Assembly: GCA_002716405.1 (NCBI GenBank)
Contig: PBBA01000006.1
Coordinates: forward strand, 134,142-187,965
Direction: 5' to 3'
Source: Chloroflexota bacterium
GTDB lineage: Bacteria > Chloroflexota > Dehalococcoidia > UBA2979
DNA length: 53,824 nt
Every line of letters begins with the position of its first letter. Positions within the stretch are counted from its first letter, which is position 1. Below are positions 1-53,824 of the stretch, one piece after another. The notes beneath the pieces were generated by a model. That model was not told the origin of the DNA, made no database searches, and worked only from the letters and a program-made list of their open reading frames with translations. A program made the position numbers and the translations under genes.

Positions 1-106
1 AAGAAGAAGAGCTATCCCATTTAGCATCATCAAAATTTTCTAAAGTTTCACGAAAAGATGACCTTCCAAGTTTAATTTGGTTATTTATTTCTTCAATTAC
101 AGACAT
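1..106 (-). CDS. N-terminal fragment of an unidentified protein (runs off the left edge)
   Basis: Reading the minus strand from an ATG at 106-104 gives 35 open codons (MSVIEEINNQ..., ending ...DDAKWDSSSS) that leave the window at base 1. A strong Shine-Dalgarno run (AAGGGGG on the minus strand, about 111-117) lies just upstream of the ATG, which is the main reason to call it a gene. The peptide is hydrophilic with no signal peptide and is too short to assign to a family. It is divergent from pepN, with about 140 bases between the two starts that must hold both promoters. Confidence 0.6.
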   Translation of the reverse strand, partial: MSVIEEINNQIKLGRSSFRETLENFDDAKWDSSSS

Positions 107-245
107 AGTTCCCCCTTGAAGTATTTTTACGATTTAGCTACCTAGTAATCCAAAGCCATGGCAGTATATTTATATTTACAGATAATAGAGGAATTTTTCA
201 AAAAAAAATTCAATGATTTATGAAATATAAGGACTAATCTCTAAA

Positions 246-2807
246 ATGAATTCAGATACTGCAAAAAATGCATTAACTCATGATGATGCTATAAAACGTG
301 CAGAAGCAATTCTGAATGTTAGCTACAAACTATTCCTCGACTTGCATCTAGGAAAGGAAACTTATCAGGGTAAAACAACGATCATTTTTGAAACTAATAC
401 CGTTAATGATATTACTATTGATTTCACAGGTTCTGAAATAACAAATTTGATTTTAAACAGCATATCAATTGAAAAACCTGACTGGGATGGCCATAAGATT
501 AACTTACCCAAAAATCTTATGCAAACACACAATATTGTCGAAATCATATATGTAAATAATTATGATCATACAGGAGATGGTTTCCATCAATTCATTGATC
601 CCGAAGATAATGAAGAATACCTTTACTCAAATTTTGAACCGTATAGCGCCCACAAACTTTTCCCATGCTTTGATCAACCAGACATCAAAGCTACTTATAA
701 ACTTGAAGTCTCTGCACCGAATAAATGGAAGATTGTTCATAATAGTTCAATTGACAATACCTCTTCCTTACCAGATCAACGCTTGCATCATGAATTTTTA
801 AAAACAGAAAAGTTTTCTACCTATTTATTTGCCCTTATTTGTGGACCGTATGAGGAATTTCGAGAAAAACATAATGACATTGATTTAGGTTTTTATTGTC
901 GCCAATCTTTGACTAAATATTTAGATACAGACGAACTATTTCAAATCACAAAAGAAGGTCTTGATTTTTTTGTTGATTTTTTTGATTATCCATATCCGTT
1001 TGGAAAATATGATCAAATATTTGTTCCCGAATATAACGCAGGTGCAATGGAAAATGTTGCAGCAATCACATTCAATGAAGCATTTATCTTTCGAGACCCT
1101 CCTACTGAAAATCAACGTTCACAGCGGGCAGAAGTAATTCTTCACGAAATGGCACATATGTGGTTTGGTGATCTGGTCACAATGAAATGGTGGAATGATC
1201 TTTGGTTGAATGAAAGTTTTGCTACATACATGGCTTATCTAGCAATGGTCAATGCTACACGTTTTACCAATGCCTGGCAGTCATTTAATTCAGGCATGAA
1301 AAATTGGGCATACCGACAAGATCAACTAGTCACTACACATCCAATTGCAGGAACTGTAGAAGACACTGACCAGACATTATTGAATTTTGACGGAATAACA
1401 TATGGGAAAGGTGCAGCTACTTTAAAACAACTAGCTGCAACTATGGGTATCGAAGGTTTTAGATCTGGAATACAGCTCTATTTCAAAAAATATGAATATG
1501 GTAATGCAACTTTGCATCAATTTTTAGATGCCCTACAAGAAGGTTTATTACTTCATGGTGAAAAAAGAGACTTACATGAGTGGGCATATAAATGGCTGGA
1601 GACTGCCTCAGTTAACACCATTAAAATCGATTGGGATAGTGCAAGTAACCAAATTACATCAATGGCAATAGAGCAATCAGCATCTGATGATCATCCAACC
1701 TTAAGACCTCACTTTTTGGAAATTGCTTTAGTAGAAACAAAAAATAATAACTTCCATGTGAAAAGCATACCCATTAATTTTGATACATCTATAGCAAAAG
1801 TTGAGGACGCTAAAGGGTTAGCAAAGCCTGATTTTATTTTCCCAAATTACAATGACCATGGTTTTATAAAAGTTTCACTGGATGATCACTCATTAAATTT
1901 TGCAAAAAGTCATTTAGAGGTAATAAATGATCCTCTTCTAAGGCAATTGACTTGGCAATCTCTTTGGAACATGGTCAGAGACCAATCTTTACCATCAATA
2001 GAATATCTTCAACTTGGTTCAACTAAGCTACCACTTGAAACAGATTTTGAACTTGTACAATCTGTTCTCGCAACAATGAATGCTACTTTATCTCGTTACG
2101 TACCAAATGAGCAAAAAACAGCAATTGCAAGTCATCTCTTTGACGAAAGCTATAAATTATTGAATAGTGATCTAAGTGACAACCTTAGGATTATTTGGAC
2201 CCGTGCATTAATTAGTTTTGCAATGAACACAACTAACATTCAATTATGCCTAAATCTTGCTGATGGGATAGAAAAAATTGAAAATCTAAATGTAGACCAA
2301 GATATGCGATGGAATATCGCCATCAAGGCTATAGCATACAACTTTCCAAACTCAGCACAAAGATTAGAGGCAGAAAAACTACGTGATAAATCAGACAGAG
2401 GCGAGCGCCAATTTCTTCGTGGATTAGTGTCACAAGATGATCTAGAGATTAAACATGACGCCTGGCAAAAATTCCTAGATGAAGGATACGGTTCTCTTCA
2501 TCTCACGAGAGCTGCTATGAGTGGATTTTACTGGTGGCAGCAAGAAAATACACTTACAAATTTCAATGAAAATTTCTTCTCGATAATAGAAAATATATTT
2601 GAAAATAATGAAAACGAATTCTCAAGAACTTTTTTTGATACTCTATTCCCGCCTTGGGTAGATGAAAAAATTCTAATCCAAGCAAGACAGTTACATGCAC
2701 AATTAGATGATAATTCGCCTTTACTCAATCGATTGTTATTAGAAGCAATTGATGATCTCGAGCGTGCAATTCAATGCCAATTATTTGCTGAATCGGTTAG
2801 TAAATAA
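246..2807 (+). CDS. pepN: Aminopeptidase N, M1 zinc metallopeptidase
   Basis: An 853-residue M1-family aminopeptidase that removes N-terminal residues from peptides, presumably in the cytoplasm because no signal peptide is seen. The substrate-recognition motif GAMEN is at residues 266-270. The zinc site HEMAH at 300-304 is followed by the third ligand E323 in the W-L-N-E-S context (HExxH-x18-E), and the transition-state tyrosine is Y386. The N-terminal beta domain and a long helical ERAP1-like C-terminal half (about residue 500 on) give the length and layout of the actinobacterial/Chloroflexota PepN type rather than the E. coli type. The stop is only 5 bases before the next start, so the MFS gene downstream is probably cotranscribed. 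The Shine-Dalgarno is weak. Confidence 0.95.
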   Translation: MNSDTAKNALTHDDAIKRAEAILNVSYKLFLDLHLGKETYQGKTTIIFETNTVNDITIDFTGSEITNLILNSISIEKPDWDGHKINLPKNLMQTHNIVEIIYVNNYDHTGDGFHQFIDPEDNEEYLYSNFEPYSAHKLFPCFDQPDIKATYKLEVSAPNKWKIVHNSSIDNTSSLPDQRLHHEFLKTEKFSTYLFALICGPYEEFREKHNDIDLGFYCRQSLTKYLDTDELFQITKEGLDFFVDFFDYPYPFGKYDQIFVPEYNAGAMENVAAITFNEAFIFRDPPTENQRSQRAEVILHEMAHMWFGDLVTMKWWNDLWLNESFATYMAYLAMVNATRFTNAWQSFNSGMKNWAYRQDQLVTTHPIAGTVEDTDQTLLNFDGITYGKGAATLKQLAATMGIEGFRSGIQLYFKKYEYGNATLHQFLDALQEGLLLHGEKRDLHEWAYKWLETASVNTIKIDWDSASNQITSMAIEQSASDDHPTLRPHFLEIALVETKNNNFHVKSIPINFDTSIAKVEDAKGLAKPDFIFPNYNDHGFIKVSLDDHSLNFAKSHLEVINDPLLRQLTWQSLWNMVRDQSLPSIEYLQLGSTKLPLETDFELVQSVLATMNATLSRYVPNEQKTAIASHLFDESYKLLNSDLSDNLRIIWTRALISFAMNTTNIQLCLNLADGIEKIENLNVDQDMRWNIAIKAIAYNFPNSAQRLEAEKLRDKSDRGERQFLRGLVSQDDLEIKHDAWQKFLDEGYGSLHLTRAAMSGFYWWQQENTLTNFNENFFSIIENIFENNENEFSRTFFDTLFPPWVDEKILIQARQLHAQLDDNSPLLNRLLLEAIDDLERAIQCQLFAESVSK

Positions 2808-2812
2808 GTTTT

Positions 2813-4075
2813 ATGAATTCCATCCTTAAAACACTTAAGTTTTATGGATGGAGAATTGTAACTGCAGGAGCAATTATCCAATGTCTTCATAGCGGTCTAT
2901 TATTCTCTGCTTTCGGTTCTTATTCAGTTTTGCTACAACGAGAATTCGGATGGACTGCAACAACATTATCCATCGCATTTGCAATGACACGGGCAGAAAG
3001 TGGTCTTCTAGGTCCCATACAAGGTTGGATTTTAGATCGTTTAGGACCACGACTTGTCATGTTACTGGGGACAACTATTTTGGGAATTGGTTTCCTATTA
3101 TTTGCGACGATGAATGGTTTAAGCCAATTTTTCATTTATTACTTTCTAATGTCATTAGGCGCAAGTCTAAGTGGTTTTTTCTCTATTACAATTTCACTGG
3201 TGAATTGGTTTCAAAGGTATCGATCACGAGCACTCGCTTTAGCTGGTACCGGAGGTGCGTTGGGCGGTTTAAGCATTCCACTAGTTGTTTTTTTTCTGGA
3301 ACAATTTGGCTGGCGAGCTACTGCATTTAGCTCAGGAATAATTATTCTCTTAATTGGTATCCCGCTTTGCAATATTATTCGTCATAGACCAAGTGAATCG
3401 GGACAATTTCCAGATGGCATTAACCCAGATGAACTGCCAAAAAATGATACCTATCAACCACCTGAAGGCTTAACAACTGTAGACTTTACTCTGAAACAAG
3501 CTTTCAAAACTAGAGCATTTTGGACTATTTCTCTTGGCCATGGATCTGCCCTACTAATAGTAGGTGCAATAATGTTACATCTTCCATTGCACTTAACCAG
3601 TCAAGATGTAGGGATGTCACTTCAAGAGGCTAGTTTTATTGTAGGCGCAATTCCAGCTATGCAAATAGGTGGTCATTTACTTGGTGGGTACTTAGGTGAC
3701 AAAACTAATAAAAGATTAATCGCCATATGCTGCATGATTGGGCACACGATAGGATTACTTCTTTTGACTTTTGCAATGCACCCAATAATGATTTGGATTT
3801 TTGCAATCTCACATGGCATCTCATGGGGGGCACGGGGACCTTTAATGCAGTCATGGAGAGCAGATTATTTTGGGACAAAACATTTTGGAACCATTATGGG
3901 ATTTTCATCGTTAATTATTATGCTAGGTATGGTTATAGGACCATTGATTGCTGGAATATCTGCCGATATAACAGGGAGTTATAAAGCTGGATTCTTAATT
4001 CTTACTTTAGCAGCAGGATTTGGAACTTTATTCTTCTTACTATCGACACCACCAAAGAAACCTATAAACACATAA
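2813..4075 (+). CDS. MFS transporter, monocarboxylate/oxalate-formate type (copy 1)
   Basis: A 420-residue major facilitator with about 12 hydrophobic segments. It starts with the F-x-GWR element seen at the head of many monocarboxylate-type carriers. The loop 2-3 signature is G-P-I-Q-G-W-I-L-D-R-L-G-P-R (near residue 65-80), and the central cytoplasmic loop holds RHRPSESG. Substrate cannot be read from sequence; organic-acid transport is the family-level expectation (OFA/MCT families). It follows pepN by 5 bases and is followed 75 bases later by a clear paralogue, so this is a tandem duplication. Confidence 0.88.
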   Translation: MNSILKTLKFYGWRIVTAGAIIQCLHSGLLFSAFGSYSVLLQREFGWTATTLSIAFAMTRAESGLLGPIQGWILDRLGPRLVMLLGTTILGIGFLLFATMNGLSQFFIYYFLMSLGASLSGFFSITISLVNWFQRYRSRALALAGTGGALGGLSIPLVVFFLEQFGWRATAFSSGIIILLIGIPLCNIIRHRPSESGQFPDGINPDELPKNDTYQPPEGLTTVDFTLKQAFKTRAFWTISLGHGSALLIVGAIMLHLPLHLTSQDVGMSLQEASFIVGAIPAMQIGGHLLGGYLGDKTNKRLIAICCMIGHTIGLLLLTFAMHPIMIWIFAISHGISWGARGPLMQSWRADYFGTKHFGTIMGFSSLIIMLGMVIGPLIAGISADITGSYKAGFLILTLAAGFGTLFFLLSTPPKKPINT

Positions 4076-4150
4076 ATGCAAAAAATGTACTACGGTATCG
4101 CATAGTAGAAGAGCATGCTTTGATACGAACAATTCTTCTAATAGGAAAAC

Positions 4151-5416
4151 ATGCGAAAACCACAACACATGTTTAAATTTTTTGGATGGCGCCTAGCACT
4201 CGCTGGAGCCTCCATTCATGCAATCCACAGTGGATTGTTTATGCAAGCTTTCGGATCATATTCTGTACTGCTACAACGTGAATTTGGTTGGACGGCTACA
4301 ACATTATCTATTGCCTTTGCATTCACAAGAATGGAAAGTGGCCTGCTGGGTCCTATTCAGGGTTGGCTATTAGATCGCCATGGACCACGCCCAATAATGA
4401 TGATCGGAACTATAATTTTTGCATTAGGATTCTTCCTTTTTGCGACAATGAATTCACTAACTGAGTTTTTTATTTTCTATTTTTTAATGGCATTAGGATC
4501 AAGCCTTGGAGGTTTTTTATCAATTACTACTGCTTTAGTAAATTGGTTTGACAAATACAGATCTTCAGCATTAGCAATTTCTCAAGCAGGTTTTGCAGCA
4601 GGGGCTTTATTTTTACCTTTACTTGTCTATGTTCTTGAAAATTATGGATGGAGAGAAGCCAGTATTAGTTCAGGTGTAATAATACTTATCATTGGTTTGC
4701 CAGTGAGTCTAATGATGCGACACCGACCAAGTGATTCTGGAGATTTTGTCGACGGTATTAATCCAAAAATATCTTCTTCTAAAGAACAATTATTTGTTCA
4801 AGATTCAAAACAAAATAATGATTTCACAGCCAAACAGGCTCTAAGAACACGAGCTTTTTGGATGATATCTGCTGGTCATGCAGCATCTCTTCTGGTTGTA
4901 GGGTCCGTAATGCTGCACCTTCCACTACATCTCACAAGCCCAGCAATAGGAATGTCTTTACAAAAGGCTAGTTTCATAGTTGGAGCTGTCCCAGCCATGC
5001 AAATATTTGGTCAATTTTTTGGAGGATTTCTTGGAGATAGATATGACAAAAAACTAATACTAATTCTATGCATGCTTGGGCATATGTCAGGGCTACTTCT
5101 AGTCACTTACCCTTATTTTTCTTTCATGATATGGGGCTTTGTACCAGTACATGGCATTGCATGGGGGGCACGAGGGCCAATAATTCAATCCATAAGAGCC
5201 GATTATTTTGGACCAACAAATTTTGGAACTATCATGGGTTTTTCCTCGATGGTAGTCATGATTGGAATGGTTTTAGGGCCTTTAGTCGCTGGTATACTAG
5301 CAGACTATACGGGTAGCTATACTTTAGGGTTCACAATTTTAGCAATAGCAGCAGGTATAGGTTCTGTTTTCTTTCTACTTGCCACGCCACCAAAAAATCC
5401 TCAAGTACTAGTCTAA
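4151..5416 (+). CDS. MFS transporter, monocarboxylate/oxalate-formate type (copy 2)
   Basis: A 421-residue MFS carrier very like the gene just upstream. The two share long identical runs such as REFGWTATTLSIAFA and near-identical C-terminal blocks (HFGTIMGFSS versus NFGTIMGFSS). They differ most in the central loop, where this copy has SSSKEQLFVQDSK-type sequence, and in parts of helices 5 and 6. An AGGA lies about 5 bases before the ATG. The last 9 bases overlap the end of the convergent aconitase gene. Two diverged copies side by side suggest related but distinct substrates or expression; the substrate is unknown. Confidence 0.88.
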   Translation: MRKPQHMFKFFGWRLALAGASIHAIHSGLFMQAFGSYSVLLQREFGWTATTLSIAFAFTRMESGLLGPIQGWLLDRHGPRPIMMIGTIIFALGFFLFATMNSLTEFFIFYFLMALGSSLGGFLSITTALVNWFDKYRSSALAISQAGFAAGALFLPLLVYVLENYGWREASISSGVIILIIGLPVSLMMRHRPSDSGDFVDGINPKISSSKEQLFVQDSKQNNDFTAKQALRTRAFWMISAGHAASLLVVGSVMLHLPLHLTSPAIGMSLQKASFIVGAVPAMQIFGQFFGGFLGDRYDKKLILILCMLGHMSGLLLVTYPYFSFMIWGFVPVHGIAWGARGPIIQSIRADYFGPTNFGTIMGFSSMVVMIGMVLGPLVAGILADYTGSYTLGFTILAIAAGIGSVFFLLATPPKNPQVLV

Positions 5417-8080
5417 AAGCTGCCTCAAAACATATTGTAATATCCCACCGTGGCGATAATATTCAACTTCCACTGGAGTATCTATACGGCAAAGTACTTT
5501 AAAACTTGATTCAATTCCTTCATCTGAAATAGCCAGTACGTCCAATATTTGTTTTGGTTGAATAGCATCTGAAATACCTAAAATATCAAATCGCTCCATA
5601 CCAGTTAAGTTCAAAGAGGTTAGATTTTCACCATTAACAAACTCTAGCGGCAATATTCCCATACCCACCAAATTACTACGATGAATTCTTTCAAAAGATT
5701 CAGCAATTACAGCATTAACACCCAATAGCGCTGGTCCTTTGGCAGCCCAATCACGAGATGAACCAGATCCATATTCTTTACCACCAATAACAATAAGCGG
5801 TGTATTTTCTGCTTGATATCGTGCAGAGGCATCAAAAATAGTCATTTCATCGCCATCAGGTAGAAAACGAGTCCATCCCCCTTCGCGACTAACGAGATGA
5901 TTCCTTACTCGGACGTTTGCAAATGTCCCTCGCATCATAACTTCGTGATTACCTCTACGAGAACCATAGGTATTATAGCCGCTTTGAGGTACTTCATTAT
6001 CGTTCAAATACTCAGCACCAGGACTTTGGCGCGCTATGGCACCAGCTGGTGAGATATGATCAGTTGTAACCGAATCACCTAAGACGGCAAGAACTCGTGC
6101 TTCTCTAATATTATTGAGCGATCCTGGCTCGCGAGATAAACCTTCAAAAAACGGAGGCCGTCGAACATAAGTTGAATCGGGGTCCCATTGAAATAATTTT
6201 CCTTCTGCACCACTTAATTCAAACCATTGGTCGTCGCCTCGAAAAACATCTGAATATTCCATTTCAAACATTTCACGGCGCACTGAAGAAGCAACAGTTT
6301 CTTGAACTAGTTTTTGTGAAGGCCAAATATCACGTAAGTACACAGGACCGTTAGAACCAGTACCAATAGGTTCATTAAACAAATCTATTTGTGTAGTCCC
6401 TGCGAGTGCATAAGCCACAACCAGTGGTGGAGAAGCAAGATAGTTAGAGCGAACTTTATTATGAACACGAGCTTCAAAATTTCTATTTCCTGACAACACA
6501 GCTGCAACAGCAAGGTGTCCTTCATCCACAGCTGTTTCAATCTCTTCAGGTAATGGCCCCGAATTTCCAATACAAGTAGTACATCCATAACCAACTAAAT
6601 CAAACCCTAATTTATCCAAAAATGGTGTAAGTCCTGCTTGCTGTAAATAATCTGTAACAACCTTTGAACCAGGTGCAAGGCTAGTTTTTACCCATTCTGG
6701 AGTTTGTAATCCTGATTCAACTGCAGCTTTAGCCAGCAAACCAGCACCTACCATTACTTCAGGATTCGAAGTATTTGTACAACTTGTTATAGCTGCAATA
6801 ACAACAGCTCCATTTTTCAAATCATAGGAAGAACCATCTACGGAAACCTCCACAGGAGCTGCACCTGCACCATTTTCAATCTCTACAGCTATATCTCTCT
6901 CTGACGCAGCTTTTGCAGTACGAAGTGAAATACGATCTTGTGGCCTTTTTGGCCCTGAAATGCTTGGCTCAATGGTAGAAAGATCAATCTCAATTGAATC
7001 ACTAAACTCAGGATCAGGAGTTTCCTTAGTCCTGAATAAAAATTGTTCTTTAGTATAAGTTTCTACTCTTTTTACTAATGATTCAGGCCGCCCTGTAAAT
7101 CGTAAATAACTAAGAGTCTCATCATCAACAGGGAAAAAACCAACCGTAGCACCATACTCTGGGCACATATTGGCAATTGTTGCACGAGCAGCGAGTGCTA
7201 AATTATCAAGGCCCGGACCATAAAATTCTACGAACTTTCCAACTACATTTTTTTCACGTAGCAATTCAGTAACGCGCAAAACTAAATCAGTTCCAGTAGC
7301 ACCTTCTGGCAATTCACCAACAAGACGAACTCCAAAAACTTGAGGTATTAACATTGAAACTGGCTGCCCTAGCATCGCAGCTTCTGCCTCAATTCCACCA
7401 ACACCCCAGCCAACAACACCAAGGCCATTAATCATAGTAGTATGTGAGTCTGTGCCAACAAGAGTATCGGGATAAACCTCTCCGTCATCATTTGTCATTA
7501 CGACTTGGCCTAGATATTCAAGATTCACTTGGTGGACAATACCAGTCCCAGGAGGGACTACACGAAATCCATCAAAAGCTTGTTGTCCCCATTTTAATAA
7601 TTGATAACGTTCAACATTTCTTTCATATTCTCTTTGAACATTGGTAATGAATGCATCACCTGTTCCAAAAGCATCTACTTGAACAGAATGATCAATAACT
7701 AAATCAACTGGTTGCAAAGGATTTATTTTATCAGGATTACCACCCATTTCAGCAATTGCATCGCGCATAGAAGCTAAATCAACGACTGCAGGAACACCAG
7801 TAAAGTCCTGCAAAAGAACACGTGAAACTCGAAAGGCAATCTCTGTCGTAGGTGCATCTGAAGGGTTCCAATTGGCAATTGCTTTTATTTGATCTTCCGT
7901 AACACTTGAACCATCTTCGAATCGTAATAAATTCTCCAAAAGAATACGCATAGTAAATGGCAATCGATTAATATTGATCCCCAGAGAATCCACTAAAGTA
8001 CTTAATTTAAAAATAGTTAAATCTTGATCATCTATAGTGATGGTCGATCGTGATTCGAAACTATTCAACGACTTACTCAT
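5408..8080 (-). CDS. acnA: Aconitate hydratase A (AcnA/IRP type)
   Basis: Interconverts citrate and isocitrate in the TCA cycle. At 890 residues from the chosen start it matches the AcnA length. The [4Fe-4S] ligands are visible: C434 in SCTNTSNP, and C500 and C503 in GCTTCIGNSGP, nearly the numbering of E. coli AcnA. DSHTTM, GVGGIEAEAAMLGQP and the C-terminal swivel motif YGSGSSRDWAAKGP are present. The frame is open upstream to 8158, but the ATG at 8080 is preceded by GGAAGGGG at normal spacing and the protein then begins MSKSLNSF as usual for the family, so the extra 26 codons are rejected. It is convergent with the MFS gene, overlapping by 9 bases. Confidence 0.96.
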   Translation of the reverse strand: MSKSLNSFESRSTITIDDQDLTIFKLSTLVDSLGININRLPFTMRILLENLLRFEDGSSVTEDQIKAIANWNPSDAPTTEIAFRVSRVLLQDFTGVPAVVDLASMRDAIAEMGGNPDKINPLQPVDLVIDHSVQVDAFGTGDAFITNVQREYERNVERYQLLKWGQQAFDGFRVVPPGTGIVHQVNLEYLGQVVMTNDDGEVYPDTLVGTDSHTTMINGLGVVGWGVGGIEAEAAMLGQPVSMLIPQVFGVRLVGELPEGATGTDLVLRVTELLREKNVVGKFVEFYGPGLDNLALAARATIANMCPEYGATVGFFPVDDETLSYLRFTGRPESLVKRVETYTKEQFLFRTKETPDPEFSDSIEIDLSTIEPSISGPKRPQDRISLRTAKAASERDIAVEIENGAGAAPVEVSVDGSSYDLKNGAVVIAAITSCTNTSNPEVMVGAGLLAKAAVESGLQTPEWVKTSLAPGSKVVTDYLQQAGLTPFLDKLGFDLVGYGCTTCIGNSGPLPEEIETAVDEGHLAVAAVLSGNRNFEARVHNKVRSNYLASPPLVVAYALAGTTQIDLFNEPIGTGSNGPVYLRDIWPSQKLVQETVASSVRREMFEMEYSDVFRGDDQWFELSGAEGKLFQWDPDSTYVRRPPFFEGLSREPGSLNNIREARVLAVLGDSVTTDHISPAGAIARQSPGAEYLNDNEVPQSGYNTYGSRRGNHEVMMRGTFANVRVRNHLVSREGGWTRFLPDGDEMTIFDASARYQAENTPLIVIGGKEYGSGSSRDWAAKGPALLGVNAVIAESFERIHRSNLVGMGILPLEFVNGENLTSLNLTGMERFDILGISDAIQPKQILDVLAISDEGIESSFKVLCRIDTPVEVEYYRHGGILQYVLRQLLD

Positions 8081-8123
8081 AATAAAACCCCTTCCACAGA
8101 ATTTAAGATCAATCGATTGTATC

Positions 8124-8148
8124 TTGACAGCTTTATTGATGTTGTCAA
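8124..8148. promoter_or_regulatory. Inverted repeat upstream of aconitase
   Basis: TTGACA and TGTCAA form a perfect 6-base dyad separated by 13 bases, 44-68 bases before the aconitase ATG. It could be an operator. The minus-strand TTGACA arm could also be a -35 box, but no good -10 lies at standard spacing, so the role is uncertain. Confidence 0.3.
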
Positions 8149-8210
8149 ATATTCTCACAATATTAATAAAAGTAGAATGGAAAGTTAGTTGTTTTTATGA
8201 TGCCTTTTGC

Positions 8211-8219
8211 TGGTATGAT
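8211..8219 (+). promoter_or_regulatory. Extended -10 promoter of the tRNA-Leu/tRNA-Arg pair
   Basis: TGGTATGAT is an extended -10 element (TGn plus TATGAT, one mismatch to TATAAT) ending 22 bases before the mature tRNA-Leu. No strong -35 is seen, which is common for extended -10 promoters. Confidence 0.55.
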
Positions 8220-8241
8220 TTTATCCGGTACGAAAAGGTGA

Positions 8242-8329
8242 GCCGAAGTGGCGGAATTGGCAGACGCGCTGCGTTCAGGTCGCAGTGGGCTTCAAGCTCG
8301 TGTGAGTTCGAATCTCACCTTCGGCACCA
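8242..8329 (+). tRNA. tRNA-Leu (anticodon CAG)
   Basis: A complete class II tRNA with acceptor arms GCCGAAG and CTTCGGC fully paired and the 3' CCA encoded at 8327-8329. The anticodon stem CTGCG/CGCAG encloses the loop TTCAGGT, giving anticodon CAG. The long variable arm and the TTCGAAT T-loop between GTGAG and CTCAC are as expected for leucine. It lies 5 bases before the next tRNA, so the two are almost certainly one transcript. Confidence 0.96.
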
Positions 8330-8334
8330 CGTGT

Positions 8335-8410
8335 GCGCTCGTAGCTCAGTGGATAGAGCGCTGCCCTGCGGAGGCAGAGGTCGGAGGTTCGAATCCTCCC
8401 GAGCGCGCCA
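8335..8410 (+). tRNA. tRNA-Arg (anticodon GCG)
   Basis: Acceptor arms GCGCTCG/CGAGCGC, discriminator G and encoded CCA. The anticodon stem CTGCC/GGCAG encloses CTGCGGA, so the anticodon reads GCG and decodes CGC, with CGU by wobble. The body closely resembles bacterial tRNA-Arg, including GGATA in the D-loop and the TTCGAAT T-loop. Most bacteria read CGU/CGC with an ACG (inosine) tRNA, so a genomic GCG anticodon is notable. Confidence 0.93.
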
Positions 8411-8452
8411 TAGATTTATCAGAAACGAACCTAGAAACCTATGGACTTTTCT

Positions 8453-9076
8453 CTAAGGTGTTAAGTATCTCTCAAACCACTCAACTAACAAAGTCTGGAG
8501 TGATTCTCGAGATTGCCTAAGACTATGAGTTGCTCCCTCAAAAAGTACCAATTCTTTTGGTTCTTTGGCAATACTATGGAGATAGCGTGAGCAATCAGGT
8601 GGTAGTCTTATGTCGTCCAACCCATGTACAAACAATATTGGCCGCGGTGAAATTTGGTTAACGTTCAATGCGCCAGCAGTTTGTGATGCTAGTGAAACTA
8701 CAGTGCTTATTTTCGATTCACGTACAGTAGCTTCAATTACTACAGCACCTCCAAAGGAATGACCAATTAGACCAATATTCCTTATTCCTAGCTTCAGTAA
8801 ATGACGTATTCCTATACACACATCGTAAATTGCCTCATCTAAATCGCCTGGAAAACTGTGAATTCTATAATCCAATAACAAAGCTGAGATATTTTTGTCA
8901 TAAAAAATTTCTGCGAGACTAGGATAGAGCGCTGAAGCTGGTCCATCAAATCCTCCATCACCACCACCAACCATCAATACAGCTGAAGTACTCGAAGGAG
9001 GGCAAAAGAATTTAGCTTGAACCACTCCCCGATCTGATTCAAGCTCTAAACCTTCAAAAGAGATTTTTCTACACAT
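8453..9076 (-). CDS. Alpha/beta hydrolase, dienelactone-hydrolase-like
   Basis: A 207-residue single-domain alpha/beta hydrolase. The nucleophile elbow is GHSFGG with Ser107. The acid is Asp154 or Asp155 in VHGLDD, and His184 in GATHSL completes the triad. An oxyanion-type glycine run (VGGGDGG, residues 36-42) follows the first strand. There is no signal peptide, so it is likely a cytosolic esterase, lactonase or thioesterase; the substrate is unknown. It is divergent from uvrC with only 39 bases between starts, and it runs toward the tRNA pair, ending 42 bases after tRNA-Arg on the opposite strand. Confidence 0.85.
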   Translation of the reverse strand: MCRKISFEGLELESDRGVVQAKFFCPPSSTSAVLMVGGGDGGFDGPASALYPSLAEIFYDKNISALLLDYRIHSFPGDLDEAIYDVCIGIRHLLKLGIRNIGLIGHSFGGAVVIEATVRESKISTVVSLASQTAGALNVNQISPRPILFVHGLDDIRLPPDCSRYLHSIAKEPKELVLFEGATHSLRQSRESLQTLLVEWFERYLTP

Positions 9077-9115
9077 TATTTTTTCGACCTACCAATAAAG
9101 AGTTATGCTATTAAC

Positions 9116-10981
9116 GTGAATACAAAAAATATACGCCATCAAGTAAGTACACTGCCTAATTCACCAGGTGTATATATTATGAAAAATATTGCTGGCGAAA
9201 TAATATATATTGGCAAAGCCAGTAAATTAAGATCACGTGTCCGTTCCTATTTTGGATCTGCCCGTTCAATGGAACCACGGGTAAAAATTTTAAGTAGGCA
9301 AATTGCAGATATTGAACATATCGTGACAGCTACCCCTACTGAAGCCTTACATTTAGAAGCCACACTAGTAAAACGCCATCAACCTCATCATAATGTGAGA
9401 TTAAAAGATGACAAACATTATCCTTACTTAAAAATTGATATCCAAAATGAATGGCCCCAGGTCACTATTACACGTCGAATCGAATCAGATGGAGCAAGAT
9501 ATTTTGGTCCCTACGCTTCTCCAGGATCGGTAAGAAGATCTCTAGCTGTTGTAAATAAACTTTTCCCTTGGAGATCTTGCACCAAAAAAATTACTGGTAC
9601 GGATGACAGACCTTGTTTGGATTATTTTATTAATCGATGTATAGCACCATGTACAGCGTACTGTTCTAAAGAAGAATACGATGAGGTAATTCAATCAACA
9701 ATTCTATTTTTAGATGGGAAATCAAAGGAGGTGGAGTCAAGACTAATTAATGAAATGAATCAAGCGTCAGCAAAACTTGAATATGAAAAAGCGGCACGTA
9801 TAAGGGACCAATTACATGCAATAGAAAAACTACATGAAAATCAACAACAAATGGTTACGACAACACCTTTGGATGCTGATATTTTTGGATTGTTTAGAGA
9901 ACAAAATGAAACTTGCATCCAAGTATTTTTTGCCCGAGGTACCATGATAGTCGACACTGACTCATTCATGTTAATGGGTACTGAAAATGCAACAAATAGT
10001 GAAATATTGGCAGCTTTTTTGGGGCAGTTCTACGAAAATGCAAATTACATACCAAAAAACATTCTTCTGCCTTCAACACCTGAAGACTTACAAGAACTAG
10101 AGTCAATGCTACGTGTACAAAAAAAAACACAAGTAAACATCATTGTACCGAAGCGAGGACATCGACGTTCACTTGTAATAACTGCAGAAAAAAATGCACG
10201 TGAATCTATGGCAATGCATCACGCACGATGGATATCCGATACTCAAAAAACCGAGGATGCCATCAAACTATTACAGGTAAGCTTAGATCTACCTGAAGAA
10301 CCTCAAAGAATTGAATGCTATGACATTTCGACAATACAAGGCACAAGTACTGTTGGTTCAATGGTTGTGTTTAATCAAGGTAAACCAGTGAAGTCAGAAT
10401 ATAGAAGATTCAAAATTAAATCAGTGGATGGTCAAAATGATTTCGCTTCTATGCATGAATTATTGAACCGGAGATTTAAAAAAATTGCTACCAATATAGG
10501 AGAAAATGGTATTTCAAATATGTCTAATGAAAATGGTGCTGTCGATTCTTGGGGCAAACTACCTGACTTAGTCATTATAGATGGGGGTAAAGGTCAATTG
10601 AGTACTGTATTAGATGTAATGAGAGATCTAGGCTTATCTGATATACCTGTATGCGGTTTAGCGAAGAAAAAAGAGGAATTATTTATAAAAGATCAGTCGG
10701 AACCTATCGAACTACCCCCTTCTTCCGAAGCAATGTACCTCATACAGCGTATACGAGATGAGGCACATCGTTTTGCAATCAATTACCACAGATCTATTAG
10801 GAATAATAATTCGAAAAAATCACTGCTAGATTCAATACAAGGCATTGGTCCTAAGAGAAAAAAATCTCTCTATCAGAAGTTTGGAAGTATTAAAGCAATG
10901 CGTGAAGCAACAATAGAAGATTTATCAAAAACCGAAGGATTTTCAATTAGTTTAGCAAAAGAATTAAAATCCTCACTATAA
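9116..10981 (+). CDS. uvrC: Excinuclease ABC subunit C
   Basis: The 621-residue dual-incision nuclease of nucleotide excision repair, acting with UvrA and UvrB (not in this window). Domains in order are an N-terminal GIY-YIG nuclease (GVYIM at about 18-22 and IIYIGKA at about 29-35), a UVR helical hairpin that binds UvrB (LEYEKAARIRDQL, about 222-234), the RNase H-like second nuclease (ECYDIS; NDFASMHELL; DLVIIDGGKGQL) and a C-terminal helix-hairpin-helix pair (IQGIGPKRKKSL). The start is GTG; the family N-terminus begins only a few residues before SPGVY, which supports it. Confidence 0.97.
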   Translation: MNTKNIRHQVSTLPNSPGVYIMKNIAGEIIYIGKASKLRSRVRSYFGSARSMEPRVKILSRQIADIEHIVTATPTEALHLEATLVKRHQPHHNVRLKDDKHYPYLKIDIQNEWPQVTITRRIESDGARYFGPYASPGSVRRSLAVVNKLFPWRSCTKKITGTDDRPCLDYFINRCIAPCTAYCSKEEYDEVIQSTILFLDGKSKEVESRLINEMNQASAKLEYEKAARIRDQLHAIEKLHENQQQMVTTTPLDADIFGLFREQNETCIQVFFARGTMIVDTDSFMLMGTENATNSEILAAFLGQFYENANYIPKNILLPSTPEDLQELESMLRVQKKTQVNIIVPKRGHRRSLVITAEKNARESMAMHHARWISDTQKTEDAIKLLQVSLDLPEEPQRIECYDISTIQGTSTVGSMVVFNQGKPVKSEYRRFKIKSVDGQNDFASMHELLNRRFKKIATNIGENGISNMSNENGAVDSWGKLPDLVIIDGGKGQLSTVLDVMRDLGLSDIPVCGLAKKKEELFIKDQSEPIELPPSSEAMYLIQRIRDEAHRFAINYHRSIRNNNSKKSLLDSIQGIGPKRKKSLYQKFGSIKAMREATIEDLSKTEGFSISLAKELKSSL

Positions 10982-11113
10982 ATACAAAACATAAATATAT
11001 CTTTTAATAATCCAATATCACAAAGTTTTCACATAAGTAAATAAAATGGGTGCATAGTCAATCTGTACCTGTATACTGCGTTATAAATACAATAACTAGT
11101 TAGGACTGACATA

Positions 11114-12019
11114 ATGCTAAAACGAATTGAAGAGTTTTTACATTACTTATCAGCGGAAAGAGGTTCTCCAAGAAATACAATTGAAGCCTACCAAAATGAT
11201 CTAAACGGTTTGGTCAAATTTGCTGAAAAAAAGAATAATTTTGCTAGTCAAGAAAATCCAATTTCTCGAGAATTAATAGTTAACTATCTAGCTGAACTTA
11301 ACGAACGGCAATACGCTAAATCGACAGTTGCAAGAAAAATCGCTGTGCTCAAATCTTTTTGTACATATTTAATTGATGTCGGAGACATAAATTCCAACCC
11401 TACTACAAACTTAAACTCTCCTAGACCACAAAAAATAATTCCAAAGCCTCTTAGTCCTCAACACGTAGACTTACTCCTCTCGCAACCACTAAAGCTTGAA
11501 ACCCCTGAAGCCGTCCGTGATGCTGCAATGTTAGAATTGATGTACGCTACTGGTATTAGAGTGACAGAGTTAGTTTCTCTTAACCTTGACAGTCTTCATA
11601 TCAAGCCACATCCAGCCTACATCCGATGTGTAGGAAAAGGATCAAAAGAACGTACAATTCCTGTACATGAAAAAGCTGTCCGTGCTATAGACAGATATCT
11701 GGATCAAGGAAGAAACATTCTCCTTAAAGCTAGGTTACAACAAGCATTATTTGTAAATAGACGTGGAGAAAGACTAACTAGACAAGGATTTTGGCTTATT
11801 TTAAAAAATTATGCAAAAACAGCTGGAATCGAATCTCACGTAACACCACATACACTTAGGCATTCTTTTGCAACCCATTTATTACGTGGAGGAGCTTCTA
11901 TCAGAGATGTTCAAGAATTACTGGGACATGCCAACGTCTCAACAACACAGATCTATACGCAGTTGGTAGATCAACATTTACGTGAGGTCTATGAAAATGT
12001 ACATCCACGAGCTAATTAG
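11114..12019 (+). CDS. Tyrosine recombinase XerC/XerD
   Basis: A 301-residue site-specific recombinase for resolving chromosome dimers at dif. The N-terminal SAM-like core-binding domain (about 1-90) is followed by the catalytic domain with R149 (GIRVTEL), K175 (GKGSKER), H246 and R249 (HTLRH), H272 (LGHA) and the nucleophile Y281 (QIYTQL). Length and housekeeping context argue for a chromosomal Xer protein rather than a phage or integron integrase. XerC and XerD cannot be told apart here. ATG with AGGA 8-10 bases upstream. A 132-base AT-rich gap before it shows no dif-like site I can recognise. Confidence 0.93.
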   Translation: MLKRIEEFLHYLSAERGSPRNTIEAYQNDLNGLVKFAEKKNNFASQENPISRELIVNYLAELNERQYAKSTVARKIAVLKSFCTYLIDVGDINSNPTTNLNSPRPQKIIPKPLSPQHVDLLLSQPLKLETPEAVRDAAMLELMYATGIRVTELVSLNLDSLHIKPHPAYIRCVGKGSKERTIPVHEKAVRAIDRYLDQGRNILLKARLQQALFVNRRGERLTRQGFWLILKNYAKTAGIESHVTPHTLRHSFATHLLRGGASIRDVQELLGHANVSTTQIYTQLVDQHLREVYENVHPRAN

Positions 12020-12035
12020 TTAATTCCTTTGATAG

Positions 12036-14256
<2,221 letters not shown>

Positions 14257-14318
14257 AAATTAAAATGATGCCTATAATATATTTGAAACTTTTGACGTCG
14301 AAGTATTAGGGAGTACAT

Positions 14319-15332
14319 ATGTCAATAAGGGTAGGGATTAATGGCTTCGGCCGAACTGGAAGAGCTGCATTTAGAGCGTGGTGGGAAAACAAAAGAAATG
14401 ACTTCGAAATTGTAGCTATCAACCGAGGACCTGTTAACGTTCGTACGCATCTTCTACGTTACGATTCTGATTACGGTCGTTTTCCCGCAGAAATTGTTGA
14501 TGGTAATGATTATTTCACCGTGGATAATCATCAGGTTAGAGTTTTTGATGCAAATAACCCCGCTGAAATTCCTTGGGATGAGGAAAAAGTTGATCTTGTA
14601 ATTGAATCAACAGGTCAATTTAGAACAGCAGATGAGGCAAGGGTACATCTAGGTAAAAGCGTTAAAAAAGTCATCATCTCTGCTCCTGCAAAAAACGAAG
14701 ACTGGACAGTGATTATGGGAATTAACCATGATGAATATTCACCAAGTGAACACAATGTCATCTCTGCGGGATCTTGTACAACCAACTGTGTGGTTTTAGC
14801 AGTAAAAGTTTTACATGATGCTTTTACAATTAACCATGGTTTTATGACGACTGTTCACGCATACACAGGTGATCAAAACCTTGTAGACAATTCTCACAAA
14901 GACCTAAGAAGAGCAAGAGCCGCTGCACTCAATATAGTTCCAACATCTTCAGGAGCTTCTAAAGCTGTTGGCCAAGTTATCCCTGATTTAGCAGGCAAGT
15001 TTGATGGCACTGCATTACGCGTACCTACTCCCACCGTTTCATTAGTTGACCTGACTACAAGTTTAAAGGATACCCCTACTATTAAAGAAATAAATGAAGT
15101 TTTTCAGGAAGCGGCTGAAAATTCTTTGGCACCATACCTTGCATATGAAAAAGATGAACTAGTTTCTACTGATTTCAAAGGAAATTTAGCATCGTGTATT
15201 TTCGACGCCCCTTCCACAATGGTGGTCGATGATCATTTGGTCAAAACCTTAGAATGGTATGACAATGAATGGGGATATTCTTGCCGATTAACCGATGTCA
15301 TTAGCTTAATCGCAGAACGTGGTTTGGTTTAA
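14319..15332 (+). CDS. gap: Glyceraldehyde-3-phosphate dehydrogenase, probably NADP-tolerant
   Basis: A 337-residue phosphorylating GAPDH. The Rossmann motif GINGFGRTGR is at 6-15, catalytic C153 lies in GSCTTNC, H180 lies in TTVHAYTGDQ, and RRARAAALNIVP is the phosphate-site region. At the end of the second beta strand, where NAD-specific enzymes have Asp (VAIND...), this protein has Arg36 (VAINRGP). Loss of that acid normally removes the bar to NADP, and a positive residue there can bind the 2'-phosphate, so NADP or dual use is inferred. The ATG is preceded by GGGAG. ffh starts 4 bases after the stop. Confidence 0.95.
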   Translation: MSIRVGINGFGRTGRAAFRAWWENKRNDFEIVAINRGPVNVRTHLLRYDSDYGRFPAEIVDGNDYFTVDNHQVRVFDANNPAEIPWDEEKVDLVIESTGQFRTADEARVHLGKSVKKVIISAPAKNEDWTVIMGINHDEYSPSEHNVISAGSCTTNCVVLAVKVLHDAFTINHGFMTTVHAYTGDQNLVDNSHKDLRRARAAALNIVPTSSGASKAVGQVIPDLAGKFDGTALRVPTPTVSLVDLTTSLKDTPTIKEINEVFQEAAENSLAPYLAYEKDELVSTDFKGNLASCIFDAPSTMVVDDHLVKTLEWYDNEWGYSCRLTDVISLIAERGLV

Positions 15333-15336
15333 ATAA

Positions 15337-16671
15337 ATGCTAGATTCTTTGACAGCTAAATTCCAAAGCACATTTAAAAAACTAAGTTCAACTGGGAAAA
15401 TTACTGAATCTGACCTCGAATTAGCTCTTAAAGAAGTACGTATAGCACTGTTAGATGCTGATGTTAATTTTCAAGTGGTCCGTGAATTTATCTCTGATGT
15501 AAGAGAGCAAGCTCTAGGGAAAGAGGTTACACAATCAATTACGCCAGGACAACAAGTCATTGGAATTGTCAATCAAGCATTAATCGAAATACTAGGGGGC
15601 AAGTCAGAAAAATTATTCTCACCTAAAAATGCCCCAACTAAGATCATGGTGGTCGGAACTAAGGGTGCTGGAAAAACTACACTTTGTGGTCGCTTAGCAC
15701 TTCGATACAAAAAAGAGGGCTTACATCCTCTCTTAGTGTCTACAGACTTTGACAGAGTTGCTGCTGGTGAACAATTAGAAGCAATTGGGCAACAAATTAA
15801 AGTGCCGGTTTGGGTAGAAGAAAAACAAACCTCATCTTCCGATGTTGCGAATCGAGCTTTAAAACAAGCGCAAAAAATAAATGCAGATGTGATAATTGTT
15901 GACACACAAGGAGCATTATCTCTTGACGATGATCTTGCTGATGATTTAGCAGCTCTAGCAGATACAATTGATCCTTCGGAAATCTTAATAACTGTCGATG
16001 CTATGACCGGACAAGATTCTGTCACTTTAGCCAAACAATTTGATGAAGAAATTGAAGGTACAGGTATCGTAGTCACCAAGGTTGATTCTGATACTCGAGG
16101 TGGTGCAATACTGTCCGTCAGGAAAGTTACAGGACTGCCCATCAAGCTAATTACAACTGGAGAAAAACTTGATGCACTTGAAGAATTTCATCCAGATCGA
16201 ATTGCTTCAAGAATTCTTGGAATGGGTGATGTTGTAACACTTGTAGAAAAAGCCCAAGCAGTATCATCCGAGCAAGACATAAAAAAAACTGTCAACAAAA
16301 TGAAAACTGGTGATTTTAATCTCGAAGATTTTCTCCAACAAATGCAACAAATGAAGAATATGGGGCCACTAACGGGAATTTTAGATCTTATTCCAGGAGG
16401 AAAACAGCTCGCACAGCAAGTGGCAGGAGTAGAGGTTGATAGTAAATTTATAGCACGTAGTGAAGCTATCGTACTGTCAATGACTTTAGAAGAAAGACAA
16501 AATCCTGATATTCTCAATGGGTCGCGAAGAAGAAGAATAGCTAATGGTTCTGGTACCTCACCTGCAGAAGTCAACAGATTACTAAACCAATTTAAGGATG
16601 CAAAAAAAATGATGCAGGCATTAACTACTGGAAAAGGGCAAAACGGACTATCTCGGATACTCGGGTTATAG
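15337..16671 (+). CDS. ffh: Signal recognition particle GTPase Ffh (SRP54), divergent G3 motif
   Basis: A 444-residue SRP54 that binds signal sequences and 4.5S RNA and docks on FtsY at the membrane. The N domain is about 1-95. The G domain has the P-loop GTKGAGKTT at 107-115, D137-x-D-R140 (family DVYR), TKVD at 247-250 and RILGMGDV near 292-299. The M domain (about 310-444) carries the methionine-rich finger, MTLEER and GSRRRRIANGSG for RNA binding. Unusually, G3 reads D-T-Q-G-A (189-193) rather than D-T-A-G-R, so the arginine that contacts nucleotide in the SRP-receptor complex is absent. Its position before rpsP-khpA-rimM is the classic ffh location, so it is probably the only copy. Confidence 0.93.
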   Translation: MLDSLTAKFQSTFKKLSSTGKITESDLELALKEVRIALLDADVNFQVVREFISDVREQALGKEVTQSITPGQQVIGIVNQALIEILGGKSEKLFSPKNAPTKIMVVGTKGAGKTTLCGRLALRYKKEGLHPLLVSTDFDRVAAGEQLEAIGQQIKVPVWVEEKQTSSSDVANRALKQAQKINADVIIVDTQGALSLDDDLADDLAALADTIDPSEILITVDAMTGQDSVTLAKQFDEEIEGTGIVVTKVDSDTRGGAILSVRKVTGLPIKLITTGEKLDALEEFHPDRIASRILGMGDVVTLVEKAQAVSSEQDIKKTVNKMKTGDFNLEDFLQQMQQMKNMGPLTGILDLIPGGKQLAQQVAGVEVDSKFIARSEAIVLSMTLEERQNPDILNGSRRRRIANGSGTSPAEVNRLLNQFKDAKKMMQALTTGKGQNGLSRILGL

Positions 16672-16723
16672 TACGATAACTAGTTCATAAAGTACTATAA
16701 CCAACTTAGTGAAGAGGAAAAAA

Positions 16724-17146
16724 TTGCTAAGAATTCGTTTGCGACGTAATGGAAAGAAAAAACATCCTTACTACAGAGTAGTTATTGCCGATCAGCGTGC
16801 TCCGCGAGATGGTGATTTCATAGAAGTAGTTGGACATTATAATCCCCGAACTCAGCCTAGCACTGTAGTTTTAAATGAGGAAAGGGTTAAGCACTGGATC
16901 GAAATAGGTGCACAACCATCTGAAACAGTCCATAGGGTTCTGCACAAGGCAGGACTTATTACTGCACCACCTCCCCAGCGACCTACAAAACCAACAAAAG
17001 CTGAACAAGAGGCACTCAAGGCATCTGAAGAGTCACCAGACAGCACAGAAGAACAAAATGAAGAGCCTACAGATGAAGGTGGAGACACCTCAGCTGATAA
17101 TGATTCTCCAGAAAATGCTGAAGAGTCAGAGGAATCTACGGAATAA
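16724..17146 (+). CDS. rpsP: 30S ribosomal protein S16 with long acidic C-terminal tail
   Basis: S16 of the small-subunit body. The chosen TTG at 16724 gives MLRIRLRRNGKKKHPYYR, the usual S16 start, with GAAGAGG six bases upstream; the frame is open to a GTG at 16709 but that would put the Shine-Dalgarno inside the gene. Residues 1-80 cover the normal S16 fold (VVIADQRAPRDGDFIE; GHYNP; ERVKHWI; GAQPSETVHRVL). The last 60 or so residues form a proline/lysine linker and then a tail made almost wholly of Glu, Asp, Ser, Thr, Asn and Pro, predicted disordered. Part of the ffh-rpsP-khpA-rimM operon. Confidence 0.95.
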   Translation: MLRIRLRRNGKKKHPYYRVVIADQRAPRDGDFIEVVGHYNPRTQPSTVVLNEERVKHWIEIGAQPSETVHRVLHKAGLITAPPPQRPTKPTKAEQEALKASEESPDSTEEQNEEPTDEGGDTSADNDSPENAEESEESTE

Positions 17147-17158
17147 GAAAGTCACAAT

Positions 17159-17386
17159 ATGAAATCATTAGTCGAGTATATCGCTCGATCGTTAGTTAGT
17201 AATCCAGATAGTGTTGTAGTAACTGAAGAGCACCGTGGCGATAGAGTCATTATGCACCTCCAAGTTGCAGATGAAGATAAAGGTCGTGTCATTGGTAGAG
17301 ATGGCCGTTGTGCAAATGCAATTAGATCTTTATTGCATGTTGCTGCAGTACAAGCTGGTGTCCGAGTTTCTTTAGATATTGATTGA
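17159..17386 (+). CDS. khpA: KH-domain RNA-binding protein KhpA (YlqC family)
   Basis: A 75-residue protein consisting of one type II KH domain with the nucleic-acid binding loop VIGRDGR (about 43-49, GxxG = GRDG). KhpA proteins bind RNA globally, often as a heterodimer with KhpB/Jag, and influence cell division and ribosome biogenesis. The family normally sits between rpsP and rimM, as here. It ends in TGA (17384-17386), which shows that TGA is a stop codon in this genome. Confidence 0.94.
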   Translation: MKSLVEYIARSLVSNPDSVVVTEEHRGDRVIMHLQVADEDKGRVIGRDGRCANAIRSLLHVAAVQAGVRVSLDID

Positions 17387-17402
17387 TAACAAGTACCAAA
17401 AT

Positions 17403-17933
17403 ATGGGAAAGAGACAAGATTTTTCAACAAATTTTGTTACCGTTGGGAAAATCAATCAACCATGGGGAATACACGGACACGTAAAAGTTACACCATTTAC
17501 TGACAACCCAAAGCGTCTAATAATAGGCTCTAGTGTTTATATTGATTCTGAATTAACCGAAATTTTAGATGTACAAAGCCCGCAAGGTTATCCAATTATT
17601 CAATTTGTGGGGTATGAAAATAGAGAATCAGCTGAATCTTTATTAGGTAAATTAATTTCAATAGAGAATGATTTGCTACCAGAATTAGAAATAGACACCT
17701 ATTATATACATGATCTACTCGGACTGAATGTCATGACAACTGAAGGGGCAGTATTAGGCAAAATAGTAGATGTTATTCCTACTGGAGCAAATGACGTATA
17801 TGTCATACGTAACGAAACTAAAAAAGATTATCTTATCCCTGCAACTTCTGAAGTCATTGAAAATGTTAATATTGAAGATGGAAAGATGACTATTAAAGTG
17901 TTGCCAGGATTATTACCTGATCTTGAGATCTAA
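17403..17933 (+). CDS. rimM: Ribosome maturation factor RimM
   Basis: A 176-residue 16S rRNA processing protein that binds S19 and helps mature the 30S head. The N-terminal beta-barrel starts VTVGKINQPWGIHGHVKV, followed by a PRC-barrel (YYIHDLLGLNV; GKIVDVIPTGANDVYVI; LIPATSEVI). The frame opens at a TTG at 17379 overlapping khpA; ATG 17403 is preferred because it gives the usual short lead before the first strand, though neither site has a clear Shine-Dalgarno and coupling to khpA is likely. In many bacteria trmD and rplS follow; here the operon stops and a tRNA comes next. Confidence 0.93.
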   Translation: MGKRQDFSTNFVTVGKINQPWGIHGHVKVTPFTDNPKRLIIGSSVYIDSELTEILDVQSPQGYPIIQFVGYENRESAESLLGKLISIENDLLPELEIDTYYIHDLLGLNVMTTEGAVLGKIVDVIPTGANDVYVIRNETKKDYLIPATSEVIENVNIEDGKMTIKVLPGLLPDLEI

Positions 17934-18004
17934 GTCCGATTACTCAAAAATGATATTTTTAATTCAATATCACATTTCAACTTTCAGGGAAGTTTTTACC
18001 AGCT

Positions 18005-18010
18005 TATAAT
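18005..18010 (+). promoter_or_regulatory. -10 box of the tRNA-Arg(CCT) promoter
   Basis: A perfect TATAAT 21 bases before the mature tRNA 5' end. A weak -35 (TTTCAG, 17982-17987) lies 17 bases upstream of it. Confidence 0.6.
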
Positions 18011-18031
18011 GATCGCTACCTGATTCAAGTT

Positions 18032-18106
18032 GCCCTCGTAGCTCAGGGGACAGAGCATTGGCCTCCTAAGCCATGCGCCCAGGTTCGAATCCTGGCGAGG
18101 GCACCA
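18032..18106 (+). tRNA. tRNA-Arg (anticodon CCT)
   Basis: Acceptor arms GCCCTCG/CGAGGGC pair fully, discriminator A, and CCA is encoded at 18104-18106. The anticodon loop CTCCTAA gives CCT, reading AGG. The T arm is CCAGG-TTCGAAT-CCTGG. The first anticodon-stem pair is a T-T mismatch, otherwise the cloverleaf is regular and closely matches bacterial tRNA-Arg(CCU). Confidence 0.94.
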
Positions 18107-18212
18107 TTTTCCTAATTTTTAATTAAAGATATTGCCTTTCGTATTTTATTCCGAAAGTTTCTGCATTTCTTCTTTTCTTGGTAACATTCGTGATATCTAG
18201 AAAGAAGATGTC

Positions 18213-19523
18213 ATGTTTGAAGAACGTCGTAAAAAATTAATTGGATCACTTAATGCAGAATCAAATTCATGTGCGGCAATATTTGTTAGTAATAGAGAAT
18301 TAATAAGAAATTCAGATGTACTACATAAATTTCGACAGGAATCCAATTTTTACTATCTTAGTGGCTTCGATGAACCTGATTCAATCATCCTTATTCGTCC
18401 CAATCACACTGATGAATATATCATGTTCGTTAGACCACATGACCCAGAAATGGCCATTTGGGTTGGACCTAGGGCAGGTATTGATGGTGTGCAAGAATCT
18501 TACGGTGCCAATGCAGCTTTCCCTATTCACACTTTTGTAGAAAAAATCAATGAACTACTTAGTGAAGTAGATGATATTTTCTATGGCATAGGTTCAGACC
18601 AAGAAATTGATGGAATAATTACAAATTATCTTTCTGCACGACAAAAAAATAGCCACCGTGGGCAAAAAGGTTTTTCTTCGCTCAGAGATCCAAGACCTCT
18701 AGTTGAAAACTTACGAATGTTCAAATCAGATGATGAAATCAAAGCTCTTAAAGAAGCAATACACATCACAGATAAAGGTTTTCAGGTCGCACAAAGCCTT
18801 ACAAAACCTGGATTATATGAATTCCAAATTCAAGCTGCACTAGAAAGTGAATTTCGTAAACTTGGTTCAGTCCGGAATGGATATCCATCTATCGTTGCTT
18901 CAGGACACAATTCTTGCATTCTTCACTACACTACTAACCGTGAGAAACTCAAGGATGGTGATTTACTCCTAATTGACGCAGGTGCAGAATATGACTATTT
19001 CACTGCTGATATAACAAGAACATGGCCTATCAATGGGCATTTTTCTGCGCCACAACGTTATATTCATGACATCGTCCTAGAAGCACAACAAACAGGCATT
19101 CAGCTTGCCAAACCTGGTGCAACGTTAGATGAAATACATTATGGAGTACTAGGAGTTTTAGTTAGGGGATTAATAGAAAGTAATATACTCTCTGGGGCTA
19201 TCGATGAATTAATTGAAAAGCGAGAATACCAAGAATTTTATATGCATTCTACCTCACATTGGTTAGGTATGGATGTGCACGATGTCGGCGATTACCGCAA
19301 TCAAAAAAAAGCCATTACATTGGAGGAAGGAATGTGTTTTACAGTAGAACCAGGGCTATATTTGTCTGCTGAAAATCACAAAATCTCTGAAGAATTCCGA
19401 GGAATTGGTATTCGTATTGAAGATAATATCCTCATAACTAATGACGGTTATGTCAACTTAAGTAAAAACATTCCCTCATCAGCTGAAAAACTAGAAGAAT
19501 TAGTAGGTAGTGCCATTAACTAG
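18213..19523 (+). CDS. pepP: Xaa-Pro aminopeptidase (aminopeptidase P, M24B)
   Basis: A 436-residue aminopeptidase P that removes the residue before an N-terminal Xaa-Pro bond. The N-terminal creatinase-like domain (about 1-165, with SNFYYLSGFDEP) is followed by the pita-bread domain. The dimanganese ligands are all present: D255, D266, H349 (HSTSHWLGMDVHDVG), E379 (TVEPGLY) and E403 (RIED). It is cytosolic, without a signal peptide. It is monocistronic as far as can be seen, between tRNA-Arg and nrdJ. Confidence 0.95.
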   Translation: MFEERRKKLIGSLNAESNSCAAIFVSNRELIRNSDVLHKFRQESNFYYLSGFDEPDSIILIRPNHTDEYIMFVRPHDPEMAIWVGPRAGIDGVQESYGANAAFPIHTFVEKINELLSEVDDIFYGIGSDQEIDGIITNYLSARQKNSHRGQKGFSSLRDPRPLVENLRMFKSDDEIKALKEAIHITDKGFQVAQSLTKPGLYEFQIQAALESEFRKLGSVRNGYPSIVASGHNSCILHYTTNREKLKDGDLLLIDAGAEYDYFTADITRTWPINGHFSAPQRYIHDIVLEAQQTGIQLAKPGATLDEIHYGVLGVLVRGLIESNILSGAIDELIEKREYQEFYMHSTSHWLGMDVHDVGDYRNQKKAITLEEGMCFTVEPGLYLSAENHKISEEFRGIGIRIEDNILITNDGYVNLSKNIPSSAEKLEELVGSAIN

Positions 19524-19627
19524 TGAAAAAACTAACTTACTATCTGTTAATTGAACAACAAATATAAATTAATAGTCGTAAAATCATTCCAGAAATGTTA
19601 AAGTGCTTATATAAATAAACGAATGTC

Positions 19628-19656
19628 TTGACATTTTTGTAACTTTTCGCCATTAT
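19628..19656 (+). promoter_or_regulatory. Sigma70-type promoter upstream of nrdJ
   Basis: A perfect -35 TTGACA (19628-19633), exactly 17 bases, then CATTAT (19651-19656, four of six matches to TATAAT). Transcription would start near 19663, giving a leader of about 128 bases before nrdJ. It is the best-looking promoter in the window. Confidence 0.6.
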
Positions 19657-19662
19657 TTCGAT

Positions 19663-19704
19663 CCCACATGTAGCAAAGTGCTTATGCGGGTTTACATTTT
19701 TTTT
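19663..19704 (+). terminator. Hairpin with T-run in the nrdJ leader (pepP terminator or attenuator)
   Basis: CCC-a-CAT-gt-AGCA, loop AAG, TGCT-t-ATG-c-GGG: ten pairs with small internal loops, then TTTACA and a run of eight T (19697-19704). This has the form of a Rho-independent terminator. It lies 140 bases after pepP, but also just after the putative nrdJ start point, so it could attenuate nrdJ. A second possible promoter (TTTACA 19691-19696, TTATAG 19715-19720) overlaps the T-run and would bypass it. Confidence 0.5.
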
Positions 19705-19749
19705 AGTTACAAAATTATAGGTTTGAATTTTTATCGATAACTACACCAA

Positions 19750-19771
19750 TGTGAAAAAGGTAATTTTCACA
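19750..19771 (+). promoter_or_regulatory. Hairpin next to the nrdJ ribosome binding site
   Basis: TGTGAAAA and TTTTCACA form a perfect 8-pair stem around the loop AGGTAA, ending 5 bases before the Shine-Dalgarno AAAGGA (19777-19782), which itself is 8 bases from the ATG. It could be a protein operator or modulate ribosome access. It matches neither a NrdR box nor a B12-box. Confidence 0.4.
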
Positions 19772-19790
19772 CAAAGAAAGGACCTGAATA

Positions 19791-22700
19791 ATGCATATTC
19801 AACGCTTTTTTACCAGAACGGGTCGTGATCCATATGAAGGTATTAACTTTACAAACAGATCTTCCAAAATTGTAAATCCAGATGGATCGATTGTATTCGA
19901 AGCGTTAGATGTTCAAATGCCGGAGCAATTTTCTCAGGTTGCTGTAGATATAATGTCTCAAAAATATTTCCGCAAAGCTGGGGTTCCAATCGAAACTACT
20001 AAAATAAATGAAAAGGGAATCCCTACTTGGCTGAGGCGAAGTAAACCAGCTAATAAGACAGAATTCACCTCTGAAACAGATGCTCGACAGACTTTCCATC
20101 GACTTGCAGGTACATGGGCATACTGGGGTACAAAATACAATTATTTTGATAGTAAAGAAGATGCACGCACATTCTACGATGAATTAGTACATATGATGGC
20201 AAGTCAACGGTCAGCTCCTAATTCACCACAATGGTTTAATACTGGTCTTAACTGGTCTTACGGTATTGAAGGGCCTGCGCAGGGACACTCTTACGTTAGC
20301 CCTGATAGTGGAGAAATGACAAAGTCAACAAGTGCTTATGAACGACCACAACCACATGCTTGCTTTATTCAATCTGTTAAAGACGACCTTGTTAATGAAG
20401 GGGGCATTATGGACCTCTGGACTCGTGAGGCACGTATCTTTAAATATGGTTCCGGGACTGGTTCAAATTTTTCCAACATTAGAGGGGCAAATGAGAGCCT
20501 CTCCGGAGGGGGGAAATCTTCAGGTTTAATGTCTTTTCTTAAGATAGGCGATCGAGCAGCAGGTGCGATTAAATCTGGTGGTACTACAAGACGTGCAGCA
20601 AAGATGGTTATCGTGGATGCTGACCATCCAGATATTGAAGAATTTGTAGATTGGAAAGTTAAAGAGGAACAAAAAGTAGCTTCTTTAATTACTGGATCAC
20701 TTGTAGTGAAACGACATTTAAGTGAAATATTCAAAACCGCTACAGAAAATGATAATCTGGAAGAAAATAAAAATTTACGTAAAGCTATAAAGCTTGCCCG
20801 TCAAGATGCTGTTCCTGAAGGCTATATTCAGCGCGTTTTACAACTAATTGAACAAGGAGAGCGCTCATTTAACTTTGATGAATTCGATAGCGACTGGCAA
20901 GGTGAAGCGTACATGTCAGTATCTGGGCAAAATTCAAATAACTCCGTGAGAGTTGGTGCAGATTTTCTAAGAGCTGTAGAGCAAGATGAACCCTGGAATC
21001 TTACTAATCGCACTGATGGATCAACTTACAAAACTATCCAAGCAAAAGATTTGTGGGATAGGATAGGAAGCGCAGCTTGGAATTCAGCTGATCCAGGACT
21101 TCAGTTTGATACAACTATCAACGAATGGCATACCTCACCAGCAGGAGGAAGAATTAATGGTTCAAATCCATGTAGTGAATACATGTTCTTGGATGATACT
21201 GCCTGTAACCTTGCATCAATAAATCTACTTGCGTTTACAGATCTTGAAACTGGTGAATTTGATATCGAAGGATATCGTCACGCAATACGACTCTGGACAA
21301 TTGTCCTTGAAATTTCTGTACTTATGGCACAATACCCGAGTGATGAAATTGCTCTACTATCCTATGAATACCGAACATTAGGTTTAGGATATGCAAATTT
21401 GGGAGCATTACTAATGCTTCAAGGTATCCCTTATGACTCTGAGGAAGCTTTAGGATGGACTGGAGCATTAACAGCAATTATGACCGGTGACTCGTATGCT
21501 ACTTCTGCAGAAATGGCTAGCGAACTTGGCGCTTTCCCCCGATATAGTGATAACAGTGCAGAAATGTTACGAGTTATACGTAATCATAGACGTGCAGCAT
21601 ATGATTCTGCTCAATCTGATTACGAAGGCTTAACTGTCTACCCGAAAGGGATCAAAGCTGAATCAACTCCAAGAGAATTATATTCTGTTGCCTGCCAATC
21701 TTGGGATCGCGCTTTAGAGTTGGGTGAAAAACATGGTTATCGGAATGCGCAAACAACATTAATAGCACCTACAGGTACTATAGGGTTATTAATGGACTGT
21801 GATACGACAGGTGTTGAACCAGATTTTGCATTAGTCAAATTTAAAAAATTAGCAGGTGGTGGATATTTCCGTATTATTAACGAATCTGTTCCAACTGCAC
21901 TAAAACGTCTAGGATACCCACGCAATAAAATTAATGAAATTATCGAATATGCAGTAGGGACACAAAAACTTGAAGGTGCCCCGTTCATCAATCGAATCTC
22001 TTTAGCAGATCACGGTTTTACACAACCGTTGTTAGATAGCCTTGACCAAGCTCTAAGTACTGCCTTCCATATCAGTTTCGTTTTCAATAGATTTCAGTTA
22101 GGAGATGATTTCTGCAAGAACAAATTACAAATCAATGATGAGTCCCTTAATGACCCTTCATTTAATTTGTTGCAATACCTTGGATTCACATCGGAGCAAA
22201 TAGAAGAGGCAAACGACTATATTCTTGGAAGAATGACAGTCGAAGGTGCTCCACACCTAAGAGAAGATGATTATGCAGTATTTGATTGTGCTAATAAATG
22301 TGGAAAATATGGAAAACGTTATATAGAACCTCTTGCACACGTCCGTATTATGGCAGCTGCCCAGCCTTTTATAGCTGGTGCAATCAGTAAAACTATCAAT
22401 ATGCCTGGTGAGTCAACAATTAGTGACGTGAAAGAAGTTTATATGGAAGCTTCACAGTCAATGATTAAAGCTCTTGCACTTTATCGTGACGGTTCAAAAC
22501 TTTCTCAACCTTTAGCGGCAGCGATTTTTGATGATTATGAGGATGACGAAGATCTAATAGATTCAGAACAACATCCTGCTGTTATAGCAGCTGAACAGAT
22601 GCTTCATTCCATTGGTCGAGGACAAAGAGAACCACTCCCTGCAAGACGTTCAGGGTACGCACAAAAAGCAAAGGTAGGTGGCCATACAATTTATATTCAT

Positions 22701-23336
22701 ACAGGAGAATTCGAAACAGATTCGGATGGTAAACCTCGTGTAGGTGAATTGTTTATTGATACAGCAAAAGATGGCGCTGCCTTTAGGAGTCTAATGAACT
22801 GCTTCGCAATTGCTGTTTCAATGGGATTACAATACGGAGTTCCGTTAGAGAAATTTGTAGATACCTTTGTCTTTACCAAATTTGAGCCTAACGGCCTGGT
22901 AACAGGTCACGATAGAATTCAGTTTGCTAGTTCAATTATTGACTACATTTTCCGAGAACTAGCAGTAACTTATCTAGGTCGGGATGAACTCGCACACGTA
23001 GGGCCAGTTGAACTTACTACTGATCCTAGTGCTGATGATGAACTGCCCATAGACGTTGGTTCTAGAGTCGAAGTTTCAAATTCAGTTGATATGATAAATG
23101 AAAAAGCAATAAACACAGATACGCTAACACAACAGTTACCTTCTGGTATCGTTGCATCATCAGTTATTGAGTTGAATCCTCATACATCTAAATCTGAAGA
23201 ACTAGTACTAGTAGAACAAGCAAGGCAAAGTGGATTTGAGGGTGACCCTTGTCCAGAATGTGGCCAACTAATGATGGTTCGCAATGGCACGTGTCTTAAA
23301 TGTATGGCCTGTGGAACAACTACTGGTTGTAGCTAA
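19791..23336 (+). CDS. nrdJ: Class II (adenosylcobalamin-dependent) ribonucleotide reductase
   Basis: An 1181-residue enzyme that makes deoxyribonucleotides without oxygen dependence, using B12 to form the thiyl radical. Markers along the chain are PNSPQWFNTG, HACFIQSV (first active-site Cys), GSGTGSNFS, NNSVRV, NPCSEYMFLDDTACNLASINL (split here as NPCSE, then CNLASINL, with the radical and second redox Cys region) and APTGTIG. A TSCPD-type domain follows (about 960-1060: HTIYIHTGEF; SLMNCFAIAVSMGLQYG). The C-terminus is a cysteine-rich module with C1154, C1157, C1168, C1171, C1174 and C1180, which re-reduces the active site. No intein or break. Confidence 0.96.
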   Translation: MHIQRFFTRTGRDPYEGINFTNRSSKIVNPDGSIVFEALDVQMPEQFSQVAVDIMSQKYFRKAGVPIETTKINEKGIPTWLRRSKPANKTEFTSETDARQTFHRLAGTWAYWGTKYNYFDSKEDARTFYDELVHMMASQRSAPNSPQWFNTGLNWSYGIEGPAQGHSYVSPDSGEMTKSTSAYERPQPHACFIQSVKDDLVNEGGIMDLWTREARIFKYGSGTGSNFSNIRGANESLSGGGKSSGLMSFLKIGDRAAGAIKSGGTTRRAAKMVIVDADHPDIEEFVDWKVKEEQKVASLITGSLVVKRHLSEIFKTATENDNLEENKNLRKAIKLARQDAVPEGYIQRVLQLIEQGERSFNFDEFDSDWQGEAYMSVSGQNSNNSVRVGADFLRAVEQDEPWNLTNRTDGSTYKTIQAKDLWDRIGSAAWNSADPGLQFDTTINEWHTSPAGGRINGSNPCSEYMFLDDTACNLASINLLAFTDLETGEFDIEGYRHAIRLWTIVLEISVLMAQYPSDEIALLSYEYRTLGLGYANLGALLMLQGIPYDSEEALGWTGALTAIMTGDSYATSAEMASELGAFPRYSDNSAEMLRVIRNHRRAAYDSAQSDYEGLTVYPKGIKAESTPRELYSVACQSWDRALELGEKHGYRNAQTTLIAPTGTIGLLMDCDTTGVEPDFALVKFKKLAGGGYFRIINESVPTALKRLGYPRNKINEIIEYAVGTQKLEGAPFINRISLADHGFTQPLLDSLDQALSTAFHISFVFNRFQLGDDFCKNKLQINDESLNDPSFNLLQYLGFTSEQIEEANDYILGRMTVEGAPHLREDDYAVFDCANKCGKYGKRYIEPLAHVRIMAAAQPFIAGAISKTINMPGESTISDVKEVYMEASQSMIKALALYRDGSKLSQPLAAAIFDDYEDDEDLIDSEQHPAVIAAEQMLHSIGRGQREPLPARRSGYAQKAKVGGHTIYIHTGEFETDSDGKPRVGELFIDTAKDGAAFRSLMNCFAIAVSMGLQYGVPLEKFVDTFVFTKFEPNGLVTGHDRIQFASSIIDYIFRELAVTYLGRDELAHVGPVELTTDPSADDELPIDVGSRVEVSNSVDMINEKAINTDTLTQQLPSGIVASSVIELNPHTSKSEELVLVEQARQSGFEGDPCPECGQLMMVRNGTCLKCMACGTTTGCS

Positions 23337-23349
23337 TAAAAAGAAAATT

Positions 23350-24027
23350 TTATTCTACGATCCAAATATTTGAGGCACGCTTTGGCCCCAATAATACGGG
23401 ACCTACGTGGTCACTGACGTTGATTGTAATTGAATCTACTTCACCGCGCACGCGTGCGACGCTAAGGACATCCACTACCGAACCAGGTTTGAGGTTTACT
23501 TCATTGTAAAAAAGAAGTAATTCCTCATCTTCTTCAAAAACACGGTCAATTTTACCTTGCTGACCTTCATTTAAATCACTCAGCCTTATCATAGACAATG
23601 ATTCATTCTTAGCAGATCCTGGAATAGGATATCCAAAAGGTGAAATAACAGGATTACCCAATAACTTAACTATCAATGGTTCAGTAACATCAGAAATTGC
23701 ATGCTCCATAAGGTGAGCTTCTTGATAAGCATCAACCCAATCCAAGCCCATCACTTCAACAAGCATACATTCGGCTAACCGATGCCGACGCACGACCAAT
23801 TTAGCACGATCAAACCCTTTATTAGTAAGAGTAATCCTTTTCTTATTATCAATATCGACTAAACGATCTCTACTTAATCTTGAAAGCATACCTGCAACAG
23901 ATGCTGGACGAATATCTAAACGTTCAGCAACACGAGCAGCAATTACTTCCTCACCTTCATCGTTAGATAAACGATAGATAGTAGTTAATGCATCATCTGA
24001 AGCAACATTTGTCACCTGTTTAGGCAT
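23350..24027 (-). CDS. DtxR/MntR-family metal-dependent repressor
   Basis: A 225-residue regulator of metal homeostasis. It has an N-terminal winged helix (about 10-70), a metal-binding dimerisation domain (H82, E86, C87, then E103, H105, E108, H109) and a C-terminal FeoA/SH3-like domain (about 150-225). In DtxR and IdeR the position of H105 is Cys102 and in MntR it is Glu, so metal preference (Fe, Mn or Zn) is open. ATG 24027 is chosen because AAAGGTGG lies just before it; the upstream GTG at 24036 is within that Shine-Dalgarno. It is convergent with nrdJ, 13 bases apart; targets are not visible. Confidence 0.9.
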   Translation of the reverse strand: MPKQVTNVASDDALTTIYRLSNDEGEEVIAARVAERLDIRPASVAGMLSRLSRDRLVDIDNKKRITLTNKGFDRAKLVVRRHRLAECMLVEVMGLDWVDAYQEAHLMEHAISDVTEPLIVKLLGNPVISPFGYPIPGSAKNESLSMIRLSDLNEGQQGKIDRVFEEDEELLLFYNEVNLKPGSVVDVLSVARVRGEVDSITINVSDHVGPVLLGPKRASNIWIVE

Positions 24028-24137
24028 ATGGTCCACCTTTCAACACATAACCACACTAACGAAAGAAATTTTTTATTACAAATCAAAAGAGTCGATCATT
24101 CTATCTCTACACAATTACAATAAAGTCGGAGAGATGT

Positions 24138-24716
24138 GTGAACCAAAAAATAAATAACAACACAAAAATTATTGAACTTACAAGGGTAATTAAAGAAATC
24201 CTTGTTCTCGATGATCATGTACTTTGGGCAGTAAATGGAACAACTTCACTTGAGTTGCAAGATATTCCTTGTCCCACAGACAATACAGAAATTATAACAA
24301 GAAGAGACATCATAAAATTGCTCAACGAACCAACAAGTCAATTCATAGAGTCCATGGCAAAAAACATTAGTTCACCTGCCACACTACTTTTAAGTACAGA
24401 CAGATACAATTTCACAATTCATGGCGATCCCATAATATATGGGAGATATGACTCCCTAAAGCCTACGCAAATACCAGCGCTATGGGATGCGCTAGTTAGC
24501 GTTCATTGTGAGGATACTACTGCGTTATGTACCCCAATAGAATGGGAATTATTGGTTGCGATATTAACGGAAAAAGAAGATTTTATCGATCTACTCAAAA
24601 AAACCTTAAACCGAAGAGGGTACGACAGTCGCTTAGTAGTAAGACTACTTAGAGAAGGTAGAGTTGAACCAGAAACAGAAGATAACGTTTGGAAAATACT
24701 AGAATCAAGGGGTTGA
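24138..24716 (+). CDS. Unknown protein, possible degenerate nucleotidyltransferase fold
   Basis: A 192-residue protein starting at GTG with CGGAGAG upstream. I do not recognise a firm family. Residues 28-55 (LWAVNGTTSLELQ... then DNTEIIT) have the spacing of the minimal nucleotidyltransferase G-[ST]-x9-D-x-[DE] pattern found in proteins that 'adenylylate', and TIHGDPIIYGRYD could be the later strand, but the acids are incomplete. The C-terminal 60 residues (WELLVAILTEKEDFIDLLKKTL...) are helical and charged. It ends in TGA and overlaps the convergent M42 peptidase by 12 bases. Function unknown. Confidence 0.72.
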   Translation: MNQKINNNTKIIELTRVIKEILVLDDHVLWAVNGTTSLELQDIPCPTDNTEIITRRDIIKLLNEPTSQFIESMAKNISSPATLLLSTDRYNFTIHGDPIIYGRYDSLKPTQIPALWDALVSVHCEDTTALCTPIEWELLVAILTEKEDFIDLLKKTLNRRGYDSRLVVRLLREGRVEPETEDNVWKILESRG

Positions 24717-25850
24717 TTTTGCGCTATCGATTAAACGGAGAGACACTTCTAAAGCACGTTTTTTCCAAGCCTTAACAGTTTTTTTATGGACTTCAAAAAA
24801 ATTAGGAGTGTTTTTTGCAAGTTCTTCACACAAAAGAATTAAATTTTGAACATCATCAATATGTACTGTTTCAGCTTCAATTTTACCTTTTCCTGCATTA
24901 TGCCAATTACCAAGGGCAATACACACTGCCCCTGTTTCAAAACCTAATAAATCAAAGGCCGTAGCTTCAGTGCTTCCTGCATCCATAAGTTTACGTTGAT
25001 AAAGAAAATGATTATTTTCATTTTTTAATCGATCAGCCATAGATGTCATCCACATAGACATTTTTGGAGAAAAAATATGTTGCTTATCTCCTACACGAAT
25101 AATGGCACCGTGGCCTTGTTTAGCACGCCCATCTTCAGAGGAAGAAGTTTCTATAGATATTACAAGAGAATTTTTAGGTACTAAACCATCTACAGCACTG
25201 GCCGCGGCACCTTCAAGTCCAACTTCTTCAGCACGAGTAAACAAACCAATTACATTGCCCTTATATCCACCAGATAACATACGATCAATAGTAGATAAAA
25301 CAATTGCACACCCAATTAAGTCATCACATTGCAAAGCATGAATAAGTTTCTTTTTAAGGAAAAAAGGCTCTATATTCCAAATACCAATATCCCCAACATT
25401 AATATTTTCTACAGATTCAATTTTAGCAATAGCACCAACAATCCTTGACATAGAATTAGCACTATAATGTTCATTACTCTGTATCTGTTCAATTGTTGCA
25501 ACAACACCATCTTGAGTCAGATCTTCACCGTAAATTTTAACCTCCTCACCAATTCCATATTGTGCTGACAAACCACCGAAAAATTTCAAACCTAACTTTC
25601 CCTTAGAAATTTCATCAACAACAAACGCAGGATGATCTGTATGTGCTTGTAAAACTAAAGGAGGAGAAACATCACCATAATTGTAGAAAATATATGCGTT
25701 TCCAAATCGATCAAACTTAAATTCGAGGTCACGCTCGACTGCAAATTGACGAATATAATTGAGAATATGATGTTCCTTATATGATACTGTCGGGATCGAC
25801 AATAATTCTTCCAGTAAAGTAGTTAAAGGTTTTGTATCAGATAAAGCCAT
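24705..25850 (-). CDS. M42-family aminopeptidase (FrvX/PepA type)
   Basis: A 381-residue dinuclear metallopeptidase of clan MH that trims peptides as a large oligomer in the cytoplasm. Metal and catalytic residues are H70 and D72 (QAHTDHP), D176 (CDD), E208-E209 (RAEEVGLEGA) and E234 (SIET). The last ligand, usually a His near the end of the domain, is probably in ALGNWHNAG. A PDZ-like insertion (about 85-150) sits between ligands as usual. The ATG at 25850 is chosen over a GTG three bases upstream because AAGGA has the better spacing. Divergent from the rRNA methyltransferase gene. Confidence 0.85.
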   Translation of the reverse strand: MALSDTKPLTTLLEELLSIPTVSYKEHHILNYIRQFAVERDLEFKFDRFGNAYIFYNYGDVSPPLVLQAHTDHPAFVVDEISKGKLGLKFFGGLSAQYGIGEEVKIYGEDLTQDGVVATIEQIQSNEHYSANSMSRIVGAIAKIESVENINVGDIGIWNIEPFFLKKKLIHALQCDDLIGCAIVLSTIDRMLSGGYKGNVIGLFTRAEEVGLEGAAASAVDGLVPKNSLVISIETSSSEDGRAKQGHGAIIRVGDKQHIFSPKMSMWMTSMADRLKNENNHFLYQRKLMDAGSTEATAFDLLGFETGAVCIALGNWHNAGKGKIEAETVHIDDVQNLILLCEELAKNTPNFFEVHKKTVKAWKKRALEVSLRLIDSAKSTP

Positions 25851-25861
25851 CACACCATCCT

Positions 25862-25870
25862 TGGTATAAT
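25862..25870 (+). promoter_or_regulatory. Extended -10 promoter of the RlmD-type methyltransferase
   Basis: TGGTATAAT is a perfect TATAAT with an upstream TGn. Transcription would start near 25877, 55 bases before the chosen ATG. It overlaps the leader of the divergent M42 peptidase gene. Confidence 0.5.
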
Positions 25871-25931
25871 TTACTACGAGAATGTAATTATTACATTGTT
25901 ATACAACTGTTTCAGGTTTAAAATAATTTAC

Positions 25932-27215
25932 ATGGAACCCATACTACCTACATCTGCAATTCCCATCCCAGTACCTAAGAAAAAAAAACGGAGAGATAAC
26001 CGTATCCATAATCGACCTCTAGAACCAATCGAATTGGAACTAACAGACTTTGCAGCTGGAGGAAAGGCAATTGGTCATCACAGTGATGGCAGAGTGGTAT
26101 TTGTTGAGTATGGTATTCCAGGTGAACATGTAGTAGCTGAAATTACTAATAGCGAAGAAAAATTTATAGAAGCTACCGCGGTTTTAGTGAAAAAAAGTTC
26201 ACCCGATAGAGTTGAGTCACCTTGTATATATTTCGGTCAGTGTGGTGGTTGCCAGCTTCAACATATTAATTACGATAAACAATTACAATTAAAGACAGAT
26301 GTAATCGCCAATCAATTAATTCATATAGGAAATTTTAGCAAGGCAGAAATAGACAATTGGCTAAATAAAATGATTGGTGCTGCAAATTCATGGAATTATC
26401 GTAATCATATGCGCTTTACAGTTCGCCGTGATGGCCAAATAGGATTTATGCAACGTGGCACACATAGATTTCTACGCATAGATGAATGTAAAATTGCTTC
26501 CCCTAAAGCAAATGAGTTGTTGGATTTACTACAAGATCGTACGATGCAAACACACCAAATATCTATTCGAGTAGCCGAAAATAAAGATGATTTTTTGATC
26601 CAACCACATCTAAAATGGCGCCCTCGAACGAAGTCGAATCGCCCTTCCAGTGGTCAACGATCTTATTATGAACAAATAGGTGAACATGATTATCGAGTTT
26701 CTGCAGGTGCATTTTTTCAAGTAAATACAAAACAGGCTGAAGTACTTGTTCGGCTCGTAACAGAACGTGTGCTAGAAATACAACCAAGTAAGGTGATCGA
26801 TGCATACTCAGGGGTAGGGACCTTTGCTGCACAGTTAGCACCAGAAGTTGAAGAAATAGTAACTATTGAATTTTCATCCGCTGCAGATGGCGACGCTTCA
26901 ATAAATTTACAGGATTATGAAAATATAACTCGAATTGAAGGCACTGTTGAAAGCGTATTCCAAAATTTAGATCTTACAGCTGACGTGTTAATCATAGATC
27001 CACCTAGATCTGGCTTGGACAAAGAATCAATAACTACTTTAATCAATTCACCAATAGAACGCATCGTTTATATCTCCTGTGATCCTGGAACGCTTGCACG
27101 TGATTTAAGATTATTAGTAGATGGTAGTTTTGAAATCATAGATATACAGCCTTTAGATATGTTTCCTCATACCCAACATATTGAATGCGTTACGACCCTG
27201 GAAAAAAGATCTTAA
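25932..27215 (+). CDS. rlmD: RlmD/RumA-type 23S rRNA (uracil-5-)-methyltransferase
   Basis: A SAM-dependent RNA m5U methyltransferase of 427 residues. A basic N-terminus (KKKKRRDNR) leads to a TRAM domain (about 30-90). C98, C104 and C107 (CIYFGQCGGCQ), with a fourth Cys in DECKIASP, bind a [4Fe-4S] cluster. The methylase has AYSGVGTFAA for SAM, IDPPRSGLD and the nucleophile Cys in YISCDPGTLARDL. The exact uridine (U1939, U747 or tRNA U54) cannot be fixed from sequence. A TTG at 25896 would add 12 residues; ATG 25932 is preferred as it gives a natural start, though no strong Shine-Dalgarno is present. Confidence 0.9.
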   Translation: MEPILPTSAIPIPVPKKKKRRDNRIHNRPLEPIELELTDFAAGGKAIGHHSDGRVVFVEYGIPGEHVVAEITNSEEKFIEATAVLVKKSSPDRVESPCIYFGQCGGCQLQHINYDKQLQLKTDVIANQLIHIGNFSKAEIDNWLNKMIGAANSWNYRNHMRFTVRRDGQIGFMQRGTHRFLRIDECKIASPKANELLDLLQDRTMQTHQISIRVAENKDDFLIQPHLKWRPRTKSNRPSSGQRSYYEQIGEHDYRVSAGAFFQVNTKQAEVLVRLVTERVLEIQPSKVIDAYSGVGTFAAQLAPEVEEIVTIEFSSAADGDASINLQDYENITRIEGTVESVFQNLDLTADVLIIDPPRSGLDKESITTLINSPIERIVYISCDPGTLARDLRLLVDGSFEIIDIQPLDMFPHTQHIECVTTLEKRS

Positions 27216-27265
27216 TTATTTAAAAACGAGATACAATTTTAACATTCGATACTTAGGATTTTATT

Positions 27266-27955
27266 ATGGTAGAGCAAATTATCTCTGCACAAAATATTGT
27301 TAAAACTTATGACACTGGTGAAGTACATGTTCGTGCTCTACAAGACCTCACTATCGATATAGAACGAGGTGCCATGGTTGCCATCATGGGCCCGTCAGGG
27401 TGTGGAAAAACTACACTTTTGAATTGTCTTTCAGGGATTGATGACATCAATAGTGGAACAATTCATATTGAAAATACTGATTTATCTCAATTAGATGATA
27501 ATAGTAAAACCGATTACAGGGCCCGACGTATGGGTTTTATTTTTCAATTTTACAATCTACTTCCCGTTTTAAACGCAATAGAAAATATTGAATTGCCACT
27601 TCTAGTTTCAGGAACACGTCCTGGGGATGCGCGAAAGCAGTCCCTTAAAATGCTGGATTTAGTTGGTTTAGCTGATTGGAAAACTCACAAACCTGCGCAA
27701 CTATCAGGGGGACAGCGTCAAAGAGTAACAATCGCAAGAGCACTCGTAAATAATCCAGCAATTGTTTGGGCAGATGAGCCAACAGGCGATCTAGATTCAC
27801 AAACGGCCACAGAAATTATGGACCTGATGAAATCATTAAATAAAGAACAAGGACAGACATTCGTAATCGTCACACATGATTCTGGAATAGCAAAACAGTG
27901 CAACAGAATCATTCATATGCGTGATGGGCAAATTGAAAATGAAGAATTCACCTAA
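27266..27955 (+). CDS. ABC transporter ATP-binding protein (LolD/MacB type)
   Basis: A 229-residue ATPase. Walker A GPSGCGKT (42-49), Q-loop FQFYNLLP (about 93-100), signature LSGGQ (146-150), Walker B IVWADE ending D170-E171, D-loop DLDS, and H-loop THDSG. The FYNLLP element after the Q-loop is typical of ATPases that pair with FtsX-like permeases (MacB, LolCDE, YknY). Its stop TAA overlaps the permease ATG by one base (TAATG), so the two form one complex. Confidence 0.94.
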
Positions 27956-30900
27956 TGGATAGTCTTTTTGGTGTTTCTTTAACCTCGATTTTATCTGGCC
28001 TCATGCTAGTCACTAGTTTAATTATTGCATTACTAATCTATATTGGTTGGCGCCATCGATTATTATTATCAATGGGATTCAGAAATGTAATACGAAGAAA
28101 AACTCAAACTACATTAATCGTAATAGGGTTAATGCTATCAACTCTTATTATAAGTGCAGCTTTCGCTACAGGAGATACTGTAGCCTATTCTGTTACCAAT
28201 GGAACATATTGGGGTTTCGGAAATGTAGATGTCATCGGAGAAGTAAAACGTGATTCTCCTGAAAGAATCCAACAAAAACACGTCGAACAAGTACGTCAAC
28301 ACTTTGCATCAAATGAGAACGTTGATGGAGTAACAGGTACCGTAAAAGCTTATGCACCTGCAATTAATCTTGATCAACTACTTTCTTCACCACAAGCTGT
28401 TCTGGTTGGTATAGACGATCTTTCATTTGAAGCCTTCGGTCCTTTACTTTCTGTATCTGGATGTGAAGAACTCAATACAAATGCATTAGAAAATATAAAT
28501 TGCCAATTAGATATTAAAAATCTAGAAAAAAATGAAGTTTATGTAACCAATCTGCTAGCTGAAGAGATACAAATATCAAAAAATGAAACTATCCGAATAT
28601 ATATTGAAAATTCACCATACGACTTCAAAGTTAAAGACATTATCCATGATAATAATATTGTTTCGCATTTTAGTAATGACGGAGGTTGGGGCGGAGTAGT
28701 AACAAACATCGAAAGCTCTCGATCTATTCTTAAAAATCCTTTACGAGTAGATGAAATACTAATTTCAGCACAGGGAGGAGTACGAGGAACATTAGACCTA
28801 ATTCCTGGAATAGAGAATGACTTTAAAGAATTAATCAAAAAAAACGACCTACCTATACGTACTGCGCAAAATAAATCTGAAGCAATTGATTTTGCTGAAC
28901 TCATCGGATCTATTTTTGTCACCTTTTTTCTTATCTTTGGACTCTTTTCTATAGCCGCAGGAATAATGCTCATCTTCTTAACTTTTGTTCTTTTGGCTGC
29001 AGAAAGAAAAGCAGAAATGGGTATGGCAAGAGCGATAGGGATGAATCGATTACAACTCACATTTGCTTTTATTGCTGAAGGTATGACCTACAACATTGTA
29101 TCTGCATTTATAGGTGCAGCTCTCGGATTAGGTGTTTCCTATGCATTGCTACAAATATTAGAATCGTTAGTGTTCGATGATTTTGGTCTCGAACTAAGCT
29201 TTCATTTTAATTGGACTGGCTTTTTTGTGGCTTATCTCCTTGGGATCGTAGTCACATTTATTACTGTTGCTTTGGCTTCATGGAGATCTGCAAACATCAA
29301 TATCGTCCGCGCAATAAGAGATATCCCTGAACCTGACTTATTAAAAAGTAAAGATACTTCATTCTCAGGATTAATAGCGGCAACAGGTGCGTCCATTTGG
29401 TATTTAATTTGGTTTGTTTTAGTTAGCCTAGGTGCAGTTCTTGTATTTTTCGGATTTATATATGGTCTCACTACATATGGAGCCAGTTTGTTAGCAGGTA
29501 TTGTAATCTCTGCATTCTACATTTGGGGCGTAACACATATAAATCATAAAAAATCAAAATTGCTCATTTTGTGGTGGATCTCTTTCAACATCATTGCCTT
29601 TATCACTTGGTTATTACTCCGGACAAAACAATGGGCAAGTAACCACCAAAATACTGGAGGATGGGCTTTATTAATGCTCCTTATTGGTTGTATTGCGGTC
29701 TATTGGGGTGGTTGGATCTCTCAACAGGCATTTGCATACACAGCTGGAATGACATTAGCTATCTTTTCCATTGCGATGATGGCAGTTCATTTCAAGGCAC
29801 AGGCTCGTTTAACTTTTACAATAGCTTCAATTATTACACTTTGGTATTGGTTATTACCTTTACCATTTTCTCTTTTTATTGAAGAGGCAACCACAAGTGG
29901 AACTGCAGAAGTGTGGCAAGATCCCGTAAATGCATTATTCAAGCTATTCGGATTAGGTCACGCTGATATATCAGGGAATATTGAGATGTTCTTTGTTTCA
30001 GGTATTTGTATTACAGCAGCAAGCACATTATTTGTGATTTTCAATGCAGATATACTTGTTAGGGTGGCTGGTTTTTTCCAGCCCATTCTTGGAGGAATTA
30101 CACCAGCAGTTCGTACTGCTATTTCATACCCGCTTGCATCCAAATTCCGAACAGGCATGACATTATCAATGTTTACATTAGTTGTGTTTAGTCTGGTAGT
30201 AATGGCCACATTAAATTATAACTTCACACAATTATTCACTGGAGAAGATGCTCAGGGTGGATTTGATATACAAATTATTGCAAACAAAAACAATTCTCTT
30301 CCTGATTTGAGAACTGAACTCATCAATCAAGGTTATGATCTCGATACCGAAATACGTTCAATTGGAAAACTACAATCACATCAATTCAAAATGAGACCGA
30401 CAGAAAAAATTAATGACAAATTTAAACGCTACCAAGTTTCTGGTATTGATAGTGACTTTATAGACAATGCTGATTTTCCTCTCTCAACATTTGCGAAAGG
30501 ATATTCAAGTGATCAGTCTGTAATGTCAGCATTAAAAAACAATAATAATTTTGCTCTTGGTAATCCTCAAATTTTTATTAGAGATGATGGTGGATTTGGG
30601 CCACCACCTGAAGGATTACAAATAGAAGGTTCTATTACCGAATTGCAAGAGACGCCTTGGGAACCTATCGCAGTAACTTTTAAAGTAGCAGATGAAAGTG
30701 AAGAACAAATTTTCTACATAATTGGTTTTGTAGAATCACCCATTATCAGCGGCACAGTACCACAATGGAATTCTTTATTCATAAATTATGAAGCATTTAG
30801 TGAAATGCATAAGAATAATTACCCTGATTCCTACTTTCTTGTAACAAATCAGCACGATGTCGAAAATACTGTTCGAATAGCAAACGATATCGAAAGATCG

Positions 30901-31374
30901 TTAATCAATAAAGGTGTTCAAGCAATTTCACTAAGTCAAAAAATTCAAGAAAGCGCAAGTACTTCTAATGCTTTTTCTTCACTATTCCAAGGTTTTATGA
31001 GCTTAGGACTTATTGTGGGGGTTGCAGCACTGGGTGTAATTGCATTTCGAACCGTAACAGAACGTAGACAACAAATAGGTATGTTACGTGCCATCGGATA
31101 TTCACGAAAACTCATCGCCTTTTCCTTTTTTCTGGAATCATCATTTATTGCTCTAACAGGAATAATACTTGGAGTATCCCTAGGGGCAGCGTTAGGATAT
31201 AACCTGATGACATCACCAGATTTTACTGATGGTACAGACATTGACGTTGTAATTCCTTGGACACGGGTGTTAATAGTTGTAGGAATTGCTTATCTCGCAA
31301 GCGCAATCATGACTATTTTACCAGCACGGAGTGCTTCAAAAGTACCAGTAGCCGAAGCGCTTCGTTATGAATAA
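27955..31374 (+). CDS. Giant FtsX/MacB-like ABC permease
   Basis: An 1139-residue permease with two FtsX domains. TM segments near 8-30 and 48-70 flank a first extracytoplasmic domain (about 70-310). FtsX domain 1 is about 315-460 (three TMs, with AERKAEMGMARAIGMNR and ASWRSANINIVRAI). About eight further TMs follow between 475 and 730, then a second extracytoplasmic domain (about 760-1000) and FtsX domain 2 (about 1005-1135, with ERRQQIGMLRAIGYSRK and the terminal SASKVPVAEALRYE). Such permeases work as mechanotransducers, moving lipids, lipoproteins or peptides on the outer face. The extra TM block in the middle is larger than in MacB. Substrate unknown. Confidence 0.9.
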   Translation: MDSLFGVSLTSILSGLMLVTSLIIALLIYIGWRHRLLLSMGFRNVIRRKTQTTLIVIGLMLSTLIISAAFATGDTVAYSVTNGTYWGFGNVDVIGEVKRDSPERIQQKHVEQVRQHFASNENVDGVTGTVKAYAPAINLDQLLSSPQAVLVGIDDLSFEAFGPLLSVSGCEELNTNALENINCQLDIKNLEKNEVYVTNLLAEEIQISKNETIRIYIENSPYDFKVKDIIHDNNIVSHFSNDGGWGGVVTNIESSRSILKNPLRVDEILISAQGGVRGTLDLIPGIENDFKELIKKNDLPIRTAQNKSEAIDFAELIGSIFVTFFLIFGLFSIAAGIMLIFLTFVLLAAERKAEMGMARAIGMNRLQLTFAFIAEGMTYNIVSAFIGAALGLGVSYALLQILESLVFDDFGLELSFHFNWTGFFVAYLLGIVVTFITVALASWRSANINIVRAIRDIPEPDLLKSKDTSFSGLIAATGASIWYLIWFVLVSLGAVLVFFGFIYGLTTYGASLLAGIVISAFYIWGVTHINHKKSKLLILWWISFNIIAFITWLLLRTKQWASNHQNTGGWALLMLLIGCIAVYWGGWISQQAFAYTAGMTLAIFSIAMMAVHFKAQARLTFTIASIITLWYWLLPLPFSLFIEEATTSGTAEVWQDPVNALFKLFGLGHADISGNIEMFFVSGICITAASTLFVIFNADILVRVAGFFQPILGGITPAVRTAISYPLASKFRTGMTLSMFTLVVFSLVVMATLNYNFTQLFTGEDAQGGFDIQIIANKNNSLPDLRTELINQGYDLDTEIRSIGKLQSHQFKMRPTEKINDKFKRYQVSGIDSDFIDNADFPLSTFAKGYSSDQSVMSALKNNNNFALGNPQIFIRDDGGFGPPPEGLQIEGSITELQETPWEPIAVTFKVADESEEQIFYIIGFVESPIISGTVPQWNSLFINYEAFSEMHKNNYPDSYFLVTNQHDVENTVRIANDIERSLINKGVQAISLSQKIQESASTSNAFSSLFQGFMSLGLIVGVAALGVIAFRTVTERRQQIGMLRAIGYSRKLIAFSFFLESSFIALTGIILGVSLGAALGYNLMTSPDFTDGTDIDVVIPWTRVLIVVGIAYLASAIMTILPARSASKVPVAEALRYE

Positions 31375-31382
31375 TGTATTGA

Positions 31383-32825
31383 CTAAATCGGTGCAGGTAG
31401 AACGCTAGATCCCATTAAATATTCATCAATATGGTGAGCCGCACTTCTTCCTTCTGCTATTGCCCAAACAATTAGTGATTGTCCTCGAGTCATATCACCA
31501 GCGGTAAAAACTCCATCAATACTAGTCATTTTATTTTCATCAGCCCAAATATTTCCACGATCAGTTAATTTCACACCAAGTTCATTAACTAAACCGTTTC
31601 TCTCAGGACCAACAAAACCCATAGCTAGCAGTAATAAATCTACTTCAACTTCGAATTCAGAATCTGGTATTTCTTTTAACTGCATACGACCATCTTCAAA
31701 AGTCATTTCAACGCGAACAGCATGCAGTTTTTTTAAAATACCATTCTCACCAGAAAGATGTTTTGTCAAAATACTGTAATCACGTACTCCACCTTCTTCA
31801 TGAGCTGAAGAAACACGGTAAATATTTGGCCATGTAGGCCAAGGATTATCATTTGACCTTTCATCGGGTGGGCGAGGAAGTAATTCATACTGCAGTATCT
31901 GCGAAGCACCTTGACGAATAGCAGTACCTAAACAATCTGCTCCAGTATCACCACCACCAAGAATAATAACCTTTTTGTCTTCCGCAGAAATAAAATCATC
32001 AGACTTTATATCATCTCCAGCATTGACCTTATTTTGTAAGGGCAAGTACGTCATCGCAGGATATACACCTTGTAATTCTCTACCTGGTACCTCTAGATCT
32101 CTAGCAACAGTCGATCCACCCGCCAAACAAATTGCATCGAATTCATTTGTAAGTGTTTCGACGTCTACATCTACTCCAACATTTGTAGAAACTTTAAAAA
32201 TTACACCCTCTTGTTCCATTTGATTGAGTCGACGGTCAATGAATTCTTTTTGCATCTTAAAATCAGGTATGCCGTATCGGAGTAAACCACCAATCCTATC
32301 TTCTCTTTCGAAAACTGTAACTGTATGCCCAGCACGAGCTAGTTGTTGTGCAGTTGCCAGGCCGGCAGGTCCAGAACCTACTATAGCAACAGATTTACCA
32401 GTTTTCTTTAGAGCAGGTTCAGGTTTAATCCATCCTTCCGCAAAGGCATGTTCAATAATTTCAATTTCAACTTGCTTAATTGTTACAGGATCTTGGTTAA
32501 TCCCCAATACACATGATGCCTCACAAGGTGCGGGACATAATCGTCCAGTAAATTCAGGGAAATTGTTTGTCGCATGCAATCGTTCAAGAGCATCTTCCCA
32601 TTTATTTTTATAAACTTGATCATTCCAATCAGGTATCATATTCCCTAATGGGCATCCTTGATGACAAAATGGAATACCACAATCCATACAGCGAGCTGCT
32701 TGCGCTTGTAATGAAACAACTGGGAACTCTTCGTATACTTCCAGCCAATCATTAACACGTGATTTAACTGGTCTACGCGAAGGGGTTTCACGAGAAAATT
32801 CCAAAAATCCTGTTGGTTTAGCCAT
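31383..32825 (-). CDS. gltD: Glutamate synthase, small (beta) subunit
   Basis: A 480-residue NADPH-oxidising subunit that passes electrons to GltB. C46, C49, C54 and C58 in [13 protein letters not shown] and a second group ([10 protein letters not shown]) bind two [4Fe-4S] clusters. The FAD site is [18 protein letters not shown] and the NADPH site lies near [11 protein letters not shown]. It follows gltB, and its start overlaps the gltB stop by 8 bases, so it is translationally coupled. The gene ends 9 bases from the convergent ABC permease. Confidence 0.96.
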
Positions 32826-35800
32826 TGGTTAGAGATACCCCTTCAGCTTCATTTTCCTTCGCGGCTGCTAGTTCATTTAATACGCGACGATATTCTAAAG
32901 GCATTACCTTAACAAATGACTCAGCAATTTTAGGCCATTGGTTCAAAATATCTTTTGCTACTGTGCTTTCAGTGTATTCTGAATGTCTCTTAAGCAAACC
33001 TCTAACAAGCTCCAGATCTTCTGGTTCATCTAGTTTCTCTAATCCAATCATCTCCATATTACATCGCGATGCGAAGTCATTATCGGGGTCATAAACGTAT
33101 GCAATACCCCCACTCATACCAGCACCAAAATTCCTACCTGTTTTACCAATGATGACCACGCGTCCTCCAGTCATATATTCACATGCATGATCACCGGTAC
33201 CTTCAACAACTGCGAATGCACCACTGTTTCTAACTGCAAAACGTTCTCCTGCAATACCGCGAAAAAATGCAGAACCACTTGTAGCACCATAAAGAGCTAC
33301 ATTTCCGATAATTATGTTTTCTTCAGGTATAAAAGTAGCTTCTACGGGAGGGTAAACAATAATTCTTCCACCGGAAAGACCTTTCCCTACATAATCATTC
33401 GTATCACCTTCCAAGTTTAAAGTGATACCTGAGGGAATAAAAGCACCAAAACTTTGTCCAGCAGAACCTTTAAAATGAATGTCTATAGTGTCATCAGGTA
33501 ATCCGATATTACCATATTTTAGACTAATTTCACTTCCCAAAATTGTCCCGACTGTACGGTTACGATTAGTTATCGGCAATGTTAGTGATATATTTTTTCC
33601 TTCATCTAATGCAGGCTTTGCTAGTAAGAGTAATTCTTGATCTAAAGCTTCTTCTAGCCCATGATCTTGTTCAATAACGCAATATGTAGCAACAGTCTCT
33701 GGCATTTCAGGACGATATAGAATGGGAGATAAATCTAAACCACTCGCCTTCCAATGCTCAACAGCATCTCGCATATCAAGTAAATCACTACGTCCTATCA
33801 TCTCATCAAAACTACGAAAACCTAAAGCAGCCATATATTCGCGAATTTCTTCAGCAATAAATTTAAAAAAGTTAACTACATGGTCTGCCTGACCTTCAAA
33901 TCTTTCTCGCAACTGAGGATTTTGAGTAGCTATTCCTACGGGACAAGTATCCAAATGACAAACTCGCATCATCACACAACCCATTACGACCAATGGTGCA
34001 GTTGCAAATCCAAATTCTTCTGCACCTAATAAAGCACCAATAATAACGTCACGTCCAGTTTTAAGTTGACCATCAACTTCTACTGTAATTCGATCGCGCA
34101 ATTTATTTAAAACCAAAGTCTGTTGAGTTTCAGCTAATCCTAATTCCCATGGGAGCCCCGCATGCTTTAAAGAAGTTAATGGGCTCGCGCCAGTACCACC
34201 ATCATGACCACTAATAAGTACAACATCGGATTTTGCTTTAGCGACACCAGCAGCAACAGTACCTACACCAACCTCAGCTACTAACTTAACTGAAATTCTC
34301 GCATACCTATTAGCATTTTTTAAATCATGAATTAACTGAGCTAGATCTTCAATAGAGTAAATATCATGATGAGGTGGAGGGCTGATTAGTGGTACACCAG
34401 GGGTAGAATTTCTAACATCAGCAATCCATGGATATACCTTATGGCCAGGTAATTGTCCGCCTTCACCGGGCTTAGCTCCCTGAGCCATTTTTATTTGAAT
34501 TTCATCAGAATTCACCAAATATTCACTCGTCACACCAAATCTACCAGAAGCAACTTGTTTAATTGCACTACGGCGCAAATCTCCATTTTCATCAGGAGTA
34601 AAACGCCTTCTGTCTTCGCCACCTTCACCTGTATTACTTTTCCCACCTATACGATTCATTGCGATAGCAAGTGTTTCATGAGCTTCAGCGCTAATAGAAC
34701 CATAAGACATAGCGCCAGTCTTAAAGCGCTTATAGATCTCCTCAGCTGATTCAACTTCGTCTAATGGTATAGGAGTAACGTTAGTTTTTAATTCAAACAA
34801 ACCACGTAACGTTGACATATTTGTACTCTGCTCATCTACCATTTTTGTGTATTCTCGAAAAATATCTTCACGGTCAGATTTAGTAGCATGTTGCAGTTTA
34901 AAAACCGTGTCAGGGTTGAATAAATGAAATTCGCCATCTCTTCTCCATTGATATTGACCACCCCACTCAAGAAAATTTATTCCACCTTCACGTTGTGGGA
35001 ATGCTGTCCTATGTCGTAAGAGTGTCTCTTCACCGACTTTTTCAATACCAACTCCACCAATTCTAGATGCTGTTTTAGTAAAGTATTTTTCAACAAATTG
35101 AGAACCCAGACCAATGGCTTCAAAGATCTGAGCCCCCCTATAAGCCTGGACTGTAGAGATGCCCATCTTTGACATTACTTTAACTACACCTTTTTTCACT
35201 GCTTTAAGGTAATGTTCTTTAGCATCTTCTTCAGTAATTTCAGAACTTACATACCCTTCATCATGCAAACGTGAAATAGAGTCAATAGCCAAATAAGGAT
35301 TGACTGCGTTCGCGCCATATCCTAATAACAATGCAAAATGATGGACTTCACGAGCTTCTGCTGTTTCGATTACAATCCCAACTTTGGTGCGTTTTTTCTC
35401 TCTGACTAAATAGTGATGTAAGCCTGCAACAGCTAGAAGAGAAGGAATAGGTGCAAAATCTCGACTTGTTTTTCTATCGGAAAGCACTAATATGCTTGCA
35501 CCGCTTTCTATAGCCTTCTCAGCTGCGGAGAACACCTTTTCCATACCCGCAGTTAAGTTATCCCCTCCACCAGTTGCATCGAAAAGTATCGGAATTTCAG
35601 TAGTTTTAAATCGCTGATCGGTATTCAAATGAATAATTTTTTGCATTTGGTAATTACTTAAAATAGGACTAGATAGCTTTACCAAGTCAATTTCTGGGAA
35701 ATTTTGATCAAGTAAATTTCCTTCAGGGCCAAGTAATGTATCAACAGCAGTCACTAATTCTTCACGTATAGCATCAAGTGGTGGGTTAGTAACTTGAGCA

Positions 35801-37380
35801 AATAATTGCTGAAAATAGTTGAATAAAAGCTGAGACTGATTAGACAATACTGCTAATGGAGTATCTGTACCCATAGAGCCAATCGACTCTTCACTATTAG
35901 TCATCATCGGCCCGAGGATATATTTTAAGTCTTCAACCGTATATCCAAATGCTAACTGTAAAGTCTCAATGGAGAGGCCTTTAGGAGAAGGGCCTGTTTC
36001 AGAGATATCATCTGAAAAATTATCAATATGATGTAAATGATTATCATTCCATTCACCAAATGGTTTTGAGGAGGCTAAATCTAATTTTAGTTCTTCATCG
36101 TCTATAATTCTTTCTTCTTCGAGGCTAACTAAAAACATCTTTCCAGGTTGTAAACGACCTTTTCGCAACACACGTTCTGGCTCAAAAGGTAAAGCTCCTA
36201 CTTCAGAGGCCATCAATACTAAATCATCTTTGGTCACAACATAACGAGAAGGTCGCAGACCATTACGATCAAGAACTGCGCCTATAGTTTTGCCATCTGT
36301 AAATGCCACAGATGCGGGTCCATCCCATGGTTCCATAACTGTTGAATGATATTCATAAAAATCAACTTTTTCTTTAGGCATTGATTCATGACCATTCCAA
36401 GCTTCAGGAATAAGCATCATCATCGCATTCGCTAAAGACCATCCAGATTGAACAAGCAATTCAAGTGCATTATCAAGAATCGCAGTATCACTGCCTTCTT
36501 CATCAATAACTGGAATAATTTTAGAAATATCTTCAAAAAATGGAGACTCAAACAATGCCTCTCTAGCTTTCATCCAGTTAGAATTACCACGAACAGTATT
36601 GATTTCTCCATTGTGAGAAATCATTCTATATGGATGTGCGAGTTTCCAACTTGGAAAGGTGTTTGTACTAAAACGTGAATGAAACATAGCAAGGGAACTA
36701 ATTAACCGTTCATCACCTAAATCAGGGAAATAATCACCAAGCTGAATAGGAGTCAACATCCCTTTATAAATCAAGGTTCTAGAAGAAAGACTAGGAAAAT
36801 AACAAAGATCGCTATCTATTTCTAGATTAGTAATTTCTTTTTCAAATACTTTTCGTAAAACATAAAGTTTTCTTTCGAACTCATCCTGTGATTGTAATTT
36901 TGCACTACTTGACACAAATGCTTGAATTTGCGAAGGTTCTGCAGCTAACGCTGTAGCACCAATATCAGCACCTTGAGCATTTGTAGGAACTAAGCGCCAT
37001 CCCAAGACATTCATATTTTCTTGGACTGCTACTTGAGAAAAAAGTTCTTGAATTTGCTTATATGACTTTTCATCTTTAGGCAAAAATAAATTCCCAACTC
37101 CATACTCGCCTGCAGGAGGAAGATCAATATCCAATGCCTTACATTCATCTTGAAAAAATTGATCAGGAACTTGAATCAATATACCAGCACCATCACCAGT
37201 ATTTTCTTCACAACCACATGCCCCTCTATGGTCTAGGTTTCTCAATGCGAGAAGTGCATTTTGTATTAAATCATGTGTTTTTTTACCTTTTATATGTGCT
37301 AAAAAACCAACACCACAAGCATCATGTTCATATTCAGAACAGTAAAGTCCTTGTGTTCCAGAATTCTTCAGATCAACCAT
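32818..37380 (-). CDS. gltB: Glutamate synthase, large (alpha) subunit
   Basis: A 1520-residue subunit that makes two glutamates from glutamine and 2-oxoglutarate. The ATG at 37380 (with GAGGG upstream) is chosen over the first in-frame start at 37398. Cleavage of a 21-residue propeptide would expose the amidotransferase nucleophile C22 (DACGVGF). The glutaminase domain is followed by the central domain, the FMN/synthase barrel ([20 protein letters not shown]) and the 3Fe-4S loop ([13 protein letters not shown]), then the C-terminal GXGXG beta-helix ([19 protein letters not shown]). With GltD this is the main ammonia-assimilation route visible here. Confidence 0.97.
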
Positions 37381-37542
37381 ACAAGCCCTCAAAAGCACTT
37401 TTTTTTAACAAAAAATATATTTTCTTGAACTGAAAAAGATAACACATGATCGATAATTGGTGCATTATTTTGCGCTATTAATCACAAAGTGGTGAGTTTA
37501 TATGAATGAATCACAAAAAATTCTGTGGTCTAAATAGATATT

Positions 37543-38781
37543 TCACCCAAGATCTACTGGTGGTCGAAAGTTACTAACGATCTCATTCTGCAAAAGATCT
37601 TCAATTTCAGATTGATTCAGTTTCAAAAATTCTTTCAAAATATCTTCCGTATCTTGTCCCATGTCTGGGGAGGTACCTTTTATTCCGCCAGGGGTCCTAG
37701 ATAACTTAATCGGAGTATTAGTCAAAGGTATATTGCCTATAGTGTGATGCGGAACATCAATAAACATATTTCGACTCTTTACCTGGTCCATTTTTGTAAC
37801 AGTGGGAATATCGTTTAAAGGGCCACAAGGAATACCAAATTTACTCAGTGCACTCACCCAATCTTGAGTATTTTTTGTCAAAAAAGCTTTCGAAAGAAGA
37901 GGTTCCAGTACACCATGGTTCCTTGAACGAGCTTGTGCTGTAGAAAATCTTTCATCGTCTATAAGTTCAGGTACGTCAAGTTCAGCGCATAACAAAGCCC
38001 ACTGATTAGGTACTCCCCAAGCAAGAGCCAATACTAAATATCCATCCAGAGTTGCGAATGCTTGAAAAGGAACTGCTGTTGGATGTCTTGTACCTAATTT
38101 TTCAGGAATTTCTCCAGTAACGTGGTAGCGCATATAGGCATTTTCTAAAATTGCTATTTGGCTATCTAACATAGAAATATCTATCAATTGCCCTTTCCCA
38201 GATCTTTCTCGCTCATGCACAGCAGATAAAATGCCAATAGCACAATATAATCCTGCTGTAACATCTGCGAGAGATAATCCAGGGCGTACTGGAGTTCCAC
38301 CATGTTCGCCGGTTATGGACATTACGCCGCCTGCACCTTGCACAATAACATCAAGAGCAGGAAGTTCACTCATTACTCCAGTTTGTCCATATCCTGAAAT
38401 GGCAGCATAAATCAAACGATCATTAATTTCTGACAGATCGCTATAACCCAACCCCAGTTTTGACATCACGCCAGGGGTAAAATTTTCTACTAATACATCT
38501 ACTTCTTTTACTAATTCCTTAAAAATATCTTTCCCAGAATCTAATTTCAAATTCACAGATATTGAACGTTTACCTCTGTTCACAGAGAAAAAATATCCGG
38601 ATTCACCATCCACTAGAGGGCCTGTAGTCCGTGATACATCACCGTAAGGTGGTCTTTCAACTTTAATAACATCAGCACCTAAATCAGACAGGGTCATTGT
38701 CGCAAAAGGACCAGATAAAACCCACGTCAAATCAAGAACTTTTAAGTCCTTAAGAGGACCTTCTGTTGGAAGACTCGGCAT
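37543..38781 (-). CDS. CaiB/BaiF family (class III) CoA-transferase
   Basis: A 412-residue family III CoA-transferase that moves CoA between carboxylic acids by an Asp-thioester intermediate. The catalytic Asp is D173 (PGLSLADVTAGLY). Other family marks are the N-terminal LDLTWVLSGPFATM, GADVIKVERP, NRGKRSI, ENFTPGVM and the later GIPCGP. The formyl-CoA transferase (Frc) branch is plausible because an oxalyl-CoA decarboxylase-like enzyme lies nearby, but substrates are not decided by sequence. GAGGTGAGG precedes the ATG. It is 19 bases after the EamA gene on the same strand. Confidence 0.92.
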   Translation of the reverse strand: MPSLPTEGPLKDLKVLDLTWVLSGPFATMTLSDLGADVIKVERPPYGDVSRTTGPLVDGESGYFFSVNRGKRSISVNLKLDSGKDIFKELVKEVDVLVENFTPGVMSKLGLGYSDLSEINDRLIYAAISGYGQTGVMSELPALDVIVQGAGGVMSITGEHGGTPVRPGLSLADVTAGLYCAIGILSAVHERERSGKGQLIDISMLDSQIAILENAYMRYHVTGEIPEKLGTRHPTAVPFQAFATLDGYLVLALAWGVPNQWALLCAELDVPELIDDERFSTAQARSRNHGVLEPLLSKAFLTKNTQDWVSALSKFGIPCGPLNDIPTVTKMDQVKSRNMFIDVPHHTIGNIPLTNTPIKLSRTPGGIKGTSPDMGQDTEDILKEFLKLNQSEIEDLLQNEIVSNFRPPVDLG

Positions 38782-38800
38782 ACCTCACCTCGATAATTAT

Positions 38801-39703
38801 TCATATGCATATTTTTTTATCATTGGATAGTACAGCACGATTTCTAATTGCAACATACACGCCACTAACAATAATTAAAGCACCTAACACTTCAAAGAAT
38901 GTCGGAATTTCATCAAGCAAAACTACTGCAAGTAAAGACGCCCCAATTGGTTCACAAACAATTGCAATCCCGACTATTGCCGCAGGGAATACGCCTAATG
39001 TCCAATTAATAGTCGTATGACCGATCAATTGAGGGAGTACGACAATTCCAATCAATGCCCAATATGAACTAGGAGAAACCGTAACAAATTGAACATCAGA
39101 AAATATAAACACAAAACTTATAAATAATGTGGCCAAACCATACACAATGGCACTATAACCAAAAGTTGAGAATTGTTTACGCATAGCTCTGCTAATAACT
39201 AAAAATATACTGAAAAATATACCTCCCATAAGGGCGAGAAAATTGCCCAGTAATGAGTTATGCAAACTAGTATCCATACCAGTCATAATTAATGTTCCAA
39301 AGACTGCAATCACAGTTCCAAAAACTAGGCTTCTACCAAATGGCTCTTTTAGAAAAAAATATGCACCGAAGCCAACAAATATTGGATGCAGTGTTACCAA
39401 TACGACAGATATTATAATCGAAGTATGCTTCAAAGATTCAGTCCAAAACCAAAAATGAGCACCTAGCGATATCCCAGCTAGTACAAGAAGGAAATTGGTA
39501 CTTCGAGTAAAACTATAATTATTTTCCTCTTTTCGATGCCAAGACAAAAAAAACATAATCAAAAAAGCAAATCCTAGCCTTACAAATACTATAACCAATA
39601 CAGGGATAGGAAATGCTAGTCGTATTAACGGACCACTCCAAGAAATTGCAAAAATACTCAATCCAAGTAAAAGCCAGTCATTATGTGTTGGATTCTTTAT
39701 CAA
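38801..39703 (-). CDS. EamA/DMT-superfamily transporter
   Basis: A 300-residue, ten-TM drug/metabolite transporter formed of two EamA repeats. The second repeat begins near residue 150, and the ends of both carry the family's proline-rich helix (VLVTLHPIFVGFGAYF; IVCEPIGASLLAVVLL). TTG start with GGGA upstream. Probably moves a small organic metabolite. It precedes the CoA-transferase in the same direction and is divergent from the M20 peptidase. Confidence 0.86.
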   Translation of the reverse strand: MIKNPTHNDWLLLGLSIFAISWSGPLIRLAFPIPVLVIVFVRLGFAFLIMFFLSWHRKEENNYSFTRSTNFLLVLAGISLGAHFWFWTESLKHTSIIISVVLVTLHPIFVGFGAYFFLKEPFGRSLVFGTVIAVFGTLIMTGMDTSLHNSLLGNFLALMGGIFFSIFLVISRAMRKQFSTFGYSAIVYGLATLFISFVFIFSDVQFVTVSPSSYWALIGIVVLPQLIGHTTINWTLGVFPAAIVGIAIVCEPIGASLLAVVLLDEIPTFFEVLGALIIVSGVYVAIRNRAVLSNDKKICI

Positions 39704-39801
39704 TTTCGTATTCCCATCTAGTAAAATTACAGATAGTCTTATTTTATAAGAAATGCAATTTGAGAATAGCTGATTATAAACACACTAGAAGGCGGCATAA
39801 T

Positions 39802-41121
39802 ATGAGTGACTCAAGCAATTCAGCAATAAATTGGGATAAATTAACCGAAGAGGCTACGAATTTGCTCTCTGATTACCTTCGTGTTGATACAATCAACCCT
39901 CCTGGTAATGAAACCAGAGCTGCCAAATGGTTTGGAAAAATCCTAGACACTGAAGGTATCGAATATGAAATGTACGGACCTACTGAAAGTAGACAATCGC
40001 TAGTAGCTAAACTCGATGGAGATGGATCGCGTGGAGATGGTCTAATTCTACTTAACCACACAGATGTGGTTCCATTTGAACGTGAACATTGGACAAAAGA
40101 ACCAATGGGAGGTGAGGTAAGTAATGGATTTATCTGGGGTCGTGGTGCTATAGACATGAAAGGAATGGGGATAATTGAATTAATTACATTCCTATTACAT
40201 AAGCGTCATAACCTACCTTTAAAAAGAGATTTGATTTTTATGGCAATAGCGGACGAAGAAGCTGGATCGAGTTTCGGAGTAGAGTATTTCGACCGTGAAC
40301 ATCCAGAATTGTTAGAATGTGCCTATGTGATTAATGAAGGTGGCTGCGGTACTTCGGAAATATTAGGACATGATCGTCCTACATTTAATATCGGTGTCTC
40401 AGAAAAAGGTCCTTTTTGGGTAACACTAAAAACTATAGGTACCCCAGGACATGGTTCAGTACCTACGACGGATAATGCTGCTGTAAAATTAGTCAGTGCT
40501 CTTGAAAAAATTTCAAATTGGAACAGGCCTATAATACAAACACCTGAAGTGGTCGAATATTTTCAACAACTACATGATCACGGAATTCTTGAAGAACCAC
40601 CTTCACCTGAATATTTAGAAAAACTAGCTGAAGGCAATCCTAGGTTAAAGTCACTTCAAACCAATTCGATATCATTAACAACAGTTAATGCCGGTGTAAA
40701 AATGAATGTCATTCCTGCAAGTGCTTCAGCAACTTTAGATTGCCGATTAGTACCAGGATATGACCGTGAAAAATTCATGACCGAATTAGAGGAGATCATT
40801 AATGATCCAGATGTAGAGATTACACGAGAATTTGAATCATCAACACCACCATCGAGGATGGATACTGAACTATATGAAATAATGGTAGCCGCTGCTAAAG
40901 AAGCTGTTGAAGATTCAATAGTTCTCCCAAGTGTCTCAACTGGTTTTACTGATTCAAGAGTTTTTCGAAGACGAGGAACTCCTGCTTATGGATTTGTACC
41001 TTTTCTCTTAGGTGACCAAGAAGTAGGTCGAGGTCATGGTAATGACGAATGTGTTTCAATAGAAAATATTAAACTAGGAATGCAAGTTCTTCACAAAACT
41101 GTCCGGAATATTTGTGGCTAA
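39802..41121 (+). CDS. M20-family metallopeptidase/deacylase
   Basis: A 439-residue M20 hydrolase (ArgE/DapE/carboxypeptidase-like). Metal and catalytic residues are H86 and D88 (NHTDVVP), D119 (GRGAIDMKG), E152-E153 (ADEEAG), and a C-terminal His in GRGHGNDE. The dimerisation lid (about 205-335) includes GTPGHGSVPT. The frame is open to 39613 across the start of the divergent EamA gene, but ATG 39802 with GAAGGCGG upstream and a natural N-terminus is clearly the start. The substrate (N-acyl amino acid, dipeptide or carbamoyl compound) is unknown. Confidence 0.9.
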   Translation: MSDSSNSAINWDKLTEEATNLLSDYLRVDTINPPGNETRAAKWFGKILDTEGIEYEMYGPTESRQSLVAKLDGDGSRGDGLILLNHTDVVPFEREHWTKEPMGGEVSNGFIWGRGAIDMKGMGIIELITFLLHKRHNLPLKRDLIFMAIADEEAGSSFGVEYFDREHPELLECAYVINEGGCGTSEILGHDRPTFNIGVSEKGPFWVTLKTIGTPGHGSVPTTDNAAVKLVSALEKISNWNRPIIQTPEVVEYFQQLHDHGILEEPPSPEYLEKLAEGNPRLKSLQTNSISLTTVNAGVKMNVIPASASATLDCRLVPGYDREKFMTELEEIINDPDVEITREFESSTPPSRMDTELYEIMVAAAKEAVEDSIVLPSVSTGFTDSRVFRRRGTPAYGFVPFLLGDQEVGRGHGNDECVSIENIKLGMQVLHKTVRNICG

Positions 41122-41133
41122 CAAAATGTGTAA

Positions 41134-41658
41134 CTAGGTTTCTATCAATTCTTCTAAAAGCAAGCGTAACCGTGACTCACTCTGGAATCCAAATGTTTGA
41201 TCACTTGCATCTTTTGGATCTTGATTAGCGCCAATAACTGCAAAAGCAGGGTGACCCGCAATTGACATTACAGAAGCAAGTTCTCTTTGTTCGGTGATCA
41301 TATAATCTAGTATGACAAAATTAATTCTATCTTGATATTCTATTCTTAGACTGTGAACCACAGGTCTCACTCTTGCACAAGACATTCACCAAATTGAATC
41401 AACGAAAACAACGGTAGGTTTCCCATTTCGAGGTATATATGCTCCTGTATTATCAACATAATCCTTCGGAATCTCATAAGTAGCGCTAACAATTACAGTA
41501 GGCAGAGCATCTTCCCCAACTGAAATATCTCCAGACTCATTCAATTTAGCATTAGTCCCATTTTCTGGACCTGAGCAGGATAAAAATAAAAAAGTAAACC
41601 CTAAAGAAAAAATGAATAACCATTTAAACTTGCTCAATATAATGTCTAAATATTTCAT
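41134..41658 (-). CDS. Candidate selenocysteine-containing thioredoxin-like lipoprotein (TGA read through)
   Basis: A single frame of 175 codons containing one internal TGA at 41388-41386. Read through, it gives 174 residues: an N-terminal hydrophobic segment (WLFIFSLGFTFLFLS) ending at a Cys, like a lipoprotein signal with an imperfect lipobox; a linker; then a thioredoxin fold. The strand PTVVFVDSIW is followed by Sec91-Met-Ser-Cys94, so the TGA is exactly the first Cys of CxxC. The helix ARVRPVVHSL, strand INFVILDY and the cis-proline segment AGHPAFAVIG complete the fold. TGA is a normal stop elsewhere here (khpA, enolase, sirtuin), so this is recoding, not a changed code. ATG 41658 is chosen because a TATAAT lies upstream at 41682-41677; a GTG at 41673 would fall too close. 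A point mutation or base error at a TGT/TGC codon is the alternative. Confidence 0.72.
41353..41370 (-). promoter_or_regulatory. Candidate bacterial SECIS hairpin
   Basis: On the coding strand GUGA-(g)-ACC, loop UGU, GGU-UCAC form seven pairs with one bulged G. The loop begins 23 nt after the UGA (16-37 nt is the published range for bacterial SECIS) and has G as its second base, as the general bacterial consensus asks. Three further pairs (AGA/UCU) can extend the base. Confidence 0.5.
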
Positions 41659-41676
41659 GTTTATAGAATACACAGG

Positions 41677-41682
41677 ATTATA
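41677..41682 (-). promoter_or_regulatory. -10 box upstream of the thioredoxin-like selenoprotein gene
   Basis: A perfect TATAAT on the minus strand, about 19 bases before the chosen ATG. The -35 region is weak. It implies a very short leader. Confidence 0.4.
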
Positions 41683-41720
41683 TTATCGCAATTCATAAAT
41701 ATAATTAAGGTTTGAGATAA

Positions 41721-42572
41721 TTAGTCGAGTAAATGTTTCGCTAAATCCAAACCGCCAGGTGCTTCTGGATCATCCTTAAAATCAACCAAGTGCGTATAAA
41801 CTTCTGCAGCTGCTTGATGGAATCCAGGAGGTAAATCGTTGGCTTCGAAGGTCTTTGCCATCTCTAACATCTCGCCTACAAATCTCCAAGCTTTCGCTGC
41901 CACAACGGGCAAATTAGTTTCCGTTCTTTCAAGTAACGCTTGTTGAGAAAGTTTCCATTCATCGATTAAAACGGTATCAACACCTTCAGAAATTGCTAAA
42001 GCCAAAACATTAGTCAATAACGCACTACTACCTTTTGTCCAGGCAGAGTAGGCCATCTTAAGTGCCGACGCAGCACCAATATCTGCACCATCAATACAAA
42101 CGACTCCAAGATCACCTTTATCCATAAATTGGGAAACATAATTAGCTGAATTTCCGGCTAGGTATAATCGTGTAGATCCTGGCTTGCGCGCAGGACCTCC
42201 AATAATTCCTCCGTCAACATAAGTTGCATTATTATAATCAACAATACCTGAAATATGACGACTGGTATCAGGAGCAATTGCATTCGCATCAACATAAATA
42301 CCGCGAAACCCAAGATTAAACACTTCTTCCGCCACTTCAATTGCATTCTCAGGGGGACAAATAGACAAAATGATTTTACTTTGATTAACAATCGCATTTA
42401 ACCATCCGACATCTTCTAAATCATCTTGTTCTGCACGTTTTCTGGATGACTCACTTCTTCCTTCAGATGCCCAAATAACTCGAGCTCCTGAAGCACGAGT
42501 AGCAGCACCTATAGAAGATCCCATTGAGCCTGGATGTAATAATCCTATAGTGGTCATACCATCATCATTCAT
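41721..42572 (-). CDS. NAD(P)-dependent dehydrogenase, 3-hydroxyisobutyrate/6PGDH superfamily with DUF1932-like C-terminus
   Basis: A 283-residue protein. The N-terminal Rossmann domain begins MTTIGLLHPGSMGSSIG with the dinucleotide loop, followed by SICPPENAIEVAEE and YVDANAIAP in the usual order for beta-hydroxyacid dehydrogenases. GGIIGGPA matches the substrate loop, and the expected catalytic Lys is in ALKMAYSAWTKGS. The C-terminal helical domain resembles DUF1932. The ATG at 42572 has AGGGG upstream; an inner ATG (MTTIG) at 42557 is possible. It follows the MBL gene by 11 bases. Substrate unknown. Confidence 0.85.
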   Translation of the reverse strand: MNDDGMTTIGLLHPGSMGSSIGAATRASGARVIWASEGRSESSRKRAEQDDLEDVGWLNAIVNQSKIILSICPPENAIEVAEEVFNLGFRGIYVDANAIAPDTSRHISGIVDYNNATYVDGGIIGGPARKPGSTRLYLAGNSANYVSQFMDKGDLGVVCIDGADIGAASALKMAYSAWTKGSSALLTNVLALAISEGVDTVLIDEWKLSQQALLERTETNLPVVAAKAWRFVGEMLEMAKTFEANDLPPGFHQAAAEVYTHLVDFKDDPEAPGGLDLAKHLLD

Positions 42573-42583
42573 AATTTTTTCCC

Positions 42584-43456
42584 CTACTGAGATTGAAAAG
42601 TACTATAAAGGTTACTGATATTCATAGTTTTTCTCTCAGCCTCTGGCCATTTGGCCCAATCACCTATATCAATAGCTTTATCAGCCTCTTCTTCAGACAT
42701 CCCATTTTTAAAACATTCTTGTACTTCTTTTACCATGAATTGCATGAATTCTTGCATATCTTGCAATTCTCTTTTACCACCTGTTGGGCCATGGCCAGGA
42801 ATAATTAGATCAACATCCATATCATCAATTATTTCACAAATTTTAACCCAATTCGGCATATTACCTCTGCAAAGAGGCATAGCATAAAAAAAAGCAAGAT
42901 CACCAGTAAATAATATTTTTGATTCGGGAAAATAAACTAAAGTATCCCCTAATGTATGTGCTGGGCCATAATGCAACAGTTCAACTTCAGTACTACCATA
43001 CATTAAAGACATTTTTTCACTATAAGTGGTAGTTGGTAAAACAATATCCACATTTTCTAGCTCATTCCACCAAGCATCTTGAATCCATCCGGGCTTATCA
43101 CCACGACCATTAATTGCTTTTAGCGATTTTGCTTGCAACATCTCATCACGGCAATTTTCATGTGCAATAATCTCAGCACCTTCAATAAATTGATTACCAT
43201 TTGTATGATCAGGATGAGAATGAGTATTGATAAGATGACTAAAAGGTGCGTTACTTATATCACGCATAGATCGAACAAACTCATGAGCCATGCTAGGCGC
43301 CATCAATGCATCAATTACCATTAAACTACTATCACTTACTAAAAACCCTGCATTACTGATCCCCCAACCACCATTCCATTGCAAATAAGCAAACAAATTA
43401 TTGCCAACTTCAACAGGACCAGTTTCAAATCTTGGCATAGGACGGTACGTAGTCAT
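42584..43456 (-). CDS. Metallo-beta-lactamase-fold hydrolase
   Basis: A 290-residue MBL-fold enzyme. The metal motif is H79-x-H81-x-D83-H84 (THSHPDH). Later ligands are in GPAHTLGDTLVYFP, FTGDLAF and IPGHGP. The N-terminus (NNLFAYLQWNGGWGISNAGFLV) is like the cyclase/quinoprotein-relay-type MBL proteins. No signal peptide. AAAGGA upstream of the ATG. Probably in one operon with the dehydrogenase downstream and the ThDP enzyme upstream. Confidence 0.88.
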   Translation of the reverse strand: MTTYRPMPRFETGPVEVGNNLFAYLQWNGGWGISNAGFLVSDSSLMVIDALMAPSMAHEFVRSMRDISNAPFSHLINTHSHPDHTNGNQFIEGAEIIAHENCRDEMLQAKSLKAINGRGDKPGWIQDAWWNELENVDIVLPTTTYSEKMSLMYGSTEVELLHYGPAHTLGDTLVYFPESKILFTGDLAFFYAMPLCRGNMPNWVKICEIIDDMDVDLIIPGHGPTGGKRELQDMQEFMQFMVKEVQECFKNGMSEEEADKAIDIGDWAKWPEAERKTMNISNLYSTFQSQ

Positions 43457-43495
43457 CTCTATCCTTTTTCAGAAATTCACAAAACAAAAATAATA

Positions 43496-45157
43496 CTACG
43501 TAGTACTAGTCAGCCATCCAAATTTCTGTGGTTTACGTTTAGCATCAGCTGCTATCGGCACATTAATTAGTGAAGGCCCTCCAAGTTTGAATGCATCAGC
43601 TAAAGCTGCATTCAATTCATCAATAGTTTCTGCTTGGTACCCTTTTCCGCCTAATCCTTCCATCATAAGGTCATATCGCGCACCTGGGCTCATCGCACCT
43701 GGTGGAACTGTACCACTATCAATCTGCTCTTGAGTATGGCCGCCAATACCACCATTGTTAAAAACTACCCAAGTGATAGGAAGATTATATCTGACAGCAA
43801 CTTCACATTCAGTACCAGCAAAACCAAAGGCACCATCTCCTTGCAAACACAGCACACAGCGATTAGGGTATTCAACCTGTGCTGCGACAGCAAAGCCATG
43901 TCCAAGTCCCATTGATCCAAACGAACCAGCGTCTAATCGAGTCCTTGCCTCATAATTATTTAATACTGTTCGACTAATATCCATTGTCGATGCACCTTCA
44001 GCAACAATTATCGCATCACGTTCTAAAGCATCATCAATTGATTTGAGAGCTGGATAATATTGCAAAGGAGTAGAGTGATCGTCATACATTGATTGAATAG
44101 CTTCAGCGTTTTGACGTGCTTCAGCACGAACGGACTGTAACCACTCTGAATCTTGAGGAAATTGCCATGGATCTTGCTCAAGTACATCAAGCATTTGTCC
44201 AAGAGTTTGCTTAGCATCACCAATAAGTGCAACTTCAGTATCAACATTAACACCAATCTCTTCAGGATTAAAATCCAGTTGAACAACCCGGACATCAGGA
44301 CGGAATCGTGGAGGTAACCCAAAATGCAACATCCAATTTAAACGAGCTCCGGCGAGGAAAATTAAATCGGTATTTGATAATACAAACGATCGTGCAGCAG
44401 CCGATGCCAATTCATGATCGTCAGGAATTATTCCTTTAGCCATCGGCATGGCTAAATATGGAATACCTGTTTTTTCAACAAATTGTCGCATCTCAACTTC
44501 AGCTCTCGATGCAGCAATCCCTTTCCCAAAGATAACTAGTGGTTGTTCCGCAGTTTTGATCGCTTCTATGGCCGCACGAACATCATTAGGATCAGACATT
44601 AATCGTGGTGGATCAGGTACCTTTTCCACCCACTGAACATCAGATTCTTCTACTTCAGCAGAAATAATATCACCGGGCAAATCCAGATACGAAGGTCCAG
44701 GAACACCCATTAGTGATTTCTTAACTGCTTCAGCAATGTAAATGGGAAGTCTTTCAACTTTCTCTACCCTCTTTGCATATTTAGCATAAGGAGCCATGGC
44801 GGCAACTTGTTCAGCTTCCTGAAAAAATCCCATATCAACACCGTTAGCTTCGCCAGCACCACCTAAGAGTAGTAATGGCCATCGATTAGACCAAGCATTT
44901 GCAAATGCACCAACAGCATTTAATGCACCAGGGCCAGAAACTACAAGGGCAGCTCCGATGCGACCACTCAAATAAGAGCTAGCTTGCGCTGCATAAGTTG
45001 CAGGCATCTCATGGCGCATCCCAATATAGTTAATACCTTCATGTTGTGCTGAATTAGCAATAACATTTACTGGAATACCTACCACTCCGTACATGTTTTC
45101 TACACCCTGAGTTTTGAGTGCTTTTGCGATTATTTGATGTCCACTTATCTTAGCCAA
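43496..45157 (-). CDS. ThDP-dependent 2-hydroxyacyl-CoA lyase / oxalyl-CoA decarboxylase-like enzyme
   Basis: A 553-residue thiamine-diphosphate enzyme with the usual three domains. E50 (GMRHEMPA) activates ThDP. The ThDP/Mg motif runs from GDG (440-442) to NN (467-468). The stretches GVPGPSYLDLPGDI and EGASTMDISRTVL with RLDAGSFGSMGLG resemble HACL1 and oxalyl-CoA decarboxylase more than acetolactate synthase. Either would cleave or decarboxylate a C-C bond in an acyl-CoA. The start is TTG with AAGGGGG upstream. The two nearby CaiB-type CoA-transferases suit a Frc/Oxc-like pair, though not adjacent. Confidence 0.88.
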   Translation of the reverse strand: MAKISGHQIIAKALKTQGVENMYGVVGIPVNVIANSAQHEGINYIGMRHEMPATYAAQASSYLSGRIGAALVVSGPGALNAVGAFANAWSNRWPLLLLGGAGEANGVDMGFFQEAEQVAAMAPYAKYAKRVEKVERLPIYIAEAVKKSLMGVPGPSYLDLPGDIISAEVEESDVQWVEKVPDPPRLMSDPNDVRAAIEAIKTAEQPLVIFGKGIAASRAEVEMRQFVEKTGIPYLAMPMAKGIIPDDHELASAAARSFVLSNTDLIFLAGARLNWMLHFGLPPRFRPDVRVVQLDFNPEEIGVNVDTEVALIGDAKQTLGQMLDVLEQDPWQFPQDSEWLQSVRAEARQNAEAIQSMYDDHSTPLQYYPALKSIDDALERDAIIVAEGASTMDISRTVLNNYEARTRLDAGSFGSMGLGHGFAVAAQVEYPNRCVLCLQGDGAFGFAGTECEVAVRYNLPITWVVFNNGGIGGHTQEQIDSGTVPPGAMSPGARYDLMMEGLGGKGYQAETIDELNAALADAFKLGGPSLINVPIAADAKRKPQKFGWLTSTT

Positions 45158-45255
45158 GATATCCCCCTTATTGTTTAGAGATTTTTCAACAATTCACATT
45201 TAAATTTAGTCTATACGTCTCAGATTAGGGGATCTTATGCCCCAACAAAAGAATA

Positions 45256-45687
45256 TTAATCAATTAATTCAAAAAACGGTAATGTTATTTGATCATCCAT
45301 TTTTATAAATACAACTCGTACCCTCATTCCAATCTTAATTTCTGAGGGACTTATGTTCAGAATGTTGCTAATTAAATGCGGGCCTTCATCCAATTCAATT
45401 ATCACTGTTGCAAGCGGAGTACGCCCTATAAAGGCGGAGTTCGTTGGCTGATGTGTTACTACGTAACTATAAACTTCACCATTACCACTCATTAATTCCC
45501 AAGTATGATCAAAATATTGACATACAGAACACATTGGATTTGGCGGATAACGCAAAGTAGCACATTCAGCACATTTTTGTACTCGCAATTCATTTTTTGA
45601 TAATGATTCCCAAAATAAAGAATATTCAACTGCAATTACGGGCATTAAGAGTGGTTCGGGAATCATAATATCTTTTTGTTCATCCAT
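45256..45687 (-). CDS. DUF35 OB-fold protein with zinc ribbon
   Basis: A 143-residue partner protein of thiolase-fold enzymes. The rubredoxin-like zinc ribbon uses C39, C42, C53 and C56 (CAEC...CSVC), followed by an OB fold (GEVYSYVVTH; LATVIIELDEGPHLI). Its start overlaps the stop of the thiolase-like gene by 8 bases. DUF35 proteins bind acyl-CoA and are required by partner thiolases or Ltp2-type aldolases. Confidence 0.93.
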   Translation of the reverse strand: MDEQKDIMIPEPLLMPVIAVEYSLFWESLSKNELRVQKCAECATLRYPPNPMCSVCQYFDHTWELMSGNGEVYSYVVTHQPTNSAFIGRTPLATVIIELDEGPHLISNILNISPSEIKIGMRVRVVFIKMDDQITLPFFELID

Positions 45688-46816
45688 AGATATCTGGCTC
45701 CAATACTACAGCACCTGTACCAATACCTGTATCAACAAAAGAAAAATTTACATCCTGTACTTGAGATGTTGATGTTCCTCTAATTTGACGAACCCCTTCT
45801 AATAACTGGTTCATACCTTGCATATATGCCTCTGATAAATGACCACCAGAAGTATTCACTGGCAAGGCACCACCATCCCAACTTATTTGACCTGATTCGA
45901 CAAAATCACCACCTTCACCACGTTCAACAAACCCATAATCTTCTAGGGCAAAAATAACAAATGGAGAAAAATGGTCATATATTTGAGCTACACTTACCTC
46001 AGACGGAGTAATTTGAGCTCGAGACCATAAAAGCGGTGCAATAAATTTTGCAGCAGTGTCGGTATAATCACGAGAAGATGCATATGCATGCTGAGCTGTT
46101 GCTCTCACTACTGCAGGTGGTTTACGCAGTGATTTTGCTCTATCTAAAGATGTCAAAATTATTGCCCCACCACCATCAGTCTCCAAACAACAATCAAATA
46201 GTCTAAACGGTTCAACAACAAAACGAGAATTCTGGTGATCTTCAATTGTTAAGGAACGATCAAAAAATGTAGCTCGAGGATTACGATTAGCATGAAAGCG
46301 CTCTGTAACAGAGACCATCCCAAAATGGCGACTCGTGACTCCCGTTTCGTACATCCGACGTTGTGTCATCATTGCTAAACCATGCTGAGGCGTTAATAAC
46401 CCAAAAGGTTCAGAAAATGCACCTAGTCCTTGACCTTGCCTCCCAGTTACCACACCGCTACCATATCTTCTTCCTGATCGACCGTTAACACCTCGATATA
46501 TAACAATTATCTCTGCCAAATTTGAACGAATTGCAGCACATGCACTTGCAACAAGAGCTGCACCGACATTACCTGCTTGGCTAATATCACCAAACCAATT
46601 AAGACTTTTAATGCCTAAGTTCTCTGCAACAAGTGCTTCATTGGAGGTATCTACTGACCATCGCATTAATCCATCTATTTCATGAGGTTCAATACCAGCA
46701 TCATCTAGTGCCGCCATAATAGCTTCCAAAGTTAACACTAACTCTGAACGGCCAGATTCCCTTGAGTATTCGGTCTCACCAATTCCGACAATTGCTACCT
46801 TACTTTTATCATCCAT
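45680..46816 (-). CDS. SCP2-type thiolase-fold protein (lipid-transfer/aldolase type)
   Basis: A thiolase-superfamily protein starting MDDKSKVAIVGIGETEYS as in Ltp2 and related SCP2 thiolases. A 19-residue longer reading from 46873 is possible, but neither start has a Shine-Dalgarno. At the place of the nucleophilic Cys it has SQAGNVGAAL, with no Cys, while a C-terminal His remains in NTSGGHLSEAYMQG. This combination with a coupled DUF35 gene matches the aldolase type (Ltp2-ChsH2 of steroid side-chain breakdown) rather than a condensing thiolase. Substrate is inference only. Confidence 0.87.
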   Translation of the reverse strand: MDDKSKVAIVGIGETEYSRESGRSELVLTLEAIMAALDDAGIEPHEIDGLMRWSVDTSNEALVAENLGIKSLNWFGDISQAGNVGAALVASACAAIRSNLAEIIVIYRGVNGRSGRRYGSGVVTGRQGQGLGAFSEPFGLLTPQHGLAMMTQRRMYETGVTSRHFGMVSVTERFHANRNPRATFFDRSLTIEDHQNSRFVVEPFRLFDCCLETDGGGAIILTSLDRAKSLRKPPAVVRATAQHAYASSRDYTDTAAKFIAPLLWSRAQITPSEVSVAQIYDHFSPFVIFALEDYGFVERGEGGDFVESGQISWDGGALPVNTSGGHLSEAYMQGMNQLLEGVRQIRGTSTSQVQDVNFSFVDTGIGTGAVVLEPDIYG

Positions 46817-46896
46817 GCTTGCATCGTAATCATTAATGTTAAACAATGCGAGTAAACATTCGAGATTTGCCATCTTAATTCAAACAAGAGGTAGTT

Positions 46897-48099
46897 ATGG
46901 AAGAGAACACATCAGATAATTCTAAAGGTGCATTATCAGGGATTCGGATTCTGGATTTTACACGTTATCAACAAGGCCCCTTCGCAACCATGCTATTAGC
47001 TGAGATGGGTGCGGAGGTTATAAAAATTGAAGAGCCTGGTGGAGAGCCAGGTCGAGCAAACGGCCGTGACGAGCAAGGTTTTTCTGCTTACTTTGAGGGC
47101 TACAACAGAAGTAAAAGAAGTGTCACTCTCAATTTACGAAAAAAAGAGGCGATAGAAATCGTTAAGCGTTTAGTTCCATCAGTTGATGTAGTTGTAGAAA
47201 ACTTCAGACCAGGTGCTATGGAAAAATGGGGACTTGGATACGATGATTTAAGAAAAATTCGAAATGACATCATTGTCGCATCTGGTTCTTCATGGGGTCG
47301 AGTAGGTCCATGGGCTAACCGACCAGGATACGATCATGTTGGACAAGCTTTGAGTGGTGTTATGTATGAACAAGGAGATGGACCAAGTGGTGAACCGCAT
47401 GCACTAATTGGTGGTTTTTCGGACCAAGTCGGTGCCATTCTCCTAGCATTAGGTGTAAGTTCAGCTATAGTAGCGAGAGAACGCCAAGGAGTCGGCCAAC
47501 ATATAGATGTCTCGTTAATTGCAGGAATGACAGCAATGCAATCGATGCAATTTACCAGATTTTTAAGAACTGCATTTCAAAGTGGTTTTGAGCGTCGTCG
47601 AGCTGCAACGTATACCAATTATGAATGTGCTGATGGAAAACACATAGCAATCGCAGCTAATACACAACGTTTTTGGGAGAGAATGTGTAATGCAGTAAAT
47701 CACCCTGAACTTCAGGAGGATGAAAGATTTTCAGATCCATTCGGCAGGGCCGCAAATAAAGATGAACTTGTGGTAATCCTAGGAAATATTTTTAAAGAAC
47801 GCCCAATGCAAGATTGGCTAAACCCTTTAGCTGAGGCTGATGTACCCCATGCACCGGTATTAGATTATGCTGGAGTCGTAGAACACGAACAATTTTGGGA
47901 AAATGGCTATTTTCAGGAAATTGAGCACGCACAATTAGGAAAAATGAGAGTCCCAGGACCACCAATAAAAATGAGTGTCACACCAACAAAAATTATTGGT
48001 GGTGGCCCTGAGCTAGGAATGCACACTGAAGAATATTTACTAGAAATCGGTTACAACTGGGAAGAAATTATTAAATTACGTGATGCAGGTGCTATTTAA
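46897..48099 (+). CDS. CaiB/BaiF family (class III) CoA-transferase
   Basis: A 400-residue family III CoA-transferase with catalytic D176 (GGFSDQVGAILLAL). N-terminal ILDFTRYQQGPFATM, GAEVIKIEEPGGEPGR, YNRSKRS and ENFRPGAMEKWGLGYD are typical. It differs clearly from the first CaiB homologue in the window, so the two have probably different acids. AAGAGG lies before the ATG. Its stop overlaps the HAD gene ATG by one base. It is divergent from the thiolase gene with a short shared upstream region. Confidence 0.92.
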   Translation: MEENTSDNSKGALSGIRILDFTRYQQGPFATMLLAEMGAEVIKIEEPGGEPGRANGRDEQGFSAYFEGYNRSKRSVTLNLRKKEAIEIVKRLVPSVDVVVENFRPGAMEKWGLGYDDLRKIRNDIIVASGSSWGRVGPWANRPGYDHVGQALSGVMYEQGDGPSGEPHALIGGFSDQVGAILLALGVSSAIVARERQGVGQHIDVSLIAGMTAMQSMQFTRFLRTAFQSGFERRRAATYTNYECADGKHIAIAANTQRFWERMCNAVNHPELQEDERFSDPFGRAANKDELVVILGNIFKERPMQDWLNPLAEADVPHAPVLDYAGVVEHEQFWENGYFQEIEHAQLGKMRVPGPPIKMSVTPTKIIGGGPELGMHTEEYLLEIGYNWEEIIKLRDAGAI

Positions 48100-48764
48100 T
48101 GGCTAATACTAAAATTGATGCCATCGTATTTGATCTTGGTGGCGTACTTATAGAGATGGTATCAGGGTGGGAACATGCACATAGACTTGCGAATTTAAGA
48201 GAAATCTCAATTAACTCACTACCAGCAAATTTTCATCAGAAAAGAAAATTACTTGCTGATGATCATCAACGTGGGGCAATCGATCTTAGAACATGGAGTA
48301 GCGAAATCAGTAATGCCTCCGAATCAATTTATACTCCTGAAAATGCCGTGGATATTCTAAAAACATGGATAATTAAAGAATTCGAAGGTGTTGAAAAAAT
48401 TATAGAACACCTGAAATCAATTGGTATCCCTACAATGGGATTTTCGAACACAAACACCTTCCATTGGGACTTATTAGGAATTAAAGATAATAATTTTTCC
48501 TCGTTCCCCGTACTGGAACTACTTGATGAAATTCATGGCAGTCACCAAATTAAACAAATTAAACCTAATTACGAATCCTTTCAAGCTTTTGAAGAAATTA
48601 CAAATTTATCAAAAAAGAAAATTTTGTTTTTTGATAATGAGATAGAGAATATTGCATCAGCAAGACAGTACGGATGGTACGCAAGACACATCCATGTCAA
48701 TAAGGAGCCCGCGGATCAAATTAAAGCTAGCCTAATTCAACATCGAATCTTGTCTAGGGCCTAG
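48099..48764 (+). CDS. HAD-superfamily hydrolase (YihX-like)
   Basis: A 221-residue HAD phosphatase. Motif I is FDLGGVL with nucleophile D12; the second acid is Gly14, as in YihX-like and epoxide-hydrolase-N-terminal-type members. Motif II is FSNTN (about 108-112), motif III is KPNYESF and motif IV is FFDNEIENI. It is coupled to the CoA-transferase by TAATG. Substrate unknown. Its end overlaps the convergent carboxyltransferase gene by 11 bases. Confidence 0.87.
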   Translation: MANTKIDAIVFDLGGVLIEMVSGWEHAHRLANLREISINSLPANFHQKRKLLADDHQRGAIDLRTWSSEISNASESIYTPENAVDILKTWIIKEFEGVEKIIEHLKSIGIPTMGFSNTNTFHWDLLGIKDNNFSSFPVLELLDEIHGSHQIKQIKPNYESFQAFEEITNLSKKKILFFDNEIENIASARQYGWYARHIHVNKEPADQIKASLIQHRILSRA

Positions 48765-50310
48765 TACCTCTAAATTTTGGACCAACTACAATCGGTAAAG
48801 ATTTGTATGCTAGTTCAATCCATTCACACAACAAAGGACGTGTATCACGAGGATCAATTATATCCTCAATGTTAAATGATTCAGCTGTACGAAATGGTGA
48901 TCTCAACTCGTTTAAACGTGTTTCGATTTCTTCTCGACGCCTTTCTGGATCTTCTGCTTCTTCTATTTCTCGACGATATGCGGCCATAACACCACCTTCA
49001 ATCGGTAAAGAACCCCAATCACCTGAAGGCCAAGCAACTCTGTAATTCCATCGAGAATGGTTTTGATGACCTGCACCAGCCACACCAAAGGCTCTCCTAA
49101 TAACAACAGAAGCCCAAGGAATGACAGCTTGATTAACAGCAGCCAGTGCACGAACACCTCTTCTTGCAACTCCAGAATTTTCTGCAGCCGTACCTAACAT
49201 AAAACCTGGCTGATCTACAAAATTAATTACTGGTAAATTAAATGTATCGAACAAATCTATAAAACGAGCAAATTTGTCTGATGCTGGACCATCCATGGAA
49301 CCACCCAGCTTCCTAGGATCATTAGCTATAACACCTACGGAAAAACCACCCAATCGTGCAAGGCCAACTACCAACGAAGGACCAAAGTGTGGTGCTATTT
49401 CAAAAAAACTATCTCGATCCAGAATGTGGCCTAATAAAGCTCGAATATCATGAGGTTTCCTTCTATCCTTGGGTATTACAGAAAGTAAATCATCATCACG
49501 CCTATCGGTAGGGTCTGTTGATTCAATTATAGGTGGTACTTCCCAGGAATTAGACGGAAGATATGATAAGAATTTTCTGATTAGTTCAAAGGCTTCTTCT
49601 TCGGTATCGACTTCATTGTCTACTACTCCACTTCCGTGTGCATGAATTGCCGATCCTCCTAATTCTTCTTTATCGATCGGTTGTCCGAAAGCTCGTTCTA
49701 CTACAGGAGGACCAGCAATGAAAACTTGGGAATTACCTTTTATCATTATAGAAAAATGACTCGCAGCAACACGAGCAGCTCCTATACCAGCAATCGATCC
49801 CATTGCGGTTGCGACCATTGGAATTTCTGACATAGCTTCTACTATCACATCCCAATTAGTGTTACCAGGAATATACGTCCTACCGATATCTTCAATAGTT
49901 TTTACTGAACCTCCGCCGCCTGTCCCATCCACCATACGTACTACTGGAATGCGAAGTTCTCGAGCCATTTTTTCAGCATGACCAGCTTTACCGCCTACAG
50001 CGCCATCTGCAGCTCCCCCACGGACCGTAAAGTCATCACCGCCAACTACCGCAGGGCGCCCATCTAATTTTGCAACTCCCATAACATAATTTGATGGAAT
50101 AAAATCTTTGAGCTCTGAATTTTCATAATGAGCTTTACCAGCCAACACTCCTCTTTCACGGAAACTCCCACTATCAACTAATAAGGCGATACGCTCTCGA
50201 ACAGTAAGGTGTCCTCTGTCATGGTGCCGTTTTACACGATCTTCAGTTCCCATACGATAAGCAAGTTCACGCCTTTTTTCTAATTCATTTATTTCTGGTT
50301 CCCATACCAT
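48754..50310 (-). CDS. Acyl-CoA carboxylase carboxyltransferase subunit
   Basis: A 518-residue biotin-dependent carboxyltransferase of the propionyl/methylcrotonyl-CoA carboxylase beta or methylmalonyl-CoA decarboxylase alpha family. Two crotonase-like halves are visible: GGDDFTVRGGAA and GGGGSVKTIEDIG with SIAGIGAARVAAS in the N half, then VGVIANDP, PVINFVDQPGFMLGT and VVIRRAFGVAG in the C half. AGGTGGAG precedes the ATG. A small biotin carrier is encoded 48 bases upstream in the same direction, but no biotin carboxylase or membrane decarboxylase subunit is in the window. Confidence 0.9.
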   Translation of the reverse strand: MVWEPEINELEKRRELAYRMGTEDRVKRHHDRGHLTVRERIALLVDSGSFRERGVLAGKAHYENSELKDFIPSNYVMGVAKLDGRPAVVGGDDFTVRGGAADGAVGGKAGHAEKMARELRIPVVRMVDGTGGGGSVKTIEDIGRTYIPGNTNWDVIVEAMSEIPMVATAMGSIAGIGAARVAASHFSIMIKGNSQVFIAGPPVVERAFGQPIDKEELGGSAIHAHGSGVVDNEVDTEEEAFELIRKFLSYLPSNSWEVPPIIESTDPTDRRDDDLLSVIPKDRRKPHDIRALLGHILDRDSFFEIAPHFGPSLVVGLARLGGFSVGVIANDPRKLGGSMDGPASDKFARFIDLFDTFNLPVINFVDQPGFMLGTAAENSGVARRGVRALAAVNQAVIPWASVVIRRAFGVAGAGHQNHSRWNYRVAWPSGDWGSLPIEGGVMAAYRREIEEAEDPERRREEIETRLNELRSPFRTAESFNIEDIIDPRDTRPLLCEWIELAYKSLPIVVGPKFRGTRP

Positions 50311-50358
50311 AATTAGTCTCCACCTAATTCAAATAATGCCGTACATTACCTGATGCAA

Positions 50359-50574
50359 CTATGTTGATAAACGTAACAAAAGTTGACCATTATCGACATA
50401 TTCATCCACTGAGACAATAATTTCTTCCACAGAACCAGAGGTAGGTGCAACAATTGGAGTTAGCATTTTCATAGACTCGAGAGTAAGTAATTCTTGATTG
50501 CTTTCTACTGCATCACCTACATTTACATGTATTTCGGCTACTCTTCCTGGCCATTCAGCTAATACATCAGTCAT
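50359..50574 (-). CDS. Small biotin carboxyl carrier protein
   Basis: A 71-residue biotinyl domain with the acceptor lysine K36 in ESMKM (family EAMKM) and the usual flanking PGRVAEIHVNVGD and GSVEEIIVSVDEYV half-barrels. The frame opens at 50634, but ATG 50574 with AAGGAG five bases upstream gives a protein that is exactly the domain, so that start is chosen. Adjacent to the carboxyltransferase it must serve. As a free-standing carrier it lacks the biotin carboxylase fused in actinobacterial alpha subunits. Confidence 0.9.
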   Translation of the reverse strand: MTDVLAEWPGRVAEIHVNVGDAVESNQELLTLESMKMLTPIVAPTSGSVEEIIVSVDEYVDNGQLLLRLST

Positions 50575-50647
50575 GCAATCTCCTTCGCTAATAGTTTTGA
50601 TCATAGATACTCTACCATTCAGAGGCACACACATGTAACCTGCAAAA

Positions 50648-51448
50648 ATGGAAACAACACAAAGCCCTAGTATGAATCAATCAGAACTCGTAAAGGTAGC
50701 TGAACTTCTATCGAGATCTAAAAATACTGTTGTGCTAGCTGGTGCGGGAATGTCAAAGGAATCTGGGATACCAACTTTCCGTGGTAAAGGAGGATTGTGG
50801 ACCATTAATGGTGAGCCACCTTTAAATCAGTATGAAATATTTTTAGATGACCCGAAGAAATGGTGGTCTGAAAAATTTACTCCTAACAACAAAGAGGACT
50901 CATTTGCTACAGCGTTAGATCAATCTAAGCCAAATGATGGTCATAATGCGTTAGTTCAATTAGAACGATTAGGAATTATTTCTCATCTGATTACACAAAA
51001 TGTAGATGATCTTCATCGTCAAGCAGGGCAAATCTCTATTACAGAAATCCATGGCAATCGCTATTGGATTAGATGCATAGCTTGTAATTCTAGATGGCCG
51101 AAAAATTCCATATCCATCCAGAAAGATTTACTTCCTCCAAGGTGTGAAATATGTAATGGAATTCTTAAGAGTGATACAGTAATGTTTGGTGAGCCAATTC
51201 CCCCAAATTTACTACAAGATTGTCACGATGCTACCCGAAAAGCTGACCTTTTTTTGACTATTGGCACCTCAGCCATTGTTTACCCTGCAGGACAATTCCC
51301 TATTATGGCTTTAGAGAAGGGCATACCATTAATCGAGATTAATCCAGAAACAACACCATTAAGTGAATTTACAAAAATTAATTTGAGAGGTCCATCAGGT
51401 CAAATATTACCTGAACTTATAAAGTTAATTTCTGAAAATCAGGTATGA
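50648..51448 (+). CDS. Sir2-family NAD-dependent protein deacylase
   Basis: A 266-residue sirtuin. NAD site AGAGMSKESGIPTFRG (31-46), TQNVDDLHRQAG (117-127), catalytic H135 (IHGN) and a zinc ribbon with C143, C146, C166 and C169. The SIRT5-type Y-x-x-R pair is not obvious, so deacetylation is a reasonable default. It is divergent from the biotin carrier. A sirtuin near CoA-using enzymes could control acyl-CoA synthetases, but none is here. It ends in TGA. Confidence 0.93.
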   Translation: METTQSPSMNQSELVKVAELLSRSKNTVVLAGAGMSKESGIPTFRGKGGLWTINGEPPLNQYEIFLDDPKKWWSEKFTPNNKEDSFATALDQSKPNDGHNALVQLERLGIISHLITQNVDDLHRQAGQISITEIHGNRYWIRCIACNSRWPKNSISIQKDLLPPRCEICNGILKSDTVMFGEPIPPNLLQDCHDATRKADLFLTIGTSAIVYPAGQFPIMALEKGIPLIEINPETTPLSEFTKINLRGPSGQILPELIKLISENQV

Positions 51449-51458
51449 AAGGGATCAA

Positions 51459-52373
51459 TTGTTAGGTATTTTACTTGGAATAGACACTGGATTAATTCAA
51501 CTCATTCCCGGAGAAGACCCAGTTCAGGTCATTGAAGGGCCTTGCTTTGAAATAATTGATTACCAAAATCAAATAGCAATTGGTGCTGCAAAAGAGGCAG
51601 GTGTATGGGTGTATAAAAACGAATCCTGGTCACAATGCTGGGAAGGAAATCCTAGTTCTGCACGCATCGGACCAGATGGAACTCTTTGGGTAGGAACTTT
51701 CGATACCCGATTATATTTTTCCAATGATCAAGGCAATACTTGGAACGAAATGAGTGGACTACAAAATGTTATAAAGCACCGCCAAATTAGTACTCCACCT
51801 AACCATAAAATGCCTTACATAACAGGTGTCATTTTCCCAAAACAAGGAGAAATTATAGGTATAGCAGGTGGAGGTGCTTGGCACACACGTGATAAAGGAG
51901 AAAATTGGTTACAAAGATCAGACGGTTTGGACAAAATATTATATAAAATACAAGAGCATCCGGAAAATTCAGACATTTTATTTGCCAGTACTGAGTCTGG
52001 CTTTTACAAATCTGATGACAGTGGCTTCAGCTGGATGCACCCAAATATGGGTATTGGAGAACGTTCTTGTACAGATTTTGAAGTGTTCCCCAGCAAACCT
52101 GATGCATTATTATTAGTTAATCAAGAACAAACCGACGAAAATTTCTACTCTATCTACCGATCACCTAACGGAGGAGTTACGTGGACAAAAATTAACTTAG
52201 GAAACAATAATATTTGGGAAAGGAGACCTGTAATTACACGACTCTGGAATACATCAGATACAGGTTTTGCTTCTGTAGATGGCAATATTTGGGCTTCGCA
52301 TGATAGTGGCAAAAATTGGATATCACTTGCGACTGGATTACCGAAAACTTATGCAATTACGGCGGCACTTTAA
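51459..52373 (+). CDS. Asp-box (BNR/sortilin-like) beta-propeller protein
   Basis: A 304-residue protein with five Asp-boxes of form [ST]-x-D-x-G-x-x-W or close variants, at about 88-95, 143-150, 185-192, 235-242 and 280-287. Such repeats build six- or seven-bladed propellers seen in sialidases, sortilin-like and photosystem assembly proteins. No catalytic sialidase arginine triad is evident and no signal peptide, so an intracellular binding or scaffolding role is likely; the exact function is unknown. The start is TTG with AAAGGGA upstream, 10 bases after the sirtuin stop. Confidence 0.83.
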   Translation: MLGILLGIDTGLIQLIPGEDPVQVIEGPCFEIIDYQNQIAIGAAKEAGVWVYKNESWSQCWEGNPSSARIGPDGTLWVGTFDTRLYFSNDQGNTWNEMSGLQNVIKHRQISTPPNHKMPYITGVIFPKQGEIIGIAGGGAWHTRDKGENWLQRSDGLDKILYKIQEHPENSDILFASTESGFYKSDDSGFSWMHPNMGIGERSCTDFEVFPSKPDALLLVNQEQTDENFYSIYRSPNGGVTWTKINLGNNNIWERRPVITRLWNTSDTGFASVDGNIWASHDSGKNWISLATGLPKTYAITAAL

Positions 52374-52399
52374 AAAAACATTCAACGGAGTAGGTTTTT

Positions 52400-53068
52400 A
52401 TGGAAGTAATAAATGAATTTATTGTTAGAGGAATTGTTGTTGGAGTTTTTCAAGAAAACTGTTGGGTCATAGGTAATAGAAATACAAGAGAAGCCATCTG
52501 CATCGATCCAGGTGATGAACCAGATGAAATACTGGCATTAAGTCGTGATATGGGAGTGACTATTAAACGTATAGCCAATTCACATGCACATCTTGATCAC
52601 GTCTTAGGCGTACGTGGCGTGCAGAATGAAACTGGAGCAGATTTTTTACTTCATAATCATGATCTAGAAATATTAAAAAATGGCTGGAGAAATTCAGCAC
52701 AACGATTTGGAGTAGATCCTGATGAACCTATTCCAAATCCTTCATATTTCCTTCAAGATGGAGATAACCTTGAAGTTGAGGGAGTGAATTTACAGGTTAT
52801 CACTACGCCTGGACATACACCGGGTAGCGTAAGTTTTTATTCCGATCAAGGTTTCCTATTCAGTGGTGATACTTTATTTAGAGGATCAATTGGACGAACC
52901 GATTTACCTGGAGGTGATTACGATCAAGAAATGAAAAGTATTTGCGAAAAATTATTTCAATTACCAGACGAAACTAATGTCTTACCAGGACATATGTCTG
53001 AAACCACTATAGGTTTTGAACGTCAAAATAATCCCTTCGTACAAAATTGGTCAAAATCACTAGAATAA
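52400..53068 (+). CDS. Glyoxalase II-like metallo-beta-lactamase hydrolase
   Basis: A 222-residue MBL-fold thioesterase-like protein. H62-x-H64-x-D66-H67 (SHAHLDH), TPGHTPGSVSFY, FSGDTLFRGSIGRTDLPGGD and LPGHMSETTIG give the full set of metal ligands. The GRTDLPGG element is typical of glyoxalase II and persulfide-dioxygenase-related proteins, without the long C-terminal domain of true glyoxalase II. ACGGAG precedes the ATG. Likely last gene of the sirtuin-propeller-MBL plus-strand operon. Confidence 0.92.
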   Translation: MEVINEFIVRGIVVGVFQENCWVIGNRNTREAICIDPGDEPDEILALSRDMGVTIKRIANSHAHLDHVLGVRGVQNETGADFLLHNHDLEILKNGWRNSAQRFGVDPDEPIPNPSYFLQDGDNLEVEGVNLQVITTPGHTPGSVSFYSDQGFLFSGDTLFRGSIGRTDLPGGDYDQEMKSICEKLFQLPDETNVLPGHMSETTIGFERQNNPFVQNWSKSLE

Positions 53069-53318
53069 ATTTCACTTAGTTACTTTTCTGTAGCTAATTT
53101 AGCATCACACTACCATGCAGGTAAATCTAAAGATTGAGTACGAACTACATCACAAATTTTTTGATACAAATCTCGATCATAATTATGAAAAGTAAGTATC
53201 TAAAAATATTTTCAGCAATTTATGAAATATTTAATTACAAAATTTGAAAAAAACACTACCCAAAAAGCACAAAAAGGATGTAATATTTAATTATTGGGCG
53301 GGGTTAAGGCAGATAAAA
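53069..53318. other. Intergenic region, 250 bases
   Basis: AT-rich gap before the SH3 gene. I see no convincing promoter, terminator or RNA gene. The minus strand has 28 open codons between stops at about 53196-53110 that read like a protein C-terminus, without a start; see the rejected list. Confidence 0.5.
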
Positions 53319-53824
53319 GTGCGACAATCTCCCCGTGTCTTTGCGCTATCTATTTCAATTACTATTTTTTCGTTACTTTTTTCACCGCTTCAAGTTAATG
53401 CAGGAATGTTATTACAGGATCAAAATTCAAATCAAACAATTGGTGCTGTAAAACCAATACCATTAACTCCTGGTAAGCAAGCAATTATAGATGCAGGTGG
53501 AGATTGTCTAAGATTACGCGATTTACCAGCAGTGAATGGTATCAAACTTGACTGTGTAGCAGATAAAACAGTAATCGATGTGCTTGAAGGAGCTGTAGTT
53601 GCTAATGATTACCGTTGGCAAAAAGTCTCAGTTAATGGAATTATAGGTTGGATGGCTGATGAATTTTTAAAGCCTTATGACGATGAACCTAAATGTACAT
53701 CTTCTGCAGCTATCACTCAGGCTATACTTCCTCCAGTAGCAGCTACATCCATCGAACCTAAACCAATAAAACCAAAATTTTCAGCGCCATTACCCAGTTC
53801 GGGATTCAGCCTCCAACTATGGAG
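53319..53824 (+). CDS. Secreted SH3b-domain protein (truncated at the right edge)
   Basis: From a GTG at 53319 (AAGG about 9 bases upstream) an open frame runs to the end of the window, about 168 codons. It begins with a signal peptide (RQSPRVFALSISITIFSLLFSPLQVNA, cleavage likely after VNA; shown here only in part as FALSISITIF). A bacterial SH3-like domain follows (about 60-118: LRLRDLPAVNG; VIDVLEGAVVA; GIIGWMADEFL) and then a proline-rich linker. Such SH3b domains usually bind cell wall or anchor a hydrolase; the catalytic part, if any, is beyond the window. Confidence 0.75.
   Translation, partial: MRQSPRVFALSISITIFSLLFSPLQVNAGMLLQDQNSNQTIGAVKPIPLTPGKQAIIDAGGDCLRLRDLPAVNGIKLDCVADKTVIDVLEGAVVANDYRWQKVSVNGIIGWMADEFLKPYDDEPKCTSSAAITQAILPPVAATSIEPKPIKPKFSAPLPSSGFSLQLW

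Follow-up and report, generated by a model that had tools for sequence, protein, structure and literature searches.

A probable lipid-anchored thioredoxin-like selenoprotein encoded across an in-frame UGA in Chloroflexota

Introduction

Several thioredoxin-like selenoproteins have been described in bacteria. Sec-containing thioredoxin (Trx, PF00085, UxxC) is listed among the experimentally verified selenoproteins (PMC13188914), and UxxC thioredoxin-like selenoproteins have been known since the studies of marine metagenomes (PMC1088965, PMC2398784). Besides these, the TlpA/ResA/CcmG and StoA oxidoreductases are thioredoxin folds tethered to the membrane outside the cytoplasm. Replacement of the first cysteine of the thioredoxin dyad by selenocysteine (Sec) provides a more reactive nucleophile.

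The locus analysed here lies in a stretch of 53,824 nucleotides of a Chloroflexota bacterium (assembly GCA_002716405.1, contig PBBA01000006.1), hereafter called the window. Like Sec-containing Trx, its product has the thioredoxin fold, the cis-Pro and U as the first redox residue. However, it begins with a signal peptide that probably carries a lipid anchor, has a conserved TGA-x-[IL]P-x-NG-x-PT amino acid stretch ahead of the fold, and scores only 29 bits with the NCBIfam TrxA equivalog TIGR01068 (cut-off 96.8). With TlpA/ResA/CcmG and StoA, it shares the tethered extracytoplasmic fold and, in two genomes, a TlpA-like gene is adjacent; it carries Sec in place of Cys, and remains far under the cut-offs of the StoA (20.1 vs 210 bits) and DsbE (13.9 vs 123) models. 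The window protein passes the cut-off of no NCBIfam model. A further likeness is to Trx-like 1-3 and GOS_C (PMC2398784) and to the thiol-disulfide isomerase-like family (PMC1088965), which have in common with it UxxC, a Trx-like fold, a bacterial SECIS and a marine origin. GOS_C (NF045500), SaoT (NF040730) and HUIPC (NF047660) are absent both from the matches of the window protein (E up to 1) and from the 25 families matched by most of 22 members. Trx-like 1-3 (PMC2398784) were compared by description and may overlap the family of the window protein.

A single gene read across a TGA

On the minus strand, a single frame is divided into two ORFs, 41673-41386 (95 aa) and 41385-41134 (83 aa), by nothing more than the TGA at 41388-41386. 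Read through, they give a product of 174 aa from the ATG at 41658, or of 179 aa from the GTG at 41673, whose junction reads ...VVFVDSIW-U-MSC.... The sequence-only reading had taken these ORFs for one gene split by TGA. This is confirmed, and the match of the Pfam Thioredoxin model PF00085 bridges the junction (32.7 bits, cut-off 23.5, E 8e-8). From the N-terminus, the product comprises a signal peptide closed by a Cys, then a linker, then a thioredoxin domain in which the TGA codon occupies the first redox position; the invariant cis-Pro (H-P) lies downstream of the UGA (Table 1). A single gene, its Sec codon, a SECIS element, the Sec machinery and a thioredoxin fold are all established computationally, and we put the probability that the UGA is decoded as Sec at roughly 0.87.

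Table 1. Features of the proposed selenoprotein gene (positions in the window)
Feature	Position	Strand	Details and basis
Proposed selenoprotein CDS	41134..41658	-	ATG start, TAG stop, 174 aa, Sec = residue 91; alternative start GTG 41673; homologues
Signal peptide ending in lipobox-like FLS-C (Cys28), probable lipid anchor	41575..41658	-	Sequence; counterparts in homologues
In-frame TGA, selenocysteine codon, first residue of U-x-x-C	41386..41388	-	Homologues: TGA 48, TGT/TGC 7
Resolving Cys codon (TGT) of U-M-S-C	41377..41379	-	Cys invariant in alignment A2
SECIS hairpin, core CUGUG-GUU-CACAG at 41363-41351	41349..41366	-	Loop 27 nt past UGA; lower GA/UC pairs, bulged C
Cis-Pro codon (H-P) of thioredoxin fold	41248..41250	-	P142 invariant in alignment A2
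Thioredoxin fold	41137..41436	-	AlphaFold block-mean pLDDT 92-98; Foldseek top matches are thioredoxins

An open frame across a TGA proves little by itself, since the window contains nine frames linked by a TGA with 50 codons or more on either side; judged by eye, the other eight resemble shadow frames. The present frame stands above chance because this codon is likewise TGA in 48 distinct homologues, whereas 7 of the 35 long ORFs of the window end normally at TGA. The sequence-only reading had counted TGA as an ordinary stop in at least four other genes.

The fold was predicted by AlphaFold for 22 relatives, Sec being entered as Cys. The block-mean pLDDT is about 92-98 over residues 80-179 and low ahead of residue 80. 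The best PDB structure matches (Foldseek) are thioredoxins, and searching the PDB by sequence gives thioredoxins and protein disulfide oxidoreductases. Fold, redox dyad and cis-Pro are all those of the thioredoxin fold superfamily. As for the membrane anchor that had been claimed from the sequence, a lipobox-like Cys follows the hydrophobic stretch in most homologues with a complete N-terminus (e.g., LAAC, AVAC or ALAC at the same place), which is the basis of this claim, but the F-L-S-C of the window protein is non-canonical. On its sequence, a lipid anchor is probable for this protein.

Homologues and exchange of selenocysteine and cysteine

A search of the whole class gave a match in 36 of 393 genomes, and searches of the phylum revealed further, more distant homologues; a plasmid search gave no match. 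After deduplication, the codon at the site is TGA in 48 homologues and TGT or TGC in seven, with no other residue among those collected. The proposal that the TGA occupies the first redox position of W-C-x-x-C, giving U-x-x-C, is therefore borne out by the relatives. Two of the seven Cys forms (L137 and L145) look like ordinary thioredoxins. The closest Cys/Sec pairs oppose L108 and L113 (VSDAIWCPKC, VTDAIWCPKC) to L105 and L107 (VSDAIWUPSC, VTDAIWUPNC); another close pairing is that of L112 and L132 with L134-L136. In the tree, some of the Cys forms are nested within Sec ones, which is the classical test of Sec/Cys exchange. At least five Sec/Cys changes are required by this tree, which is built on 98 columns only, with weak deep forks and an unrooted direction of change.

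The codons that follow the UGA evolve as those of a translated gene: the differences between the window and two genomes of the same genus fall mostly at third positions (8/4/23 and 11/10/25 for codon positions one, two and three). Nearly always, each gene has a single TGA, always at the nucleophile position. A shorter match to the tail of the gene in one genome (G007) has no TGA because it begins past the site.

Tandem pairs of Sec thioredoxin-like genes were observed in two genomes (G007:C125:7607-9067 and G364:C229:989-2122). Furthermore, in the class family f33 (L103 and L104), a paralogue adjoining the U-x-x-C gene has two TGAs, in a U-G-P-U motif, which suggests a thioredoxin-like protein with a double Sec, U-x-x-U.

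The SECIS hairpin

The bacterial bSECIS model has a loop of 3-9 nt with a G in the first two loop positions and a stem of 4-16 bp, located 16-37 nt after the UGA (PMC13188914). The window hairpin, with its 5-bp stem and its loop GUU 27 nt from the UGA, agrees with this model. Covariation was evaluated on a gap-free alignment of 32 distinct sequences, extended from an earlier set of 20, the UGA being columns 1-3. A six-pair stem (columns 24-29/35-40) is paired in 93% of cells and shows 19 double-sided changes, distributed over five of the six pairs. Whole stems are swapped, for example GCCCGU/ACGGGC, GCCUGU/ACAGGC, GCCUAC/GUAGGC and GCCCAU/AUGGGC. The covariation score is 0.384 vs 0.176 in shuffled alignments; none of 500 shuffles matches either the paired percentage or this score, and controls slid to other registers are at most 44% paired. 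Loop positions 2-3 are an invariant GU, shared by all 41 rows that follow this register. The family f33 has a different strong hairpin, three bases earlier (UCCGCCC-CGUGU-GGGCGGA).

The mean best bSECIS-like hairpin of the Sec forms is -8.8 kcal/mol vs -4.5 in shuffles that preserve the amino acids; for the Cys forms, the values are -1.6 and -2.4 kcal/mol. Taken individually, only 10 of the 48 Sec forms fall below 0.05 against synonymous shuffles. The window hairpin is not significant singly (z -0.04 in single-sequence folding; p 0.08 against synonymous shuffles) and is thus visible in the alignment only. In one homologue (L022), the simple model picks another, weak hairpin. The hairpin is largely lost in the Cys forms, of which L106 retains five of the six pairs. 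No Rfam family matches it.

Selenocysteine machinery

The presence of selA, selB, selC and selD had been proposed as a check of the sequence-only reading. The source genome is a 1.3 Mb draft, 84.5% complete. Its tRNA-Sec, with anticodon UCA (72.6 bits, cut-off 47), is carried by the contig of the window, and it also encodes selA (535.9 bits) and selB (327.5 bits), so that this part of the check is positive. The result for selD is mixed: it was not found in this draft, where the best match (42.5 bits vs a cut-off of 125) is probably a paralogue, whereas the two same-genus genomes each encode it (about 360 bits). In each of these, selD has one in-frame TGA (G001:C4:100288-101217 and G002:C33:5497-6426), so SelD is probably itself a selenoprotein in this genus. 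A tRNA-Sec has also been reported in a Dehalogenimonas (PMC5330540).

Among the 60 nearest genomes, 23 hold the UGA gene and 20 of these have selA, the three others being 73-83% complete. All 11 genomes that hold the UGA gene and are at least 90% complete have selA. Reciprocally, two genomes of the family that are nearly complete and have no selA (G004, 96%; G012, 97%) do not hold the UGA gene either.

Other readings of the TGA

A TGA inside a conserved domain usually marks a broken gene, and a single substitution turns a Cys codon into TGA. The window could thus hold a pseudogene or a sequencing error, a normal Cys codon having been lost or misread. However, 48 distinct homologues from many genera have TGA at the same codon, the codons after it vary mostly at third positions and the hairpin shows compensatory changes. 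Because independent genomes share this TGA, sequencing error is excluded without the need of reads and the pseudogene reading is refuted; its probability is negligible. Another possibility would be two translationally coupled genes, the TGA ending a short lipoprotein and the adjoining ATG starting a small thioredoxin half. Such an ATG directly follows the TGA in the window and in close relatives, but most homologues have a non-start codon there (CCG, GGA or GGT). Furthermore, according to the predicted fold, the first half would stop within the first strand and neither half would be a complete domain, which makes this arrangement extremely improbable. Variant decoding of UGA occurs in other bacteria, and the codon could be read as Cys or Trp owing to a variant tRNA or an altered genetic code. 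This is very improbable here, where TGA terminates 7 of the 35 long ORFs, a standard tRNA-Sec is encoded together with SelA and SelB, and each gene nearly always has only one TGA, always at the nucleophile. The pseudogene, two-gene and code-change readings were rejected on these grounds.

A proposed family of surface-anchored selenoproteins

The selenoprotein of the window belongs to a widespread and apparently unnamed family of probably lipid-anchored thioredoxin-like proteins, with the proviso that Trx-like 1-3 were compared by description only. No description of the family was found in the open-access literature on selenoproteins of SAR202 and Chloroflexota, where absence is not proof, and the open-access selenoproteome papers do not mention Chloroflexota in this context. 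Tentatively, and at slightly less than even odds, we propose an undescribed, phylum-wide Chloroflexota family of surface-anchored thioredoxin selenoproteins, in which Sec prevails, Cys forms arose several times from Sec with loss of the SECIS hairpin, and a U-x-x-U version exists. If this is true, abundant ocean bacteria would have selenium chemistry as a permanent component of their envelope redox. As gene callers for which UGA is nothing but a stop would cut this gene in two or omit it, a large marine lineage probably has an envelope redox protein that cannot be seen in databases. With these homologues, their hairpin and the naturally occurring Cys forms, it can be tested directly why an extracytoplasmic thioredoxin keeps Sec, and the physiology of uncultured Chloroflexota can be linked to the supply of selenium in the ocean.

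Putative function and redox partners

The protein is best read as a lipid-anchored, extracytoplasmic, Sec-containing thioredoxin-like thiol:disulfide oxidoreductase, for which we infer a redox role in the envelope, a substrate and an electron donor. SelB and Sec-tRNA(Sec), guided by the hairpin just 3' of the UGA, would insert Sec as the N-terminal nucleophile of U-x-x-C. The selenolate could then attack disulfides, or other oxidised sulfur or oxygen substrates, of exported proteins, form a mixed selenenylsulfide and be released by the neighbouring Cys. The resulting Se-S bond would be re-reduced by a membrane electron carrier, most likely of the CcdA/DsbD type. Since the domain is secreted and tethered, reduction of disulfides in exported proteins is its likely task.

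Sec also favours peroxide chemistry, and several genomes of the family have VKOR, a partner of disulfide-forming oxidases. The selenoprotein could therefore be mainly an oxidase or isomerase (DsbA/DsbC-like), or an enzyme repairing peroxide or methionine-sulfoxide damage, rather than a general disulfide reductase. However, VKOR is absent from the three genomes of the window's genus and the predicted fold has no DsbA-type helical insertion. Moreover, a TlpA/ResA-like gene is located about 390 bases upstream of the homologue, on the same strand, in two genomes, and both same-genus genomes have a CcdA-like gene (none was found in the 84.5% complete draft of the window), which suggests a reducing pathway. 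Altogether, these genes and the lack of VKOR in the genus favour the reductase, though they do not prove it. The oxidase or repair role is unlikely, if not negligibly so, and for the reducing direction taken alone we lean modestly in favour.

A search for an electron donor among the neighbours at 20 loci indicated no partner or substrate. The recurring neighbours at these loci, named by eye, are an M20-type peptidase, an EamA-type transporter, a CoA transferase and a dehydrogenase-like protein, a set that suggests old synteny rather than a redox operon. Near the G007 locus (L060 2537-6614), two CoA-transferase-like ORFs have identical starts, which reflects either a duplication or an assembly repeat. 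In addition, a VKOR homologue with one in-frame TGA was observed in another genome (G041:C216:25624-26001) and is possibly a Sec-containing VKOR.
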